Made by a program: the position numbers and the translations under genes. A DNA stretch of 64,000 nucleotides from assembly GCA_033762255.1 (NCBI GenBank), contig JANRLT010000007.1, positions 1-64,000 of the forward strand. Direction: 5' to 3'. How positions within the stretch are numbered: position 1 is the stretch's first letter; the number at the start of each line of letters is the position of its first letter. The notes beneath the pieces are model-generated. The model was not told the origin of the DNA. It saw nothing but the letters and a program-made list of their open reading frames with translations, and did no database searches. Origin of the DNA: Pirellulales bacterium. Its GTDB lineage: Bacteria > Planctomycetota > Planctomycetia > Pirellulales > JALHPA01. Below are positions 1 to 64,000 of the stretch, piece after piece.

Positions 1-723
1 GCGACCGAGACGCCCGAGAACCTCGCGCTGATGCGCCGGATCGACGAGCAATACCTGCGGACCCCGTTTTATGGCAGTCGCCGCATGGCGATTGAATTAG
101 ACGTGAATCGCAAACACGCGCAGCGGTTAATGCGGGTGATGGGCTTGGCCGGTCAAGCGCCCGGACGCCGTACCACGGTCCCGCAACCGGGGCACAAGAT
201 TTACCCCTACCTGCTACGAAATGTGGAGATTTTGCGCCCCAATCACGTGTGGAGCACCGACATCACCTACGTGCCGCTGAGCGATGGGTTTATGTATTTG
301 ACCGCCGTGATCGATTGGTTCAGCCGCCAGGTGTTGAGCTGGCGATTGTCAAACACGCTGGCGGAAACGTTTTGTTGCGAGGCACTCGACGAGGCCCTGG
401 AGAACTTTCGCCCACCAGAGATTTTTAATACCGATCAAGGTTCCCAATTCACGAGCCTGGCCTTCACGAGCCGATTAACAAAAGCCAAGATCGCGATCAG
501 TATGACCCGCAAGCGGGTACCCCGTCGTGGGCGGGCCTTGGATAACGTGTTCATCGAGCGCCTGTGGCGAAGTGTGAAGTACGAAGACATTTACTTGCGT
601 TGTTATGCTTCGCCACTGGCATTGGAACGCGGCTTGACCGCCTACTTTGAGTTTTACAATTACGAGCGCCCGCATCAGGCACTCAACTATCGGACGCCGT
701 GGGTCGTGCATCAAGCGGCATGA
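1..723 (+). CDS. IS3-family transposase OrfB, 5' end outside window
   Basis: DDE (rve/RNase H fold) transposase that cuts and joins IS ends. The frame is already open at base 1 (ATETPENLAL before the first Met at 31), so the true start, probably reached by OrfA/OrfB frameshifting, is upstream. An N-terminal piece with YGSRRM precedes the catalytic core. Catalytic residues are visible: Asp in WSTDITY (259-261), Asp in NTDQGSQF (433-435), Glu in FIERLWRS (556-558), and a Lys seven residues after the Glu. The loop before the Glu reads ISMTRKRVPRRGRALDN, where relatives usually have a shorter ISMDGxGRALDN. That suggests a small insertion or local sequence decay, so activity is doubtful. The C-terminus (YERPHQAL) is intact. 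Confidence 0.9.
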   Translation, partial: ATETPENLALMRRIDEQYLRTPFYGSRRMAIELDVNRKHAQRLMRVMGLAGQAPGRRTTVPQPGHKIYPYLLRNVEILRPNHVWSTDITYVPLSDGFMYLTAVIDWFSRQVLSWRLSNTLAETFCCEALDEALENFRPPEIFNTDQGSQFTSLAFTSRLTKAKIAISMTRKRVPRRGRALDNVFIERLWRSVKYEDIYLRCYASPLALERGLTAYFEFYNYERPHQALNYRTPWVVHQAA

Positions 724-871
724 GCGAGAATCTCCCGGGCAGGCACGTTGCCAGGAGTGATGTCATGCACCAGGAACGGTTGAATGAACGCTACCGGCAA
801 GCAGTGAGAAAGAACTCGACAAGATGGCAGGTTGGCTGACCTACGCGGCCCAGGCAGGCTGCAAAGACTGG

Positions 872-913
872 GTAATTTTTTGCTTCCCCCCGCGGGGGGA
901 AGCAAAAAATTAC
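872..913. repeat. Perfect 42-bp palindrome, probable bidirectional terminator
   Basis: The half-site GTAATTTTTTGCTTCCCCCC plus G is followed directly by its exact reverse complement, giving 21-bp arms with no spacer. As RNA from either strand it gives a GC-rich stem with A/U-rich outer arms, the layout of a bidirectional intrinsic terminator. It lies between the transposase stop and the putative IS end, so it may insulate the element, or it may be a separate small inserted element. Confidence 0.75.
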
Positions 914-1224
914 AACATTTACCAAGCGCAAAGTGGTCCAGCGCTTGGGGTCCACTACACATTTGGCACTAAAAAAGTCGAATAAATTTTATTTTAACAC
1001 GACGCTCACGTGATAGCTATGTTTTTAACACAAATATCCAAAATCAATGTTACAGTAACGCGGATGTTGCGGGTTATACGTTAACCTAATCAGTAAAAAT
1101 CCGCTGTTACATTAAGTAGCCATCAGTGGAATCAAAAGTGAGTACAATAATTAGTTACCGATTCAATCTGATGATTACGGTGGCGCCCACAATCCACACT
1201 AATTTTTAATTCAAACTGCCCCCC

Positions 1225-1899
1225 ATGCGTATCCTCATTACTGGTTGTTCGCGCGGCCTCGGCCGGGCGTTGCTCGAACCGTTTATTTCCTTGGGACACA
1301 CCGTCGCGGGTTGCGCGCGGGACGAGGGAGTCATCGCCCAGTTGACCCGGCAATATCCCGCCCCGCATCTATTCGCCGCTGTGGATGTCACGTCCGACGC
1401 CGCAGTGGCCGCATTTGCCCGGCAAGTGCTGGACGCCGGTCCCGTGGACTTGCTCATCAATAACGCGGCCCTGATGAACACGCCGGCGAGCTTGTGGGAG
1501 GTCTCCGCCGGGGAGTTTGACACCCTGATGGCGGTTAACGTCAACGGCGTTGCCAACGTGATCCGCCATGTGGTTCCCGCCATGGTTGCCCGCCAGTCGG
1601 GCGTGATTGTCAACCTTAGCTCTGGCTGGGGACGCGGCGTTTCCCCCCGTGTCGCGCCGTACTGCGCCAGTAAATACGCCATCGAGGGGCTAACCGCCGC
1701 CCTGGCGCTGGAACTTCCCCGCGGCATGGCCGCCGTCCCGCTCAACCCGGGCGTGATCCACACCGACATGCTCCGCCAAGCTTGGGCGGACGACGCCGCC
1801 CGTTATCCATCCCCGGACAATTGGGCGGCGCGGGCGGTGCCATTTTTACTACAGTTGGGGGCAAAAGATAACGGCCAACCGCTAAGCGTGCCGGGGTAA
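1225..1899 (+). CDS. Short-chain dehydrogenase/reductase (SDR) family protein
   Basis: Cytosolic NAD(P)(H)-dependent oxidoreductase of the classical SDR type, 224 aa. The Rossmann signature TGCSRGLG is at residues 6-13, NNAA at 79-82, the catalytic Ser in NLSSGWG near 132-133, and YxxxK as Tyr146/Lys150 (YCASK). The substrate cannot be told from sequence. The ATG at 1225 has no Shine-Dalgarno (preceded by CTGCCCCCC), as for many genes here. The 265 bases before it (960-1224), after the IS end, are AT-rich with no gene seen. The protein is slightly short for the family and ends soon after the substrate loop (ending LSVPG), which is acceptable but could reflect a trimmed C-terminus. Confidence 0.88.
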   Translation: MRILITGCSRGLGRALLEPFISLGHTVAGCARDEGVIAQLTRQYPAPHLFAAVDVTSDAAVAAFARQVLDAGPVDLLINNAALMNTPASLWEVSAGEFDTLMAVNVNGVANVIRHVVPAMVARQSGVIVNLSSGWGRGVSPRVAPYCASKYAIEGLTAALALELPRGMAAVPLNPGVIHTDMLRQAWADDAARYPSPDNWAARAVPFLLQLGAKDNGQPLSVPG

Positions 1900-1900
1900 G

Positions 1901-1984
1901 AGGCGGGAGGCGGGAGATGGGAGGCGAGAGACGGGAGACGAGAGGCGAGAGACGGGAGGCGGGAGGAGAGAGGAGAGAGGCGGG
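1901..1984. repeat. Purine-rich degenerate tandem repeat
   Basis: About 84 bases directly after the SDR stop are built from degenerate 7-9 base units such as GGAGGCGAGA and GACGGGAGAC, with almost no pyrimidines except single C residues. This is a microsatellite-like tract with G-runs; no coding meaning is seen. Together with 1986-2117 it occupies most of the 407-base gap between two convergent genes; the remainder (2118-2306) shows nothing recognisable. Confidence 0.7.
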
Positions 1985-1985
1985 A

Positions 1986-2117
1986 ATGAGCCTTAGCGAG
2001 AACCTCGTGAGTGAAGTTAGAAGTACGCACGATGAAGGCGGAATTGCTGCAATCCCATTCATCATTCTGCATTCTTCCTTCTAACTTTGATTCGGGGGAT
2101 GAGCCTTAGCGAGAACC
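1986..2117 (+). repeat. Pair of direct repeats (ATGAGCCTTAGCGAGAACC) flanking an AATGATG-type repeat
   Basis: The 19-mer ATGAGCCTTAGCGAGAACC occurs at 1986-2004 and again at 2099-2117. Between them lies CATTCATCATTCTGCATTC (2057-2075), a sequence that recurs with its inverted partner at 8905-8950. The arrangement looks like a mosaic of dispersed intergenic repeats. GGATGAGCC, part of the second copy (2097-2105), recurs before or between genes at 6176, 10697 and 19168. Confidence 0.65.
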
Positions 2118-2306
2118 CCGGAGGGATAGTGGATAGGCAAGCGCAGAATTATTGCAAATCAGTCGTTAAATCATTTATTCCGTGAATCAGACGCCCTGGA
2201 GCTGATTTGGGAAAGTGAAGCGACCGGCCTGTAGACTCCTTGTGTCACGCCAATGTTTTTGCGACAGTTGGGAAAACAATGCTTCCTACGACCGCATCAT
2301 TCCCCG

Positions 2307-5300
2307 TTATCTCTTTTCCAATGCGCGGCGCAGACGCTCGGACTGCAAATGCGGCAGCGGGATCGTCGGTTGGGCGTCGTCCCGGCTGTGATTACTGGAA
2401 AACGGCAGGGGCATGATGTGCGGCTCGGAGATCGAAGGCCCGGTGATGTGCGGCTCCGCCGAGGAATGCTGGTCGTGATAATCCGTTCCCAAAGGAAAAA
2501 ACAGCGGCAGGTCAACTTCCGGAGCGGGATCGCTAATCCCTGGTCCAGGAATGGCCTCGGCCACGGGCAAAAAGATTGTCTCCTCGGACGGGTTGTTTGT
2601 CATTTCGGCATCAGCATGGCGCGCTGGCCGCCGGTTCGCCTTGCGCAGGATCCCCCAGGCAAAGATCGCCCCTCCCGGACCGGCCAAGATCGCCGGTAAC
2701 AATACCAAATTTCCCACGAGCGCCACGGTCAGCATCGAAACCATCATCAGGCCAAAGTTTCTCGTGGGCATAAACGGGCTGAGCGAAAACGCCGCCAGGC
2801 CAATGCCGATCACCCCCCAGCTTTGGTACATGGCGCGGGCACAGCCGCGATAGGCCAGCTCCGTCGCTTCCTTGCGGTTCATTCCCTCCAGGGTTCCCTT
2901 GCGAAACCACAACATAAAGTGAACCACATCGTCCACGGTCACCCCCAGCGCGACCGCGGGCGCTAGCACAAAACCGATATCGATAAACATATTTCCCCAG
3001 CCATTGCCCGAGAGAATGGCATGCATCCAGCCCATGCCGCCAAACACCAAGACGGCGGGAAAAGCGCTGGGGAGCAGCAGCACCATTCCCGCCGACCAAT
3101 CGCGGCAGACTAACATCATCACGATGACAATCAACGCAAAATCGGTGACAAATCCAAAGAGCATCCCTCCCACCAGGGAATGTTGCGCCTTGTATACCAG
3201 CGGGACCACCCCCGTGTATTGCACATACACCCCCGCGCGCAGGCTGCGGTTGTCTGCCCAGGCAGGCAGCGTGGTGGCCAGCGCCTCGTTTAGCTCCGAT
3301 GTCCGCAGGCGGGCTTGGGCGGCGGCCAGGCGCGATTGCAGTTCGGCGATTTCGCCGCTATCGGCCCGCTCTAGCTTTTCCATCAGGCTGGCAACTTCGT
3401 CCTCTTGTTTGCCAATGAGATACCCGCTGACCACCGGCTCGACATGGCTCTTTAAGTCCGTGATAAACCGGGCGTAATCCACGTTTTTTAGCGCGCTCAC
3501 CCGGGCGCTGATTCGCCAGATTTCCTCTTGTGCCCCGGGGTTGTCGGGGGCCGGCACATCGCGCAAAAAATCCCCCGTCAAAAGTTCCGGGCGGTGTTTC
3601 AGCAGCAGTTTGTTTAGGAACGACTCTTTGAACTCCGTTCCGCCAAAGCGCGGCGTCGGCAAGTCCTCCAGATTTTGCATAAAAGTCAGCGTGGTGATCG
3701 TACTGCCGACTTCGGGAATTTCCTCGATACTCGCGCGGATGCAATCAACCAGTTCCAGCCGATCATAAAACCGCAGGTCGGCGGTCTCCTCGTCGGTCGG
3801 CTTGGGCAAGCGTAACACCACTTCCATCGGCACTAGGGGACCTAGGCGCTCTTCCAACCAACGGTAATCGGCCAGCAGCCGTTCTCGCGGGGAAAGCAAC
3901 CGCATCAACTGGACCGACGTCTGCGCGTACACCATGCCATAACCCACCACGCCCATGACTAGCAGGCACGTCGCGGCGGCGATGCCGTGATGAGTCAGAA
4001 TCCACTGTCCCGCGCGCCAGAAAAAGCCATCCTCGCGCAGGTGGGTGTGCGTGGCGGTCACGGGCAGGGGAGCCGGGGTGGGTCGGGCCACATCGGGCTG
4101 CCACAATTCCAGTAGCGCGGGAATATAAAACACCAGCAGCAAGCCGCTTACCACCACTCCGATGGCCGAATAAAGCCCAAAGTAGTAAATCGGCACCAAT
4201 TCCGTCAGGCAAAGCGTGGCCAGGCCGACGGCGGTGGTCCCGGTGGCCAGGGCCAGCGGCAGAGCCGCGTGTTTGAGCGCGGCGGTCCCGGCCCCCGCGC
4301 GGGGATGCCCCTCCAGCAATAAATCGCGGTAATAATTTGACAGATGGATCGCGCCCGAGGTCGTGGCCACATAGACCAAGGAAGGCATGGTAAACAGAAT
4401 CGCGTCCACCGGCGCGCCGGTCCACCAGACCAGACTGAGGCTCAGGATCGAACTATAAATCCCCGCCGATATCACAATCAGCACCAGCTTCCAACTGCGC
4501 AAGCTAAACCACGACACAATAAAGCCGATCCCCACCGCCAGGCCCGCTAGCGTGTTCAGGCTTTTATTGCCCGCTTCGTCAATGGTGACATTGTCCGCCG
4601 GGGGCCCGCCAATATGCAGCGCTTGTTCCGGAATGCAGCAATCCTCGATCGCGATGCGGCGCAATTCCTCTAACGCCCCTTTTTTGTCCAGCAGTCCTTT
4701 TTCCGAAAGTGTCACCACCACGCAGGTTTGCCGCTCATCCAAGGGGATTTCTTGGTAATCTCCCTCCTCCAGCGGACGCAGCGACTCCGGGTCCAGGGGC
4801 TCCCCGTCGGGTGAATACTTGTGGACAAACCGATTGCCGCTAGTCTTGTGCCGGGGGCCAAACAGCAAACCCGTCAGCTTGGCGGCGGCGGTTTCCTCGT
4901 CCAGGCCCACATTCCGCGCGAGAAGCTGGCCCAATGCCCGCGGTCCGCTGAGAACGTGCTTAAAATAGCGCGCCTGGTCCCGCACGATCGTCGCCAGGGC
5001 CAGTTCGGTATTGGGCTGGCTGGGGTCGCCAACATCTTCCGCCAACGCAAAGACATACGCGTATTCGCGAATGGGTATCCCCGCGGTGGCGGCAGCGGCC
5101 AAAAGCTGCTCCGGCGGCACCGTGCGGGCCAGTTCTTGCAATTGGGTTTGATATTCCGGGGGGACTTGCGCCACCCAGGGGGTAAATGTCAGCAGGGGGA
5201 GAGGTTCGCTCGCGGGGGAATCGGGAGAGTTGGCTGCGGCTGTCTGGGCGTGATCCCGCTGTTGCCGGGCGGCGATAGCCAGTTTAGCCTCGTCAAAATC

Positions 5301-5615
5301 CTCGATCCGTTGGGGTTCACTTTCGCCCCGATACAGAATTTCCATCGGCGGCAGCAGTTTTAGTTCCAGGTCGCGCAAGCGGGGGGATTTGCGGGTGCAA
5401 CCCTCCCAACTGACCAAGAGGAACTCCTCACCGGTGAATTGCTTGCGAAATTCGGCATAGACCTGGGTTTCTTCGTATTGCTGGGGAATCCAGTTGCGCA
5501 CGTCGTTTTTATTGGCTTGCTTGGCGCGGATAGAGCCAATCGCCGCAAACGGCAACAAAAAGACCGCAACGGCCAAGATCCACAAGCTATAGCGGGAAAG
5601 AAAGGATCCATCCAT
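2307..5615 (-). CDS. RND/MMPL-family exporter (large inner-membrane transporter)
   Basis: Predicted inner-membrane proton-driven transporter of the RND superfamily, MMPL/SSD-like branch, 1102 aa. It starts with a TM helix (SLWILAVAVFLLPFAAIGSI). A periplasmic domain of about 300 residues follows, then a first bundle of five to six TM helices beginning near LNTLAGLAVGIGFIVSWF, a second periplasmic domain, and a second bundle containing GVTVDDVVHFMLWFRKGTLE, the typical RND TM4-like segment with acidic pair. The cytosolic tail of about 120 residues is Pro/His-rich. Substrate is unknown; lipids or hopanoid-like molecules are usual for relatives. The ATG is in a 740-base gap with the decayed toxin-antitoxin sequences. 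No adaptor or outer-membrane partner is adjacent. Confidence 0.85.
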   Translation of the reverse strand: MDGSFLSRYSLWILAVAVFLLPFAAIGSIRAKQANKNDVRNWIPQQYEETQVYAEFRKQFTGEEFLLVSWEGCTRKSPRLRDLELKLLPPMEILYRGESEPQRIEDFDEAKLAIAARQQRDHAQTAAANSPDSPASEPLPLLTFTPWVAQVPPEYQTQLQELARTVPPEQLLAAAATAGIPIREYAYVFALAEDVGDPSQPNTELALATIVRDQARYFKHVLSGPRALGQLLARNVGLDEETAAAKLTGLLFGPRHKTSGNRFVHKYSPDGEPLDPESLRPLEEGDYQEIPLDERQTCVVVTLSEKGLLDKKGALEELRRIAIEDCCIPEQALHIGGPPADNVTIDEAGNKSLNTLAGLAVGIGFIVSWFSLRSWKLVLIVISAGIYSSILSLSLVWWTGAPVDAILFTMPSLVYVATTSGAIHLSNYYRDLLLEGHPRAGAGTAALKHAALPLALATGTTAVGLATLCLTELVPIYYFGLYSAIGVVVSGLLLVFYIPALLELWQPDVARPTPAPLPVTATHTHLREDGFFWRAGQWILTHHGIAAATCLLVMGVVGYGMVYAQTSVQLMRLLSPRERLLADYRWLEERLGPLVPMEVVLRLPKPTDEETADLRFYDRLELVDCIRASIEEIPEVGSTITTLTFMQNLEDLPTPRFGGTEFKESFLNKLLLKHRPELLTGDFLRDVPAPDNPGAQEEIWRISARVSALKNVDYARFITDLKSHVEPVVSGYLIGKQEDEVASLMEKLERADSGEIAELQSRLAAAQARLRTSELNEALATTLPAWADNRSLRAGVYVQYTGVVPLVYKAQHSLVGGMLFGFVTDFALIVIVMMLVCRDWSAGMVLLLPSAFPAVLVFGGMGWMHAILSGNGWGNMFIDIGFVLAPAVALGVTVDDVVHFMLWFRKGTLEGMNRKEATELAYRGCARAMYQSWGVIGIGLAAFSLSPFMPTRNFGLMMVSMLTVALVGNLVLLPAILAGPGGAIFAWGILRKANRRPARHADAEMTNNPSEETIFLPVAEAIPGPGISDPAPEVDLPLFFPLGTDYHDQHSSAEPHITGPSISEPHIMPLPFSSNHSRDDAQPTIPLPHLQSERLRRALEKR

Positions 5616-5762
5616 GAAAGGGCATCCTGGGGGATGTGGGGCGGCGTTGCCGGCGGGATAATGCTAGCAGCACGGCGTGCGGGGGGCGGTCTCCTCCGTG
5701 AAACCGCGGGGCGTGTCATCTCTGGTTATCGACCGGCATACCGCCCGCCTGAGCAAAAGTCG

Positions 5763-5924
5763 GCACAAGCCGCAAAGTTTGCCAACTTAGTGGCAAAAAT
5801 AAATGCTTATGATTCCTATGTCATTTTGGGAGCAATTCGACAAAATTGTTCGCTACTGCGTTTAGATGCGCGTTTAAACGAATTTGCGACAGCAGCGGGT
5901 GTTCACGTGGGGGAGCTTACCTAA
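5763..5924 (+). pseudogene. 3' remnant of a PIN-domain (VapC-like) toxin
   Basis: The frame ending at the TAA at 5922-5924 reads INAYDSYVILGAIRQNCSLL followed by RLDARLNEFATAAGVHVGEL. This matches the end of VapC-type PIN ribonucleases: AYD and LLxLDxRL carry the third and fourth conserved acidic residues, and AAGVxV is the usual last strand. The N-terminal half, with the first catalytic Asp and a start codon, is missing; upstream the frame runs into sequence antisense to the RND gene. It ends 3 bases before the antitoxin-like ATG. I read it as a truncated toxin gene. Based on recognition of the family pattern only. Confidence 0.45.
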
Positions 5925-5927
5925 GCC

Positions 5928-6188
5928 ATGCAAACTGTCAGCGAAGCCCAGCAAAATTTGGCGTCATTGCTCGAACAATCGCAACTTCTTGGCGGCTTGC
6001 AAGTCCAACACAGCAACGGCCAGATGCTTATTCTGCTTCCCGAATCTTGCAAGCCCTCTCCCTTGGATGTGGCCGGCGTGGAATTGGGCTAAAGCGCAGC
6101 GGAAACTATTGAACTTATTCACATAGGGCGGAAAATTTCTTTACAAAAACGAGTGCTTTGTCAACGATTCGTTGCGGATGAGCCGTAG
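5928..6188 (+). pseudogene. Phd/YefM-like antitoxin gene with in-frame stop
   Basis: ATG 5928 opens a 54-codon frame (MQTVSEAQQNLASLLEQSQL...QVQHSNGQMLILLPE...SPLDVAGVELG) ending at TAA 6090-6092. The pattern TVSEAQxNLxxLLE, then xxxNGQxxxxLxPE, then SPLDVxGVxLG is that of Phd-type antitoxins of type II systems. The same frame continues past the stop with SAAETIELIHIGRKIS, which looks like the usual family ending (LxxxEIVxxIREGR). The TAA therefore probably replaces a Leu codon by nonsense mutation. The frame finally ends at 6188 inside a hairpin repeat. No complete toxin is adjacent. Alternatively the 54-aa product is a functional short antitoxin. Confidence 0.5.
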
Positions 6189-6241
6189 GGCGCTAGCCCA
6201 CGGTTGGAATGGCAAAAACCGTGGGCTAGCGCCCAGCGGCT
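6181..6241. repeat. 25-bp inverted repeat (hairpin) of dispersed-repeat type
   Basis: Left arm 6181-6205 (contains GGGCGCTAGCCCACGGTT) and right arm 6217-6241 (contains AACCGTGGGCTAGCGCCC) pair with two or three mismatches around an 11-base loop. It is preceded by GGATGAGCC (6176-6184). It sits just after the antitoxin remnant and about 115 bases before the sulfatase start. It could form a stable mRNA hairpin, but has no T-run, so it is more likely a mobile or dispersed intergenic repeat than a terminator. Confidence 0.75.
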
Positions 6242-6356
6242 GATTTGTCTAACTCAAATTTTTAACTGTGACAAAGCCCTAGGAAGTGTTTTATACTGGT
6301 TCCTGTCCACCAGGATTGCGGCTCTTTACAATTATCTTCTTTTACCCTGGTCCCGT

Positions 6357-7967
6357 ATGCAACCCAGACTCAGTTTGTTTACCGCCATTTGGTGCGCGTT
6401 GCCAGCTGTATTGACCGCGGCGGAGGGCACCCCCTCCCGGCCAAATATCTTGTTTATTTTTTCCGACGACCACGCGCGGCATGCCATTTCCGCCTATGGG
6501 TCCCGGGTCAATCAAACGCCCCATCTGGACCGGCTGGCAAACGGTGGCGCGCGGTTCGCCAACAGCTTTGTTACTAACTCCATCTGCACGCCCAGCCGCG
6601 CGACGCTGCTGACCGGGCAATATTCGCACCGCAATGGCGTGCCGGTCTTTAACCGCTTTGACGCCAGCCGCGACCATGTGGCCCGTCATCTGCAGGCCGG
6701 GGGTTACCATACCGGCATGATCGGCAAGTGGCATCTGGGAAGCGACCCCACCGGGTTTGACCGCTGGATTGTGCTTCCCGGGCAGGGGGCGTACTGGAAT
6801 CCGCAGTTTCTGCTGCCGGGAAAAAAGAAGCTCACCCTCACCGGGCATTGCACCGACATCACGACGGAATTGGGGATCGAGTGGCTCAAAACGCGGCCGG
6901 CGGATCAGCCATTCTTTTTGATGCTGCATCACAAGGCGCCGCATCGCGCTTGGCAACCGGCCACCCGGCATATCGAAATGTTTCGGGACAAAGTGATCCC
7001 CGAACCCGCGACCCTCTGGGATGATTACGCCACGCGCCCCGCGGCGCTGCCAAGCAACGAACAAACCGTGGCCCGCGACCTGACCCGCCACGATCTTAAA
7101 CTTATCCCTCCGGCCGAACTACAAGGCCCAGCGCTGCAAGACTGGCTGCATCAGTCGCCAACCGAACTTGAGGTGGACGGCAAACTGCTGACCGGCCAGG
7201 ATTTGACGCGGTGGAAATACCAAAAATACATGCGCGATTATCTGGGCTGCGTCCAAGGGGTGGACGACAGCGTGGGCCAGATTCTCGATTATCTGGACAA
7301 ATCCGGTCTGGCCGAAAACACTATCGTGATCTACTCCGCCGACAACGGCTGGTATTTGGGGGATTTGGGCCTGTACGACAAGCGATTTATGTACGAGCCG
7401 GGCTTGAATGTCCCGCTGCTCGCCCGCGGCCCCGGCGTAAAAGCTGGGATCGTCCCCGATCAGTTCGTGCTGAATATCGACCTGGCGCCGACATTTCTGG
7501 ACTTGGCCGGGTTGCCGGTGCCGCCGTCCATGCAAGGGCGGTCCATTGCTCCGCTGCTACGCGGTGAATCGCCGCGGGACTGGCGCGCTAGCATGTATTA
7601 CCGCTACTACCACGACCCCGGGCATCACAACACCAAGGCGCACCTGGGCGTGCGCACAGCCACACACAAACTCATCCATTATTGGAAGCAAAACGCGTAT
7701 GAGTTGTTCGACCTGACGGCCGATCCGCACGAGCAGCGTAATTTATTGCATGCCGCGAGCGACGCGCAAAACCCGGCCATCGCCGCCAAGTTCGCCGAAC
7801 TAAAGGACGAACTGGCCCGCCTGCAGCGGCAGTATCAGGACGAAGACGACCTGTACGCCGATCCAGCCACCTGGCCCGACGGTAACGTCGATGGTCCCTG
7901 GAATACCTACCAGCCGCAAGGTGTCAAAACCGTGAGCGCGGCGATCCGGGGCGCGGCGGAAGAGTAG
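6357..7967 (+). CDS. Secreted sulfatase (type I, formylglycine-dependent)
   Basis: Exported sulfatase of the alkaline phosphatase superfamily that hydrolyses sulfate esters, probably of polysaccharides, 536 aa. An N-terminal signal peptide (residues 1 to about 22, ending LPAVLTAAEG) supports the ATG at 6357 rather than earlier in-frame codons that would translate through the hairpin repeat. Metal-binding SDDH is at 36-39 and the modification motif CTPSR at 77-81, where Cys77 would become formylglycine. GKWHLG, HKAPHRAW and SADNGWYLGDLGLYDK follow in family order. The C-terminal domain ends with a DPHEQRNLL-type segment. It needs a formylglycine-generating enzyme, not encoded here. Planctomycetes often carry many such sulfatases. 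Confidence 0.95.
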   Translation: MQPRLSLFTAIWCALPAVLTAAEGTPSRPNILFIFSDDHARHAISAYGSRVNQTPHLDRLANGGARFANSFVTNSICTPSRATLLTGQYSHRNGVPVFNRFDASRDHVARHLQAGGYHTGMIGKWHLGSDPTGFDRWIVLPGQGAYWNPQFLLPGKKKLTLTGHCTDITTELGIEWLKTRPADQPFFLMLHHKAPHRAWQPATRHIEMFRDKVIPEPATLWDDYATRPAALPSNEQTVARDLTRHDLKLIPPAELQGPALQDWLHQSPTELEVDGKLLTGQDLTRWKYQKYMRDYLGCVQGVDDSVGQILDYLDKSGLAENTIVIYSADNGWYLGDLGLYDKRFMYEPGLNVPLLARGPGVKAGIVPDQFVLNIDLAPTFLDLAGLPVPPSMQGRSIAPLLRGESPRDWRASMYYRYYHDPGHHNTKAHLGVRTATHKLIHYWKQNAYELFDLTADPHEQRNLLHAASDAQNPAIAAKFAELKDELARLQRQYQDEDDLYADPATWPDGNVDGPWNTYQPQGVKTVSAAIRGAAEE

Positions 7968-8146
7968 GGGGGAGGCAGTTACCAGCTGTAGTAAAAGCGC
8001 GGCAAGTGGTTCGTCATTAATACTCAATCGCTAGTGCGTATATCAGAAGCAAGTTCCCAGGGAACAGACAGCTACCATCTGTTACCCTAACATAGCTCTT
8101 GGCACAAAATCAAACCTTTTCGGTGGGTAATAAATTGTAGTTTTCT

Positions 8147-8599
8147 CTACCGCCGACCCACCGCGCTGACCAGATGCGGCATCCAGAGCGCCTTATCGAC
8201 TAACTCTAGCAGCACCTGCGGATCAAAGGGTTTGCGCAGATAATACGTTCCCCCCGCCTCGTGCGCGCGGCGGATAATATCGGGAATTTGCGCCCCGGAC
8301 AGAAAGATCACCGGGATTTGACTAAGGCCCAAATCGCGCTTGATTTGCTCGCACAGGCGCAATCCGCTATCCCCCCCCAGATTGATATCGCTAATGATCA
8401 AATCGGGCGCATTGGTGGTGACGCACTGGATCGCGCCCTCCACATCATGGCAACAATGGCACGTGTAATCGGCCAGGGAGAGAACCTTGGCCAGGGCCGC
8501 GACCATGTCCGGTTCATCGTCAATAACCAGGATGGACGGTTTGTGCCCGGGGGTAAATTCCGCCAGCTTCCGCCCATGGGGGGGAATGTGCATCCGCAT
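8147..8599 (-). CDS. Single-domain response regulator (CheY-like receiver)
   Basis: Cytosolic phospho-acceptor domain without an output domain, 150 aa. With the ATG at 8599 the acidic pocket is Asp27/Asp28 (VIDDEP), the phosphorylated Asp71 (ISDINLGG), the Ser101 switch (FLSG) and Lys123 (LRKPF). The frame is open for a further 70 or so codons upstream with no ATG (only a TTG at 8722). The added sequence does not look like a known domain, so I chose the first ATG. No histidine kinase is adjacent, so the partner is unknown. The 368-base region to the next gene holds the inverted repeat at 8905-8950. Confidence 0.85.
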   Translation of the reverse strand: MRMHIPPHGRKLAEFTPGHKPSILVIDDEPDMVAALAKVLSLADYTCHCCHDVEGAIQCVTTNAPDLIISDINLGGDSGLRLCEQIKRDLGLSQIPVIFLSGAQIPDIIRRAHEAGGTYYLRKPFDPQVLLELVDKALWMPHLVSAVGRR

Positions 8600-8904
8600 G
8601 ATGTGACACCAGGGAATGGGAAATCCTTTTCCCCTGGACGTGCGCAAAGCCGGCTCTCCATGACCGTTTTGCCGTACGATCCCCTGCCAGTCAGCGGCGG
8701 GGATGACGCCTTCGAAACACAATCCAAAGCGAGCCGTCAGGTCGCGTACTTGGGCAATGATTGCGTGGAAGGGCGAAAAATAACTTGTGTTATAGAATCT
8801 ATCGAACCGCCGACGACCGGGAGCTTAGCCCGGCCCGCGGCGGCGGATTAAATGATAAAATTGATTGCCCCGGAATATTCCGCATAAAGCGGGAGGCGGG
8901 CGAT

Positions 8905-8950
8905 GCAGAATGATGAATGTTTTGTATTTCATTCTGCATTCATCATTCTC
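8905..8950. repeat. Inverted repeat of the AATGATGAATG family
   Basis: GCAGAATGATGAATG (8905-8919) is answered by CATTCATCATTCT (8937-8949); CATTCTGCATTCATCATTC (8930-8948) also matches the copy at 2057 in part. It lies between the ferritin-like gene stop and the response regulator start, both minus-strand genes. It may form a hairpin in the transcript downstream of the ferritin-like gene. The rest of 8600-8967 shows no gene. Confidence 0.55.
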
Positions 8951-8967
8951 ACTTCTTACTCCCCCTC

Positions 8968-9423
8968 CTACCCCTGGGTGTATTCCTTTAAAAAGCCGCG
9001 GAATTGCGACAAATGTTCCGCTTCGTCGGCCATCAGCCGAACACATAGGTCTTGGGTGATGTAATCTTCACCTTCGCAGGCTTGGATGATTTTTTTGTAT
9101 TGGGCACAGGCCGCTTCCTCGGCGTTGATGACGGCCTTGATGGCATGGACCACATCGGTCGTGGTGGTACTGGGGGGAATTTGCGAGCCAAATTTCAGCC
9201 CGATGGCCCCCTCCACCTGTCCGCCCAACTGCTTGATCCGCGCGCCTAATTGCTGGGCGTGCATAATTTCGGCTGTAACGTCGCCAGCGAGGGATTTTTT
9301 GATTTCCTCGGCCCGAACGCCATCCAAATTGATGCTGTAGTTCAGGTAATTCAGGACAGTCTCTAGCTCCATATTATAAGAGGTCTTGAGCATGTCGATG
9401 ATTTCAGCGGGGGTAGCGGCCAT
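8968..9423 (-). CDS. Ferritin-like (bacterioferritin/Dps-type) di-iron protein
   Basis: Small four-helix-bundle protein, 151 aa, expected to bind two irons and store or oxidise iron. Candidate ligands are Glu in MELETVLNY (19-21), the ExxH pair Glu52/His55 (AEIMHAQ), Glu102 (NAEEAACAQY) and a second ExxH, Glu134/His137 (DEAEHL). This is the usual di-iron spacing. The ATG at 9423 is supported by an AGGAAAA Shine-Dalgarno about 6 bases upstream; the frame extends further upstream without a better start. There is no heme-binding Met in an obvious position, so bacterioferritin proper is uncertain. Its neighbour upstream on the same strand is the HEAT-repeat protein, 52 bases away, so co-transcription is possible. 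Confidence 0.85.
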   Translation of the reverse strand: MAATPAEIIDMLKTSYNMELETVLNYLNYSINLDGVRAEEIKKSLAGDVTAEIMHAQQLGARIKQLGGQVEGAIGLKFGSQIPPSTTTTDVVHAIKAVINAEEAACAQYKKIIQACEGEDYITQDLCVRLMADEAEHLSQFRGFLKEYTQG

Positions 9424-9475
9424 GGTATTTTTCCTGTGTAAAAGGTGGATAATGCAACAACAAGTTTTCCAAAAA

Positions 9476-10549
9476 TCACTTTGCTTCCGCAGGGGCGGCC
9501 CGCGGTAAGGCGGCCTGGGTGTCACGGGCAATATCTGCCAATTCCCGGTCCGGGTCGGCGGTCAAACGTTCGATAGCGGCCATTAAATTGGCAGGGGGCT
9601 CGGCGGAGTTGGCTTGGCGCAATGCCAACGTGGCCTGCAGGCCGTTCTTGACCACCATCCGACGCAAATCCTCATTACTGGGGGGACTTTGCCAATTATC
9701 ATTGGCCGGGGGCAATTCATCGACTAACTCCCGCGGTTGAATCTCTAACATTTCCACCAGCACGGGGATCGCCGCCACATCCCCCCGCTTGGCCAGACTG
9801 GTGGCTGCGTTAAACCGCACCTGCCAGCTTTTGTCGTACAGCATGCCGGTTAATGTTTGAGCGGCGGCGGGGGAAGAAAATTCACCCAAGACATAGGCCG
9901 CCCTGGTCCGGACGCGCAGGTCTTCATTGGCCGCGGCAGTTTGCAACACGCCCAAGATCCGCTCCTGGCGTGGCCAGGGGGCGATCGCCGCGGCGGGAGA
10001 ATTTGCATTTTTTGCCAATTGTTGTTGGGCTTCGTTGCGAACAATGGTATTGGCCAGGGCCTCGAGCGCGACATTGTGCAGCATGGGGTCTTTTTTGGCG
10101 ACTGCCGTTTCGGCGGCTTTGATGAGCGCTGGCACCCCCTGATCCACCGTGAACATTCCCAACGCCTGGCACAAAAAGATGCGCAGCTTGGCCGCTTCGC
10201 CAGAATTATCCTCGGCGGCGAGGGATGTTTCCAGCACGCCCGCCAGTTCCGCGGCAAATTTCGGGTCGCCCCGAATGATCCCCGCCTGATCCTGGCGCAA
10301 TTGTTCGGATAAGTTGTACGCCGACTGCCAACGCCCCGCGTTATTCAGCTTCAGCGCCGCCAATTCCGCCTGGGGATTGCTCCCCATGTGGGCCAGCCAA
10401 TTAAATAACAGCCAAACCAGGACGATAGCCAAGACAATCAACCCCGGAATGACAAACAATTGCACCAAAAAGCCGGTCGTGGGGGCCTGCACCGGCGGCA
10501 ACGCGCGGTCGGGCGAATAATTACCGGAGGCTTTGGGAAATTCAGTCAT
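9476..10549 (-). CDS. HEAT-repeat protein with N-terminal membrane anchor
   Basis: 357 aa. A TM helix near residues 34-55 (LFVIPGLIVLAIVLVWLLF) is followed by an alpha-solenoid region of degenerate HEAT/PBS-lyase-type repeats. The clearest unit is RVRTRAAYVLGEFSSPAAAQ, then WQVRFNAATSLAKRGDVAAI, each with the Asp/Arg-Ala-Ala pattern. Such solenoids bind proteins; no catalytic motif is seen. I chose the ATG at 10549 over a TTG 36 bases upstream; neither has a clear Shine-Dalgarno. It may share a transcript with the ferritin-like gene. Confidence 0.75.
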   Translation of the reverse strand: MTEFPKASGNYSPDRALPPVQAPTTGFLVQLFVIPGLIVLAIVLVWLLFNWLAHMGSNPQAELAALKLNNAGRWQSAYNLSEQLRQDQAGIIRGDPKFAAELAGVLETSLAAEDNSGEAAKLRIFLCQALGMFTVDQGVPALIKAAETAVAKKDPMLHNVALEALANTIVRNEAQQQLAKNANSPAAAIAPWPRQERILGVLQTAAANEDLRVRTRAAYVLGEFSSPAAAQTLTGMLYDKSWQVRFNAATSLAKRGDVAAIPVLVEMLEIQPRELVDELPPANDNWQSPPSNEDLRRMVVKNGLQATLALRQANSAEPPANLMAAIERLTADPDRELADIARDTQAALPRAAPAEAK

Positions 10550-10807
10550 GATGGGGGGCGCGGCGGATTTATCAGATTGATACAAATTCTTAGGTATCTT
10601 GTTACCATTAGTTTAGGCGGCGGGGGGACAACGTCAACCGTTAATCAAGGAGTTGGGGCGCTTGTCCACCCTTGGCAATCAGATTCATTAACTTTAGGAT
10701 GAGCCAATGGCACCAACCTCGTGGTTAAAAGGTACCTTCCGTTATTGATATAGGCTCTCAACTGGCTATCTGGCAATAAATTTTTTTGTTATAACCCACC
10801 GCGTGGC

Positions 10808-11620
10808 ATGTACTTTTGGGATTTTACATATAACACGCCAGCGGAAAACCTGGCCGCCGATGAAGCGCTTTTACAATCCGCCGAGTCCGCCGCGCTAACT
10901 TGGCTCTCTCTGCACGACCAGCTCACCGCGCGGAAATCGTATACAACCGAAACTCTGCGCCTGTGGGAAAGTCCCCGCCCCTGCGTGGTCCTGGGGGCAT
11001 CATCCAAATTTGCCAGCGAAGCGCGGCTCTCCGCTTGCATAGCGAATGGCGTGCCGATCTTGCGCAGGCCCAGCGGCGGGGCGGCGATTGTCGCGGGGCC
11101 GGGATGCCTGATGTACGCGGTGGTGTTAAGCACGCTATGTCGTCCAGAATTACAATCAATCCCCGTTGCCCACCAATATGTGCTAGGCCGGGTCGCGGCG
11201 GCGTGCGATGCGGCGCTGGCGGCCAGGACCGGCGGGCAAGAGCTACCGTCAGGCGGGGTGGCGCCGTCGACCGTGAAAATCGAGGGGATTAGCGACCTTA
11301 CTCTAGTGGGAAAAAAATTTTCGGGCAATTCCCTCCGTTGCCGCCGCACGCACCTGCTTTATCATGGAACGCTGCTCTATGATTTTGATTTGGCACAAAT
11401 TGCGCGCTATCTGGGCGAGCCTCCCCGCACGCCTGATTACCGCGCGGGGCGCGCGCATGGCGAGTTCGTGACAAATTTACCCACGAACCGAGCGGCGTTG
11501 ACAGCGGCTCTGCGAAGAGCCTTTGCCGCCGAGACGGAATTAGCAAATCCCCCCCTGGGGCTGATCGAAGAATTGGCGCAAGAAAAATATTCACAAGCGT
11601 CCTGGACCGAACGGCTGTAA
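10808..11620 (+). CDS. Lipoate-protein ligase/octanoyltransferase family protein
   Basis: Cytosolic BPL/LplA/LipB-fold enzyme that would attach lipoate or octanoate to lipoyl domains of 2-oxoacid dehydrogenases or GcvH, 270 aa. Key features are RRPSGGAAIV (86-95), the family RRxSGGGA loop, and GISDLTLVGKKFSG (160-173), carrying the Lys expected to contact the acyl-adenylate. HGTLLYDFDL follows. It lacks a long accessory C-terminal domain, so it may be a LipM/LplA2-type transferase rather than a full ligase. The ATG at 10808 has no Shine-Dalgarno. It stands alone between repeat-rich gaps; a GGATGAGCC copy lies upstream at 10697. Confidence 0.82.
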   Translation: MYFWDFTYNTPAENLAADEALLQSAESAALTWLSLHDQLTARKSYTTETLRLWESPRPCVVLGASSKFASEARLSACIANGVPILRRPSGGAAIVAGPGCLMYAVVLSTLCRPELQSIPVAHQYVLGRVAAACDAALAARTGGQELPSGGVAPSTVKIEGISDLTLVGKKFSGNSLRCRRTHLLYHGTLLYDFDLAQIARYLGEPPRTPDYRAGRAHGEFVTNLPTNRAALTAALRRAFAAETELANPPLGLIEELAQEKYSQASWTERL

Positions 11621-11634
11621 GACTGTGCAAAATA

Positions 11635-11891
11635 TGAACAGGAAAAAGCAGAGGAAATGATTGTGTTTTGATATTTATCCGCTTCCTCCGTTACTTCCTG
11701 TTCAATGCCTTTAGGAATTCATATTAAGCATAAGGAAACGAAGTAAACAAGAAATTGGAGCACTTTGATTATACTAACTTCGCTTCCCGCGTTGACTTTT
11801 GTAAAAACTACCTTTTGTTTTAAACAGGAGGTAGCAAAGCGAGCAGAGGAATTTTACGCAGCATTTGCCTTTGCTGACTCCTGTAAAATAA
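11635..11891. repeat. Cluster of imperfect inverted repeats (AACAGGAGGTAGCAGAGGAA family)
   Basis: Two hairpin-like units lie in the 435-base gap before fumC. In the first, TGAACAGGAA (11635-11644) with GCAGAGGAA faces GCTTCCTCCG and CTTCCTGTTCA (ending 11704). In the second, TTTAAACAGGAGGTAGCAAA (from about 11819) faces CTTTGCTGACTCCTGTAAA (ending about 11888). Closely related units occur at 22899-23262. No coding sequence is supported in this gap. Confidence 0.65.
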
Positions 11892-12055
11892 ATCCGCTTG
11901 CTAATATTTGCACAATAACACCCGTAAAACTTCAAACTGGCGGGAGCCACCACCCTCCCCACCCACACTAAAAAACGGTACGATAGGGGGAATTGGCGGG
12001 ATATTTTTTTGGGTATGGCACTGTCAGTGCTGGGTCTATCATTGCGGGAGTTGGC

Positions 12056-13477
12056 ATGGCGGATTTTCGGCTGGAACATGATTCCATGGGAGAAGTGCGC
12101 GTCCCCGCGCAGGCGTATTATTCGGCCCAGACACAACGCGCGGTCGAAAATTTTCCCATTAGTGGTTGGCCGCTGCTGCCGGAACTCATTCACGCCCTGG
12201 GGCTGGTCAAGTATGCCGCGGCCATTGCCAATCGCGACCTGGGCAAGCTGACCGGCACAGGCAAATATCCCCTGACCGACGCGCAGGTCGCCGCGCTGTT
12301 GCAGGCCGCCCGCGAAGTGGCCGAGGGAAAATTTGACGAGCACTTTCCCATTGATGTGTTCCAAACCGGTTCTGGCACCTCCAGCAATATGAATGTGAAC
12401 GAGGTCATCGCCAACCGCGCGATCGAACTGCTGGCGGGGGATCGTCTGGCCGCGGCCAAGCCCGTCCATCCCAATGACCATGTCAACATGGGCCAGTCCA
12501 CCAATGACATGTTTCCCACGGCCATCCATGTGGCGGTGGCGATGGCGGTCAATACGCATTTGCTTCCCGCGCTCGAGCGGTTTCGCGATGTGCTGGAGGA
12601 AAAATCCCAAGCCTGGGATAAAATCATCAAAATTGGACGCACCCATCTGGCCGATGCCACGCCGCTGCGCCTAGGCCAGGAATTTGGTGGATTTGCTCGC
12701 CAACTGGATCGGGCGATTCAACTGGCGCATTGGGCTATCGAAAGCGTGGACGAACTGCCCGCGGGGGGGACGGCGGTCGGCACGGGGATCAACACGCATC
12801 CAGAATTTGGAACGAGGGTGGCGCAGGTACTGACAGAAGAGACCGGCATCCAATTTCACGAGGCTCTCAATCATTTTGAGGCCAACGCCCAACGTGATGG
12901 CCTGGTCGAATGCAGCGGCAATTTGCGCACCATCGCCGTGACGCTGTTTAACATCGCCAACAATATCCGTTGGCTGGGAAGCGGCCCGCGCTGTGGCTTT
13001 TATGAGGTCAAACTGCCCGACCGTCAACCCGGTAGCTCCATCATGCCGGGAAAGGTCAACCCCGTCATGTGCGAAAGCCTGATGCAACTCACCGCCTGGG
13101 TGATTGGCAATGACGCCACGGTCGCGTTATGCGGCGCGAGTGGGGGGCAATTTCAGTTGAATATCATGATGCCGGTGATGGGGCACGCGGTATTGCAAAG
13201 CGCGCTCTTGCTAGCCCGCGGAGTGAACGCCTTTGTTGAGTTTTGTGCCCTGGAAATGGAAGCCAACGAAGAAGCATGCAACGCCAGCGTGGAAAAAAGC
13301 CTGTCCATGGTCACCAGCCTCAATCCGCATATCGGTTATGAAAAAGCGGCCAAGCTGGCCAAAGAAGCTTTTGCCAGCGGTAAAACCATCCGCGAACTAT
13401 GCGTGGAACAGGCTATCCTTCCCCCAGACACGCTGACCGCCGCCCTGGATCCGTGGAGTATGACGGAACCAAAGTAA
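12056..13477 (+). CDS. fumC: Fumarate hydratase class II (fumarase C)
   Basis: Fumarase of the TCA cycle, converting fumarate to (S)-malate, 473 aa, iron-independent homotetramer. The ATG at 12056 follows GGGAG with 6 bases of spacing and gives the family start MADFRLEHDSMG. Diagnostic segments are GSGTSSNMNVNEVIANRA, HPNDHVNMGQSTNDMFPTA, GRTHLADATPLRLGQE and the signature GSSIMPGKVNPV with its catalytic Ser loop. The HVNMGQSTND form and full length separate it from argininosuccinate lyase and adenylosuccinate lyase; aspartase is the main alternative, but the overall sequence fits FumC. Single gene, not in an evident operon. Confidence 0.96.
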   Translation: MADFRLEHDSMGEVRVPAQAYYSAQTQRAVENFPISGWPLLPELIHALGLVKYAAAIANRDLGKLTGTGKYPLTDAQVAALLQAAREVAEGKFDEHFPIDVFQTGSGTSSNMNVNEVIANRAIELLAGDRLAAAKPVHPNDHVNMGQSTNDMFPTAIHVAVAMAVNTHLLPALERFRDVLEEKSQAWDKIIKIGRTHLADATPLRLGQEFGGFARQLDRAIQLAHWAIESVDELPAGGTAVGTGINTHPEFGTRVAQVLTEETGIQFHEALNHFEANAQRDGLVECSGNLRTIAVTLFNIANNIRWLGSGPRCGFYEVKLPDRQPGSSIMPGKVNPVMCESLMQLTAWVIGNDATVALCGASGGQFQLNIMMPVMGHAVLQSALLLARGVNAFVEFCALEMEANEEACNASVEKSLSMVTSLNPHIGYEKAAKLAKEAFASGKTIRELCVEQAILPPDTLTAALDPWSMTEPK

Positions 13478-13479
13478 CA

Positions 13480-13556
13480 TTCAACAATGAATAATTCATA
13501 ATGAACAATTTTTTATTTGCTGCTCATTCTTCATTTTTAATTCTGAATTCTTAATT
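13480..13556. repeat. AT-rich AATGAAT/ATTCTTCATT imperfect inverted repeat
   Basis: Between fumC and ruvB, CAACAATGAATAATTCATAA is followed by CTCATTCTTCATTTTTAATT; the purine-pyrimidine pattern is partly self-complementary and resembles the AATGATGAATG repeats at 2057 and 8905. A TTTTTT run inside it could help end fumC transcription, but no compact GC stem is present. Confidence 0.35.
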
Positions 13557-13563
13557 GTATTCC

Positions 13564-14598
13564 ATGCCCCGCGAGACCCTCCTTACCGCCGCCAAATCCG
13601 GTCCCGCCGACGGACCAGAGGTTGACTTGCGCCCCGCGCAACTGGGGGAGATGGTCGGACAACGCGCTGTCTTTGAGCGAATCATGATCGCCGTCGACGC
13701 CGCGCGCAAACGGGGTGAAACCTTGGGCCATATCCTATTTGATGGCCCTCCGGGACTAGGTAAGACCACCTTTGCCACCTGCATTCCCCGCGAATTGGGC
13801 AAAAGCCTGCAAATTGCCAGCGGGGCCACGCTCATGGCGCCGAAGGATTTGGTTCCCTACTTGACCAACGCCGAAGAGCAGTCCGTCCTGTTTATTGATG
13901 AAATTCACCGCATGCCCAAGGCGGTCGAGGAATTTTTGTATCCCGCGATGGAGGACTTTCGAATCGATATCACTCTGGGCGAAGGGATGTCCGCCCGCAC
14001 GCTGAATATGCCCTTGCGGCCATTCACGCTGATTGGGGCAACCACCCGGACGGGGTTGATATCGGCCCCGCTCCGCGACCGCTTTCATATGCGCGAACAT
14101 CTGGATTTTTACAGCATTGAGGAACTGGCCGAAATTATCGGCCGCAATGCGCTCAAACTCCGTTTGCCCATCGACACCGCCAGCAAGCTAGAAATCGCCC
14201 AGCGCAGCCGCGGAACCCCCCGCTTGGCGAACAATCGTCTTCGCTGGGTGCGCGATTTTGCCACCAGTCGGGCGGACGGCGCGGTCACCCTGGCCGTGAC
14301 CCGGGAAGCCCTGGCCATGCAGGCGATCGATCTGCTGGGCCTGGATGGCCAGGACCGCAAATACTTAGAGACCTTGGCCCGCGTGTTTCAGGGGGGGCCA
14401 GTGGGCGTGGAGGCGCTCGCCCATACAATGAATACCGCGCCGGACACGCTGGCGGACGAGGTGGAGCCATTTTTGCTGCGCAGCGAGTTGGTCATTCGCA
14501 CGCCCCGGGGGCGCAAACTGACTGACCGGGGATTTACGCACCTGGGGCTTTTACCCCCCGAGAAACCTCCTGAAAGCTCCCAACCGACGTTGTTTTAG
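13564..14598 (+). CDS. ruvB: Holliday junction branch migration ATPase RuvB
   Basis: AAA+ motor of the RuvAB complex that drives Holliday junction branch migration in recombination and repair, 344 aa. Walker A GPPGLGKTT at 61-69, Walker B DEIH at 112-115, sensor 1 in LIGATTRTG, the arginine finger region APLRDRFHMREHLDFY, and a sensor 2 segment SRGTPRLANNRLRWVRDFAT that differs slightly from the proteobacterial RIANRLLRRVRDY form. The C-terminal winged-helix domain (GGPVGVEALAHTMN) is complete. I chose ATG 13564 (MPRETLLTAAK) over a TTG three codons earlier. ruvA and ruvC are not adjacent. Confidence 0.96.
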   Translation: MPRETLLTAAKSGPADGPEVDLRPAQLGEMVGQRAVFERIMIAVDAARKRGETLGHILFDGPPGLGKTTFATCIPRELGKSLQIASGATLMAPKDLVPYLTNAEEQSVLFIDEIHRMPKAVEEFLYPAMEDFRIDITLGEGMSARTLNMPLRPFTLIGATTRTGLISAPLRDRFHMREHLDFYSIEELAEIIGRNALKLRLPIDTASKLEIAQRSRGTPRLANNRLRWVRDFATSRADGAVTLAVTREALAMQAIDLLGLDGQDRKYLETLARVFQGGPVGVEALAHTMNTAPDTLADEVEPFLLRSELVIRTPRGRKLTDRGFTHLGLLPPEKPPESSQPTLF

Positions 14599-14670
14599 CA
14601 AAAGTGACGCGGGAAATCGCAGGATGATGAAAGGTAAAAATTGTTTTATTCAAAATTTAATTAACTCTGC

Positions 14671-15240
14671 ATGGCTCTCATTTCCGGCTCAGAATTGATT
14701 GGTGCGCGGCTGGTGGGGCGAATGCCGCCATTGCCTTTGGTAGAGCTATGGCTCAAATGCACTTCCCGGATTATCAAGCGGGGTTTTGTGTTGGAGTACC
14801 GCGATTTAGAACCTCCCCGCACGGGAATCTTTGACGGATTGCGAATCGTATTAGACCCGGATGTCGATTTTGAAATGCAATGCTTTATTCTGCTGCACCT
14901 GTTTGGCCATTCGGTCCAATGGGTGGCCCCGTCGCTGGCGGAGGAATTGACCGACTTGGTCAATACCACGGACAAGGCCCGCTTTATGCGGGTGCTACAC
15001 AATTATGAGTACACCGCCGCGCGCTTCGGCCTGCAACTACTGCACGAGGCGGGGGTACGGGATTTGGACCAATGGTATAGCGATTTTGTGGCGACGGATT
15101 GGCGCTACGTCGAGCGTTATTATCAGACCGATCAGATTCCTCCCTGGTCCGAATGTGTCCAAGAAAACCAACCGCTGATCGAACCACTGGAAATTCCCCC
15201 CCTGGTTCAGCGGCAGGTGGAAGTACGGTTTGCGTTTTAG
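14671..15240 (+). CDS. Unknown protein with zincin-like HLFGH motif
   Basis: 189 aa, no signal peptide or TM helix seen. Residues 63-84 read PDVDFEMQCFILLHLFGHSV and onward; His76 and His80 take the spacing of the HExxH zinc motif of ImmA/IrrE-type peptidases, but the catalytic Glu is replaced by Leu (HLFGH instead of HELGH). About 30 residues later NYEYTAARFGLQLLHEAG could provide the third ligand Glu. I infer a zincin-like fold that may bind metal but lack peptidase chemistry, or have another role. It precedes the Hsp70 gene on the same strand by 145 bases. Function unknown. Confidence 0.7.
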   Translation: MALISGSELIGARLVGRMPPLPLVELWLKCTSRIIKRGFVLEYRDLEPPRTGIFDGLRIVLDPDVDFEMQCFILLHLFGHSVQWVAPSLAEELTDLVNTTDKARFMRVLHNYEYTAARFGLQLLHEAGVRDLDQWYSDFVATDWRYVERYYQTDQIPPWSECVQENQPLIEPLEIPPLVQRQVEVRFAF

Positions 15241-15385
15241 CGCCCTGGCTCTCGACGATCCTGGCCGTTAAGCTCCTATAATTTGCCCCGGGAAAAGCCG
15301 CCCCTCTGCAAGCCCGCCCCCCTTTCCGATAAAATGCCGTTATCCGCCATCCCCGGAGACCGGGCAAAAAACCAAAATTCCATTT

Positions 15386-17215
15386 ATGCCTCCGCAATAT
15401 CTACTGGGAATCGATCTGGGAACCACCAACAGCGTCGTGGCTTATGCCCCGTTGGTCCCCTCGACTGAAAGTATGGCGCCGCGGATAGAGCTCTTGCCGC
15501 TGCCGCAGTTTGTCGCGCCTGGTACGGTCGAAAATCGTACCCAATTGCCGTCGTTTTTGTATTTGCCTCCTCCACCGGAACTGCAGTCCGGTCAATGGAC
15601 ACCGCCAGAGTCGCTAGCCATCGCCGATCCTTTCGCGCCGCACGTCGTCGGCGAGGCCGCCCGTCGTCGTAGCGCGGAGGCCCCGGAACGGACCGTGGTG
15701 GCGGCCAAAAGCTGGCTCACCCATCACAAGGTGGACCGTCGCGCGCCCATTTTGCCATGGAATTCTCCGTCCGAGATTCCCAAAGTTTCCCCGGTGGCCG
15801 CCACTCAGGCCTATTTGGCCCATTTGGCGGCGGCATGGAGGGGGGTATTTCCCACGGCTCCCCTAGCTGAGCAAAGCGTGATCCTCACGGTCCCCGCCAG
15901 CTTTGACGCCAGTGCCCGCGAACTCACGCGCGAGGCGGCCCTGGCGGCGGGTTTGCCCGCGGATTTGATTCTCTTGGAAGAACCCCAAGCGGCCGTCTAT
16001 GCCTGGCTGGCCGAACAAGGTGACCACTGGCGTAAAGTGCTGCGCGTGGGGGATGTCCTTTTGGTTTGTGATGTGGGGGGTGGGACGACCGATCTGACGC
16101 TGATCGGTGTGACCGAGGCGCACGGAGAATTAGAGTTACAACGGCTGGCCGTGGGACCGCATTTATTGGTCGGCGGGGACAATATGGACCTGGCCTTGGC
16201 CCACTTTGTGGCGGAAAAATTCCGTGAAACCGGGGTCGATCTCGATCCCTGGCAGGCAATTTCACTCTGGCATTCGTGCCGCGCGGCCAAGGAAGAACTC
16301 CTTTCGGCCAACGGCCCTCCCGTCCATACCATTGCGGTGCTGGGCCGGGGGAGCCGCTTGATTGGCGGAGCCAAAACGCTGGAAGTTACGCGCGGGGAGC
16401 TTTCGGCATTGCTGGTTGAGGGTTTTTTTCCCCGCTGTGCCGCTACCGCCAAACCCCTCAAACGCCGCGGAAGCGGCTTTCAAGAAATTGGCCTCCCCTT
16501 TGAGGCGGACACCGCCATCACCCGGCATCTGGCCGCGTTTTTTCAGGCCCAGGGAACCGCCTTTCCCCGCCCTTCGCATGTCCTGTTCAATGGCGGAGTG
16601 TTCAAAGCCCAGCCCTTGCGGGGAAGATTATTGGACGTGTTGGGAGAGTGGTTTACCGACGAGGCGACCGAGGCCAAGCGCGCTCCGCCGCAAGAATTGC
16701 CTGGGCAGCGAGATTTGGATCACGCGGTGGCGCGCGGGGCTGTGTTGTACGGTTGGAGCAAACAACACGGGGGAGTGCGGATTCGCGGGGGGACGGCCCG
16801 TTCCTATTATGTGGGGATCGAAACGACCGGCTTAGCCATTCCCAGCGCGCCCCGTCCCTTGCGGGCGCTTTGTGTTGTCCCCTTTGGCATGGAAGAAGGG
16901 ACCGCCCGCGGCGTTCCCTCGGGCGAGATCGGCCTTATCGTGGGAGAGCCAGCCCAGTTTCGCTTTTTTAGTTCGCTAGTGCGAAAGCAAGATCAACCGG
17001 GGGACTTGCTCTCGCGGTGGAATGAGGAAGAATTGCAAGAAACCGACTCGCTGGAGGCCACGTTGCCCGTGGCCCAGGAAAACCCCGACGATTATGTTCC
17101 CGTGACGTTTGAGTCGGTCATCACGGAGTTAGGGGTGTTTGAATTGTGGTGCGTGAGCACGCGGGATGATCGGCGGTGGAAGCTGGAATTTAATGTTCGC
17201 GAAAACGCGGAATAA
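15386..17215 (+). CDS. Hsp70-family ATPase (DnaK-like, non-canonical)
   Basis: 609 aa cytosolic protein with an actin/Hsp70-type ATPase domain: phosphate-1 loop GIDLGTTNSVV at 8-18, phosphate-2 loop CDVGGGTTDLTL, and the adenosine loop near HVLFNGGVFKAQPLR, where DnaK has a GGxSR-type motif. The domain carries long family-specific insertions. The C-terminal third does not resemble the DnaK peptide-binding domain with its lid, so substrate binding must differ. It belongs with divergent bacterial Hsp70 proteins that lack a dedicated DnaJ/GrpE context. Next genes: HLFGH protein upstream, DUF2325-like protein 75 bases downstream. The ATG at 15386 follows a promoter-like AT stretch without clear Shine-Dalgarno. 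Confidence 0.88.
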   Translation: MPPQYLLGIDLGTTNSVVAYAPLVPSTESMAPRIELLPLPQFVAPGTVENRTQLPSFLYLPPPPELQSGQWTPPESLAIADPFAPHVVGEAARRRSAEAPERTVVAAKSWLTHHKVDRRAPILPWNSPSEIPKVSPVAATQAYLAHLAAAWRGVFPTAPLAEQSVILTVPASFDASARELTREAALAAGLPADLILLEEPQAAVYAWLAEQGDHWRKVLRVGDVLLVCDVGGGTTDLTLIGVTEAHGELELQRLAVGPHLLVGGDNMDLALAHFVAEKFRETGVDLDPWQAISLWHSCRAAKEELLSANGPPVHTIAVLGRGSRLIGGAKTLEVTRGELSALLVEGFFPRCAATAKPLKRRGSGFQEIGLPFEADTAITRHLAAFFQAQGTAFPRPSHVLFNGGVFKAQPLRGRLLDVLGEWFTDEATEAKRAPPQELPGQRDLDHAVARGAVLYGWSKQHGGVRIRGGTARSYYVGIETTGLAIPSAPRPLRALCVVPFGMEEGTARGVPSGEIGLIVGEPAQFRFFSSLVRKQDQPGDLLSRWNEEELQETDSLEATLPVAQENPDDYVPVTFESVITELGVFELWCVSTRDDRRWKLEFNVRENAE

Positions 17216-17290
17216 GGGGCGTCGGTGAACGATTGGCAAAGAGGGCAAAATAGTGGAGAATGGGGCACACAAAGGAAATTGAAGATCGAC

Positions 17291-18901
17291 ATGCCCCAGA
17301 ATATTGGTGAGATTTTAGGCCAAGTCGTTGAACGGACATTTAATTTTGTCTCGTCCGATCCCGAAATATTGGCTCAACTACGGCGGATCGCGCAGGCGTT
17401 TTTGACAGCGACGGAGGAACAGCTTGCCCCCCGGGCCAATGGCACGCCATTGGCCTCGTCGCTTGTTTCGGATCCCCTGGCGGCCTCCGCGGATGCAGCG
17501 ACGTCAACGGCGGCACAATCAGCCGTGACGCAGGCCCAGGCGGGAGAAACCGCCCCTACCGACAAGGTGGGTGGCCCTTCTTTGGTGGCAAAACCTCCCG
17601 CCAATCCCCCCGTTCCCCTGGCGGAGTTGCCGGAATTGACCCTTGGCCGGTCATCCCAGACAGAACCTGCCCGCCCGGTTTATAACCAGCCCCGGGATAT
17701 CGGTCCCGAACTATCCCTGATTGAGGCCCGTTGCCGTTTAAAGGCGGAAGCGGCGCGGTGGGCGTTTACCCGGCAACGACTGTTGGGGGAGGGGGCGAAT
17801 TATGCGACGGATGTCGAACCCAAGAATCGCGAAATTATCGCGCGGGCCAAGGAACTACCCAACTGTTTTTTGTGGATGTGCCATTCTTCGGCCCCCGCTC
17901 CGTCCAATATGTCGATGTACGACGAGGTAGCGGGATGTTTTGAGGTGGTGGCGGATGGCTTGGCATTGGTTCAACAGTTAGAGAACGGGGGAGAAACCGA
18001 CGAGGCGGCGTTGGAGTTGGCATTGGATTTATTGGCCGAGGCTCAATCGGCGTTGCGGGTGGCCATACAAGTGATTGACGGTCCCCCCGATACCGACCAG
18101 CGCGAAGTATTTCACTGGCTGCGCGGGGCCGCGACAGCTAAACAAATCTTTTTGCAAAAGTATATGCGGCTGGACGATCCGGCGGATCCGACCCGCTGGC
18201 ACGACTTGCAAAATCGCATCGGCGCGATCCAGCAGCGAACCGAGCAAAGCAAATCGAGTCGCAATAACTGCAAACGGCTGTTGGGCAAGGTCCGTTATAA
18301 GGCGGGTCAAATCCTCAAAAATCCAGCGCAAGCCGCCAAGGAGTGGGAATCGTTGATCGCCACAATCTGCGAGCTGATCCAGGGGGGCTTGGCCCCCAGT
18401 AATCGCGACTTGCGGGAATTATTGTTGCCGATTATCGACGAATTGCCCGAAATGGAGACGTACCCCGAGGAACTCTCCCGGGTCCTGGCGGAGATCGACC
18501 GCTTTTTGGCGGTTACCCCCCCGCCCGAAACCAGCTCGCCCACCAAACAATCGCCGGAAGTCCAGGAAGTTTCCAGGTTGCTCCAGGGCAAATCGCTGGT
18601 ACTGATTGGCGGGGATAAACGGCAGGGGGCCTATCAGGCATTGCGGGATGATTTTGGCCTGCGGGAGTTGTTTTGGATCGAGACCCGCGCCCACGAATCG
18701 CACGAAAATTTTGAGCCGTACGTCGCCCGGCCCGACGTGGCGGCGGTGCTCTTGGCGATTCGCTGGTCCAGCCATTCCTACGGCGAAGTCAAAAGCTTTT
18801 GCGATGATTATGACAAACCGTTGATTCGACTTCCGGCCGGCTACAATACCAATCAGGTTGCCGCGCAAATCATGCAGCAGGCCAGTGGACGCCTGCAATA
18901 G
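17291..18901 (+). CDS. DUF2325-like C-terminal domain protein downstream of Hsp70
   Basis: 536 aa. The N-terminus (MPQNIGEILGQVVERTFNFV) leads into a Pro/Ala/Thr-rich linker to about residue 125, then a long mostly helical region with regular heptads, then a C-terminal domain of about 95 residues from SLVLIGGDKRQGAYQALRDD to the end. The last part (IGG...LRDDFG, AVLLAIRWSSHSYGEVKSFC, KPLIRLPAGYNTNQVA) matches the DUF2325 pattern: an initial GG, a strand ending at S-H, and a KP-hydrophobic strand. A GTG at 17225 would add 22 residues starting 9 bases after the hsp70 stop; I preferred ATG 17291. Likely co-transcribed with hsp70. Role unknown. Confidence 0.72.
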   Translation: MPQNIGEILGQVVERTFNFVSSDPEILAQLRRIAQAFLTATEEQLAPRANGTPLASSLVSDPLAASADAATSTAAQSAVTQAQAGETAPTDKVGGPSLVAKPPANPPVPLAELPELTLGRSSQTEPARPVYNQPRDIGPELSLIEARCRLKAEAARWAFTRQRLLGEGANYATDVEPKNREIIARAKELPNCFLWMCHSSAPAPSNMSMYDEVAGCFEVVADGLALVQQLENGGETDEAALELALDLLAEAQSALRVAIQVIDGPPDTDQREVFHWLRGAATAKQIFLQKYMRLDDPADPTRWHDLQNRIGAIQQRTEQSKSSRNNCKRLLGKVRYKAGQILKNPAQAAKEWESLIATICELIQGGLAPSNRDLRELLLPIIDELPEMETYPEELSRVLAEIDRFLAVTPPPETSSPTKQSPEVQEVSRLLQGKSLVLIGGDKRQGAYQALRDDFGLRELFWIETRAHESHENFEPYVARPDVAAVLLAIRWSSHSYGEVKSFCDDYDKPLIRLPAGYNTNQVAAQIMQQASGRLQ

Positions 18902-19176
18902 CAGCGATTTGCGAATTTGGTAAATTTTAACGCTTGGCGAAACCGCGCCAGCTATAAAAGCCACTTGGCTCGCCCCCTGTTTTGCGGTTATCCGGGGCAC
19001 CTTGACGGTCTTAACGGCTATCCGGACTCTGCCTCCCCTGGCGCCGCCGCCACCTCGTGGTTTGTGTCAATGCCACCCCCGCGGCGCGACGAAACTGACT
19101 TGTGACAGGGTGCTGGCCGCTGTTGGGCGGTCCCGTGCAAACTCTGGCTTGAACGACTGTCACTCACGGATGAGCC

Positions 19177-20835
19177 ATGACAGCCCCCCGCTGGACCAAA
19201 ATCGGTTTGTTACCGCCGCTGTGCGGTGGACTGCTGTGGTGCGTGGGCTGTGGTGAAGTTCCCCTGGGGGAAACCACGGCGTCTCCCGCCACGCCTGATC
19301 AGCCAGCCGTGTATGCAACCACGGAGGCCCCGGTCACGGTCGATGCGGGTTTGCGGGACTTTCTCGACCAGCGTAATCGAGACTTGGCGGGGCATGCAGT
19401 GGCGCGGTCCTCTGGCAGGACGATGGTCAGTTTGGCCCCTACTGAATCCGCGACCGACGACCAAAGCGCGTTACAGCTTTTTTCCCCGGATAAGACGCGG
19501 TCCCCTGCGGAAGCGTCAAAATCCCCCGGCCCGGCCAGCACCGACGCAACACCCCCCGCCGCACAGTCGGTCATTTTACCCGGTCCCGCGGAATTATCCC
19601 CAACGCCGGACCTGACCAAAAAAGGCCTCTCCCGCGAGTCAAATTACCCCCGCATAGCCTGGGGGAATCCCCGTGCGGCGGAAAAAACCCTGGCATCAAC
19701 CACCATGTCGGATGAGGCCGCTAGCGGAGCAAGCCTAGGTCCAACTCTGACGGAACTACCGGACAAGACATCCAGCCTGGCCGATCCGACGGGACGTTTT
19801 GCCGCCGCGTTTGCCACCCAACCCCGTGCGGAACTGTCGGGGGTGGGAACCGCCGAAGAGCAAAAGCTGGCCATCCCCAGCGTGCCGCGCCCTGAATTGC
19901 AATCCGCCGTATTGACCGCGCAGGGACATTTGCGCCGCGGAGCGCAACTGGCTGAACGCGGAGCGTACTATAGCGCTCAGCAAGAATTCCTAACCGCGTT
20001 GACCATCACGGCCGGGGCCTTGGACGCGCAGCAACGGACGGACGCCCATCAGCGGGCGTTACGGGCGGGCTTGCTGGCCTTGGACGAAGCGCGGGATTTG
20101 GCTCCCGGCGAAACGCTCCCGACCGGTCTGGCGGATACCTGCGCCGGTCACCAGACAAAATTGCTTCCCGCCACGGAATTAGCCGCCATTCCCCGCGCGC
20201 AGCTCTGGCAGATGTACCTGGATTTTGCCCAGACGCAATTAGGCCTGGCGGGCGGAGATCTCTTGCCCGCGGCGGATGCGCTCTTTGGACTGGGAAAAGT
20301 TCAACTGTTGCAGCAAGCGACCCTCCCCACCCCCTCGGCTGCAAACATTGCCAAGGCGACCGTCTATTTTCGCACCGCGCTCGTCATCGAACCGCGACAC
20401 GCCATGGCCGCCAACGAATTGGGCGTGCTCCTGGCCCGGCAGGGAAATCTGGCCCAGGCCAAGCGGGCCTTGCAAACCAGCGCCTCTATCACTGCGCATC
20501 CCCTGACCTGGAAAAATCTGGCTTTGGTGCATAAAAGCCTGGGGGAGACCCAACTAGCGCAATTGGCGGAACGAGAGAGCAAAATTTCCGCCGCCCGCTG
20601 GCGGCAATATCCGGATCAGGCCAATCAACTGGCCAATGGAGGCGTGCGGGTGGTGGATCAGCAGACATTTGCCCGCGCGGCACCGCTTAACTATGACGTA
20701 AATACGCAACCTTATCCCACCACGGTCATCGCCAATCAACCCGGTCAGCCGGCCTTTTCGCGGACCACCCCGGCCCCCCGCGGTCCCGTTCCACAGGCGA
20801 ACGCTGGCTGGGGGACCAACGCGATCAAGCGTTAA
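19177..20835 (+). CDS. Probable lipoprotein with TPR-like region
   Basis: 552 aa. N-terminal hydrophobic segment ends CVGCGE, so Cys25 is a plausible lipidation site, though the residue at -3 is Cys rather than Leu, making the lipobox atypical. Residues 30-240 are low-complexity Pro/Thr/Ser-rich. From about 245 a helical repeat region begins (AQGHLRRGAQLAERGAYYSA), with TPR-type units near AKATVYFRTALVIEPRHAMA and ANELGVLLARQGNLAQAKRA. The tail is Pro/Gln-rich. It precedes the polysaccharide export gene by 84 bases, so an envelope role beside it is likely. The ATG is overlapped by a GGATGAGCC repeat (19168-19176), and no Shine-Dalgarno is seen. Confidence 0.75.
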   Translation: MTAPRWTKIGLLPPLCGGLLWCVGCGEVPLGETTASPATPDQPAVYATTEAPVTVDAGLRDFLDQRNRDLAGHAVARSSGRTMVSLAPTESATDDQSALQLFSPDKTRSPAEASKSPGPASTDATPPAAQSVILPGPAELSPTPDLTKKGLSRESNYPRIAWGNPRAAEKTLASTTMSDEAASGASLGPTLTELPDKTSSLADPTGRFAAAFATQPRAELSGVGTAEEQKLAIPSVPRPELQSAVLTAQGHLRRGAQLAERGAYYSAQQEFLTALTITAGALDAQQRTDAHQRALRAGLLALDEARDLAPGETLPTGLADTCAGHQTKLLPATELAAIPRAQLWQMYLDFAQTQLGLAGGDLLPAADALFGLGKVQLLQQATLPTPSAANIAKATVYFRTALVIEPRHAMAANELGVLLARQGNLAQAKRALQTSASITAHPLTWKNLALVHKSLGETQLAQLAERESKISAARWRQYPDQANQLANGGVRVVDQQTFARAAPLNYDVNTQPYPTTVIANQPGQPAFSRTTPAPRGPVPQANAGWGTNAIKR

Positions 20836-20919
20836 TTACGCTTAGCCTCGCACCGTTAATACCGTCACAGCCCCAGACAACAATTCCTCCCCCACGATTA
20901 TTCCGCAGGTCGCTATCTG

Positions 20920-22242
20920 ATGCACGCCCCGTCCACCATGTTGCGAAACTGTGTCCTTTACGGAGCGGGCTGCGCCCTTTTAGGCTGCCTGGGCTGGGGA
21001 GTCGTGGCGCTATATGCCCAGCAAAACTATACCAGGCAAAATGGCGCGGGTCCGTTGGATGGGGCGGTATATCAGTTGAACAAATCTGACGGCCCGGTGG
21101 CGATTCGTTCGCGGGGGGACATTTTCCGCGTCGTTCCGTGCCAGTATCTTTCACCGGCCAATCCCGCGCCGGTTTGCGGCATCGACTGCGCGGCCAATGG
21201 CGCGTGCGGTACGTGCCAGACGGGACCTTGTCCCCAGACGCAATGGGGAAAAACCAGCGGATTTACCTGGAAGGATATGCGGCCAATCCCCTTTCAAATT
21301 TATGGCCAGGGGGAATACGTGGGGCACGAGCGCACCGCGCATGTCGCCCAATATCGGTTGCGGGTGGATGATCAACTGGCCTGCCTGTACCGACTGACGC
21401 GGGAAGAGACCAAGGAACCGTACTTGATCAATGTGGGGGACGAGCTAAAAATCGAATCGTTATCCGACCCCAAATTGGATCGTAATCTGCTGGTCCAGCC
21501 CGATGGCACCGTAACGGTGATCCTGCTGGGCCAGGTGCGGGCGACGGGTCTGACCGTGGCGAAACTGCGGGAAAAATTTGAGGATTTGTACAAACAGTAT
21601 TACAAAGTGCCGGGAATCACGGTCACGCCGCTGCGGGTCAACACCAAATTAGAAGATTTGCGCAATGTGGTGGACAATCGCAACGGCGTGGTGGGGGGGC
21701 AATCGGTCCTGGTGCGGGTCAATCCTGAGGGAACCATTGGCCTGCCGGCGATCGGGTCGGTCCTGGCCCAGGGCCTGACGCTGGAAGAACTTAAGCGCGA
21801 GATCGATTTGCGATATTCGGCCATGATCAAGGGGATCGAGGTCACCCCCGTCTTGCAACAACGCGCGCCGCGGTATGTGTATGTGCTGGGGGAGGTGCGT
21901 AATCCGGGGCGTTACACGCTGGAGGGGCCGACGACGGTAATGCAAACCCTGGCCCTGGCGGGGGGACAAAATGTGGGGGCGAATTTGCGGCAGGTGGTGA
22001 TTTTTCGACGGGGTGATGACTGGCGGTTGCTGGCCACGATGGTCAATCTGCAAAACGCCGCGCTGCTCGCGCGCGAACCTTGCCCGGCGGGAGAGCTGTG
22101 GATTAGCGATTCGGACGTGGTGCTAGTCCCCAAGGGGCCGCTGCTGTTGACGGATGATTATATCAATCTGGTCTTTACACGCGGAATTTACGGCGTGGTT
22201 CCCTTCAGCACCAATTACGCATTTAACGTGGCGGGATTCTAG
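20920..22242 (+). CDS. Polysaccharide export protein (OPX/Wza-like) with Cys-rich insert
   Basis: 440 aa periplasmic/outer-membrane export protein. A hydrophobic N-terminal segment (residues 9-33) precedes the Poly_export domain near 167-240 (INVGDELKIESLSDPKLDRN) and SLBB-type domains, the clearest at YVYVLGEVRNPGRYTLEG near 315. Residues 74-104 contain six Cys (74, 86, 90, 96, 99, 104), unusual for the family and suggestive of disulfides or metal binding. It would form the exit channel for capsule or exopolysaccharide, but no tyrosine kinase/chain-length regulator or glycosyltransferase is adjacent. A second ATG at 20938 is possible. A terminator follows at 22340. Confidence 0.88.
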   Translation: MHAPSTMLRNCVLYGAGCALLGCLGWGVVALYAQQNYTRQNGAGPLDGAVYQLNKSDGPVAIRSRGDIFRVVPCQYLSPANPAPVCGIDCAANGACGTCQTGPCPQTQWGKTSGFTWKDMRPIPFQIYGQGEYVGHERTAHVAQYRLRVDDQLACLYRLTREETKEPYLINVGDELKIESLSDPKLDRNLLVQPDGTVTVILLGQVRATGLTVAKLREKFEDLYKQYYKVPGITVTPLRVNTKLEDLRNVVDNRNGVVGGQSVLVRVNPEGTIGLPAIGSVLAQGLTLEELKREIDLRYSAMIKGIEVTPVLQQRAPRYVYVLGEVRNPGRYTLEGPTTVMQTLALAGGQNVGANLRQVVIFRRGDDWRLLATMVNLQNAALLAREPCPAGELWISDSDVVLVPKGPLLLTDDYINLVFTRGIYGVVPFSTNYAFNVAGF

Positions 22243-22339
22243 AGCGCGTTTAATTTATCCGCGGCGTCATGCGCCGAGCGACCTCCTTGCCAGGACACTC
22301 CGCCAGTGGGTAAAATCGGCGGCGGGTGGCGCTTCTTGT

Positions 22340-22374
22340 AGAGAGCGCCTGGCGCGGCGGTTCTCTCTTTTTTT
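22340..22374 (+). terminator. Intrinsic terminator after polysaccharide export gene
   Basis: AGAGAGCGCC pairs with GGCGGTTCTCTCT (with a small bulge) and is followed by a run of seven T. It sits between the export gene stop and the ndk start, so ndk probably has its own promoter or relies on read-through. Confidence 0.55.
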
Positions 22375-22386
22375 GACACACTCGCT

Positions 22387-22848
22387 ATGGAACGCACATT
22401 TATTTTGTTCAAACCCGACTGCGTGCAACGACGACTGGTGGGGCGCGTGTTGGGCCGCTTTGAGGATAAAGGCCTGAACGTCATCGCGCTCAAACTCCTA
22501 CGGGTCACGCCCGACCTGGCCAAGCAACATTACGCCGAGCATGTGCAAAAGCCGTTTTATCCCGCGCTCGAAAAGTTTATCACCGCCAGTCCGGTGATCG
22601 CGGCGGTGCTCGAGGGGTTGGAGGCGATACGCGTGGTGCGGGAGATGCTGGGGGCGACCAACGGACTCAAAGCCGCGGCTGGCACGATTCGCGGCGACTT
22701 TAGCAGCAGCCGGCAAATGAACCTTGTCCACGCCAGCGACGGACCAGAGGCCGCCGCCCGCGAGATCGGGCTCTATTTTCAACCGGCGGAGCTGATCAGC
22801 TACACGGGCACCATCACCCCCTGGCTCCGCGCCGACGACGAAGGCTAA
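22387..22848 (+). CDS. ndk: Nucleoside diphosphate kinase
   Basis: Transfers the gamma-phosphate of ATP to other NDPs through a phosphohistidine, keeping NTP/dNTP pools balanced; cytosolic, 153 aa, full family length. The start MERTFILFKPDCVQR and the active-site signature NLVHASD with His115 are present; most relatives have NxxHGSD, so Ala replaces Gly. RGDF at 102-105 and the C-terminal YF..EL.SY segment are intact. The gene starts 12 bases after the preceding terminator, leaving little room for a promoter of its own. Confidence 0.95.
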   Translation: MERTFILFKPDCVQRRLVGRVLGRFEDKGLNVIALKLLRVTPDLAKQHYAEHVQKPFYPALEKFITASPVIAAVLEGLEAIRVVREMLGATNGLKAAAGTIRGDFSSSRQMNLVHASDGPEAAAREIGLYFQPAELISYTGTITPWLRADDEG

Positions 22849-22898
22849 GGCAAGCGACACCAAGGGATTGATCACGGATCAGTGGAGTGCAATTACTG

Positions 22899-23262
22899 TC
22901 ACAGGAACTTGCAAAAGAAGCGGGCCGGATACGAGGCTTTCACTCCGCTTCCCCCGCTGCCTGCTGTTCAAATGCAACAGCCAGATTTTACAAAAGTTAA
23001 CGAAGGGAGCGAAGTGTTACTCAACCTCTTCTTCGTTCCCTTCGGTTCCATTTTTAGAAATAAAGAGAAGCCTGAAATACTTTTTAACAGGAGTTAGCAG
23101 AGGAAACGGAGGAAATTCAATTCAGAGTTTAATCCGAGACTCTGCTTCCTCGCTGCCTCCTGTTAAAAAAACAACAGCTAGGTATTACAAAAGTTAACGA
23201 AGTTGTGGACAGCTCTCTAACTGCTTCTTCAATCCCTTCGTTTCCTCTTGTTCAAAATTGAA
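22899..23262. repeat. Cluster of imperfect inverted repeats (AACAGGAG/CTCCTGTT family)
   Basis: The 523-base gap between ndk and the sigma-factor gene holds at least three related units: CACAGGAACTTGC... facing CGCTGCCTGCTGTTC, TTTTTAACAGGAGTTAGCAG (23080-23099) facing CTCGCTGCCTCCTGTTAAAA (23149-23168), and TTACAAAAGTTAACGAAG seen twice (22987 and 23185). The same family is present at 11635-11891. No coding sequence is supported; the last 100 bases before 23372 show nothing. Confidence 0.65.
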
Positions 23263-23371
23263 CAGTCGCGTATTTCAACATTCTGATCCATGTATACGCA
23301 CACAATCCTCGTCATCTGAGTTCCTGTCTTTCGACATTCCTCGATTTCCGTGTTTCATCAATCCCGTTGAC

Positions 23372-24976
23372 TTAGGGCACCGCCGCGGTGCCGTTAAGCA
23401 GGGTATTCGGGTCCAGGCCGTCGATAAAGCTGGCCAACGCCCGCGATCGCTGGGGCTGTTGTAGTTTGCGGACCGCCTTGGATTCGATCTGCCGCACCCG
23501 CTCCCGCGTCACCGAAAATATCTGCCCGACTTCTTCCAGCGTGTAGGCGTAGCCGTCCACTAGGCCGTACCGCAACCGCAGGATTTCCCTCTCGCGATAA
23601 TTCAATTGCTCCAGCACTTCGCCGATACGCTCCTTTAGCGATTGACGGTGCACATCGTACAGTGGATCGTCCTTGCGGTGGTCCTCGATAAATTCCCCAA
23701 AGAAGTTGTCGTCATGGTCTCCCACCGATTGGTCCAGCGATAACGGCTGGCGGGTCATCTTGAGGATGCAGCGGGTGTCGTCCAGGCTCAATCCCGCCGC
23801 CGCGGCCGTTTCCTCCAGGCTGGCCTCCCGGCCCGTTACCTGCAAGATGTCCCGTTGGGCGTTGCGGACGCGGCTCATGCTGTCAATCATGTGCACCGGC
23901 AAGCGAATCGTCCGGCTTTGATCGGCAATCGCCCGCGTAATGGCCTGGCGTATCCACCAGGTCGCATAGGTGCTGAATTTATATCCGCGGGCATGTTCAA
24001 ATTTATCCACCGCGCGCATCAGGCCGGTGTTTCCCTCTTGGATCAGGTCGAGGAACGACATCCCGCGGTTGCGGTACTTTTTGGCGATGCTGACCACCAA
24101 TCGCAAATTCCCCGCCGATAGCACGCGCTTGGCGGCATCGTATTGCTGTTGGAAATCGCTCGTTTTCTTGATCCGGCGAGCCAGGGTGCTGGGGCTTTCC
24201 AGCGTGAGGATCATCAATTGCCGCAGCTCGGCCCGCAGTTCGCCAACATTCAGCGGTTGCTCCTTGGCGGGAAGCTGAATCTGTTGCAACAGCCACGACA
24301 TCCGCTGCGACAGTTCTTGCAGCTTTTCCCACAGCGGCTGCAATCGGCTGTAACGCAGGTTCATCTCCTCAATCAGGCGGACCGCCTTGTAACGGCGGCG
24401 GATGAGTTGCTTCCAGGCGGCGCGGCGCCGGGTTTTGGTGTGGGTGCGGCTAATGGCCACCGCAAAGTCGGCTTTGTTGGATTTTAACAAATGCTCTAGC
24501 GTGTGTAGGTTGGGCGTTAGTCGCTTGAGGATGTTTTTCTTTTCCGCGGTGGCTGTGACCGAAACTTCTATCGTGCGGTCGAGGCGCAGCTTGCCCGCGT
24601 GGACTTTTTGCAGCAGGGCCACGGCTCCTTGCAGCAAAAAGTCGCTGGCCAGCATCGTCTGGCGAAAGCGAATCCGCGTCCATTCGATCTGCTTGGCGGC
24701 GACTACTTCCTCCGCCCGGTTTAGCAGTGAAATCTCGCCCATTTGCATCAGATAAATCCGCACCGGATCATCGATGTGGTCATCCTCGCCCGTATGTAAA
24801 AGGGCGTGTATGGCGTCATCATCCTCTTCGTCCAGTTCGGCGACCGTTGGTTCCGCAATCCCGGCTAGGGGGCTTTCCGGAGTGGTTTCATCATCGCGCC
24901 AGGGAAGGGTGTTTTCTTCAAATTCGTCGCCACCGACGACATCCAACACTTCCTCCATCTCGAGCGCGCGGGGCAT
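23372..24976 (-). CDS. rpoD: Primary-type sigma-70 factor (RpoD/SigA group)
   Basis: RNA polymerase sigma subunit, 534 aa. An acidic N-terminal segment precedes region 1.2 ([20 protein letters not shown]); a non-conserved insertion of about 200 residues is followed by region 2 ([56 protein letters not shown]), region 3 and region 4 with the helix-turn-helix [20 protein letters not shown]. These are primary-sigma features recognising TTGACA/TATAAT-like promoters; another paralog elsewhere cannot be excluded. The start is fixed by AGGA 9 bases before ATG 24976; an in-frame extension to 25168 would add a TM-like segment and is not favoured. It follows topoisomerase VI B on the same strand. Confidence 0.92.
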
Positions 24977-24985
24977 AGGCGTAAT

Positions 24986-24989
24986 TCCT
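24986..24989 (-). promoter_or_regulatory. Shine-Dalgarno that sets the sigma-factor start
   Basis: On the minus strand CCAGGAATTACGCCT precedes the ATG, placing AGGA 9 bases upstream. It argues that translation begins at 24976 and that the 64 in-frame codons upstream are leader, not protein. The region 24977-25366 otherwise holds only this leader and the terminator at 25274-25302. Confidence 0.6.
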
Positions 24990-25273
24990 GGGGTTTTGCG
25001 GGGGGTGCGGGGGGCTGCCGGTGTGGGACGGTGCGGGGCATTGCGGCGGGTGGCGGCGGGTCGAGAACGGGATCGTGACAAGCGTAACTCCTTCGCGGAA
25101 AAAGCCCAGCCGATCACAGCGGCAATAGCCAACGATACGCTGGCAATGAAAAGCAGCCCCTGTGCCAAGCGGTCCGGAATTTCCAGCGCCTTGCCCTAAA
25201 GACAATCCAGAAAAGATGTTGCGAGAAATTTTCTTAGCCTGGCGGCCGCTGTCCCGTTAGCTCGCTTGGGGAG

Positions 25274-25302
25274 AAAAAGCCACATTCCCGCCAGAATGTG
25301 GC
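25274..25302 (-). terminator. Intrinsic terminator after topoisomerase VI B gene
   Basis: On the minus strand the stem GCCACATTC, loop TGGCGG, stem GAATGTGGC is perfect over 9 bp and followed by TTTTTC. It lies 65 bases past the stop of the topoisomerase gene, separating it from the sigma-factor gene downstream. Confidence 0.85.
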
Positions 25303-25366
25303 AAAACCAAAACATCTCTTGATCATGCCGACGGGCCGTTAAATCGGCCAATATCCCGTCCCCGCC

Positions 25367-27646
25367 TTATTCCTTACGTCGCTTTTTAGCGGTTGGTTTG
25401 GCAGATTTCCGGCGGGAAGAAGAGGGAGCCGTTTCCGCCGCGACCTGGGCCGCCGCTTCGGCCGCGGCTTCACTTGCCAGGATCGGCGCGCTCTCGGGGG
25501 GAACAATCAGGACGCTTTTATCAGCAACCAGTTCATCCTCGGCCTCGTCGATCAAACGGCCCATTTCGTCGTATTTGGCATCGGCCTGCACGGTCTTTTT
25601 CTTGGCCACGTCCAGCAGATGCTCGTATAGCGAATTGCGGTCGGTGGCGTTGATTTCACTGACGGCGTCGGCCACTTCGCCCAAATAACGTAAAAAGATA
25701 TTGCGCCGCTCACCTTCCTGCTTTACCCGCAGGCGGCGGCGCATAAACAGGCCCAGCTTGCGGCCGATGGTCTGAATCGCCAGGCGGATTTCTTTTTGAA
25801 TTTCCTGGTAACCGGCGACCGCTTCTTTGCTTTCGCTGGTAAAGGGGACCCACACGCTGGCCATGTGCACCATCAGGGTAACCGGCCCATTAGGCAGGCT
25901 ATTGCGCGATTGGGTCAGACCGTAGGCGCGCCAGTTATTTTGCATCACGGTTTGGGTGATGGCGCAGGCCGCGTGCTGAAATTGCAGCGGCACGCGATTG
26001 GCATAGCGCAGGACATTCATGGATTGTCCCTCGTCCAGATTGACGCTATGCATGGCGGCGTGGAGTTGCTGGATTTCGGCTTTGGTCAATTTGCCCGGGG
26101 ATTGGCGCGTTCCCAGGCCTGATTCGGCTAGGATTTTATCCGCCGCGTCGCTTCCCAGTCCCGCAAAAGTGCTGGTCAAAAATTGCCGCAGGGTGCGGGC
26201 GTCGCTTTGGCCGATCAGTTCGGTCAGCATTTCCAGGGTGACGCGCTGCGCCACGGGAGTTCCGCCAAACGCCAACGCCGCCTCGATTAAAAAAGGATTC
26301 CCGCGGTAAACGGCCGGAGGCCGCGTTACCGCGGCGTAAAATTCCCCCGGGACCACCTGATGCAACCCCTTGAGCAACAGCTCTTCGCCAATCGGGGAAA
26401 TGCAATCCGTGGCGGGGGCGGGCAGCTTGGCCTCCTGTAGCGCATGAAACAGTTTTTCCGCGTCCCCCCGGCCGACTTTGCCCGGATTGGTCCGGGTGCT
26501 TAGTTTGGCCACTTCGCAAATTTTGCGGGCCGCTCCCGAACTGACCCGCGAGAACGAACTGGTTAAAAAACCGCTTAGGGTGGATTCCTTGGTGTCGTTG
26601 AGCATCACAATCAAGCGGCCTAGTTCGATGCCATAGGGGTGTGGCTTGATCTCCTTAGGCTCGGCGGGAAGGTGCTCGGTCGAGCGTTCAAACAGCCGCT
26701 CGTTCCCTTCGGGATCTTTAAAGTGCAGCCGCACGTGCGGATTGGCGATGGCTGTTTGCTCCAGGTATTCATCGATACTCCCGCGTCCCCGCTGGTATTT
26801 CCCCTCTAATTCGATCGTCACCCGCGTCCCGTGCTCGATTTCTTGTCCCAGTTCGTTGACGCTTTCCCACTCGATGCCGTGCTTGGCCAACATTTCGGCC
26901 ATTTTTGGTCCTGCCGGTATATCGACCCCTTCCCCCTTGCCATTCAATATTTCCGGCACGTTAAGTTTGGTATCGATTTGAATTTCGTAGTAATGCGCGG
27001 GTTGCTTTTTGGAGATTTTAGAAATGATTTTGACCGGTTTGCCCGTGGTCAACACACCGTACATGCCCGCCGCGCTAATGCCGATCCCCTGCTGACCGCG
27101 GCTCATGCGCAAACGGTGAAATTTTGATCCATACAACAACTTGCCAAAAATCAGCGGTATCTGTTTTTTTACAATCCCCGGTCCGTTGTCCTGCACGCCA
27201 ATCTTAAACCGCGTGGGCCCGGTTTGCTCCAAGTGCACCCAAACTTCGGGCAAGAGGCCCGCTTCTTCGCAGGCGTCCAAAGAGTTATCCACGGCTTCTT
27301 TGACCGTGGTGAGCAGGGCCTTGCGCGCATTATCAAAACCTAACAAATGCCGATTTTTGGCAAAAAATTCACTGACTGAAATATCCCGCTGGGCGGCCGC
27401 CATCGACTGCGCGGTGGCCCGGCGGGTCTTGCCCTTGACGGGGGAATCCGCCGTTTGCTCCCGTGTCGCCGATTCCGTGCCAGCATGCCCATTGGTCGAG
27501 GGGCGCGCGGCCGCCTCTAAAACTGGTTCTCGGGGGGCCTTTCCATTATTGGTGGAACTGGATTTTTTGGATTTGCTCGTCGCTGTCTGTTTCAAGTTGT
27601 CGCTCTCCCTTGCAGTAACAGTCACAGGGTCGTCTCCCTGTAACAT
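25367..27646 (-). CDS. top6B: DNA topoisomerase VI subunit B (ATPase subunit)
   Basis: GHKL ATPase subunit of a type IIB topoisomerase, 759 aa. Bergerat-fold motifs: KEAVDNSLDACEEA near 116-130, DNGPGI near 154-159 and SRGQQGIGISAAGMYG near 182-197. A long H2TH-containing middle follows, with two PG-x-GR/LT repeats (TNPGKVGRGDAEKL; QSPGKLTKAEIQQL). The transducer-type domain ends YGLTQSRNSLPNGPVTLMVH and the tail is Lys/Arg-rich. It would act only with subunit A (Spo11-like). No top6A gene is adjacent in this window. The start is uncertain: ATG 27646 is used, but a GTG at 27625 has a better-spaced GGGAG, and the first 85 residues look disordered. A terminator follows. Confidence 0.92.
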   Translation of the reverse strand: MLQGDDPVTVTARESDNLKQTATSKSKKSSSTNNGKAPREPVLEAAARPSTNGHAGTESATREQTADSPVKGKTRRATAQSMAAAQRDISVSEFFAKNRHLLGFDNARKALLTTVKEAVDNSLDACEEAGLLPEVWVHLEQTGPTRFKIGVQDNGPGIVKKQIPLIFGKLLYGSKFHRLRMSRGQQGIGISAAGMYGVLTTGKPVKIISKISKKQPAHYYEIQIDTKLNVPEILNGKGEGVDIPAGPKMAEMLAKHGIEWESVNELGQEIEHGTRVTIELEGKYQRGRGSIDEYLEQTAIANPHVRLHFKDPEGNERLFERSTEHLPAEPKEIKPHPYGIELGRLIVMLNDTKESTLSGFLTSSFSRVSSGAARKICEVAKLSTRTNPGKVGRGDAEKLFHALQEAKLPAPATDCISPIGEELLLKGLHQVVPGEFYAAVTRPPAVYRGNPFLIEAALAFGGTPVAQRVTLEMLTELIGQSDARTLRQFLTSTFAGLGSDAADKILAESGLGTRQSPGKLTKAEIQQLHAAMHSVNLDEGQSMNVLRYANRVPLQFQHAACAITQTVMQNNWRAYGLTQSRNSLPNGPVTLMVHMASVWVPFTSESKEAVAGYQEIQKEIRLAIQTIGRKLGLFMRRRLRVKQEGERRNIFLRYLGEVADAVSEINATDRNSLYEHLLDVAKKKTVQADAKYDEMGRLIDEAEDELVADKSVLIVPPESAPILASEAAAEAAAQVAAETAPSSSRRKSAKPTAKKRRKE

Positions 27647-28442
27647 CCATATAATAAATGGCAATTCTCCCTGCCGGTCCCTCCATCTTTTAACTCCAGC
27701 AGGTCCTCCCGAACGTAAATTTAGGAAATCAGTGTCAATTATAACGATTGCTATTAAGCTTACCCAGGTGAGCTGGGAAGGGAATAAGTTGACGGAAAAG
27801 ATGTGAATTTTGCAATATCTGGATCAAGATTTGATTTTGATTACGTTTTTTTCCATTTGGTTGGCAGTGCAATTACCCAGAAAACTTGGACATATATCGT
27901 GGAATTGCAAAACCGCATTTCTTGGAATTTTAAGTTATTTTAGCGCAGCCTAATTGTTGCTCTGTTGGATTATTATGTCTAGAATCAAAAATACACGGTG
28001 AGAGCTTTTTTGAGGGTGAAGGGTAGAAAAATAAGTTTGACGAAAGCCTGCGCAGTAACTCTATACCTAGCTTGTCTTTGAGTTATTTTGCCCCAGGTTG
28101 TGGCACTCCTTTGCAATCATTGCGTAAGGCTGTTCCCAGGTTATGGGCTTTCGCCAATGCTAGTGAATTGTCAGCGCCGGTGATGGTCAATGCCGGCTAT
28201 TTGAACGTTGTCTCTGATTGGCCTGGATGGCGATCAGAGGGGGGCTTCTCCGTTGGTTCCATAGGGCCGGTGATACGTTTCTTATTTGTTGATTGAATCG
28301 CGATCACGCCTGAAAACCACCAGGGACAGGGCCGTTGCTGGAAAGGCAAAGAGCGATCCTTCACCAGATTCGAGGTTGTAAGCGGGTGCGGGGCAAGGTT
28401 TGCGTAAGGGGTTTTTGTCCTAACTTTTCCCTGTTTGTACAC
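27647..28442. other. Non-coding gap between divergent genes
   Basis: About 800 AT-rich bases separate the start of topoisomerase VI B (minus) and the surface-protein gene (plus), so promoters for both should lie here. I see no convincing small gene, tRNA or repeat; CCCAGGTGAGCTGGG near 27763 forms a short hairpin. Frames open toward the plus gene (from 28335) lack a signal peptide, so translation is placed at 28443. Confidence 0.6.
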
Positions 28443-31400
28443 ATGCGACTTTGCCCCTTTCCGAGGTATTTGGCACTTCTTTGTGCTAGCTGCCTGATTT
28501 TTGGCGCGGTTTTGACTACCCACCCTCCCGCGCTAGCCGATTATCGCGACGATATCGGATACACCGCCCTGAGCTCGGTCTTGGGTGCGAATTTGCCGAC
28601 GGGCGCCGGCGTTCCCGTGGCCCAGGTTGAGGCGGAAGAACTCGCGCTGCAATACGCGCCCAACACAACCGATCCTAATTTTGCTGGAAAGAACTTTGCC
28701 CTGCGGAGCGGGGTGGGGGCGGCTTCTAACCATGCCACGACGGTCGGCGCGTTTTCATATGGTTTGGCCTTGGGCATAGCGGACGGGGCTACACAGATAG
28801 AGGTGTACAGCGCGGGGGGATGGTTGGGAAGCGATTTTTTGCGATATACAAACTCCCTGGCCAATCCACTAAGTTCCCCCCAGGTCAGCCGCGTTACCAA
28901 TCATAGCTGGTTGTTTACGCTCAATGGTTCCTCCAATAACACCCTGGATATCCTGATGCGGGCCGATTGGGTGGCAAATCAGGATGACAATTTGCAGATT
29001 GCCGGCGTCAATAACGCCGCCACGCAGTTTGGCGGGGATAACTCCAACCCGTTGATGATGTCCGCCATGAACAGCATTACCGTCGGGCGGACGGATGGGT
29101 TTCATTCCGTGGGATCAGCCACGGTGGGGAACGGCACACTCTATGCCACCAGCCACAACCGTCCGGACGTGGTGGTCCCGACCAGCGCGACCAGTTGGTC
29201 CACACCCGTGGTCAGCTCGGCGGCGGCGATGCTGATTCAGGCCTCGCAGGCCAATCCTGGCTGGTCGTTGACGCAATACAATTCTCCCCGCACGCTACAA
29301 GTTATTCGCGGGGCGGATACCAGCGAAGTAATCAAAGCCCTGATCCTGGCTGGCGCGGATCGCCGCGTGACAAATACCGATGGCACCTTTATCAATGATT
29401 ACCGCGCGGCGGCCGCCAATCAATCCACCAATGGCCTGGACAAACGTTATGGGGCGGGACAGTTGAATATTCGCAACAGCTACACCATGCAGTCCTTTGG
29501 CGAACAAAATAGCCAGCAAGACGCCGTGGTGGTCGCGGACATCCTTCCCGCGGGTTTTGACTATGACCAGGCGTTTGGTCCGCAGGGGCTGGGAGGCCAA
29601 AGGACGGGAACCTATGAGTTTAACGCCGCCTGGACGGGCCAGGCTTTTACCGCGTCATTGGCGTGGAATGTGGACATCGATATTATTCGGGTGCGGCAGG
29701 CCCAATACAGCCAAGCGGCGCGGTTATACGACTTGAATCTGAGCTTGTATGACATCACCGGGGGAGGGAACACGCTGGTGCAGTCCTCGGCCAGCACGAC
29801 GGAAAATTCGGAAAACTTGGCGACAACGCTCGTCGCTGGCAGGCGCTATCGGTTGGAAGTTTCGACCCCCAGCGTGACCGATTTTTCCTGGCAATACGGC
29901 CTGGCCTGGAATGGCATGTCAAATATGGTCTGGACCAGCGCGATTAATAATGTGTGGGACGTAAATGGCACCTCTAACTGGCAGCGGGGGACCACCGCCA
30001 ACAAATTCCTGACCGATGACCAGGTGGTATTTACGGATTTGGCGCTCCTGACCAATGTGCAAATAGCCGCACCGGTATCGCCGGGATTAGTGACCTTTGC
30101 CAACGCCACCAAAACCTACGTTATCAGCGGCGCGGCGATCACCGGCACGACCAGCCTGATTAAGACAGACGCCGCGGTGGTCGCCCTGCAAAATATCAAC
30201 TCTTACACCGGCGGCACCACCATCAACGGTGGCAGCATCCGCCTGGATGTGACGGAGGCCCTTCCCAGCGGCCGCAATGTTAGCATCAACGCTCCGGGGA
30301 CGCTGAATCTAAATAATTTTAACCAAACCCTGGGGGGGATCACCGGAAACGGAACCATCCAACTGGGAAGTGGCAATCTGACGGTCGGCTCTAACAACGC
30401 CTCGGCGGTTTTTAGCGGCGGAATCTTTGGCACAGGCAACCTGACCAAGCTGGGCCTGGGGGATATTTCGCTCGGGGGAATGAGCAATTACGGAGGCACC
30501 ACCACCATTAACGCGGGACAGCTCAGCGTCAGCGTCAATTCCGCCTTGGGGGCGACGTCCGGCGGCACCGTGGTCAACAACGGGGCTTCTTTGCGCCTGA
30601 TCAATAACGTGAACTATACCACTCCCGAGCCGCTGACCCTGAATGGCGAGGGGCATAGCGCCTGGGGCGCGTTGGAAGTTCCCAACGGCACGCCCACCTG
30701 GGGGGGACCGGTGACCGTGGCGACTAACAGCACGATTATGTCCAACGGCACGCTGACGTTTAGCGGTCCGGTGACGATTCAGCCAGCGATCGCGTTGTCA
30801 AAGAACGGCGGCGGCGGGCTGCGTCTGACCGGGAATATCAACTATAACGCCGGTAGTTTGGTGCGGATGTTAGCGGGAACGCTAGAATTAGCGCCGGCCG
30901 CCGGCAGCGTGATATCGCTCAATCCCGCGCTTCCCGCCTATGTGATTGGCGCGGGGACCACGGTGCGGATTGATGGCACATTTAATGATCCGCTGTCGGA
31001 CGATGTAAATCCCGCGCTTGCCGCGGAGTTATTGAGCGCCTCGGCGAATTTGCAGATTCTGGCGGGGAATATTCGCAGCAGCCGCATCTTTGGCACGGGA
31101 ACGGTTACCGTCAATCCCGGAGCGACCTTGACCGCGGGATATGTCCGCCAAAACGGGTTAAATTTGCAGTCAGGAGCGCGATTGACGATTCCAGTTAACG
31201 GCGGGGCGGGGGGGCTGTCGGTCTTAAACAACACCGCGGCGGGAACGCCCGCATTGACCATGACGGGGTCGTCCTTTTGGGATCTTAACGACAACGACGC
31301 GATCATCTATTATTCCGGCGGCACGGCGGACCCCAATCCCCTGCCGACCATAACCAGTTATGTGAACAACTTTTTTAACAACACACCCGGCGTCCCCAGG

Positions 31401-31913
31401 ATTGGCAGTAGTAGTCTGACGGATTCGGGGGGCGCGCGCATCCTGATTGCCGTGGATAACATGCAGACCCAGTTTGGTAATGTGGGGAATCCCTTTTATG
31501 ACCAGACCCTGGGAAACTCGAACTTGGGCACGGGCTTTAACCAAGTAATTTTGCGTTACACCTATCCCGGCGACTATAACTTGGATGGCAAGGTGGACGG
31601 GGCCGATTACCTGGTGGTCGATACCAATCTCGGCAGCCAGACAGCCGGCGGAATGGCGGGGTACATTTTAGGCGATGGCGATTTCAACGGCGTGGTGGAA
31701 CCCGCCGATTATCTGTTTATTGATTCGTTCATCGGTTCGGGGGTGGCCAACCCCCTGGGAGGCGGGCTGGCGGAGGAGGGCTTCGCGCGCCCCCTGGCCA
31801 TCACGGCAATCCCTGAACCCTCCGCCTGGATTGCTTTCTTTACCGCTGGTACGTTAGGCTGGGGGGCGTTGGTTGGGCGTAAATTGCGTCAGTGGATGAT
31901 TCGTCGCGCATGA
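28443..31913 (+). CDS. Secreted subtilase-like protein with beta-strand repeats, dockerin and PEP-CTERM
   Basis: 1156 aa surface or secreted protein. Signal peptide residues 1-29 (LALLCASCLIFGAVL). The N-terminal domain resembles subtilisin-family (S8) folds: GAGVPVAQVEAEE near 54 takes the place of the Asp strand but has Glu, ASNHATTVGAFSYG near 94 the His helix, and ATSWSTPVVSSAAAML near 248 the catalytic Ser helix. A middle section has autotransporter-associated beta-strand repeats (SYTGGTTINGGS, NYGGTTTINAGQ). Near 1040-1098 two dockerin-type EF-loops occur (DYNLDGKVDGADYL, DGDFNGVVEPADYL). The C-terminus is a PEP-CTERM sorting signal (IPEPSAW, a TM stretch, then basic residues). Activity is uncertain because of the altered Asp site. 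Confidence 0.85.
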   Translation: MRLCPFPRYLALLCASCLIFGAVLTTHPPALADYRDDIGYTALSSVLGANLPTGAGVPVAQVEAEELALQYAPNTTDPNFAGKNFALRSGVGAASNHATTVGAFSYGLALGIADGATQIEVYSAGGWLGSDFLRYTNSLANPLSSPQVSRVTNHSWLFTLNGSSNNTLDILMRADWVANQDDNLQIAGVNNAATQFGGDNSNPLMMSAMNSITVGRTDGFHSVGSATVGNGTLYATSHNRPDVVVPTSATSWSTPVVSSAAAMLIQASQANPGWSLTQYNSPRTLQVIRGADTSEVIKALILAGADRRVTNTDGTFINDYRAAAANQSTNGLDKRYGAGQLNIRNSYTMQSFGEQNSQQDAVVVADILPAGFDYDQAFGPQGLGGQRTGTYEFNAAWTGQAFTASLAWNVDIDIIRVRQAQYSQAARLYDLNLSLYDITGGGNTLVQSSASTTENSENLATTLVAGRRYRLEVSTPSVTDFSWQYGLAWNGMSNMVWTSAINNVWDVNGTSNWQRGTTANKFLTDDQVVFTDLALLTNVQIAAPVSPGLVTFANATKTYVISGAAITGTTSLIKTDAAVVALQNINSYTGGTTINGGSIRLDVTEALPSGRNVSINAPGTLNLNNFNQTLGGITGNGTIQLGSGNLTVGSNNASAVFSGGIFGTGNLTKLGLGDISLGGMSNYGGTTTINAGQLSVSVNSALGATSGGTVVNNGASLRLINNVNYTTPEPLTLNGEGHSAWGALEVPNGTPTWGGPVTVATNSTIMSNGTLTFSGPVTIQPAIALSKNGGGGLRLTGNINYNAGSLVRMLAGTLELAPAAGSVISLNPALPAYVIGAGTTVRIDGTFNDPLSDDVNPALAAELLSASANLQILAGNIRSSRIFGTGTVTVNPGATLTAGYVRQNGLNLQSGARLTIPVNGGAGGLSVLNNTAAGTPALTMTGSSFWDLNDNDAIIYYSGGTADPNPLPTITSYVNNFFNNTPGVPRIGSSSLTDSGGARILIAVDNMQTQFGNVGNPFYDQTLGNSNLGTGFNQVILRYTYPGDYNLDGKVDGADYLVVDTNLGSQTAGGMAGYILGDGDFNGVVEPADYLFIDSFIGSGVANPLGGGLAEEGFARPLAITAIPEPSAWIAFFTAGTLGWGALVGRKLRQWMIRRA

Positions 31914-31968
31914 CCGGCGAAGCTTTCGCGGGTTATTTATGGGTATTTTGGTTGAAGGCTACCGCGAG

Positions 31969-32820
31969 ATGCGCGACTTTCCTCTTATCGCGGTGGATAT
32001 TGGCAATTCGCGCAGTAAATTCGCGCTGTTTGAAGAGGCTGCAACGCCCTTGCCAGTCCCCGTGCGGATGCTGGAACTTCCTTCGCGCGAATGGGACGAA
32101 ACCCAGCTTTTGAGCTGGTTGGGCCACAGCCCCGCTTCTTGCCGCTGGGAAGTTGCCAGCGTCAACCGTCCCGCCACCGAGAGTCTTTTCCGCTGGCTGC
32201 AAAGTCAATTTTCCGAGGAAACCTCCTCAAATCCGGTGGCCCTCTCTTTAGAAAAAGGGGACATCCCCGCGCGGGCTAGCTCGGCAACCCATGCTCCCCA
32301 CTTGCGTTTGTTGAGTCATCAAGATTTGCCCCTGGTGGTTGCGGTGGAGCATCCCGAGAGGGTGGGGATTGATCGGTTGTTGGGGGGGGTCGGGGCCAAC
32401 CGCTTACGCCCCGCTAACATGCCAGCGATTGTGATTGACCTGGGCACGGCGTTGACGATCGATTATGTCGATGCGGGGGGCGCGTTCCAGGGGGGGGCGA
32501 TTTTACCCGGCATTGGCATGTCCGCCCGCGCGTTGCATGATTTTACCGATCTCTTGCCGTTGGTCCCGTTACGCGAGTTGGCCGCGCCCCCCGGTCCCTT
32601 GGGCAAATCCACGATCGCCGCGCTGCGCTCAGGATTGTATTGGGGGGCAATTGGCGGCATGAAAGAAGTCATCGCGCAGCTATCGGCCGCGACCGGTACG
32701 CAACCGCAAATCTTCCTGACGGGGGGGGCCGCCCCCGCCGTGGCCGCCTCCCTGCATCCGGCGGCTATTCATGTGCCGCATCTTATCTTGGGGGCGATAG
32801 CGTCGCTTCCCGCGGGTTAA
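31969..32820 (+). CDS. coaX: Type III pantothenate kinase
   Basis: First step of coenzyme A synthesis: ATP-dependent phosphorylation of pantothenate, cytosolic, 283 aa. ASKHA-fold motifs are clear: phosphate-1 loop VDIGNSRSKFALF near 9-21, the PExxGxDR motif in HPERVGIDRLLGGVGANRL, phosphate-2 loop VIDLGTALTIDYV with catalytic Asp, then FQGGAILPGIG and FLTGGAAPAVA near the C-terminus. A Met 10 codons earlier (31939) is possible, but the GAAGG 10 bases before ATG 31969 favours the shorter form. It starts 56 bases after the surface-protein stop. Type III enzymes need a monovalent cation and are not inhibited by CoA, as known for the family. Confidence 0.93.
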   Translation: MRDFPLIAVDIGNSRSKFALFEEAATPLPVPVRMLELPSREWDETQLLSWLGHSPASCRWEVASVNRPATESLFRWLQSQFSEETSSNPVALSLEKGDIPARASSATHAPHLRLLSHQDLPLVVAVEHPERVGIDRLLGGVGANRLRPANMPAIVIDLGTALTIDYVDAGGAFQGGAILPGIGMSARALHDFTDLLPLVPLRELAAPPGPLGKSTIAALRSGLYWGAIGGMKEVIAQLSAATGTQPQIFLTGGAAPAVAASLHPAAIHVPHLILGAIASLPAG

Positions 32821-32860
32821 TATGAAGTATCTCAGCAACCCATTCCAAAAGGATTTATCC

Positions 32861-33478
32861 TTAGGCGGCTGTGGGGGACTGTTTTGCTAACAAATTTTTG
32901 ATCAATTCCCGCTGCCGCACTTCGTCCCCCTGGTGGTATCCCTGCCATACTCCCCGAATGACGCCCTGTTGATCGACAATGATCGTCGTGGGATAGCCAG
33001 TAAATAGCTCCGCCCGGGCAAGGGCCGCGCGTGCCTGGCCGATAGGATCCCACCAGGTGGGGTGGGTCACTTGCTGATCAGACAAAAATTCCTCGGTCTC
33101 GGCGGTTAAATCCGCCTGATCCTCTGGTCCCAACGAACCGCCGCAACTCACAGAAACATATAAAAAATCCGGGCGATCACGAAATTCCTTATCTATCGCC
33201 GCCAAATGGGGAAATTCGGTCCGGCAGGGGGGGCACCAAGTCCCCCAAAAGTTCAGCAACGCCACCCGCTGTTTTAGATCGGCCGTGGAAAGAGTCCCCC
33301 CCTTGCCTGTTAATGGCTGTAATGTGATTTCCGGCAAGGGCGTGCCTACCGCGGCGTGATTTGTACCCGTGGTCCCCGAACGCTCCCGCCATCGCCACGC
33401 CGTGATCAAAATGGCCACACCCGCCAGAATGATAAGGGTTAAGCGTAAAATGGGTGTGGTAAATGCTGGTTGGGACAT
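32861..33478 (-). CDS. TlpA-like membrane-anchored thioredoxin-fold protein
   Basis: Periplasm-facing thiol-disulfide oxidoreductase, 205 aa. A single N-terminal TM helix at about 10-28 (ILRLTLIILAGVAILITAW) anchors it. The TlpA/ResA-type domain holds the redox motif WCPPC at 81-85 with the usual ALLNFWGTWCPPCRTEFPHL context, the family helical insertion, and the cis-Pro loop GYPTTIIVDQQG. Predicted to reduce disulfides of exported proteins or cytochrome c apoproteins. It converges with coaX (40 bases between stops). The surrounding gene content does not name its partner. Confidence 0.9.
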   Translation of the reverse strand: MSQPAFTTPILRLTLIILAGVAILITAWRWRERSGTTGTNHAAVGTPLPEITLQPLTGKGGTLSTADLKQRVALLNFWGTWCPPCRTEFPHLAAIDKEFRDRPDFLYVSVSCGGSLGPEDQADLTAETEEFLSDQQVTHPTWWDPIGQARAALARAELFTGYPTTIIVDQQGVIRGVWQGYHQGDEVRQRELIKNLLAKQSPTAA

Positions 33479-33762
33479 GGGAATTGATCATGGAGGGTGA
33501 AAACACAAGAAATTGTAGCGTCAGACATAAAAAATAATGCTACTGCGGGGCCAAAACCGGAAAAATTGTCTGTCAGCAGGGGAAATAATTCCGTTTTGAG
33601 CGTAGAATAAGAAAAAATGTTTGTGAAATATTTCACAATTTTGCAACTTGGTGATACGAATGGGGTAGATATTTACATGAAACCTGGATGTGTTGCTGCG
33701 GGGAATCATTCTTAAATTAATTTTTTCGTTTCGTTGAGAGCGGCTGGGAGAGCCAAAAAACC

Positions 33763-34536
33763 ATGTTTTCCGATTGGTCCCCCTTAGTGAATACGCCCCC
33801 CGCGCCGTCCGCCTCCCCGGAATTTGCCGAACGCGGAACGCTGCTCCATTTGGATGATGTGGGCCGGACATTTCAGATGGGGGAAGTCGCGGTAAATGTC
33901 CTGCGAAATATTAATCTCGCGATCCATCATGGAGAGCTGATGGTCATGGTGGGCCCATCCGGGTCGGGCAAGACAACCATGTTGAATATTATTGGCGGAT
34001 TGGATAGCCCCACCGCGGGGCGGGTTTGGTACCGGGAGCGCGACCTTAGCCAGGCGACCGCGGCTGAACTGACGCGTTACCGCCGCCAGACCGTGGGCTT
34101 TGTGTTTCAGTTTTATAATCTTATTCCCAACCTGACCGCGCGGGAAAATGTGCTGGTCTCGACCGAGATTAGCTCCAATCCGCTGGACGTCGATCAAGTG
34201 CTGGAGTTGGTCGGTTTGGCAGACCGCAAGCATCATTTTCCTTCCCAGCTTTCCGGCGGAGAGCAACAACGCGTGGCCATCGCGCGGGCCTTGGCCAAAA
34301 ATCCCGAATTGGTCCTGTGCGACGAACCGACCGGGGCGCTCGACTTTGAAACCGGCAAAAAAGTCTTGCGGTTGTTGGTGGACCTCAAGCAACAACTGCA
34401 AAAGACCATCATCATCATCACCCACAATGCGCCGATCGCCGACATCGCCGATAGCGTCGTCAAACTGCGCAGCGGCGAAATCGTGGAACAGCACGCCAAC
34501 ACCCGGCCCAAGCCCCCCGAAGAGGTGGAGTGGTGA
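33763..34536 (+). CDS. ABC transporter ATP-binding protein (MacB/LolD/DevA type)
   Basis: 257 aa ATPase, first gene of a three-gene export operon. Walker [10 protein letters not shown] at 64-72, Q-loop in [17 protein letters not shown], signature [15 protein letters not shown] at 163-177, Walker [13 protein letters not shown] at 183-194, switch His in IIITHN. An N-terminal extension of about 25 residues precedes the usual domain. This subfamily pairs with FtsX-like permeases and exports lipoproteins, peptides or glycolipids, or works as a mechanotransducer. The permease starts 65 bases after its stop. About 280 AT-rich bases upstream likely hold the operon promoter. Confidence 0.94.
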
Positions 34537-34601
34537 CGATTCAATTACAAATCGAATTAACAATGATTCCAAGGCCATACTATTAAGATTGTTTGACGCC
34601 C

Positions 34602-36980
34602 ATGAGTGTTTTAAATCGCAAACTGTTGCGGGAATTTTGGCAGAGCAAAGGGATGCTCTTGGCCATTACCGCGCTGATTGCGGTGGGGGTCATGGGTTAT
34701 ATTTATATGAAGTCGGCGTACCAGAATTTGCTGTATGCCCAGCGGGAATATTACGCGCTGTGCCGGATGGCGGATTTTTGGATCGATCTAAAAAAAGCTC
34801 CCGTGGCCGAGATCGAGCCGCTGGGCCAGATTGCCGGTGTGAGCGAGCTGCGTCCCCGGATTGCCAATTTTGCCACGGTGGACATCGCCACCTCGCTCGA
34901 ACCGGTAAATGCCTATGTGGTGTCGTTGCCCGACCAGCGGCAACCCGTCATTAACGATGTGGTGCTCAAACGCGGCAGCTATTTTACCGACGAGCGCCGC
35001 AATGAAGTCCTGGTCACTGAATCCTTTGCCAAAAAGCACAAGCTGTACCCCGGCATGTGGCTCAGTTTAATCCTGAATAATCGCCGCGAGGAATTATTTA
35101 TCGTGGGGACGGCGATTTCCAGTGAATTTGTCTATCTCGTCAGTCCCGGCTCGATCATCCCCGACCCCCAGCGGTTTGGCGTGTTTTATGTCAAGCACAG
35201 TTACGCCGAAGAGGTCTTTGGCATGGAGGGGGCCGCCAATCAGCTTCTTGGCCGGTTGACCCCCGCCAACCGCGCGCGACCGGAAAATGTGTTGGCGCAG
35301 CTAGAGCGGCGGCTGGAAAGTTACGGAGTGCTGCAAAAAACACCGCTGGCGGACCAACCCTCGAACCGCTTTCTCAGCGATGAAATACGCGGCATCGGGG
35401 TCTTTTCCACGATCATGCCCAGCATGTTTTTGGTCGTGGGGGCGCTGGTGCTGTATGTGCTGATGACGCGGCTGATCGACCAGCAGCGGATTATCATTGG
35501 CACGCTCAAGGCGGTGGGCTACAGCGATGGGCAATTGTTTGTCCATTATTCGCTCTTTGGGGCGGTGATCGGGGTGGCGGGGGGAGTGGTGGGGGGGTTG
35601 GCCGGGTATTTGTTGTCGGTCTTGGTGACCGAAATGTACAAAACACTGTTTGAGTTTCCCAATTTGACGAATCGGCTGGATTGGCAGTTATATGCCACGG
35701 GGGGCGCGATCAGCCTGGGGTGCGCGCTGTTTGGCGCGGGGCAAGGTGCCTGGGCGGCGATTCGCCTGCGCCCCGCCGAGGCGATGCGCGCCCGTCCCCC
35801 CAAACAAGGGGGCAAAATCCTGTTGGAGCGGTGGACCTGGTTGTGGTCGCGGCTAAGCTTTGGCTGGCGAATGTCCCTGCGTAATATATTTCGCCAAAAG
35901 ACCCGCTCTGGCGTAACGATCTTTGCCGCGATGATGGGGGCCGCGCTGACCTTTACGGGATTTACCCTGCAGTATTGCTTGCGCTATTTGATTGATTTTC
36001 AATTTGAAAAAATCATGCGCAGCGACATCGATCTAAGCTTTAAGGAAGAGCGGGACGGGAGCGCGCTGGACGAGGCGCGGCAACTGCCGGGGGTCCATGA
36101 CGCGGAGCCGCTGTTGACGGTCGCCTGCGATTTTGTGAATGGCCCCTACCGCCGCAAGGGGGCGATCTCGGGCCTGTGGCCCGGGGGACGGTTGACCATT
36201 CCCCGTGATTTGGTGGGAAATCCCTGCCCCATCCGCCCGGATGGCCTGACCATGACCCGTAAATTGGCCGATATCCTGCATGTAAGCGCGGGGGACCGGA
36301 TCACCATCATACCCAACAAAGGACTGCGCGCGCCCAAAAGCGTCCCCATTAGTCAAATCACCGACAGCTATCTGGGCCTCAATGTCTACGCCGACCTGGG
36401 GTATCTTAACCGGCTTATCGACGAAGAGGACGCCATTACCGGCGTGCAGTTGGTCATGGACCGCCATCCCGGTTCCTACGCCGAATTTTGCCGCGAGGTA
36501 AAGCAGCTCCCCGCGCTGCAGGCGTTCAATTCCCGCTCGGCCAATGTGCGCAACCTGTTTGACACTTTTGTTAAAATGCAGGACGTGGTGATCTCTTTGA
36601 TTATCATTTTCGCGGGAATTATTTTCTTTGCCAGTTTGCTCAACACGTCGCTGATTAATCTGGCGGAACGCCGCCGCGAAATCGCCACGCTGCGGGTGTT
36701 GGGATATACGCCCTGGCAAATCGGGGGCTTTTTTTGGCGGGAAAGCCTGACGCTGAATATCCTGGGAACCCTGTTGGGTTTTCCGGTTGGTTTTTTGCTG
36801 GTGTGGTATATGACCGTGGTTTACAACACCGAAATGTTCCGCTTTCCCCTGGTCATGCCCCCCAGCGTCTGGATCAAAACGTTTCTGGCCGCGCTCCTGT
36901 TTGGCTCGAGCGCGCAGCTCTTGGTCTTGCGGGAAATTTTTGTCCTGGATTGGCGCGACGCGCTCAACGTCAAGGAATAA
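34602..36980 (+). CDS. ABC transporter permease with two FtsX domains (MacB/DevC type)
   Basis: 792 aa inner-membrane permease. TM1 near residues 19-38 (LLAITALIAVGVMGYIYM) is followed by a MacB-like periplasmic domain, a first FtsX bundle (TMs near 265-390, e.g. PSMFLVVGALVLYVLMTRLI), a second periplasmic domain and a C-terminal FtsX bundle (VISLIIIFAGIIFFASLLNT; LVWYMTVVYN). It thus has the duplicated FtsX layout rather than the single one of MacB. ATG 34602 is used; a TTG three codons earlier is possible. 25 bases separate it from the adaptor gene. With ATPase and adaptor it forms a tripartite-type exporter; an outer-membrane channel is not encoded here. Confidence 0.92.
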   Translation: MSVLNRKLLREFWQSKGMLLAITALIAVGVMGYIYMKSAYQNLLYAQREYYALCRMADFWIDLKKAPVAEIEPLGQIAGVSELRPRIANFATVDIATSLEPVNAYVVSLPDQRQPVINDVVLKRGSYFTDERRNEVLVTESFAKKHKLYPGMWLSLILNNRREELFIVGTAISSEFVYLVSPGSIIPDPQRFGVFYVKHSYAEEVFGMEGAANQLLGRLTPANRARPENVLAQLERRLESYGVLQKTPLADQPSNRFLSDEIRGIGVFSTIMPSMFLVVGALVLYVLMTRLIDQQRIIIGTLKAVGYSDGQLFVHYSLFGAVIGVAGGVVGGLAGYLLSVLVTEMYKTLFEFPNLTNRLDWQLYATGGAISLGCALFGAGQGAWAAIRLRPAEAMRARPPKQGGKILLERWTWLWSRLSFGWRMSLRNIFRQKTRSGVTIFAAMMGAALTFTGFTLQYCLRYLIDFQFEKIMRSDIDLSFKEERDGSALDEARQLPGVHDAEPLLTVACDFVNGPYRRKGAISGLWPGGRLTIPRDLVGNPCPIRPDGLTMTRKLADILHVSAGDRITIIPNKGLRAPKSVPISQITDSYLGLNVYADLGYLNRLIDEEDAITGVQLVMDRHPGSYAEFCREVKQLPALQAFNSRSANVRNLFDTFVKMQDVVISLIIIFAGIIFFASLLNTSLINLAERRREIATLRVLGYTPWQIGGFFWRESLTLNILGTLLGFPVGFLLVWYMTVVYNTEMFRFPLVMPPSVWIKTFLAALLFGSSAQLLVLREIFVLDWRDALNVKE

Positions 36981-37005
36981 CCGTCATCGTAAAGGATAGT
37001 GAACC

Positions 37006-38403
37006 ATGAATGGCAAAACCTGGATCGGTCTTTTGGCGATTGCCGCGGTGGTGCTCGCCGGTGGGTACCTGTTCACGCAATCCGGCGGCCAGCCGGTCGA
37101 ATCCGCGGCGGTGCGCGCGACCCCCATCCGGGAATTTGTCGAGGAACGGGGCAAGACCCGCCTGCCCCGCACCTACAGCATCACCATGCCTTTTGCCGGA
37201 CGGATCGAGTCCCTGGAGCAATTGGCGGAAGGGACCGCGGTAAAAAAAGAGCAAATCGTCGCCCGCGTGGTGCCGCGCGATTTAGAACTAAAACTGGCCG
37301 CCATGACCGCCGCCAAGGAACGCATGGACGCCTCCATCCAGGAAAACGACGACCTCACCGTGGAAAATGTCTCCTTGCAGCAAACGTATGAAATGGTCCG
37401 GTCGATGGAGACGACCGTGGACGCGGCCAAAAACCGGCTGGAATCGGGAAAGGCTAAATACGAATTCGCAAAGAAAAATTTGGAACGCGTGCAGTCACTG
37501 TGGGAGAAAAAAACCAAAACCGACGAAGACCTGGACGAGGCCCGCCTGCAAGCCATCCAAAGCAACGTAGACTACCGCCAGGATCAGTTGGTCCTGGCCT
37601 CGCTAGAGGCAATGCTGGTCGCGACAAAGCTGATGCCCGTGGCCCTGCAAGCCTACATGACCCGCAAGACCGAAAAAACCAGCGACGTTCTGCGCAAACA
37701 ACTGGACGAAGCCGTCGTCCAATGGCGCGAAGCCGAACGCGATCGCCAGCGCGGGACCATGACCAGCCCCATCGATGGCGTCGTCTTGGAACGGCCCATC
37801 GTCGATGAACAGCACATCCCCGCGGGAACATTATTACTAAAGTTGGGAAACCTCGAAGATTTGGAACTGGAAATGGACGTCCTGAGTCAAGATGTCGTCC
37901 GCGTCAAGCCCGGTCAGCGGGTGGAAATTTTTGGTCCCGCCATCGGACCCATCCCCGCCGTCGGCGTCGTCACCCGCATTTATCCCGCCGGTTTTACCAA
38001 AGTCAGTTCCTTGGGCGTGGAACAGCAACGGGTCAAGGTGATCGTGGGTTTTGCGGAAGGGGAGCTGCCACGGCTGCTGGCCCAACGGGCCTTGGGCGTG
38101 GATTACCGCGTGCGGGGGCGAATTATCACGGCGGAAAAAGAATCCGCGCTTACGATTCCCCGCTCGGCTCTCTTTCGCGGCGCGGATAATCACTGGCAGG
38201 TATTTGCCATCGCCGACGGCGTGGCCAAATTAAAGAAAGTGCAAATTGGCCTCATTAACGACGAAGCGGCCGAAGTTTTGGCGGGATTGGCCAATGGCGA
38301 GGAAGTCATCCTGGCCCCGGAAACCAACCTGGTCGAAGGCGCGCGCGTCAGCTCCACGGCCAAAAATCTGGAATCCGGAACAACGCTGGGGGGACAGGAG
38401 TAA
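37006..38403 (+). CDS. Periplasmic adaptor of ABC exporter (HlyD/DevB-like)
   Basis: 465 aa membrane-fusion protein. An N-terminal TM/signal-anchor (WIGLLAIAAVVLAGGYLF, about 5-22) is followed by a split lipoyl/barrel-sandwich domain (MPFAGRIESL ... SPIDGVVLERPIVDEQH), between which lies an alpha-helical hairpin of about 150 residues rich in Glu/Lys (coiled-coil). A beta-barrel domain follows (ALTIPRSALFRG; VQIGLINDEAAEVLAGLANG). It would bridge the permease to an outer-membrane or cell-wall channel. Good Shine-Dalgarno (AAGGA, about 8 bases upstream). The 345 bases after it (38404-38748) separate it from the TadG-like gene. Confidence 0.93.
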   Translation: MNGKTWIGLLAIAAVVLAGGYLFTQSGGQPVESAAVRATPIREFVEERGKTRLPRTYSITMPFAGRIESLEQLAEGTAVKKEQIVARVVPRDLELKLAAMTAAKERMDASIQENDDLTVENVSLQQTYEMVRSMETTVDAAKNRLESGKAKYEFAKKNLERVQSLWEKKTKTDEDLDEARLQAIQSNVDYRQDQLVLASLEAMLVATKLMPVALQAYMTRKTEKTSDVLRKQLDEAVVQWREAERDRQRGTMTSPIDGVVLERPIVDEQHIPAGTLLLKLGNLEDLELEMDVLSQDVVRVKPGQRVEIFGPAIGPIPAVGVVTRIYPAGFTKVSSLGVEQQRVKVIVGFAEGELPRLLAQRALGVDYRVRGRIITAEKESALTIPRSALFRGADNHWQVFAIADGVAKLKKVQIGLINDEAAEVLAGLANGEEVILAPETNLVEGARVSSTAKNLESGTTLGGQE

Positions 38404-38748
38404 ACTGAATCGCGCGCAGGCCCTTGCCATTTATCCGACCCCGCCATTCTCACTCTATCGACCCGCACGAGCGCGCGGCTGGCCGCCGGACAACCACGGC
38501 AGTGCCAGACAAAGGTGGGATTCTGACAATTATCGCAATCGGTGCGGGGGGGTTGGATAAATTCTGGCGACAATGACGCAATAATCTCAGAAAATATTTG
38601 CCCAGCCCTCCAATTTAACACAAGTTTCAGTAGCTGAAAATCTGGAGTTGCCACTATCGCCGCGCGGCTCCGGTTTTTTGCTAACTGCTTTTCTTTGTCA
38701 CTTTTCTTGCTTGGGGCAGCCGTTTTTTTATCGTGCAGGAGTTCAACC
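38404..38748. other. Non-coding gap before TadG-like gene
   Basis: The gap holds no convincing gene. A minus-strand frame here shows a CxxC...CxxC spacing (CDNCQNPTFVWHCRGC), but it is low in other coding signs and overlaps the adaptor gene, so I do not call it. The AT-rich part near 38570-38700 may hold the promoter for the next gene, whose Shine-Dalgarno GCAGGAG is at 38735-38741. Confidence 0.5.
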
Positions 38749-40623
38749 ATGTCTCGTCCAGTTCAAACACTGCGCCGCCGCGCGGCCGTGGCAGTTCTTG
38801 CCGCGTTTTTAATGGTGGGTTTGTTGGGCATGGTGGCCTTTGGCATTGATACCGGCTACATCATGCTGGTGCGGACACAATTGCAAACCGCGGCCGATTC
38901 CGCGGCGATGGCCGCCGCCGGAGCCATGGGGGGAACATCGAGCGAGGTGATCGCCGCCGCCCAACAGTTTTCGGCATATCATCTGGCTGGCGGCAAAAGC
39001 GTCACACTGGCTTCCTCGGACGTTGAATTTGGCAATTGGGACAAGGACACGCGGGTATTCACCCCGTCTGGCCAGATTGGCAATGCCGTGCGGGTCACCG
39101 CGCGCCGCAATAACACGACCAACGGAGAGGCAAACCTGTTTTTTGCCCGCATCTTTGGCCGCAATAGCATCGGGTTAGAGGCCCAGGCCATTGCCATGGC
39201 CAATCCCCGCGAGATCGCCTTTGTAGTGGATCTATCGGGCTCGATGAACGACGACACCGAACCGGCCTGGGTCACGGGATTGATCGACGCCGAATATGCC
39301 TCGGAATCGGCGAACGCGGGAACCAACCTGATGACGCAGGTCTATAGCGATTTTGGTTATGGGTCGTATCCCGGCACGCTGCAGTATGTCGGCGCGCCGC
39401 TGGGTGTCGCGGCGGACCAGTACGCCTATGCGGAAATGACCAAGGACAACGGGCCCTTGGCCGCGCTTTCCGATACCAACTACAAAATTCTCAGCACCGA
39501 TAGCGAATCCACCCGCAAAACCAAGGCCTACCGCTGGATCATCATGAACCAGATCGCCACCGTCATGCCAGGCGTCAAACCAACCCCCAACATTACGACC
39601 AACTTTAACTATTGGTCGCGTTACTTGGACTTTATCATGCGGTCGCAAACGATTAGCAGCAGTTCGCCCAAGGGGAAACCGCCGAACAGCCGCGGGGCCT
39701 TGCCTCCCAGCCAAAACAGCTACCGTTTGAATAGCGGGGCCAACAATCCCAATGGCACCAGTTGGCCCAGCGCATCCTCCAGCATCACGCAAACCTATCA
39801 AAACAGGATTGGCTATTTGACCTATGTGCAGTTCATGATGGATCACGGGCGGGATTCCAAGCCGGATGGCAACATATTTGTGCCATTATCGCGCAGCTCC
39901 CCTGATTGCCCGATGCACAATGAAACCGTCAGCGGTCGCTCTTACAGTTTTCCCCCGAGCGCCCAGCCGACCCACGCGGCCCGCCGGGCGATCATCGCCG
40001 CGATCGAGCTGATTGCCGAACGAAACGCCGGTGTTGCGAACAATAACAAGGATTGGGTGTCGTTAATCACTTTTGACAAAGGTTCCAATACGAATTTGCG
40101 GTGTCCCTTGACCGGGGATTATGCCTCCGTCCAACAAAGCTGCACCACCATGCAGGAAGTGGCGGACAATGCGTCCAGCACCGCCACAGAATATGGTTTG
40201 AACCTGGCAAACACCCATCTAAAGCCCACCACCTCCGGCGGTGCTGGCCGCTCGGGCCCCAACCGCGTCGTGGTGTTGTTGACCGACGGCATGCCTAACC
40301 TGTACCAAAGCTCCAATTCCACCATCAACAACTACATCTCCAATAATCCCAGTTCGGATTTTTATGGATCCAGCAACTACGCCCATAACGCCGCGCTGAT
40401 GTCGGCGGATATCATGGAAGGTCAAAACTGGGCCGTGTATCCCGTTGGGCTTGGGCTGGGGACGGATTACACTTTTATGGATCGGATGAGTCGGCTGGGG
40501 GGTACCGCCGACGAGAATGGCCAAAGCCTGCGCGGCTCCGGCAATCCGACCGAATACGAGCAGCGATTGGTGGATATGTTTAGGGAAATCATCACCAGTC
40601 CCCAGGTGCGGTTGGTATATTAA
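38749..40623 (+). CDS. TadG-like protein with von Willebrand A domain
   Basis: 624 aa, membrane-anchored. A basic N-terminus (SRPVQTLRRRAA) and TM helix (about 12-31, VAVLAAFLMVGLLGMVAFGI) are followed by the Tad pilus-type motif DTGYIMLVRTQLQTAADSAA and a small domain. A vWA domain starts at about residue 155 with MIDAS DxSxS (VVDLSGSMND, Asp161). The metal-site motif is followed by a long insertion (about 230 residues) before VSLITFDKGS and VVLLTDGMPN. Start: GCAGGAG about 7 bases before ATG 38749; an in-frame start 18 codons earlier is not needed. TadG-type proteins act in pilus or envelope assembly, but no other tad gene is in the window. Ends before a terminator at 40665. Confidence 0.82.
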   Translation: MSRPVQTLRRRAAVAVLAAFLMVGLLGMVAFGIDTGYIMLVRTQLQTAADSAAMAAAGAMGGTSSEVIAAAQQFSAYHLAGGKSVTLASSDVEFGNWDKDTRVFTPSGQIGNAVRVTARRNNTTNGEANLFFARIFGRNSIGLEAQAIAMANPREIAFVVDLSGSMNDDTEPAWVTGLIDAEYASESANAGTNLMTQVYSDFGYGSYPGTLQYVGAPLGVAADQYAYAEMTKDNGPLAALSDTNYKILSTDSESTRKTKAYRWIIMNQIATVMPGVKPTPNITTNFNYWSRYLDFIMRSQTISSSSPKGKPPNSRGALPPSQNSYRLNSGANNPNGTSWPSASSSITQTYQNRIGYLTYVQFMMDHGRDSKPDGNIFVPLSRSSPDCPMHNETVSGRSYSFPPSAQPTHAARRAIIAAIELIAERNAGVANNNKDWVSLITFDKGSNTNLRCPLTGDYASVQQSCTTMQEVADNASSTATEYGLNLANTHLKPTTSGGAGRSGPNRVVVLLTDGMPNLYQSSNSTINNYISNNPSSDFYGSSNYAHNAALMSADIMEGQNWAVYPVGLGLGTDYTFMDRMSRLGGTADENGQSLRGSGNPTEYEQRLVDMFREIITSPQVRLVY

Positions 40624-40664
40624 CAGCCCGGCGGGACTCAAATCCGCCTGGGCCTTGTTTCCGC

Positions 40665-40695
40665 AACTCCCCTCCCGCTGGGTGGGGAGTTTTTT
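40665..40695 (+). terminator. Intrinsic terminator after the TadG-like gene
   Basis: AACTCCCC pairs exactly with GGGGAGTT around the loop TCCCGCTGGGT (itself partly paired), followed by TTTTT. It ends the plus-strand transcript before the convergent PQQ-propeller gene. Confidence 0.85.
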
Positions 40696-40742
40696 GTTTC
40701 TATGGGGGTGGAGATAGCCGCGTGTGAAGGAGTTGACGGGGA

Positions 40743-42098
40743 TTATTTTCCTGTGGGTAGTTCCAGGCACTTTAGCTCATTCTCGCTCCGTACATACAAG
40801 GCTCCTCCCGCCAGCGCGGGAAGGGCCTGCACCGTCACCCGCGCGTCGCCAAACGGCCGTGTCCGGGCTAGTTCCCGCGATTTTTCACCGGCAGGCTCGA
40901 ACAGCACCACTTGACCATCGGTGGTGACGGCAATGAGCAAGTCTCCGGCTAAAATTAAATTTGCCGTGCCAAAGTTGGAAACGCCCCACACCACCCCCGG
41001 CCGCGCCGGATCGATGCAGCGCAACTCCGCCACGCCGACATCCTGCCGTCCATGAATACCGTACAACAGTCCCCGGTGGGCGATGGATGTTGTGTATTGA
41101 CTGGACAGCGTGTCGTCATTCGCCCAAGTTTCCGTCAATTGATCCCCGGCCAGCGTGATCCATTTGGCGCCGATTCCGTAACTGGCGGTCAGGAACAATC
41201 GCTCATCCACCGTCACCGGATTTGCCCCATTGACCGTCGGGCCTCGCTGGCCAAATGGAATTTTTGACAAAATCTTTCCCTCGGTCGGATCCAACAATAG
41301 GCAATTTAACCGGGTCACGCACACCACACGGGGCTGGCCGCCGACGTCCACCAAAATGGGCGAAGAGTAGCTGGCTTGTTCGGGGCCCGCTTGCCATAAG
41401 ACTTTTCCATCTTCCAGGGCAAATGCGACCACTCCCGCGTTTCCCGCACCTCCCACATTCACAATGACCCGGTCCCGCCAAACCAGCGGAGTGGAACCAA
41501 ATCCAAAATATCCTTCCGGCGCTTTAAATTCGGTCGCGAGTGATTTTTCCCACATCAGTTCGCCACTTTTTCGCATCAGGCAGCGCAAATAGCCCCCCGC
41601 GCCCAAAATGATTACCTTGTCGTCCGTCACCACGGGTACGCAGCGGGGACCGTTATCGGGAGCAATGGTGCTTTGATAGCGGGTGGCATACTCCGCGCGC
41701 CAGATTTCGCGGGCGGTGGCGGTATCCAATGTTCGTAAAATTTCCTGGTTCTGCACCCTTTCATATAAATAAACCACGTTTTGCGCCACCGCCACGCCGG
41801 CATAGCCCTGTCCCACCGCGATTGACCAGCGTTCGGTCAGTTTGCCGGGCCAGTCCTTTGCCACGGACTCCCCCGTGGAAATGCCATTACGCGCAGGCCC
41901 AAGAATCTGGGGCCAATCGCCGGCGGCCGAGAATTTGCATTCCGTCAGGCCGGTCATCAAGAGGGTGAGGCAAAGCAACTTTAGCCCGCGCAGGAGAAGG
42001 CCGGGGAAAAAGACAAACCGTTCCCGACGGACGATTTGCCCGCTATTTTTTCGGAAACACAGAGCAAGTCTTAAAGAAGTTGAGAATAAAATTGGCAT
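40743..42098 (-). CDS. Secreted PQQ-like beta-propeller protein
   Basis: 451 aa. The long N-terminus contains a hydrophobic segment (about 30-49, FPGLLLRGLKLLCLTLLMTG) that fits a signal peptide with extended n-region. The mature part starts with the family entry GDWPQILGPARNGIS and contains blades of the PQQ_2/PQQ_3 type, each with a W/A-x-G-x-x-x-Y core (LEDGKVLWQAGPEQASYSSP; GYLRCLMRKSGELMWEKSLA). It resembles BamB-like or quinoprotein dehydrogenase-like propellers, but no cofactor-binding cysteine pair is evident. Probably binds protein or polysaccharide in the periplasm. The ATG at 42098 is kept because no inner start keeps the signal peptide. It diverges from the DUF3592-like gene (192-base shared promoter region). 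Confidence 0.85.
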   Translation of the reverse strand: MPILFSTSLRLALCFRKNSGQIVRRERFVFFPGLLLRGLKLLCLTLLMTGLTECKFSAAGDWPQILGPARNGISTGESVAKDWPGKLTERWSIAVGQGYAGVAVAQNVVYLYERVQNQEILRTLDTATAREIWRAEYATRYQSTIAPDNGPRCVPVVTDDKVIILGAGGYLRCLMRKSGELMWEKSLATEFKAPEGYFGFGSTPLVWRDRVIVNVGGAGNAGVVAFALEDGKVLWQAGPEQASYSSPILVDVGGQPRVVCVTRLNCLLLDPTEGKILSKIPFGQRGPTVNGANPVTVDERLFLTASYGIGAKWITLAGDQLTETWANDDTLSSQYTTSIAHRGLLYGIHGRQDVGVAELRCIDPARPGVVWGVSNFGTANLILAGDLLIAVTTDGQVVLFEPAGEKSRELARTRPFGDARVTVQALPALAGGALYVRSENELKCLELPTGK

Positions 42099-42290
42099 GG
42101 ATTGAAGGAAAAAAATTACCGAGGGGGTGTTGCTAGCGAAAACCGGTCAATGCCACGGCGGATCCCCGCCGGGCGGACACTTGTTGAATCACGGGGTTTT
42201 TGCCAGGATACAGGGAACAGGATAGTGATGTGGTCGGCCAGGGATCATCCGCGGCCGCGGGTGGGTTCATCAAAAATTGCCGTAGGTGTT

Positions 42291-43646
42291 ATGCGTCCGC
42301 TCCGCTTTTTAGGCAAAAAACGAGGAGATCGCCGTACCGGCTCGCAGCGCTGGGCCAGCGCGGGAGAGGCGTTTGCCTATGGCGTGTTTTTATTGGCGGG
42401 TGTCTTGGGAATGGTGCTGATCCTGGGGCGGTTTGTCGGTCCGGAATGGCGCGCCAACCAGGAATTCGTGGAAGGGCGGGCCACCGTCGTGGACAAGCGT
42501 CTGTGGGAAGAGCTGGATCACGAACAACGCAAATTGTACCGCGCCGATCTGCATATCCGCTACCAATTTCAAGAGCGTGATTATACCGCGGTTACCTACG
42601 ATATTACCCGGCGGGCTTATGCGGATCGCGTCGCGCAAGAAGCAATCCTGCGTCACTTTGAAATCGGCCAGTCCTACCCCTGCTGGATTAACCCCGCCGA
42701 TCCCGCCGAGGTGGTGCTGGTCCGCGGCTATACCTGGTGGCTCTGGCTGATGCTGATTTTACCAATGTCCTTTTTGGTCATGGGGGGCGTGGGCCTGGTC
42801 TGGACGCTATTGCATTGGCGCAACTCGATCGAGCGGCGGGCTGTGACCTGGCAGCAGGCGCGACTCTTGGTCGGCCAGCAACTGCGCGTGGGAAACCAGG
42901 CTTTTCCCGCGATCCCCCGCGATGACAATATCACCAACAGCCCCGGCACGCGGTTGCCCTACCGCCTGCCTATTGAAATCTCTTCTTGGTGGAAATTGTT
43001 GGGCCTGGGGATTGTCACGTTCTTGTGGAACGGCATCGTGCTGTTTTTTGTCGCGCGGATGTTGTGGGATTGGACCGTGGGGACCGGCAGTTGGGCCATG
43101 ACGCTGTTTTTATTGCCCTTTGTGTTCGCGGGAGGAGTTTTGATCACCCGGCTGGTCCAAGAGTTGTCGATCAGCTTTGGGATCGGACCGACCCAACTCG
43201 AGATATCGCGCCATCCCTTATCGCCGGGAGAAGACCTGGAAGTGTGGATATCACAGGGGGGGCGATTTACCATGTCGCGAATGACCGTGGAATTGGTATG
43301 CGAGGAATCAGCCACTTACCGCCAAGGGACGGATTCGCGGACCGAGACCCGGGTGGTGCATCGTTCGTTATTGTGGGAGGGGAGCGATTTACAAGTGGTG
43401 GATGGCGCGCCGCTGGAGATCAATTTTTGCCTGACGATCCCCCGCGCCGCCATGCACACATTTCAGGGTGCCCATAACGAAATTTACTGGAAAATCCTGA
43501 TGAATGGAGTGATTGCCGGCTGGCCGCCCCTGACGCGCGCGTTTTCGCTGATGGTGCTGCCCGCGGGGACGCGCACCGTGCCGTTTATTCCGCCACCCCT
43601 GACAGCTCCCCGTTTGCAACTGGCCCCGCAGGAACGGCGGATTTAG
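42291..43646 (+). CDS. DUF3592-like membrane protein with arrestin-like C-terminal domain
   Basis: 451 aa. Basic N-terminus, TM1 (AYGVFLLAGVLGMVLILGRF), then a beta-rich DUF3592-like domain (EGRATVVDKRLW, YRADLHIRYQFQERDYTAVT, YPCWINPADPAEVVL), TM2 (WWLWLMLILPMSFLVMGGVG), a cytosolic loop, TM3-TM4 near 230-290, and a C-terminal domain of about 160 residues beginning LEISRHPLSPGEDLEVWISQ. That last part has the look of an arrestin/Spo0M-like fold (PGE motif, then EGSDLQVVDGAPLEINFCLT). I placed the start at ATG 42291, preceded by TAGGTG; the frame opens 63 codons earlier without a sign of a leader. It heads a same-strand run with the next two genes. Function unknown. Confidence 0.75.
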   Translation: MRPLRFLGKKRGDRRTGSQRWASAGEAFAYGVFLLAGVLGMVLILGRFVGPEWRANQEFVEGRATVVDKRLWEELDHEQRKLYRADLHIRYQFQERDYTAVTYDITRRAYADRVAQEAILRHFEIGQSYPCWINPADPAEVVLVRGYTWWLWLMLILPMSFLVMGGVGLVWTLLHWRNSIERRAVTWQQARLLVGQQLRVGNQAFPAIPRDDNITNSPGTRLPYRLPIEISSWWKLLGLGIVTFLWNGIVLFFVARMLWDWTVGTGSWAMTLFLLPFVFAGGVLITRLVQELSISFGIGPTQLEISRHPLSPGEDLEVWISQGGRFTMSRMTVELVCEESATYRQGTDSRTETRVVHRSLLWEGSDLQVVDGAPLEINFCLTIPRAAMHTFQGAHNEIYWKILMNGVIAGWPPLTRAFSLMVLPAGTRTVPFIPPPLTAPRLQLAPQERRI

Positions 43647-43781
43647 TTTTCCCGCCGATTCAGCCTAGTGTTGTGTCAAGGTTAAAGAGTTGAGTTAGGC
43701 CGATCAAACGGGGGCGCTAGTCCGAAAACGAATCGTTGACAATGCACCAAGCCCCTAATCGCGTTATTCGCGGCGAATATC

Positions 43782-44240
43782 ATGAATACACCCTTGATCA
43801 GCATTACCATCGATCAGCGCGAACCATACTTTCCGGGCGAAACCCTGTTGGGAGAATACCAGATCGACGGCGCCCGCACCGAAGACCTGCTCGCCGTCGA
43901 GCTCTCCGTCCTGTGGTATACCGAAGGAAAGGGAGACGAAGACCTGGGCGTGCATTTTTTTGAACGTCAAAACCAAGAGACCACCTTTGGCGAGTCCCTG
44001 GGGACGATGCGCCGCTTTTCCACCGTGCTCCCCTGGTCGCCGCTGAGCTATCAGGGCTGGCTAGTAAAGATTGTGTGGTGTGTGCGGGTGCGGGTTTTTC
44101 TACGCGGAGGAAAGGATTTTTTTGAGGAACTGCGTTTTCAATTAGGCATGGTGCCGCAACCCCCGGCATTGGCCATGGCGGCTGTGTCACCTGAAGATTT
44201 AGAGGGGGGCTCCGACGCCGAGGATGATACCCCGTCCTAG
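43782..44240 (+). CDS. Small arrestin-like protein
   Basis: 152 aa. Reads ISITIDQREPYFPGETLLGE then YQIDGARTEDLLAVELSVLW, the first-strand and PGE/LxGE pattern of arrestin/Spo0M-like domains, and ends in an acidic tail (EDLEGGSDAEDDTPS). It is a free-standing version of the fold I see at the C-terminus of the preceding protein, suggesting a related partner or paralog. No TM helix. ATG 43782 has no clear Shine-Dalgarno. It lies 135 bases after one gene and 58 before the next, likely one transcript. No known enzyme motif. Confidence 0.65.
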   Translation: MNTPLISITIDQREPYFPGETLLGEYQIDGARTEDLLAVELSVLWYTEGKGDEDLGVHFFERQNQETTFGESLGTMRRFSTVLPWSPLSYQGWLVKIVWCVRVRVFLRGGKDFFEELRFQLGMVPQPPALAMAAVSPEDLEGGSDAEDDTPS

Positions 44241-44298
44241 CGCATCAACCTAAAGGTCGTTCCACTCGCCCTTCGCCAGATACAGTTCGCTTGATACT

Positions 44299-44997
44299 AT
44301 GCCAAAGATTGCCAGCTTTGCTTCGCCGACCAATCCTTTTTCCACCCGCTTTGTGCGGCCGGGGGCGCTGCCGTATCTCTTTATAGCGGAGGATGACCGC
44401 GCTCGACGGATGCCACCCCTACCGCATGCAATAGAACCGACGGCTGATCCCGCTGAAGATACCGGCTTTACCTGCGCGGAGCTGTTGTCGCGTTGGCAAT
44501 CTGCGGGTCGCCGGGGATCCGTGATCGGTCCCCACGGCGTGGGTAAAAGCACACTCCTACGACACTTGGCCGACGCATTGGCCCAAGCGGGAGAAATCGT
44601 GCACTGGGCGGGGCTAAGCTCAACAATGCGCAGTTTGCCGCAAAACTGGCCGCCAATCAACAACAGCGCTTCGTACGTGGTGTGCGTGGATGGCTATGAA
44701 CAATTAAGCTGGTGGGGCCGGTGGTGGTTAAGCGGGTTGGCGCGGCGGGGTTGCGGAATTTTGGTCAGCACGCATGCCCCGTGCGACTTTCCCGAATTGG
44801 TCCGACTACGGCCCTCCCGCCGGACTTTTGGGCTTGTTGTACAAAGATTGGTGGGGGGTAGGTGGGAAATATCGGATAGGGTTATTGACGCAGCCTGGAC
44901 CGCCGGAAACCAAAATCCGCGGGAAGCCCTGTTCTGGTTGTATGATTGGTGGGAAGACCAGGTCCGTCTGGCCAGCCCGTCCCCCGGCCTAAGGTAG
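44299..44997 (+). CDS. P-loop NTPase of unknown role
   Basis: 232 aa. Walker A GPHGVGKST at 77-85 and a Walker B-like strand VVCVDGYEQL ending at Asp131 define a P-loop ATPase/GTPase core, with a strand ILVSTHAPC further on that could be sensor 1. N-terminal 70 residues show no known domain, and the C-terminus has DPREALFWLYDWW-type helices (NQNPREALFWLYDWWEDQ). It lacks AAA+ arginine finger and helical lid signs, so it resembles small kinase-like or ABC-like P-loop proteins. Last of the three-gene run with the arrestin-like proteins; they may form a membrane-linked complex. Confidence 0.68.
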   Translation: MPKIASFASPTNPFSTRFVRPGALPYLFIAEDDRARRMPPLPHAIEPTADPAEDTGFTCAELLSRWQSAGRRGSVIGPHGVGKSTLLRHLADALAQAGEIVHWAGLSSTMRSLPQNWPPINNSASYVVCVDGYEQLSWWGRWWLSGLARRGCGILVSTHAPCDFPELVRLRPSRRTFGLVVQRLVGGRWEISDRVIDAAWTAGNQNPREALFWLYDWWEDQVRLASPSPGLR

Positions 44998-45491
44998 CAC
45001 ATTTTATTGTCATTTTTCCCAGCTGATTCCAGCGAATTTGGTAAGTCTTACAATTACAGCCAGGGCCTTTGCGGTCGGGATCAAAAGAGCGTTGCGGAAA
45101 AAGCCGTTCAGGTACCCGGCGCGAATAATGGGATTGTAGCGATTGTGACGGCGCGCTACGCCAAAAACCCGAATTTATTGCGGTTGAAAGCCCACAAAAG
45201 CTAATTGCGCACGTAGATTTGCATAACCTTATCTCCCCCGTGGGTTAACCATCACCCGCGTCAGGTAACCGCGACATGGGTCGCTAGCCAGTTGGCGGCA
45301 CGCGATATGCACATTTTCCCGCCGAGCGCGCTAATACGCGTTATTGATTTGACCCCCGTACACTTTGCCCGCGCGTCATTTTTTAGCAAATTGCCAACTT
45401 AACCCTATCGGTCCTTGACGCTAGCAAACTTGAAGAGTTCACTGGAAATAGAGACCTAACTTTTGAATTTTTTTGGAGAAGAGGCAGACCC
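44998..45491. other. Non-coding gap before the FMPTT-repeat gene
   Basis: About 490 bases. A 65-codon frame at 45007-45204 has no Shine-Dalgarno and no family resemblance, so I do not call it. The stretch GGTTAACC...GGTAACC near 45243-45273 contains short inverted repeats. The rest is AT-rich toward 45470 and likely includes the promoter and leader of the next gene, whose Shine-Dalgarno is TTGGAGAAGAGG. Confidence 0.5.
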
Positions 45492-46646
45492 ATGGCCCGC
45501 AAGTATTCCGCAATGACACTGACTCTGGCCGGTTTGGGCGTGGCGGTTGCCGCTCCGAGCGTGGCCACCGCTTGCTGGTTAACCGGTTGCTGTGGCGGCT
45601 CGCAGCAAACGACGTTTTTTGCCCCGCAACCGGTGGTTGCCGCGCCGGTGTCGGCATGCAATCCCTGCAACACCTGCGCGACGCCCACTACCACCTTCAT
45701 GCCGACGACCAGTTTCATGCCGACGACGGCGGTACAGCAGACGGCTTTTATGCCGACTACCACGGTGATGCCGACCACCGCGGTGGTCCCCGTGACCACG
45801 CTTCGGCCCACCTTGTTTGGCTTTCGCCAGCGGGCCACGACCAGTTTTGTGCCGGTCCCCACGGCCAATATCGCGGCCACGACCTTTGCTCCCGTGCAAC
45901 CAGCGCAACAAACGGCGTTCATGCCGACCTACACATCGTTCCGGCCGGTCGTGCCCGCCACGTTTGCCACACCGGTGACCAGCTTTATGCCCACGCAACC
46001 GACTACGACTTTTTTGGGGTCCAGCAGCAACTGCAATACCTGTAGTACTCCCACCGCCACACCGACTGAGACCGTGACATTTTTGGGCAGTACCTTTAGC
46101 AATAGCAGTTTTTCCAGCGGTGGCTCGACCACGGGAAGCAACTGCTCCAACTGCGAAGCGACTTCCTCCACCGCGGTTCCCACAACCAGCGCGTTCTCGA
46201 GTGGTGGCTCCACCAGCACGTTTAGCGGCTCCAACGCGGGAACGCAGTCGGTCATTAGCAATGGCACCCAGGAGAATAGTTCAAAACTTACTCCCGCCAC
46301 GCCCGCCCAGGAAGCCCTCAAGCCGATCCCAGATCCCGATAAGGTCCCCGCTGATAAAAGCTCGACCACTTCGCCCACCAGTCCCTCGCGCGTGCTCAAT
46401 CCCGAAAATCCAACCGCCCTGTGGACCGTGCCTAATAGTAGTGGGTCAAATAGCACCGTGCCTTATTCGCCGTTAGCCACGGTTGCTCAGCGTCCGACGG
46501 TTCAGTCTCCGGCGGCCAATATGATCACACCGGCTCAATACAATAAACCGGTGACTGGAGCGGGAACCACGACGCAGCCTCAAGGGTCTAGCGCTGTGGC
46601 TGCCCCCCGTTTTACCCAACTGCAAAACGATGGCTGGGGCGGTTAA
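45492..46646 (+). CDS. Secreted repeat protein with FMPTT motifs
   Basis: 384 aa. Signal peptide to about residue 27 (LAGLGVAVAAPSVATAC), then a low-complexity protein: short Cys groups (CWLTGCCGG; CNPCNTC; SSNCNTC; GSNCSNC) alternate with repeats of TTxFMPTT (near 70-100 and 140-165), Ser/Gly/Thr-rich blocks (SFSSGGSTTG) and a Pro/Ser/Thr tail. Nothing catalytic is seen. Such proteins may be cell-wall or matrix material of planctomycetes, with cysteine links. ATG 45492 follows GGAGAAGAGG at good spacing, and a terminator follows at 46688. I do not recognise a named family. Confidence 0.65.
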   Translation: MARKYSAMTLTLAGLGVAVAAPSVATACWLTGCCGGSQQTTFFAPQPVVAAPVSACNPCNTCATPTTTFMPTTSFMPTTAVQQTAFMPTTTVMPTTAVVPVTTLRPTLFGFRQRATTSFVPVPTANIAATTFAPVQPAQQTAFMPTYTSFRPVVPATFATPVTSFMPTQPTTTFLGSSSNCNTCSTPTATPTETVTFLGSTFSNSSFSSGGSTTGSNCSNCEATSSTAVPTTSAFSSGGSTSTFSGSNAGTQSVISNGTQENSSKLTPATPAQEALKPIPDPDKVPADKSSTTSPTSPSRVLNPENPTALWTVPNSSGSNSTVPYSPLATVAQRPTVQSPAANMITPAQYNKPVTGAGTTTQPQGSSAVAAPRFTQLQNDGWGG

Positions 46647-46687
46647 TTGCCGTGGTTGGTTAGATCAGCGGATGAACGAATAGCATA

Positions 46688-46720
46688 TCAGGCGGGGCTT
46701 TGCGGCCCGCGCCTGATTTT
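46688..46720 (+). terminator. Intrinsic terminator after the FMPTT-repeat gene
   Basis: TCAGGCGGGGC pairs with GCCCGCGCCTGA (one bulged base) around the loop TTTGCG, followed by TTTTATTTG. It reaches the stop codon of the convergent minus-strand gene. Confidence 0.6.
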
Positions 46721-47456
46721 ATTTGGCGGGCGGGGGAAAGGCTCGATCCCGCCGCCAAGTGGCGGAACGGCTATGTTCCGCCGCGCGGCGAAGATGCCAT
46801 TCCCGCGCGAGAAAATTGCTCAATCGCAGTTGTTCAAAAACCGTTCCGGGCTGGGGCGTGTAAACCAGCTCGTCTTGTTCGGATAAAAATGGATAGGTCT
46901 CTGTTTGCCCCCACAAGCGGGCAAAGAATACCGTTTGGCCAGGTTGTTCCCCCGCCTTTGACGCGGGTAAAAAGATCGGCCCCGCCCAACCATCCTCGCC
47001 GGAGTTGGCGGGTTGCCGGGCGATTGGCAGGATGCCATGATCGGGGACCCAACGCGCGTGCCACAGTTGTCCCGCGGGCGTGCCAACATTCTGGCCGTGG
47101 GAAGCGTCCTGTTGCAAAACGCAGGTGGCCGATTGATAAGGCGTGCCAAAGAAGGTCCTTTCGCACCAGGCAAACCAAGCGGAAGAATTGTACGCCGCCA
47201 CCAGATAGTAACCTTCTTTGCGCTCGGCGCCGGTGGTAAATTCCACCGCCACGCTGCAGCTCCACTCGGTGAATTCACACCCCCAAAATTTGCCGCGCGC
47301 GCAAGAGATAAACATTTCCGCCTGGCCATTGACCGCGCGGGGTTGCAAATTTGCCCTCGCCAGGATCGTTTGCCAATAGTCCAAGTCGGCGGTGCCGATG
47401 AGCGTGACTTCGGCCACGTTTTTTAGTTCGGCGACGTAACTGATTTTGAATGACAT
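46719..47456 (-). CDS. Unknown protein, possibly acetoacetate decarboxylase-like fold
   Basis: 245 aa starting MSFKISYVAELKNVAEVTLI at ATG 47456; the frame is open 29 codons further upstream without a convincing start. The section CEFTEWSCSVAVEFTTGAER then YYLVAAYNSSAWFAWCERTF then FGTPY resembles the strand order of acetoacetate decarboxylase-type folds (aromatic residues, then an R/E followed by G-x-P), but similarity is weak and I see no catalytic Lys that I could name. The C-terminus is basic and Pro-rich. It lies downstream of moxR on the same strand (126 bases), so the two may share a transcript. Confidence 0.4.
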   Translation of the reverse strand: MSFKISYVAELKNVAEVTLIGTADLDYWQTILARANLQPRAVNGQAEMFISCARGKFWGCEFTEWSCSVAVEFTTGAERKEGYYLVAAYNSSAWFAWCERTFFGTPYQSATCVLQQDASHGQNVGTPAGQLWHARWVPDHGILPIARQPANSGEDGWAGPIFLPASKAGEQPGQTVFFARLWGQTETYPFLSEQDELVYTPQPGTVFEQLRLSNFLAREWHLRRAAEHSRSATWRRDRAFPPPAK

Positions 47457-47582
47457 CTGGGGTGGCGGGGGCAACACTGGCTTTTGCCCCTGATTGAATT
47501 GGAGACGCGGATCGCGGAAGAAGGGGTAATAAACCAACCACAAATCGTCGATTGTCGCTACTTAATCGTTAAACATGAATCC

Positions 47583-48623
47583 CTACCGCGCTAATTGTGC
47601 CACAGGAACGGCTTTGGCCTCGTCGGGGGCTTTTTCCGGAACTGACTTTAAAATATCCAATAACACCTGGTCCACCTCGATCCCCTCGGCCTGGGCTTCA
47701 AAGTTGAGCACGACCCGGTGCCGCAGCGAGGGGAGAAACACCCGGCGAATATCATCATAGCCCACGTTATAGCGTCCCTCTAGCAATGCCCGGACCTTGG
47801 CGGTGAGGGCAAGCGTTTGGGCTCCGCGGGGGCTGGCCCCCCAGCGCAGATATTGGTTCGTGGGCGCGGCCGCCAACGCTCCCCCCGGATGCGTCGCCAG
47901 AATCAATCGCACAATATAATCCTGCAAGTGCTTGGCTAGGATTACCTCGCGCACCAATTGCTGCCATTCCAGGATTTCCGCGCCGGTCATGACTTTGTCC
48001 GGCTCGACTTTTTCATTCTTGGTGGTCCGTTCCACAATGGTCGCCAGATCCGCCCGCGAACTGTAGCCCACGACCAACTTGTACAAAAAGCGGTCAAGCT
48101 GGGCCTCGGGGAGGGGATACGTCCCCTCCTGTTCGATGGGGTTTTGCGTGGCCAGCACGAAAAACGGCTTTTGCAGGATGTATTGTTTACCTCCGGAAGT
48201 AATCGTCCCCTCTTGCATCGTTTCCAGCATGGCGGACTGCGTCTTGGGCGTGGCGCGGTTGATTTCGTCCGCCAGACAAATTTGGGTAAAGATCGGTCCC
48301 TTTTGAAATTCAAAATACCGCTTGCCGTCGGGCCCCTCTAGCACCAAGTTGGTTCCCAGGATGTCGGCGGGCATCAGATCGGGCGTGAACTGGATGCGGT
48401 TAAACTGCAAGTCGAGCGCTTTGGCCAGCGTGCGTACCAAGAGGGTTTTGCCCAGACCGGGCACCCCCTCGAGCAGGCAATGCCCCCCGACAAACAGACA
48501 GGTCAGGACGCCTTCCACGATCTCTTCATGGCCGACAATCACGCGGCCGATCTGCGCGCGGACGTCTCGGTAACGTTGGACAAACTGGGCGGCGCGCTGT
48601 TCGATGGATTGAGCCAGGGACAT
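47583..48623 (-). CDS. MoxR-family AAA+ ATPase
   Basis: 346 aa cytosolic chaperone-like ATPase. Walker A GVPGLGKT at 53-60, Walker B CLADEINRA (119-120 Asp-Glu), sensor 1 in FVLATQNPIEQEGTYPLPEA, and the arginine-finger region DRFLYKLVVGY. The C-terminal lid (ASPRGAQTLALTAKVRALLE) is typical of the MoxR/RavA group. These ATPases usually work with a vWA protein and DUF58 proteins in protein maturation; none of these is adjacent in this window (the TadG-like vWA is about 7 kb away). ATG 48623 gives the standard start MSLAQSIEQRA. Confidence 0.92.
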   Translation of the reverse strand: MSLAQSIEQRAAQFVQRYRDVRAQIGRVIVGHEEIVEGVLTCLFVGGHCLLEGVPGLGKTLLVRTLAKALDLQFNRIQFTPDLMPADILGTNLVLEGPDGKRYFEFQKGPIFTQICLADEINRATPKTQSAMLETMQEGTITSGGKQYILQKPFFVLATQNPIEQEGTYPLPEAQLDRFLYKLVVGYSSRADLATIVERTTKNEKVEPDKVMTGAEILEWQQLVREVILAKHLQDYIVRLILATHPGGALAAAPTNQYLRWGASPRGAQTLALTAKVRALLEGRYNVGYDDIRRVFLPSLRHRVVLNFEAQAEGIEVDQVLLDILKSVPEKAPDEAKAVPVAQLAR

Positions 48624-48676
48624 AAGCGAAGTTATAAGGGTAATGGGGGAAAAATCCGCTGTCCCGCCAGTATAAC

Positions 48677-48711
48677 AAAAAAACGCCCGGGGGAAGTTCC
48701 CGGGCGTTTTT
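48677..48711 (-). terminator. Intrinsic terminator after groEL
   Basis: Stem ACGCCCGGG/CCCGGGCGT with a short GGAAGTT-type loop, flanked by A/T runs on both sides, so it works in either direction. It lies 45 bases downstream of the groEL stop and just upstream of the moxR start. Confidence 0.85.
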
Positions 48712-48755
48712 GCAAATAAATATTGCCAATCAATCGACTTTACCGCGACCGGCTC

Positions 48756-50516
<1,761 letters not shown>

Positions 50517-50852
50517 TTACTCGATGACGGCCAGGATTTCGTCCTCGCGCATCAAAATCAGTTCGTCATCGCCAACCTTAAAATTCTCTCCCGCATAACT
50601 GGTAAAGATCACACGGTCACCCGGCTTGATCTGCAGGGGGTGCCGCTTGCCGTCCTTGGTCAGACGCCCTTCCCCCACGCTAATGACAATGCCGCGGGCG
50701 GGCTTATTTTTGGCCGATTCGGGCAAGAGAATCCCGCCGGCGGTTTTGGATTCGGATTCTTCGCGTTCAATCACCACGCGATCCCCCAGCGGTTGAAGCT
50801 TGAAATTGCTGGAGGCGGGTTTTTTCTTGGGTGCTTTGGTGGCCGTGGACAT
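50517..50852 (-). CDS. groES: Co-chaperonin GroES (Hsp10)
   Basis: Heptameric lid of the GroEL cage, 111 aa, somewhat longer than the usual 95-100 because of a basic N-terminal extension (ATKAPKKKPASS). The core LQPLGDRVVIEREESESKTA, with the mobile-loop GGILLPESAKNKPARGIVIS and DRVIFTSYAGENFKV, is complete. ATG at 50852 has a perfect AGGAGG 11 bases upstream. It is the first gene of groES-groEL. The region upstream (50853-51403) lacks a TTAGCACTC/GAGTGCTAA pair, so regulation by HrcA is not supported by sequence. Confidence 0.96.
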   Translation of the reverse strand: MSTATKAPKKKPASSNFKLQPLGDRVVIEREESESKTAGGILLPESAKNKPARGIVISVGEGRLTKDGKRHPLQIKPGDRVIFTSYAGENFKVGDDELILMREDEILAVIE

Positions 50853-51403
50853 GAACGATCAATCCTCCTAAAAATGCGACTATGTAAAAGGTTGAGCCGA
50901 AACAATCTACTAAAAAACAGCCTACTTCTCATCTGATACATCAACCCCTTAGGGGGCGTGTTCTCCTGCCAGTTCTGCAGTTGGACCATAGGCACCGTTA
51001 CTGTTATTGCAAGTCGTGCGCCAAATTCATTTTACAAAATGTAAGTCTCTTCACAGTATAGTGTTATAGAAATATGAACCTCGCGAATTCCACAAGGATT
51101 TTCCATTCGCGCCACCTCTGCTTCGTGCCAATTTCGGCGTCTGGATGCCATTTTGACAGGTTTTGATAAAGTGCATACATTTGGCCGCAACACTCCACTT
51201 GCTCCCCCCGGGGCGAAAATAAAATTCCTCCGCCCGAATTCTTAAAAACCAGCCTCAAGCTGTTTCGCCACGGGGATGGCTGAATTATCCTAAAGAATTG
51301 GGTGGAACAGGGTGGCAAGGAAATTTCCGAGGCACTATTGGTTTCACCCGGGCGGCGCTCCTCCAAATTTTTCGAGATTGATTTTTTTCTGGAACATACC
51401 TCC
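50853..51403. other. Divergent promoter region of groES and PQQ-propeller gene
   Basis: 550 bases between two divergently read genes. I see no gene, no CIRCE and no strong hairpin. CATTTTACAAAATG near 51030 is a short palindrome in AT-rich DNA and could be an operator or just chance. AT-rich blocks (51030-51075, 51220-51240) suit promoters. Confidence 0.5.
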
Positions 51404-52981
51404 ATGTTACGACTGCAACTATTGCGGTTATGCGCGGGAATGATCTGCTTTGTGGCAGGGGTGGCGGGCCAAGCCCCGCTAACCGCCCAAGAGTTGATTT
51501 CCCAACTCGCGGCCAATCGTCTGGGTTTGACCCGGGGATGGTTTGCGCAGGCTCCATTATCCGTGGGGCGGCAACAGGTTGTGGATGCGCAATTTCATTC
51601 GGGCGAATTGTTTGTCTTGACCGAGACCGGTAACCTGGTCAGTTATAACGGCGTCAATGGCGCCGTAAATTGGAATCTGCGCCTTGGCGAACCTAACCGT
51701 CAATATCAGTCTTTAGGCGTGGGCGAAGAAGGCGTCGCCGTCAGCAACACGACCTGGCTGTATTTTGTCGGACGTAAGGACGCCAAGGTTATCGACAATA
51801 GCGTGGATCCCCTCGCCGAAAAGTCCACCACACGCCGCACCGCGGCCGAAAGTTTGCGCTATCGCACCGTGCCGCAGACTGGCCTGTTGGTGTTTTCAGC
51901 CCCGTTGCCCCATGTGCCCACAACCGGTCCCGCCGCGACCAGCGCGGGGGTCTTTGTGCCGACTTCTATTGGCACGATTGACCGGTTTGACAGCCAGGCC
52001 GATGCCAGCACAAGGCTACTCACGGGAATTCAAGCCGACGGCGTGGTAAATTGTCCGCCGGCCGCCAATGCCACGAATATGGCCTGGATGACGGATAAAG
52101 GGACCGTCGGCCTGTGTGATGCCACGGGAGAGGATGTATTTTTTACCTATCGCATGCAAGGGATGGGTTCGCAATCGCCCGTATTGACCGGCGCCGGGGT
52201 TTATGCCATTTCTGATTATGGCACACTGGCTTTTTTCCCCGATTTATCGGGAGAGCCATTATGGATGAATAGCATCGGAGCCAAACCGCGCAGCACCCCG
52301 CTGGTGGTCAAGGATGCCATCTACATCATCAGCGTCGATGGTCGATTATTTAAGCTATCAGCGCAAGATGGACGCGAATTGTGGCAGATCAACGGCTATC
52401 GCAATGTGTTGTCCGTATCGCCAACCAAGCTCTATGTCATCAATGAGACCCGCGAATTATGCGTCCTGCAAGCCAGCAGCGGCGCGGTGCTGGGCAAGCT
52501 GCCCATACCGGTATTCGCCTTTCCGGTGCTGAATCCCCATTCCGATCAGATTTTTTTGGTCAGTGCCAATGGCGTCATTCAAGAGTTTCATGAAACCGCC
52601 AGCGCCGAGCGGCAAAATTACTTTGAACCACGTCGTCTCACGGATAAGGAACAAAAGGAAAACGCCAAACCCAAGCTGGTCAAACCGGCAACGCCGGGAA
52701 CGCCCAGTGAAGAGGATCCCGCCAATTTGGACCCCTTTGCCGAACCGGGCGCGCCGATGCCGATGCCCCAGGCCGATCCCGCCGCGGATCCCTTTGCGGA
52801 TGCGAATGTGGGCAAGGCAGATGCGCCACCCGCCGCCGATCCGGCCAAACCGGCGGAAGACCCATTTGGCGATCCGGCCACCCCCCCGGAGAATATGCCG
52901 GCCAAGCCCGATACGGATCCGTTTGGAGAGGCCCCCAAGGATCCTAAGCCCCCCATGCCCGATGATCCTTTCGGCAAATAG
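51404..52981 (+). CDS. Secreted PQQ-like beta-propeller protein with DPFG-repeat tail
   Basis: 525 aa. Signal peptide to about residue 28 (LLRLCAGMICFVAGVAGQAP). A seven- or eight-bladed PQQ-type propeller follows (GNLVSYNGVNGAVNWNLRLG; DGRLFKLSAQDGRELWQING). From about residue 415 the chain is Pro/Asp/Ala-rich with five repeats of DPFG/DPFA (DPFAEPG, DPFADAN, DPFGDPA, DPFGEAP, DDPFGK). The tail looks disordered; such tails may attach to another surface component. ATG 51404 removes 34 residues of the open frame that do not look like signal sequence. No enzyme motif is seen; likely structural or assembly role. Confidence 0.8.
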   Translation: MLRLQLLRLCAGMICFVAGVAGQAPLTAQELISQLAANRLGLTRGWFAQAPLSVGRQQVVDAQFHSGELFVLTETGNLVSYNGVNGAVNWNLRLGEPNRQYQSLGVGEEGVAVSNTTWLYFVGRKDAKVIDNSVDPLAEKSTTRRTAAESLRYRTVPQTGLLVFSAPLPHVPTTGPAATSAGVFVPTSIGTIDRFDSQADASTRLLTGIQADGVVNCPPAANATNMAWMTDKGTVGLCDATGEDVFFTYRMQGMGSQSPVLTGAGVYAISDYGTLAFFPDLSGEPLWMNSIGAKPRSTPLVVKDAIYIISVDGRLFKLSAQDGRELWQINGYRNVLSVSPTKLYVINETRELCVLQASSGAVLGKLPIPVFAFPVLNPHSDQIFLVSANGVIQEFHETASAERQNYFEPRRLTDKEQKENAKPKLVKPATPGTPSEEDPANLDPFAEPGAPMPMPQADPAADPFADANVGKADAPPAADPAKPAEDPFGDPATPPENMPAKPDTDPFGEAPKDPKPPMPDDPFGK

Positions 52982-52987
52982 CGTAGC

Positions 52988-53082
52988 ATTTCAGCCCGCA
53001 GCGTCAGCCAGGGATCCCATATTTCAGCCCGCCGCGTGAGCAAGGGACCAGCGTATTTCAGCCCGCCGCGTTTTTCCAGGGA
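52988..53082. repeat. Three tandem copies of a 33-34 bp unit
   Basis: Units start at 52988, 53021 and 53055, each beginning ATTTCAGCCCGC(A/C)GCGT and continuing (GAGC)AAGGGA-like. The third copy is cut short near 53082. It directly follows the stop of the DPFG protein, between two convergent genes. Looks like a tandem form of a dispersed intergenic repeat. Confidence 0.8.
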
Positions 53083-53135
53083 ATATTCCGCGGCCATCCA
53101 TTGGGCTTTTCCCATCTCACTTTATCCGCGGTACC

Positions 53136-54461
53136 TCATTCCCGTGCCATTAGCTGTAACGCGAATTTGATCGCCTCGGCTTGAGTCACTATCTGGCCAT
53201 CGAGCTGCGCGTTTCGCAATGTTTGCAACAGGTTGGCAAATGTTGGCCCGGGACGCAATCCTTGTTTGATCAAATCCTGCCCCGTGATCAACGGCGGGGG
53301 GTTAAGCTCTCCCTCGGTCAGGTTCAGCTTTTGGCGGCAATAGTCCAGGTCCGCTTCGCTCACTCCCCGCGGCCGCGTTTGCGTCCAATCCAACAATTCG
53401 ACGATATGCGGCTGAATTAACACCGGCTGCACCCGCGACCAAGGGCGGCTGCTGGCTTGTGCTAAGCTTTGCGTCACATACTGCTCCGCCAGCCAGATGG
53501 TCTGGCTGATTTCCGCGTTGGATAATTTCCAGCGTCGGCCCACCCGTAGGACCGTTTCCCCGATTTGTCGCGCGCCGGGAGAACCACTCACCCCCCCCAA
53601 AGTTTCGCTGTGTGATAATGCCGCGCTTTCCGCCATGCCCACAACCAGCATGGCCAGCACCAGGGGAAAGCTGGGCCGCGACAGTCCGCCAATATCCCCC
53701 AATGTTTGTTCCCAGACGGATAATTCCGCGGGAGTCGCGCTGGGGGCGAGATTCCATTCCGGCAGGATTGTCCCTAGCAATTTTGTGGAGCGTAACAGTT
53801 CTAAACCCTGCGCGCGGCGGGGAAGGACAAACAGCTTGCGCAGTTCCGCGGCGATCCGCTCCGCGCTGACACTGGCCAGCGCGGGGGCCATTTGGCGGAT
53901 GGCCGCCCCGGTGGCATCTTCCAGGCGAAAGCCAAAGCGCGCGGTAAACCGGACCGCCCGCAGCATGCGCAGCTTGTCCTCGGTAAAGCGGGCCAAGGGA
54001 TCGCCAATCGCGCGCACGACTTTCCCATGCAGGTCCTCCTGTCCGCCGACGTAGTCAATCACCGTCTCGGCCACGGGATCATAAAACATGCCGTTGATTG
54101 TAAAGTCCCGGCGCAGGGCGTCTTCCTCCGCCGTGCAAAACGCAACCGCGTCCGGCCGCCGGCCATCACTGTAACCCAGGTCCTGGCGAAAGGTGACCAC
54201 CTCCACGATGCCCACCGAGGGAGGACCGACAACGGCAATCACGCCAAACTCGGCGCCAATCTCGAGCGTCCGCTTTTTGCCAAAGACTTGCCGGATTTGC
54301 GGCGGTTGCGCGTTGGTCGCCACGTCATAATCCGTGGGTGTCAGGCCCAGCAGCATATCGCGGACGCAGCCGCCGGCAAAAAGAGCCTGAAAACCGCTCG
54401 CCCGCAATTGGCTGACAACGTGAAGCGCGAATTGGCGTTGTTCGGCGGGAATAAGCGTCAT
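53136..54461 (-). CDS. CCA tRNA nucleotidyltransferase / poly(A) polymerase family protein
   Basis: 441 aa cytosolic class II nucleotidyltransferase. The catalytic motif GGCVRDMLLGLTPTDYDVAT lies at 30-49, with Asp44 and Asp46 as metal ligands. Then RRDFTINGMFYDP, the nucleotide-binding region RMLRAVRFTARFGFRLED (the KLRMLRAVRF/RFxxR motif, near 162-179), and a helical C-terminal half follow. CCA-adding enzymes restore tRNA 3' ends, poly(A) polymerases tail RNA; the sequence here cannot separate the two, though the length and the preserved nucleotide-binding region allow CCA activity. No HD domain is seen. The ATG at 54461 is the natural start. Confidence 0.88.
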   Translation of the reverse strand: MTLIPAEQRQFALHVVSQLRASGFQALFAGGCVRDMLLGLTPTDYDVATNAQPPQIRQVFGKKRTLEIGAEFGVIAVVGPPSVGIVEVVTFRQDLGYSDGRRPDAVAFCTAEEDALRRDFTINGMFYDPVAETVIDYVGGQEDLHGKVVRAIGDPLARFTEDKLRMLRAVRFTARFGFRLEDATGAAIRQMAPALASVSAERIAAELRKLFVLPRRAQGLELLRSTKLLGTILPEWNLAPSATPAELSVWEQTLGDIGGLSRPSFPLVLAMLVVGMAESAALSHSETLGGVSGSPGARQIGETVLRVGRRWKLSNAEISQTIWLAEQYVTQSLAQASSRPWSRVQPVLIQPHIVELLDWTQTRPRGVSEADLDYCRQKLNLTEGELNPPPLITGQDLIKQGLRPGPTFANLLQTLRNAQLDGQIVTQAEAIKFALQLMARE

Positions 54462-54695
54462 GAGGCTGGGGCCCCTAAGGCATAAGGGGAGAAACTACCA
54501 CGACTGTGCCGCAATAACGGAAGCAGTCAAGAACCAACCCACAAACACCGGATGGGCTTCTTTGTAATGAATAACGACGTCAGAGTCCAATCAGACACTT
54601 GTGTGCCCAGCCCCCGCGCGACCCACGGTGGCGCCTGAATTCAAGCACAAAAGAAGATTACCGCTGGTAAAAATAAGTTCATCCGCGAATCGCGG

Positions 54696-57446
54696 CTATT
54701 CCTCCAACAAGACCTCTTCGTCCCGCGCGGAGGAAGTTTTGGCCGCTTTCTTCGCCGCTTTTTTGGCAGCTTTTTTCGGAGTGGCGACTTTGGCCGCTTT
54801 TTTGGCCACACTCGTTTTTTTGGCGGCTTTTTTCGCGCTCTTTTTCGCGCCCCGGCGACCGGTGGGGGGCCCGGCGGCGGCCCGCTCGGCCAGCAATTGA
54901 ATCGCTTGTTCTAGCGTCGCTTCTTCGGCGGTGCTATTCCGCGGTAGAGAGGCATTGGTCACTCCATCCGCCACATACAGGCCGTATCGCCCGCTGCGCA
55001 GCTCGATGTTTTTTTGTGTGACTGGGGATAGTCCCAGTACCTTGAGCGGCGCGGCCGCCACGCCAAACGAACGTTTGGTGGACTTGGGTTGGGCCAATAG
55101 TTCGACCGCTTGCTCTAGGGTGACCCCCAACGGGGACTGATCGGCTGGCAAAGAGCGGGTATCGGAGCCGCTTTTGATATAGGGTCCGAATTTGCCGTTA
55201 TAGGCTACGATATCTTCGCCGGTCTGCGGGTGTTGGCCCACGGTCCGGGGCAAAGCCAGCAAATTTACGGCGGTTGGCAGATCGATTTGCTCCAACGTCA
55301 TCCCCTTTAAAAGGGAGGCGTTCTTTTTCTCGGGATCGTCGTTGGCACCCCGCTGAATATACGGACCAAACCGGCCATTTTTTAGAAAGATCGGTTTGCC
55401 TGTTTCGGGACAGATCCCCAGCGGTTCCTCGGACGCCTGCGACTGGCTGAGCAGCTCCAGGCATTTGGACAGGCTCATTTCGTCGGGGGCCAAGCCATCG
55501 GGAATGGAGCCTCGCCGCTCCCCTTGCTCGAGGAATGGCCCATACTTGCCCACGCGCACATGGATCGGTTCTTGGTTTTCGGGTTGGCCGATAAAGATGC
55601 GGCTGACGTCGCGGGCGTCGATTTCACCGACCTTGTGCTCTAGGTGTTTTTTTAGTCCCGGTGTCCCGTGGCCAAAATAAAACTTAGTCAAATAATTTAG
55701 ACTGTTCGCTTCCCCCCGGCTGATGGCGTCCAGGTCTTCCTCCATTTGGGCGGTAAACTGGTAATCCACCAGGTCGGTCAGGTGGTTTTCCAGCAGTTGC
55801 GATACGGCAAAGGCCGTCCATGTGGGGACCAGGGCGTTGCTCTTTTTGTACACATATTCGCGGGCCAGAATGGTGTCAATAATACTGGCGTAGGTGCTCG
55901 GTCGGCCGATGCCCATTTCTTCCAGCGCTTTGGTCAGGGCGGCTTCGGTATAGCGGGCGGGGGGTTGGGTGGTGTGGGATTTGGCATCGAGCGCCAGGCA
56001 CTTGAGTAGTTCATCGCGAACAACCTGGGGCAGGGTGGTTTCTTCACCCCCGTGCAAAGGCTCCGCTTCGTCGGTCCCTTCGGCATACGCCTTTAAAAAT
56101 CCCGCAAATTCCACCACGCTGCCGGCCACGCGAAAAATGCAGCCGTCCGCTTCGATCAAGATCGTGGTCCGCCGCAAACGGGCGTCTTCCATTTGCGAGG
56201 CGATCGTCCGCTTCCAAATTAACTCAAACAGGCGGTAATCATCCACGCCCAGCACGCCGTTCATGACGCCCGGTTTTTGAAAAGGATGCCCGGCGGGACG
56301 GATGGCCTCGTGGGCTTCCTGGGCGTTTTTGACTTTATTTTGGTAAACTCGGGGCTGTCCGGGAAGGTATTCCGCGCCATATTCCGAGCGGACCAGATCG
56401 CGCGCGGCCTCGATTGCCACGCTGGCCAAATTGGTCGAATCGGTACGCATGTAGGTGATATGGCCGTTTTCGTACAGGCTTTGGGCGACTTGCATCGTGC
56501 GGCGCGCGGTAAAGCCCAATTTGCGGTTCGCTTCTTGTTGCAAGGTGCTGGTGGTGAACGGCGGAGCGGGCTTTTGGGTGTAGGGTTTTTCCTCGATCGA
56601 GACGACTTTAAATTGGGCTTTTTCCAACCGGGCGCGCAGGCTGGCGGCGCCGGTCTCGTCCATAAAATACAAGTCGGGATTTTTAAGCTTGCCCGTCGCC
56701 GCGTCAAAATCCTTGCCCACGGGTAGTTTGCGGCCATCCACGCTGTCCAAAACCGCGCGAAAGTTGGTGCCGCCGCTAGCCTTTTGAAATAATCCCTCCA
56801 AGTCCCACCAGCTGGCCGAGACAAACTTCATCCGGTCCCGCTCCCGCTGCACGATCAGCCGGACCGCCACGCTTTGCACGCGACCGGCGGATAGCTTAGG
56901 CCGGACTTTGCGCCATAACAGGGGAGAAACCTCGTACCCGTACAGGCGGTCCAAAATTCGGCGCGTTTCTTGTGCTCGGACCAGATCGTTGTCGATTTGA
57001 CGCGGATTTTCCAGGGCTTCGTTGATGGCTTCCTTGGTGATTTCATGAAAAACCAACCGGTGGACCGGCACCCGTGGTTGCAAGACCTCGTTGAGATGCC
57101 AGCTAATTGCCTCCCCTTCGCGATCCTCGTCCGTTGCCAGGTAGACATCCTTGGCGTCCTTGAGCAGGGCCTTTAATTTTGCCACCTGCGCCTTTTTTTC
57201 CGCCGGAATAATGTACAGCGGATCAAAGTCGCGATCGACATTCACCCCCAGGCGGGACCAGGGTTCCTTGCGATATTGAGCGGGGATTTCCTTGGCCCCT
57301 TGGGGGAGGTCGCGGATATGGCCGATGCTGGCTTCGACCTGATAGCCGGAGCCGAGGAATTTGCCAATCGTGCGGGCCTTGGCGGGTGATTCGACAATCA
57401 CCAGCGAAACCCCGGCGGCGGCGGATTTGGAGGATTTTTTGGCCAT
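54696..57446 (-). CDS. topA: DNA topoisomerase I (type IA) with H1-like tail
   Basis: Relaxes negatively supercoiled DNA, 916 aa. Start MAKKSSKSAAAG at ATG 57446. TOPRIM domain (LVIVESPAKARTIGKFLGSG; YLATDEDREGEAISWHL, with DxD/E) then the active-site Tyr in GHITYMRTDSTNLA, and the TOPA core (RPSTYASIIDTILAREYV). After about residue 590 come repeated C-terminal units of topo_Crpt type (NGRFGPYIQRG, NGKFGPYIKSG, SGRYGLYVADG) without zinc-binding Cys quartets. The last 50 residues are Lys/Ala-rich (KKAAKKAAKKAAKT), like histone H1. Planctomycete TopA proteins commonly have such tails; it may bind DNA non-specifically. Confidence 0.96.
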   Translation of the reverse strand: MAKKSSKSAAAGVSLVIVESPAKARTIGKFLGSGYQVEASIGHIRDLPQGAKEIPAQYRKEPWSRLGVNVDRDFDPLYIIPAEKKAQVAKLKALLKDAKDVYLATDEDREGEAISWHLNEVLQPRVPVHRLVFHEITKEAINEALENPRQIDNDLVRAQETRRILDRLYGYEVSPLLWRKVRPKLSAGRVQSVAVRLIVQRERDRMKFVSASWWDLEGLFQKASGGTNFRAVLDSVDGRKLPVGKDFDAATGKLKNPDLYFMDETGAASLRARLEKAQFKVVSIEEKPYTQKPAPPFTTSTLQQEANRKLGFTARRTMQVAQSLYENGHITYMRTDSTNLASVAIEAARDLVRSEYGAEYLPGQPRVYQNKVKNAQEAHEAIRPAGHPFQKPGVMNGVLGVDDYRLFELIWKRTIASQMEDARLRRTTILIEADGCIFRVAGSVVEFAGFLKAYAEGTDEAEPLHGGEETTLPQVVRDELLKCLALDAKSHTTQPPARYTEAALTKALEEMGIGRPSTYASIIDTILAREYVYKKSNALVPTWTAFAVSQLLENHLTDLVDYQFTAQMEEDLDAISRGEANSLNYLTKFYFGHGTPGLKKHLEHKVGEIDARDVSRIFIGQPENQEPIHVRVGKYGPFLEQGERRGSIPDGLAPDEMSLSKCLELLSQSQASEEPLGICPETGKPIFLKNGRFGPYIQRGANDDPEKKNASLLKGMTLEQIDLPTAVNLLALPRTVGQHPQTGEDIVAYNGKFGPYIKSGSDTRSLPADQSPLGVTLEQAVELLAQPKSTKRSFGVAAAPLKVLGLSPVTQKNIELRSGRYGLYVADGVTNASLPRNSTAEEATLEQAIQLLAERAAAGPPTGRRGAKKSAKKAAKKTSVAKKAAKVATPKKAAKKAAKKAAKTSSARDEEVLLEE

Positions 57447-57935
57447 CGGCTTAAAAAATGACTTCTTTATAAGGTTGGGCTGCGGTAAATCCACAACCCG
57501 GGACCAACGATTGCTCAATCATCCGCGGCGTACCCAGGTGGTCCCCCGGGGGACGGATGTTGATCGTGGAGGAGATGCGGGAATGCTGATTTTTATTCTG
57601 CCGTCGGGCATTTGCCCAGTTGAAACCGTGTAAAAATGTTACGGCCTGCCAGCCGGAGGGTTCAGGTGAATGGATTTTTTTAGCCTAGCAGGAAGGGAGT
57701 CGGCCAACGCGGGATGCGTTACGTAACTCTTGTCATAGTTTCAAGTTGGGATTGCAATTGTCTCTGCCGGGCCTACAATCGCAAAATGAGGGACCGCTGG
57801 TGAAAGGCCAGTTGGCTTCTTGTAATCGGATACCGGTCAAATCGCTGGCTGTCAAGCCACTCTTGCGAATTCACCAATCAGATTGCCCAATTTAACAAAC
57901 GTCACATTCCAATATTTATGCAGGAAACGCGGACC
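57447..57935. other. Divergent promoter region of topA and the SurA/PpiD-like gene
   Basis: 489 bases hold the promoters of two divergently read genes. A perfect 14-bp palindrome GTCCCCCGGGGGAC (57541-57554) is the only symmetric element of note. A T-run at 57674-57680 and AT-rich areas suit promoters. No gene is seen. Confidence 0.55.
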
Positions 57936-59612
57936 ATGGAGAGTCCCTTCGATCTATTTCGTAAAAATCAAAAATTTTGGCTGGGGACGCTGGCGATCAT
58001 GGCCATGCTGGCCTTTGTGGTCTTGCCCCCGCTCATGCAACTGATGCAAGAGCGCCAGTTGGATAACCAGCAATCCGACAGCCTAACAGTGGGCACCTGG
58101 AACAAAGGCACCCTGACCACGCCGCAATTGTACGGCTATGTGTCGGACGATGTGCTGCTCAATCGCTTTTTGTATTTGATCAAATTGCGCGCCCAGGCCA
58201 AGGCCGAAGCTCTCGCGAGTGGCGCCTCCGAAGCGCAAATCCCCTTGTTTGAGCAGATCTTTGGCCAGAATCCAAATTTTCGTCGGTATAGTTTACAGGA
58301 ATTTAATCAATTGGCCGGACCCCTGGCCCTTTCCGAGTTGGATTCGCTCTTGGTCATGCTCTACGACCGCTTGGCGACGGATATGGGCATCGAAGTTAGC
58401 GATGACACGGTCAATCAGTTCTTGGACAATTTTCGCGAAGCCACCGCCCAAACCAACGCCCTGCAAGCACCCGATAAACCCCCCACCGTGGGCGTGGTGA
58501 CCGCCGCGGAATTTGATGAGATTCGCGGGCTGTTGCAGCAGCAGCGGCCGTATTTTTCCAATGACTATATTTTTTCGCTGGTGCGTCGCTTATTGGCCCG
58601 ACACATGGCCTACGTCGCCACCCAAAAGCAACTGTTTTATTTTACCCCGCTGGACCGCTGGAATTTTTTTATGCGGCTGAACCAACGGGTGTCGCTGGCG
58701 GCAATTCCCATCCCGGTGGGCAATTTTTTAGACCAAGTAAAGACACCGGCGGGGGATGTGCTGCAAAAATACTTTGAAGAGCACAAAAATCGCTTGCCTA
58801 ATCCGCTGACGGGTGAACCCGGTTTTAAGGTTCCGCAGTTGGCAACGTTTCAGTATTTTCGCGTCGACTTTGCCGCGCTAGAGGCCGCCCAAAAGCCCTT
58901 GATCACCGACGCGGAGATCGAAAAGTACTATAACGAGCATAAAGATTTGTTTGTGAAGCGGGAGTTACCCGCCCTCCCCGGTCTTAACCTGCCACCCAGC
59001 GGCAATCCGGTACCGGGCGAAAACGCGCCCCCGGCCGAGGCATCGGGCAACTCCAGCCTTCTGCCGGGTCTCGAGAGCACACCCCCGGCCGCCGAAGCTG
59101 AAAAAACCGCCGAGCCGATGCCCCCTGCCGACTCCGCCAAAGCTACCGAACCACCCGCGTCGGAATCAAAAACGGCGGAACCACCCGCCGAAAATAAACC
59201 CGCTGAGGATAACTCCTCAAAAAATAACTCCACAGCTGAAAAATCCGACACGCCCCCGGCGAATCCGACTGAGCCAAAGACAACGGAGGATCCGCAGCCC
59301 GCTGCGGATGACGCAGCCCCCCCGGCAAAGTCTACCCCCGACAGCCCAGCGAAGCCCGACAGCCCAGCGACCCCCCCACGGATAAGCAATCCCGGCTGCG
59401 CGGTGCCGAAGGGAAAGTGCGGGTACTCACGGCGGCATTTTTACAAGAGCAATCGCCCCCAAACCCGGACGCCGTGCCAACTGCACCAAAGGCACAAGGG
59501 ACCGACGCCCCACCAGCGGATACACCACCGAATGCCGCCACACCTACCGACCCTGCTACGACATCCACGACACCCGCCGCGACAACCCCAGCAGCGGATA
59601 ATCCGCCAGTGA
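57936..59612 (+). CDS. SurA/PpiD-like membrane-anchored protein, N-terminal part of a frameshifted gene
   Basis: Likely folding factor or peptidyl-prolyl isomerase-like protein of the periplasm. ATG 57936 has AGGA 10 bases upstream (an ATG 6 codons earlier is less good). Residues 1-21 are basic/aromatic (FDLFRKNQKFW), then TM (LGTLAIMAMLAFVVLPPLMQ) and a SurA-N-like helical domain to about residue 330 (GTWNKGTLTTPQLYGYVSDD). A Pro/Ala/Ser-rich linker follows. This frame reads 558 codons, but after the C7 run at 59371-59377 it turns to Arg/His/Pro-rich sequence unlike the linker and stops at 59612. The proper continuation is the next entry, in the -1 frame. Together they would give 967 aa. See 59371-59378. 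Confidence 0.78.
   Translation: MESPFDLFRKNQKFWLGTLAIMAMLAFVVLPPLMQLMQERQLDNQQSDSLTVGTWNKGTLTTPQLYGYVSDDVLLNRFLYLIKLRAQAKAEALASGASEAQIPLFEQIFGQNPNFRRYSLQEFNQLAGPLALSELDSLLVMLYDRLATDMGIEVSDDTVNQFLDNFREATAQTNALQAPDKPPTVGVVTAAEFDEIRGLLQQQRPYFSNDYIFSLVRRLLARHMAYVATQKQLFYFTPLDRWNFFMRLNQRVSLAAIPIPVGNFLDQVKTPAGDVLQKYFEEHKNRLPNPLTGEPGFKVPQLATFQYFRVDFAALEAAQKPLITDAEIEKYYNEHKDLFVKRELPALPGLNLPPSGNPVPGENAPPAEASGNSSLLPGLESTPPAAEAEKTAEPMPPADSAKATEPPASESKTAEPPAENKPAEDNSSKNNSTAEKSDTPPANPTEPKTTEDPQPAADDAAPPAKSTPDSPAKPDSPATPPRISNPGCAVPKGKCGYSRRHFYKSNRPQTRTPCQLHQRHKGPTPHQRIHHRMPPHLPTLLRHPRHPPRQPQQRIIRQ
59371..59378 (+). other. C7 run at which the SurA/PpiD-like reading frame breaks
   Basis: Seven C followed by A. 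In the first frame it reads ACC CCC CCA CGG; moving back by one base at C-CCC-CCA gives CCC CCC ACG, which enters the frame of the C-terminal half (DKQSRLRGAEGKVRVLTAAF). Possible explanations: a programmed -1 shift or transcript slippage on the homopolymer, a recent one-base deletion from eight to seven C, or a sequencing error. Confidence 0.7.
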
Positions 59613-60838
59613 CCACCTCCCCCCAGACCACTTCCGCAGACAGCAATTCCACAGACACCCCGGCAAAGAATCCCCCCGCGACCACCGACGCGGCGGTTCC
59701 ACCCGCGGATGGCTCTAGCACCGGGGCCACGGACACGACCACCCAGTCCCCGACTAATCCGGCGACGAGTAATACAACCCCCTCTACTACGACTCCCCCC
59801 AATCCCGCCACGAGCCCCGCCCCTCCTAAACCGGTGGAATACCAGCCGTTGGCAGAAGTGCGGGATGAAATCCGCCAGCGTCTGGCACGGGAAAAGGCAT
59901 TTACGGAAAAAGAACGAATTTTGAACGCCTTGACCGAGAAAATGCTGGATCACGCCAATCTGCGCAAGGTCAAAGAACTGGACCATACCGATCCCACAAA
60001 GCCGTTCGTCTTTACCCCCTTTGCAGTCGAAGTCGTGGGCCAGGAAATGGCGATTGAGGGGCGAACCGTGACCTTGGTCTCGGCCGTGGACTTTGGCCGT
60101 AGCGAGCTAGCCCAGTCGCTGGTCAACGCGGGCGATAACCGGCAGTTTCCCCTCAGCCAGTTGGCCTTTAATCAAAAAATGCTAACCCCGTACTCTCCCA
60201 CGCGCAGCCAATCGGCGACCGTCGACTTTTTATTTTGGAAGACGGACGTGCAGCCCGAACGGGTCCCCGACTGGTCCGAGTCCGCCATCCAACAGCAGGT
60301 TACCACCGCCTGGAAAATGATCGAGGCCAAAAAACTGGCCACCCAGCAAGCCGAAACCTGGGCGGCCAAGGCCCGGGCCGAGAATCGCTCGATCATTGAT
60401 CTACATGGTCTGGATACGCAGATCCCCGCGGCGATAACGGTGTCGGACTTTGCCTGGCTCCAGCAGACAAATTTAACATCCTTTGATGAACCACCCCTTT
60501 ATGAAATCACCAAGGTTCCGGGCATCGACCAGGCGGGTGAAACATTTATGCAGACGGTCTTTTCCCTGCCGGTCAATGGTATCGGAGTGACCAGCAACCA
60601 ACCCGGCACGCAGGTGTACATTGTGCAAGTGACCAAAGCCCGTGATTTGGAAAAACTGCGCGAGCAATACTTGACCGAGAGTCGGTCCGAACAAACTTTT
60701 TCTCCTTACAATCGGGTGGGGGCCTTTGAGCGCGTCGAGTCGGAGCGGCAACTGTTTGAAAACCTGAAAAAGCAATATGGCGTGCAACTGACCCGCCCCT
60801 TGGGGACGGAAATGCTGGAAGAATGGAAGCTCGAGTAA
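59417..60838 (+). CDS. SurA/PpiD-like protein, C-terminal part of a frameshifted gene
   Basis: Open in the frame -1 to the first half, back through 59381. GTG 59417 is only the first possible start, with no Shine-Dalgarno, so independent translation is unlikely. Reads on from the Pro/Thr-rich linker to the PpiD-like C-terminal segment (KPVEYQPLAEVRDEIRQRLA; FTEKERILNALTEKMLDHAN) and a second domain (IEGRTVTLVSAVDFGRSELA) that ends WKLE at 60838. These match the family end: a helix with E-I-R-x-x-L-x-x-E-K-A after the isomerase-like region. I treat this and the previous entry as one gene. A true PPIase (parvulin) signature is not evident. Confidence 0.75.
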   Translation: MRVLTAAFLQEQSPPNPDAVPTAPKAQGTDAPPADTPPNAATPTDPATTSTTPAATTPAADNPPVTTSPQTTSADSNSTDTPAKNPPATTDAAVPPADGSSTGATDTTTQSPTNPATSNTTPSTTTPPNPATSPAPPKPVEYQPLAEVRDEIRQRLAREKAFTEKERILNALTEKMLDHANLRKVKELDHTDPTKPFVFTPFAVEVVGQEMAIEGRTVTLVSAVDFGRSELAQSLVNAGDNRQFPLSQLAFNQKMLTPYSPTRSQSATVDFLFWKTDVQPERVPDWSESAIQQQVTTAWKMIEAKKLATQQAETWAAKARAENRSIIDLHGLDTQIPAAITVSDFAWLQQTNLTSFDEPPLYEITKVPGIDQAGETFMQTVFSLPVNGIGVTSNQPGTQVYIVQVTKARDLEKLREQYLTESRSEQTFSPYNRVGAFERVESERQLFENLKKQYGVQLTRPLGTEMLEEWKLE

Positions 60839-60908
60839 CCGCGCTATCCCTCGTCGGCCAGTAACTCCCACCCCGCGGCTCCTTCCCGTATTTCCTGCCC
60901 CAACGCGC

Positions 60909-61391
60909 TTACTCCGCGCGGCACACCAGCGCCACGCATTGGGCCATGATCGCTTCTTCCCGTCCCACGGCATCGACCCCTTCGCCGGTTTTGGCCTTGA
61001 TGCCGACTTGACCGGCGTCAATTTGCAAGATCTGGGCCACGCGCGCGGCGATGGCCCCTTTATACGGCGATAATTTTGGCCGCTGCGCAAAGACAATACA
61101 GTCTAGATTTATAATCCGCCAACCCGCCGCGCGGATCCGCGCGTCGGCCACTTGCAACATTTCCGCCGAATTCCGCCCCCGGTTGGCGGGGTCGGTATCG
61201 GGAAAAAGTTCCCCGATATCCCCCAGGGCCGCCGCCCCTAACAGCGCGTCGGTGATCGCGTGAAGGAGCACATCGGCATCGCTGTGTCCCACCGCGCTGC
61301 GTGTCCAGGGGATGGAAACCCCGCCAATCAAGAGTGACCCACCATCCGTCAGTCGATGCGTGTCATGGCCCAGGCCAATACGGTAATTCAT
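60909..61391 (-). CDS. ispF: 2-C-methyl-D-erythritol 2,4-cyclodiphosphate synthase
   Basis: Fifth step of the MEP isoprenoid pathway; cyclises CDP-ME 2-phosphate to MEcPP, trimeric, cytosolic, 160 aa. Metal ligands Asp10 and His12 (GLGHDTH) and His44 (VLLHAITDALLGA) are in place, with HSDAD at 36-40 and FPDTDP at 63-68 for the substrate. The C-terminal signature KTGEGVDAVGREEAIMAQCV is complete. It converges with the SurA/PpiD-like gene. Its leader (61392 onward) contains a hairpin/G-rich repeat. Confidence 0.97.
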   Translation of the reverse strand: MNYRIGLGHDTHRLTDGGSLLIGGVSIPWTRSAVGHSDADVLLHAITDALLGAAALGDIGELFPDTDPANRGRNSAEMLQVADARIRAAGWRIINLDCIVFAQRPKLSPYKGAIAARVAQILQIDAGQVGIKAKTGEGVDAVGREEAIMAQCVALVCRAE

Positions 61392-61396
61392 GGTAG

Positions 61397-61490
61397 CTCC
61401 CCTCCGCCGGAGGGGAGAGGGAAAAGGGGTTAGGGAACGGGGAACAGTGCAAGGGGTCAGGGGATAGGGGCAAGGGGGCTGGCACTAGTA
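61397..61490. repeat. Hairpin and G-rich repeat upstream of ispF
   Basis: CTCCCCTCC (61397-61405), loop GCC, GGAGGGGAG (61409-61417) make a perfect 9-bp hairpin, continued by G-rich sequence with units such as AGGGAAAAGGGG, TTAGGGAACGGGG and GGATAGGGGCAAGGGGG. On one strand this could form a G-quadruplex. It resembles a dispersed intergenic repeat. It is near the start of ispF and could affect its expression. Confidence 0.65.
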
Positions 61491-61643
61491 ATTCGTAGTT
61501 CGTAATCGTTCCTTGACACCGCGACTTACTCAAAATACGCTATCTTCCAGTCATTCTACGCCCAGCGGCGGCGTATTGGCAAACGCGGACCGGCCTCCCC
61601 GGACCGTGCTATTGGCAGCAGTTTTTGAGGAGTATCACGCGCC

Positions 61644-62804
61644 ATGTCCCAAGCTACAGCACACCCATCGGCCAAACCACTCAATCTGGGCCTGATCGGC
61701 TACGGTTTTATGGGCCGGGCCCACACCAACGGTTACAAGCGGGTCAATGATTTTTTTGACCTGCCGTATCGGCCGGTGCTCAAGGCGGCTTGCGCCCGCA
61801 ACGCCGAAAAGATCCAGGCGTTTGCCGACCAATGGGGGTATGAATCGATTGAGACCGACTGGCGCAAGCTGATCGAGCGCAAGGACATCGACGCGATTGA
61901 TATTTGCGTGCCGAATAACCTGCACAAGGAGATCGCCATTGCCGCGGCCCGCGCGGGCAAGATGATTCTGTGCGAAAAGCCGCTGGCCATGAACACCGTC
62001 GAAGGGGAAGAGATGTGCGCGGCGGTGGAACAGGCCGGGGTTCCCAACACGGTTTGGTACAACTATCGCCGCGTTCCCGCGGTGACCATGGCCAAGCAAC
62101 TGGTCGATGAGGGACGGCTGGGGCGGATTTTTCATTACCGGGCCAACTTTTTGCAGGACTGGACCATCAACGCCGACCTGCCCCAGGGGGGAAACGCCCT
62201 CTGGCGGTTGGATGTCGCCGCCGCCGGCTCCGGCGTGACCGGGGACTTGCTCGCGCATTGCATCGACACCGCCATTTGGATCAATGGTCGGATCAACACC
62301 GTGTCGGCCATGACCGAGACCTTTGTCAAGGAACGCCTGCACAACCTCACGGGCAAAAAAGAACCGGTCGGCATCGACGACGCCTGCGCTTTTCTGTGCC
62401 GCTTTGACAATGGTTCGCTGGGCCTGTTTGAATCGACCCGCTACGCCCGCGGGCATAAGGCGTTGTATACGTTTGAGATTAACGGCGAAAAGGCCTCGAT
62501 CAAATGGGACCTGCACGACCTGCACCGCCTGCAATATTTTGAATATGGCGACGAGGGAAAGATGCGCGGCTGGAAATCCATCCATGTCACCGATGGCGAC
62601 CAGCCGTACATGGGCCGGTGGTGGGTGCCGGGGCTGCAAATTGGCTACGAACACAGCTTTGTGCACCAGGTGGCGGACTTTTTGCAGGCCCTGGGGGATG
62701 GCAAGCCCTGCCCGCCGACCTTCCGCGACGCGCTCGAAACGCAAAAAATTTGTGACGCGGTCCTGGCCAGCGCAAAAACGGGACAATGGAATGAAGTTAT
62801 CTAA
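61644..62804 (+). CDS. Gfo/Idh/MocA-family oxidoreductase
   Basis: 386 aa NAD(P)-dependent dehydrogenase of sugars or sugar derivatives. Rossmann start [20 protein letters not shown] near 15-34, EKPL motif in LCEKPLAMN, and [18 protein letters not shown] with the family His. A C-terminal alpha/beta domain of this type follows. Cytosolic unless exported by Tat, for which there is no twin-arginine signal. Shine-Dalgarno GAGGAG about 12 bases before ATG 61644. The substrate cannot be told. Single gene in its context. Confidence 0.93.
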
Positions 62805-62931
62805 ATGTCATTTGTGGAAAGATATAATTTATCACATAAATAATTGGAAATTTTCAACCTAGTTGGATAACATAACGACATAGGAATTTACTTTATTGAC
62901 AACCGATAACGAATTTGCAGGGGCAATCAAG

Positions 62932-64000
62932 ATGCACACGCGTACGCAATTTGAATCCCTGGAACACCGCCTCCCCTTGGCTGGCAATATCACCGCCAGC
63001 TTTGACAATGGCGTCCTCACGCTGGCCGGCGACGACCTGGCCAACGCGGTCGAAGTCGGCCTGGCCGCTCCCGGGCAGGTGTTTGTTCAGGGCGTGGGCG
63101 ATTTGCAACAAAACCAGCCCACGGCAATTAATGGCGTGGCCAACGGGACCCAAGTATTTACCGGCGTTGACAAGCTCTATGTGTATTTGCGCGGCGGCGA
63201 TGACGAATTACGGGTCAATAATATCGCGCTTTCGGTCCTGCATGTCGAAGGGGGAACCGGCAGCGACAATGTCCGCATCGGCGCGCCCCAGGCGGCGTTT
63301 CTGGGGGCCTTGGGGAATATCAACGATGGTTCCGTGGGCGTGTCGCAAACATTGCGGGTCGATTTGGGGACCGGTGGGGATGAACTGGTCCGCCTGCAGC
63401 GGGTCTTTGGCGGCGCGGCGTGGGATCTCGACGCCACCAGCGCGCTCGCGCGGGTGCAGGTGTTTGACGCCTCAAGCGGCGCGGTCGATGTGCGCACCGG
63501 CGGCGGGAACGATTTGCTCTTGATTTACAATCATACGGCGCACGGCGTGGTCAATATAAACACGGACGGCGGTAACGACCAACTGCAACTGGTCAATAGC
63601 TCGCTGCGCAAGGATGCGTTTTTAATTGGCGGCGACGGGGATGACCTGTTTGGGCTGGATGTGAACAATTACGGCGGGTTGGTCCAGGCGGATACCGGCG
63701 CGGGGAATGATTTTCTGCTGTTTTCGCGGTCGGTCGCCGCCAAGGAAGTGCGGTTATTTACCGGCGGCGGCTTTGACACGCTGCTGGTCGGGCGCTATTA
63801 CACCTCGCCCAATACGCTGGCCAACGGCGGCAGCACCGCCAAAAAGATCACCATCGACACCGGCGCGCAGACCGATACCGCGCACGTGGCGGCCAACGCG
63901 GTGGATGATTTTTATGCGGCGTATGGCGCGGGGGACGATAATGTGACGTTTGATTACAACCTGATCCGCCATCGGGGCACGGCGGACGGAGGAGGGGGCT
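62932..64000 (+). CDS. Exported RTX-like repeat protein, 3' end outside window
   Basis: Open from ATG 62932 to the end of the window, 356 codons without stop. N-terminus MHTRTQFESLEHRLPLAGNI has the planctomycete-type leader element LExRxxLAGN. The rest is beta-rich with many glycine/aspartate loops similar to RTX/hemolysin-type calcium repeats (GGGNDLLLI, DGGNDQLQL, GGDGDDLFGL, TGAGNDFLLF, TGGGFDTLLV, GAGDDNVTF) at spacings of 20-40 residues. It probably forms a beta-roll/beta-helix surface protein that binds Ca2+. Nothing catalytic is seen. Upstream is the MocA-family gene, 127 bases away. Confidence 0.75.
   Translation, partial: MHTRTQFESLEHRLPLAGNITASFDNGVLTLAGDDLANAVEVGLAAPGQVFVQGVGDLQQNQPTAINGVANGTQVFTGVDKLYVYLRGGDDELRVNNIALSVLHVEGGTGSDNVRIGAPQAAFLGALGNINDGSVGVSQTLRVDLGTGGDELVRLQRVFGGAAWDLDATSALARVQVFDASSGAVDVRTGGGNDLLLIYNHTAHGVVNINTDGGNDQLQLVNSSLRKDAFLIGGDGDDLFGLDVNNYGGLVQADTGAGNDFLLFSRSVAAKEVRLFTGGGFDTLLVGRYYTSPNTLANGGSTAKKITIDTGAQTDTAHVAANAVDDFYAAYGAGDDNVTFDYNLIRHRGTADGGGG

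What the first reader, a model, noticed from the sequence alone, without database searches (positions are those of the whole stretch)
57936..60838. A SurA/PpiD-like gene is split by a frame change at a C7 run
Two overlapping frames, 57936-59612 and 59417-60838, together make a coherent 967-aa protein: TM anchor, SurA-N-like helices, Pro-rich linker, PpiD-like C-terminus. The break lies at CCCCCCCA (59371-59378), where slipping -1 on C-CCC-CCA joins the frames. After the run the first frame turns to Arg/His-rich sequence unlike the linker. The site is slippery, the frame is long in both parts, and the N-terminal half would still be made alone. So it may be a regulated -1 shift, phase variation by slippage, or an assembly error.
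Basis: partly seen in the sequence, partly recalled or inferred. Interest (0 to 1): 0.72.

Follow-up and report, generated by a model that had tools for sequence, protein, structure and literature searches.

The report
One-base frame break in chaperone gene
A conserved membrane-anchored folding-helper gene of a planctomycete bacterium is split here by a one-nucleotide frame break in a run of Cs, but all 67 related genomes in which both halves were checked carry the gene whole, so this is most likely an isolated sequencing/assembly slip or recent mutation rather than a regulated frame switch.

Summary
Frame 0 (57936-59612) and the -1 frame (open 59312-60838) are two halves of one gene, and C7 lies at 59371-59377. 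Linker composition and a motif shared with relatives place the switch at the later run. In 52 of 52 order-level relatives with both halves on one contig, and in 15 of 15 genomes checked from other families of the class, the gene is one continuous ORF. Of 20 relatives' linkers examined, only the same-family one has C runs of 7 or more, and it stays in frame. In 1.49 Mb of the host genome, of 337 coding C/G>=7 runs only the two in this gene sit at a frame break. RNA downstream folds no better than shuffles. A programmed shift or phase variation is not supported. The best reading is an isolated one-nucleotide indel, either a consensus error or a recent mutation; reads would decide. The gene encodes a PpiD-like anchored chaperone, single-copy across the class, in which a disordered linker sits where E. 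coli PpiD has its parvulin domain. That architecture is more interesting than the split.

The parts
57936..59370 (+). 5' part of the gene in frame 0: TM anchor (MESPFDLFRKNQKFWLGTLAIMAMLAFVVL), SurA_N/PpiD-like chaperone module (to about 58979), then first half of the low-complexity linker
   Evidence: aligned with 19 relatives; hhalign to E. coli PpiD residues 95-266, prob 97.8, E 7.9e-13
   Evidence: composition test
59371..59377 (+). second C7 run, in-frame C_CCC_CCA; most likely site of the one-nucleotide frame discrepancy
59378..59612 (+). spurious frame-0 tail, 79 aa, Arg/His-rich, ending the 558-aa frame-0 ORF
59312..60838 (+). -1 frame open region carrying second half of linker and C-module (about 59846-60835)
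59380..59451 (+). hydrophobic island in the linker (DKQSRLRGAEGKVRVLTAAFLQE), in the -1 frame directly after the run; counterpart islands at similar mid-linker positions in most relatives
59846..60835 (+). C-module, conserved in relatives, without stops or further frame changes

Best explanation
This is one gene for a membrane-anchored, PpiD-like periplasmic chaperone in which this one assembly shows a single-nucleotide frame discrepancy, most likely in the C7 run at 59371-59377 within the disordered linker. It is not a mechanism of the organism. Either the consensus is off by one nucleotide and the cell makes an ordinary protein of about 967 aa, or the sampled strain/population carries a recent slippage indel. 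In the latter case translation yields a 558-aa protein with TM anchor, chaperone module and half linker plus a 79-aa junk tail, without the C-module. Shown: split, homology, continuity in relatives, rarity in this genome. Inferred: error (about 0.55) somewhat likelier than true mutation (about 0.35).
For: Continuous ORF in 52/52 order relatives with both halves on one contig, and both modules in one ORF in 15/15 genomes from other families of the class; gene present in 98/99 class genomes. The -1 frame directly after the run matches the mid-linker island of relatives. Linker composition favours frame 0 up to the run by 19-24 nats. Of 337 coding C/G>=7 runs in 1.49 Mb only the two in this gene sit at a frame break; the HMM found 84 of 150 simulated one-base losses. 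No other lesion in either half. Literature: frame transitions that are singletons validated by homologs are expected to be sequencing errors or recent indels (PMC3711429); many apparent pseudogenes are assembly artefacts (PMC11017572).
Against: No reads or second assembly of the species are available, so error and mutation cannot be separated. The assembly looks accurate (one such break in 1.16 Mb of coding sequence), which makes an error at just this spot somewhat less expected. The generic codon model slightly prefers the switch at 59314 (4 nats), so the first C7 run is not excluded.
Confidence: 0.9

Rival explanations
1. Programmed -1 ribosomal frameshifting at C_CCC_CCA makes a fixed ratio of a short (558 aa) and a long (967 aa) chaperone.
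For: The heptamer is in the right frame; C_CC.C_CC.A is listed among motifs giving over 0.10% frameshifting without stimulators in E. coli (PMC4066793).
Against: No homolog has the break and no homolog outside the family has such a C heptamer in its linker. RNA downstream or around folds no better than shuffles: z +1.6, +0.8, +0.1. A site of the same type 54 nt upstream and hundreds of C7 runs elsewhere show the motif is routine here. CCN A-site codons are on average poor shifters.
Confidence: 0.03
2. Phase variation by slipped-strand mispairing at the C7 run switches the C-module on and off.
For: The run lies in a tolerant linker. The only same-family relative also has C-rich runs (C8, C9, C7) in its linker.
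Against: C7 is commonplace: 490 C/G>=7 runs in 1.49 Mb, 337 in coding sequence, none of those outside this gene breaking a frame detectably. The gene is a core periplasmic chaperone, not a typical contingency locus. Relatives in other families lack runs of 7 or more Cs there.
Confidence: 0.03
3. Transcriptional slippage in the C run restores the frame in part of the transcripts.
For: A homopolymer is at the junction.
Against: Known programmed transcriptional realignment sites are usually A/T runs of 8 or more (PMC3711429); the other coding C/G runs of 7 or more stay in frame here.
Confidence: 0.02
4. Two separate genes: a short anchored chaperone and an independently initiated C-protein from GTG 59417.
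For: A purine-rich AAGGG lies a few nt before GTG 59417 in the sequence.
Against: The C-module has no signal or TM of its own and would stay in the cytoplasm. The conserved island begins upstream of that GTG. All relatives fuse both parts. The AAGGG spacing is too short for a usual Shine-Dalgarno.
Confidence: 0.02

Closest known systems
E. coli PpiD (NP_414975, NF008054/PRK10788)
   Same: N-terminal TM anchor plus SurA-like chaperone module, profile-aligned over PpiD 95-266; C-module visibly collinear with the part after the parvulin domain (only weak hhalign support).
   Different: No convincing parvulin domain at the PpiD position; a 126-287 residue disordered linker sits there instead (nearly absent in one family). 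Far below the NCBIfam PpiD cut-off (17-33 vs 493 bits).
PpiD-delta-Parv (engineered E. coli PpiD without its parvulin domain, PMC2956729)
   Same: Same arrangement of anchor, chaperone module and C-terminal part; that construct keeps in vivo and in vitro chaperone function.
   Different: The planctomycete form is natural and usually has a long low-complexity linker with a short hydrophobic island.
Singleton frameshifted genes of GeneTack surveys (PMC3711429)
   Same: One genome with the break, homologs continuous, break validated by similarity.
   Different: Nothing specific; read data not seen.
dnaX-type programmed -1 frameshift
   Same: In-frame X_XXY_YYZ heptamer.
   Different: No stimulatory structure, no conservation; a short product is not conserved in relatives.

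Membership tests
Programmed -1 ribosomal frameshift gene | slippery heptamer in the correct frame | tested here: met
   C_CCC_CCA at 59372-59378 in frame 0
Programmed -1 ribosomal frameshift gene | frame break and site conserved in homologs | tested here: not met
   52/52 and 15/15 homologs continuous; no C heptamer in the linkers of other families
Programmed -1 ribosomal frameshift gene | downstream stimulatory structure | tested here: not met
   z-scores +1.64, +0.78, +0.12; pseudoknots not evaluated
Programmed -1 ribosomal frameshift gene | both products made | not testable with these tools
   needs proteomics or ribosome profiling
Phase-variable gene | repeat tract exceptional for the genome | tested here: not met
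   490 C/G>=7 runs in 1.49 Mb, 337 coding
Phase-variable gene | tract length varies between clones or reads | not testable with these tools
   no reads, one genome per species
Isolated indel / assembly error in a normal gene | single genome affected, homologs continuous | tested here: met
Isolated indel / assembly error in a normal gene | reads disagree with consensus, or strain resequencing confirms the mutation | not testable with these tools
   no read data
PpiD family (PRK10788) | TM anchor and SurA-like N-module | tested here: met
   SurA_N_3 or SurA_N_2 matches in 16-17 of 20 members at E<=0.1; hhalign 97.8% to PpiD
PpiD family (PRK10788) | parvulin (Rotamase) domain | tested here: not met
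   in 7 of 9 full-length relatives no Rotamase match over the cut-off; in 2 (28.1 and 28.9 vs 27 bits) the best stretch is only positions 2-21 of the profile or lies at the C-terminal end; E. coli PpiD control 116 bits
PpiD family (PRK10788) | score over the curated NCBIfam cut-off | tested here: not met
   17-33 bits vs 493
PpiD family (PRK10788) | post-parvulin C-terminal region homologous | tested here: inconclusive
   hhalign prob 8.6 and 1.7 only; collinear motifs by eye

The most novel reading that the evidence does not exclude
The family member of this lineage has evolved a lineage-specific -1 recoding or reversible slippage switch at the C7 run, making an anchored chaperone with or without its C-module. 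It would be confined to this species or its unsampled close kin, since all sampled relatives are continuous.
Probability: 0.06. Interest if true: 0.6.

Novelty: new member of a known kind. Interest (0 to 1): 0.17.

Why it matters
As a frame break it matters little beyond annotation: the two ORFs should be treated as one gene, flagged as frameshifted, until reads are checked. The gene is worth more attention. It is a class-wide planctomycete protein with a PpiD-like anchor and chaperone module in which a disordered linker stands where E. coli PpiD carries its (dispensable) parvulin domain. That fits the E. coli finding that PpiD works without its parvulin domain, and it offers a natural test of it.

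Tried and rejected
PRF stimulator search by folding three stretches downstream of or around the run, plus one between the two runs: no signal beyond shuffles. Retrieving other strains: genome contigs found nothing for the window protein and, with the same-family protein as query, only that MAG itself; one genome per species, so no same-species comparison. AlphaFold2 of N- and C-module with 1-2 sequences gave pLDDT 41 and 36: unusable, no fold search made. PDB profile searches found only weak PrsA/PPIase hits for the N-module and nothing meaningful for the C-module. Decay of the C-half: the window differs from near-invariant columns at 10/35 in the C-module vs 3/27 in the N-module (relatives 0-9 and 0-7). 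This is the highest C-module value but not clearly out of line, so I did not count it as pseudogene decay.

Full report
Observation. The sequence is as described. Frame 0 runs from ATG 57936 to the stop ending at 59612; the -1 frame is open from 59312 to 60838. A C7 run lies at 59371-59377 and, read in frame 0 as aCC CCC CCA, is an in-frame X_XXY_YYZ heptamer. Reading across it gives 967 aa.

Where the switch lies. Between 59312 and 59371 the frame-0 peptide (AAPPAKSTPDSPAKPDSPA) fits the linkers of 20 relatives far better than the -1 peptide (RSPPGKVYPRQPSEARQPSD): -38.7 vs -58.0 nats, and -40.7 vs -64.6 with the gene's own linker as model. After the run, the -1 frame reads TDKQSRLRGAEGKVRVLTAAFLQEQ. 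Most relatives have a comparable basic/hydrophobic island in mid-linker, for example SPQARRGAEQVFRLVSLQEE (L063), SSSVNARSPFRLASFLQEE (L081) and PFRLAAFQP (L080, same family). So the true frame is most likely 0 up to the second run and -1 right after it. A generic codon model slightly prefers the first run (4 nats), which I weigh less because the linker is atypical.

Relatives. I searched 57 order-level relatives with the C-module and the N-module separately. In all 52 genomes where both lie on one contig they share one continuous frame of 744-1021 codons without internal stops. The remaining five have contig breaks or missing hits. Across the class, 98 of 99 genomes hold the N-module, in open frames of 633-1151 codons. 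In 15 genomes from other families, both modules were found in one ORF each. Of 20 relatives' linkers examined, the 19 from other families hold no C run of 7 or more; the one same-family genome (L080) has C8, C9 and C7 in its linker and stays in frame. The split is thus unique to this genome among those examined.

Rarity in the host genome. In 1.49 Mb of the host genome there are 490 C/G runs of 7 or more; 337 lie inside coding sequence, and only the two in this gene sit at a frame change. A codon HMM trained on this genome finds 12 direct same-strand frame changes. The others end within about 34 nt of the upstream stop, as for neighbouring genes that overlap, or are stubs of under 10 nt. In simulation the HMM recovered 84 of 150 one-base losses at intact runs, so the rate of broken coding runs is around half a percent. 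The assembly is not generally homopolymer-poor, and C7 is not an unusual tract here.

Recoding. RNA downstream of or around the run folds no better than dinucleotide shuffles (z +1.64, +0.78, +0.12). In E. coli, C_CC.C_CC.A without stimulators is listed among motifs giving over 0.10% (PMC4066793), and CCN codons are on average poorer shifters than AAN and UUN. Genuine programmed sites are expected to be conserved (PMC3711429), and this one is not. Singletons validated by homologs were assigned by those authors mainly to sequencing error or recent indels. I conclude that the break is an isolated one-nucleotide event. Whether it is a consensus error or a real mutation needs reads.

What the gene is. 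The N-module aligns with E. coli PpiD residues 95-266 (hhalign prob 97.8, E 7.9e-13), that is, up to where the PpiD parvulin domain begins, and NCBIfam's PpiD model matches relatives over the same part only (within positions 10-269). SurA_N_3 or SurA_N_2 match 16-17 of 20 members. The position of the parvulin domain is occupied by a low-complexity linker of 126-287 residues, which is nearly absent in family f21 (L196-L199). Convincing Rotamase domains are missing in the nine full-length relatives scanned, while the E. coli control scores 116 bits. The C-module resembles PpiD after the parvulin domain by eye and position only; profile support is weak. E. coli PpiD without its parvulin domain keeps chaperone function (PMC2956729), so a working chaperone without that domain is plausible. 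The family is PpiD-like in the way it is built; I do not file it as PpiD because the parvulin feature and the curated score are not met.

Verdict. Observation confirmed; regulated shift and phase variation not supported; isolated indel or error most likely. Low interest for the split, moderate side interest for the protein family.

Noticed in passing
window 58980-59845; linkers of L062-L081: A short basic/hydrophobic island (for example ARSPFRLASFLQEE, often followed by acidic residues) sits near the middle of an otherwise hydrophobic-poor disordered linker in most Pirellulales-type relatives; function unknown, possibly a docking or client-mimic motif.
   Followed up: partly
L196-L199 (family f21): Members of one family have the N- and C-modules joined with almost no linker (633-650 aa), showing the linker is dispensable and that the parvulin position is empty.
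   Followed up: partly
window 59317-59323: Second in-frame C7 slippery site (C_CCC_CCG), 54 nt upstream of the reported one.
   Followed up: yes
window 59340-59377: 18-nt imperfect tandem repeat (GACAGCCCAGCGAAGCCC / GACAGCCCAGCGACCCCC) encoding DSPAKP/DSPATP directly at the C7 run; a spot where assembly or polymerase slippage is easy.
   Followed up: no
G051 contig C263:5915-6470 (minus strand): Another genome has its C-module matched in two pieces with different open-frame lengths, which suggests an isolated break at a different position.
   Followed up: no
L163 (G000:C50:31312-31707) and L164 (G000:C49:91887-92315): The host genome has two other ORFs (720 and 535 codons) matching the parvulin part of the PpiD model (positions 249-381), so parvulin-like domains are encoded elsewhere.
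   Followed up: no
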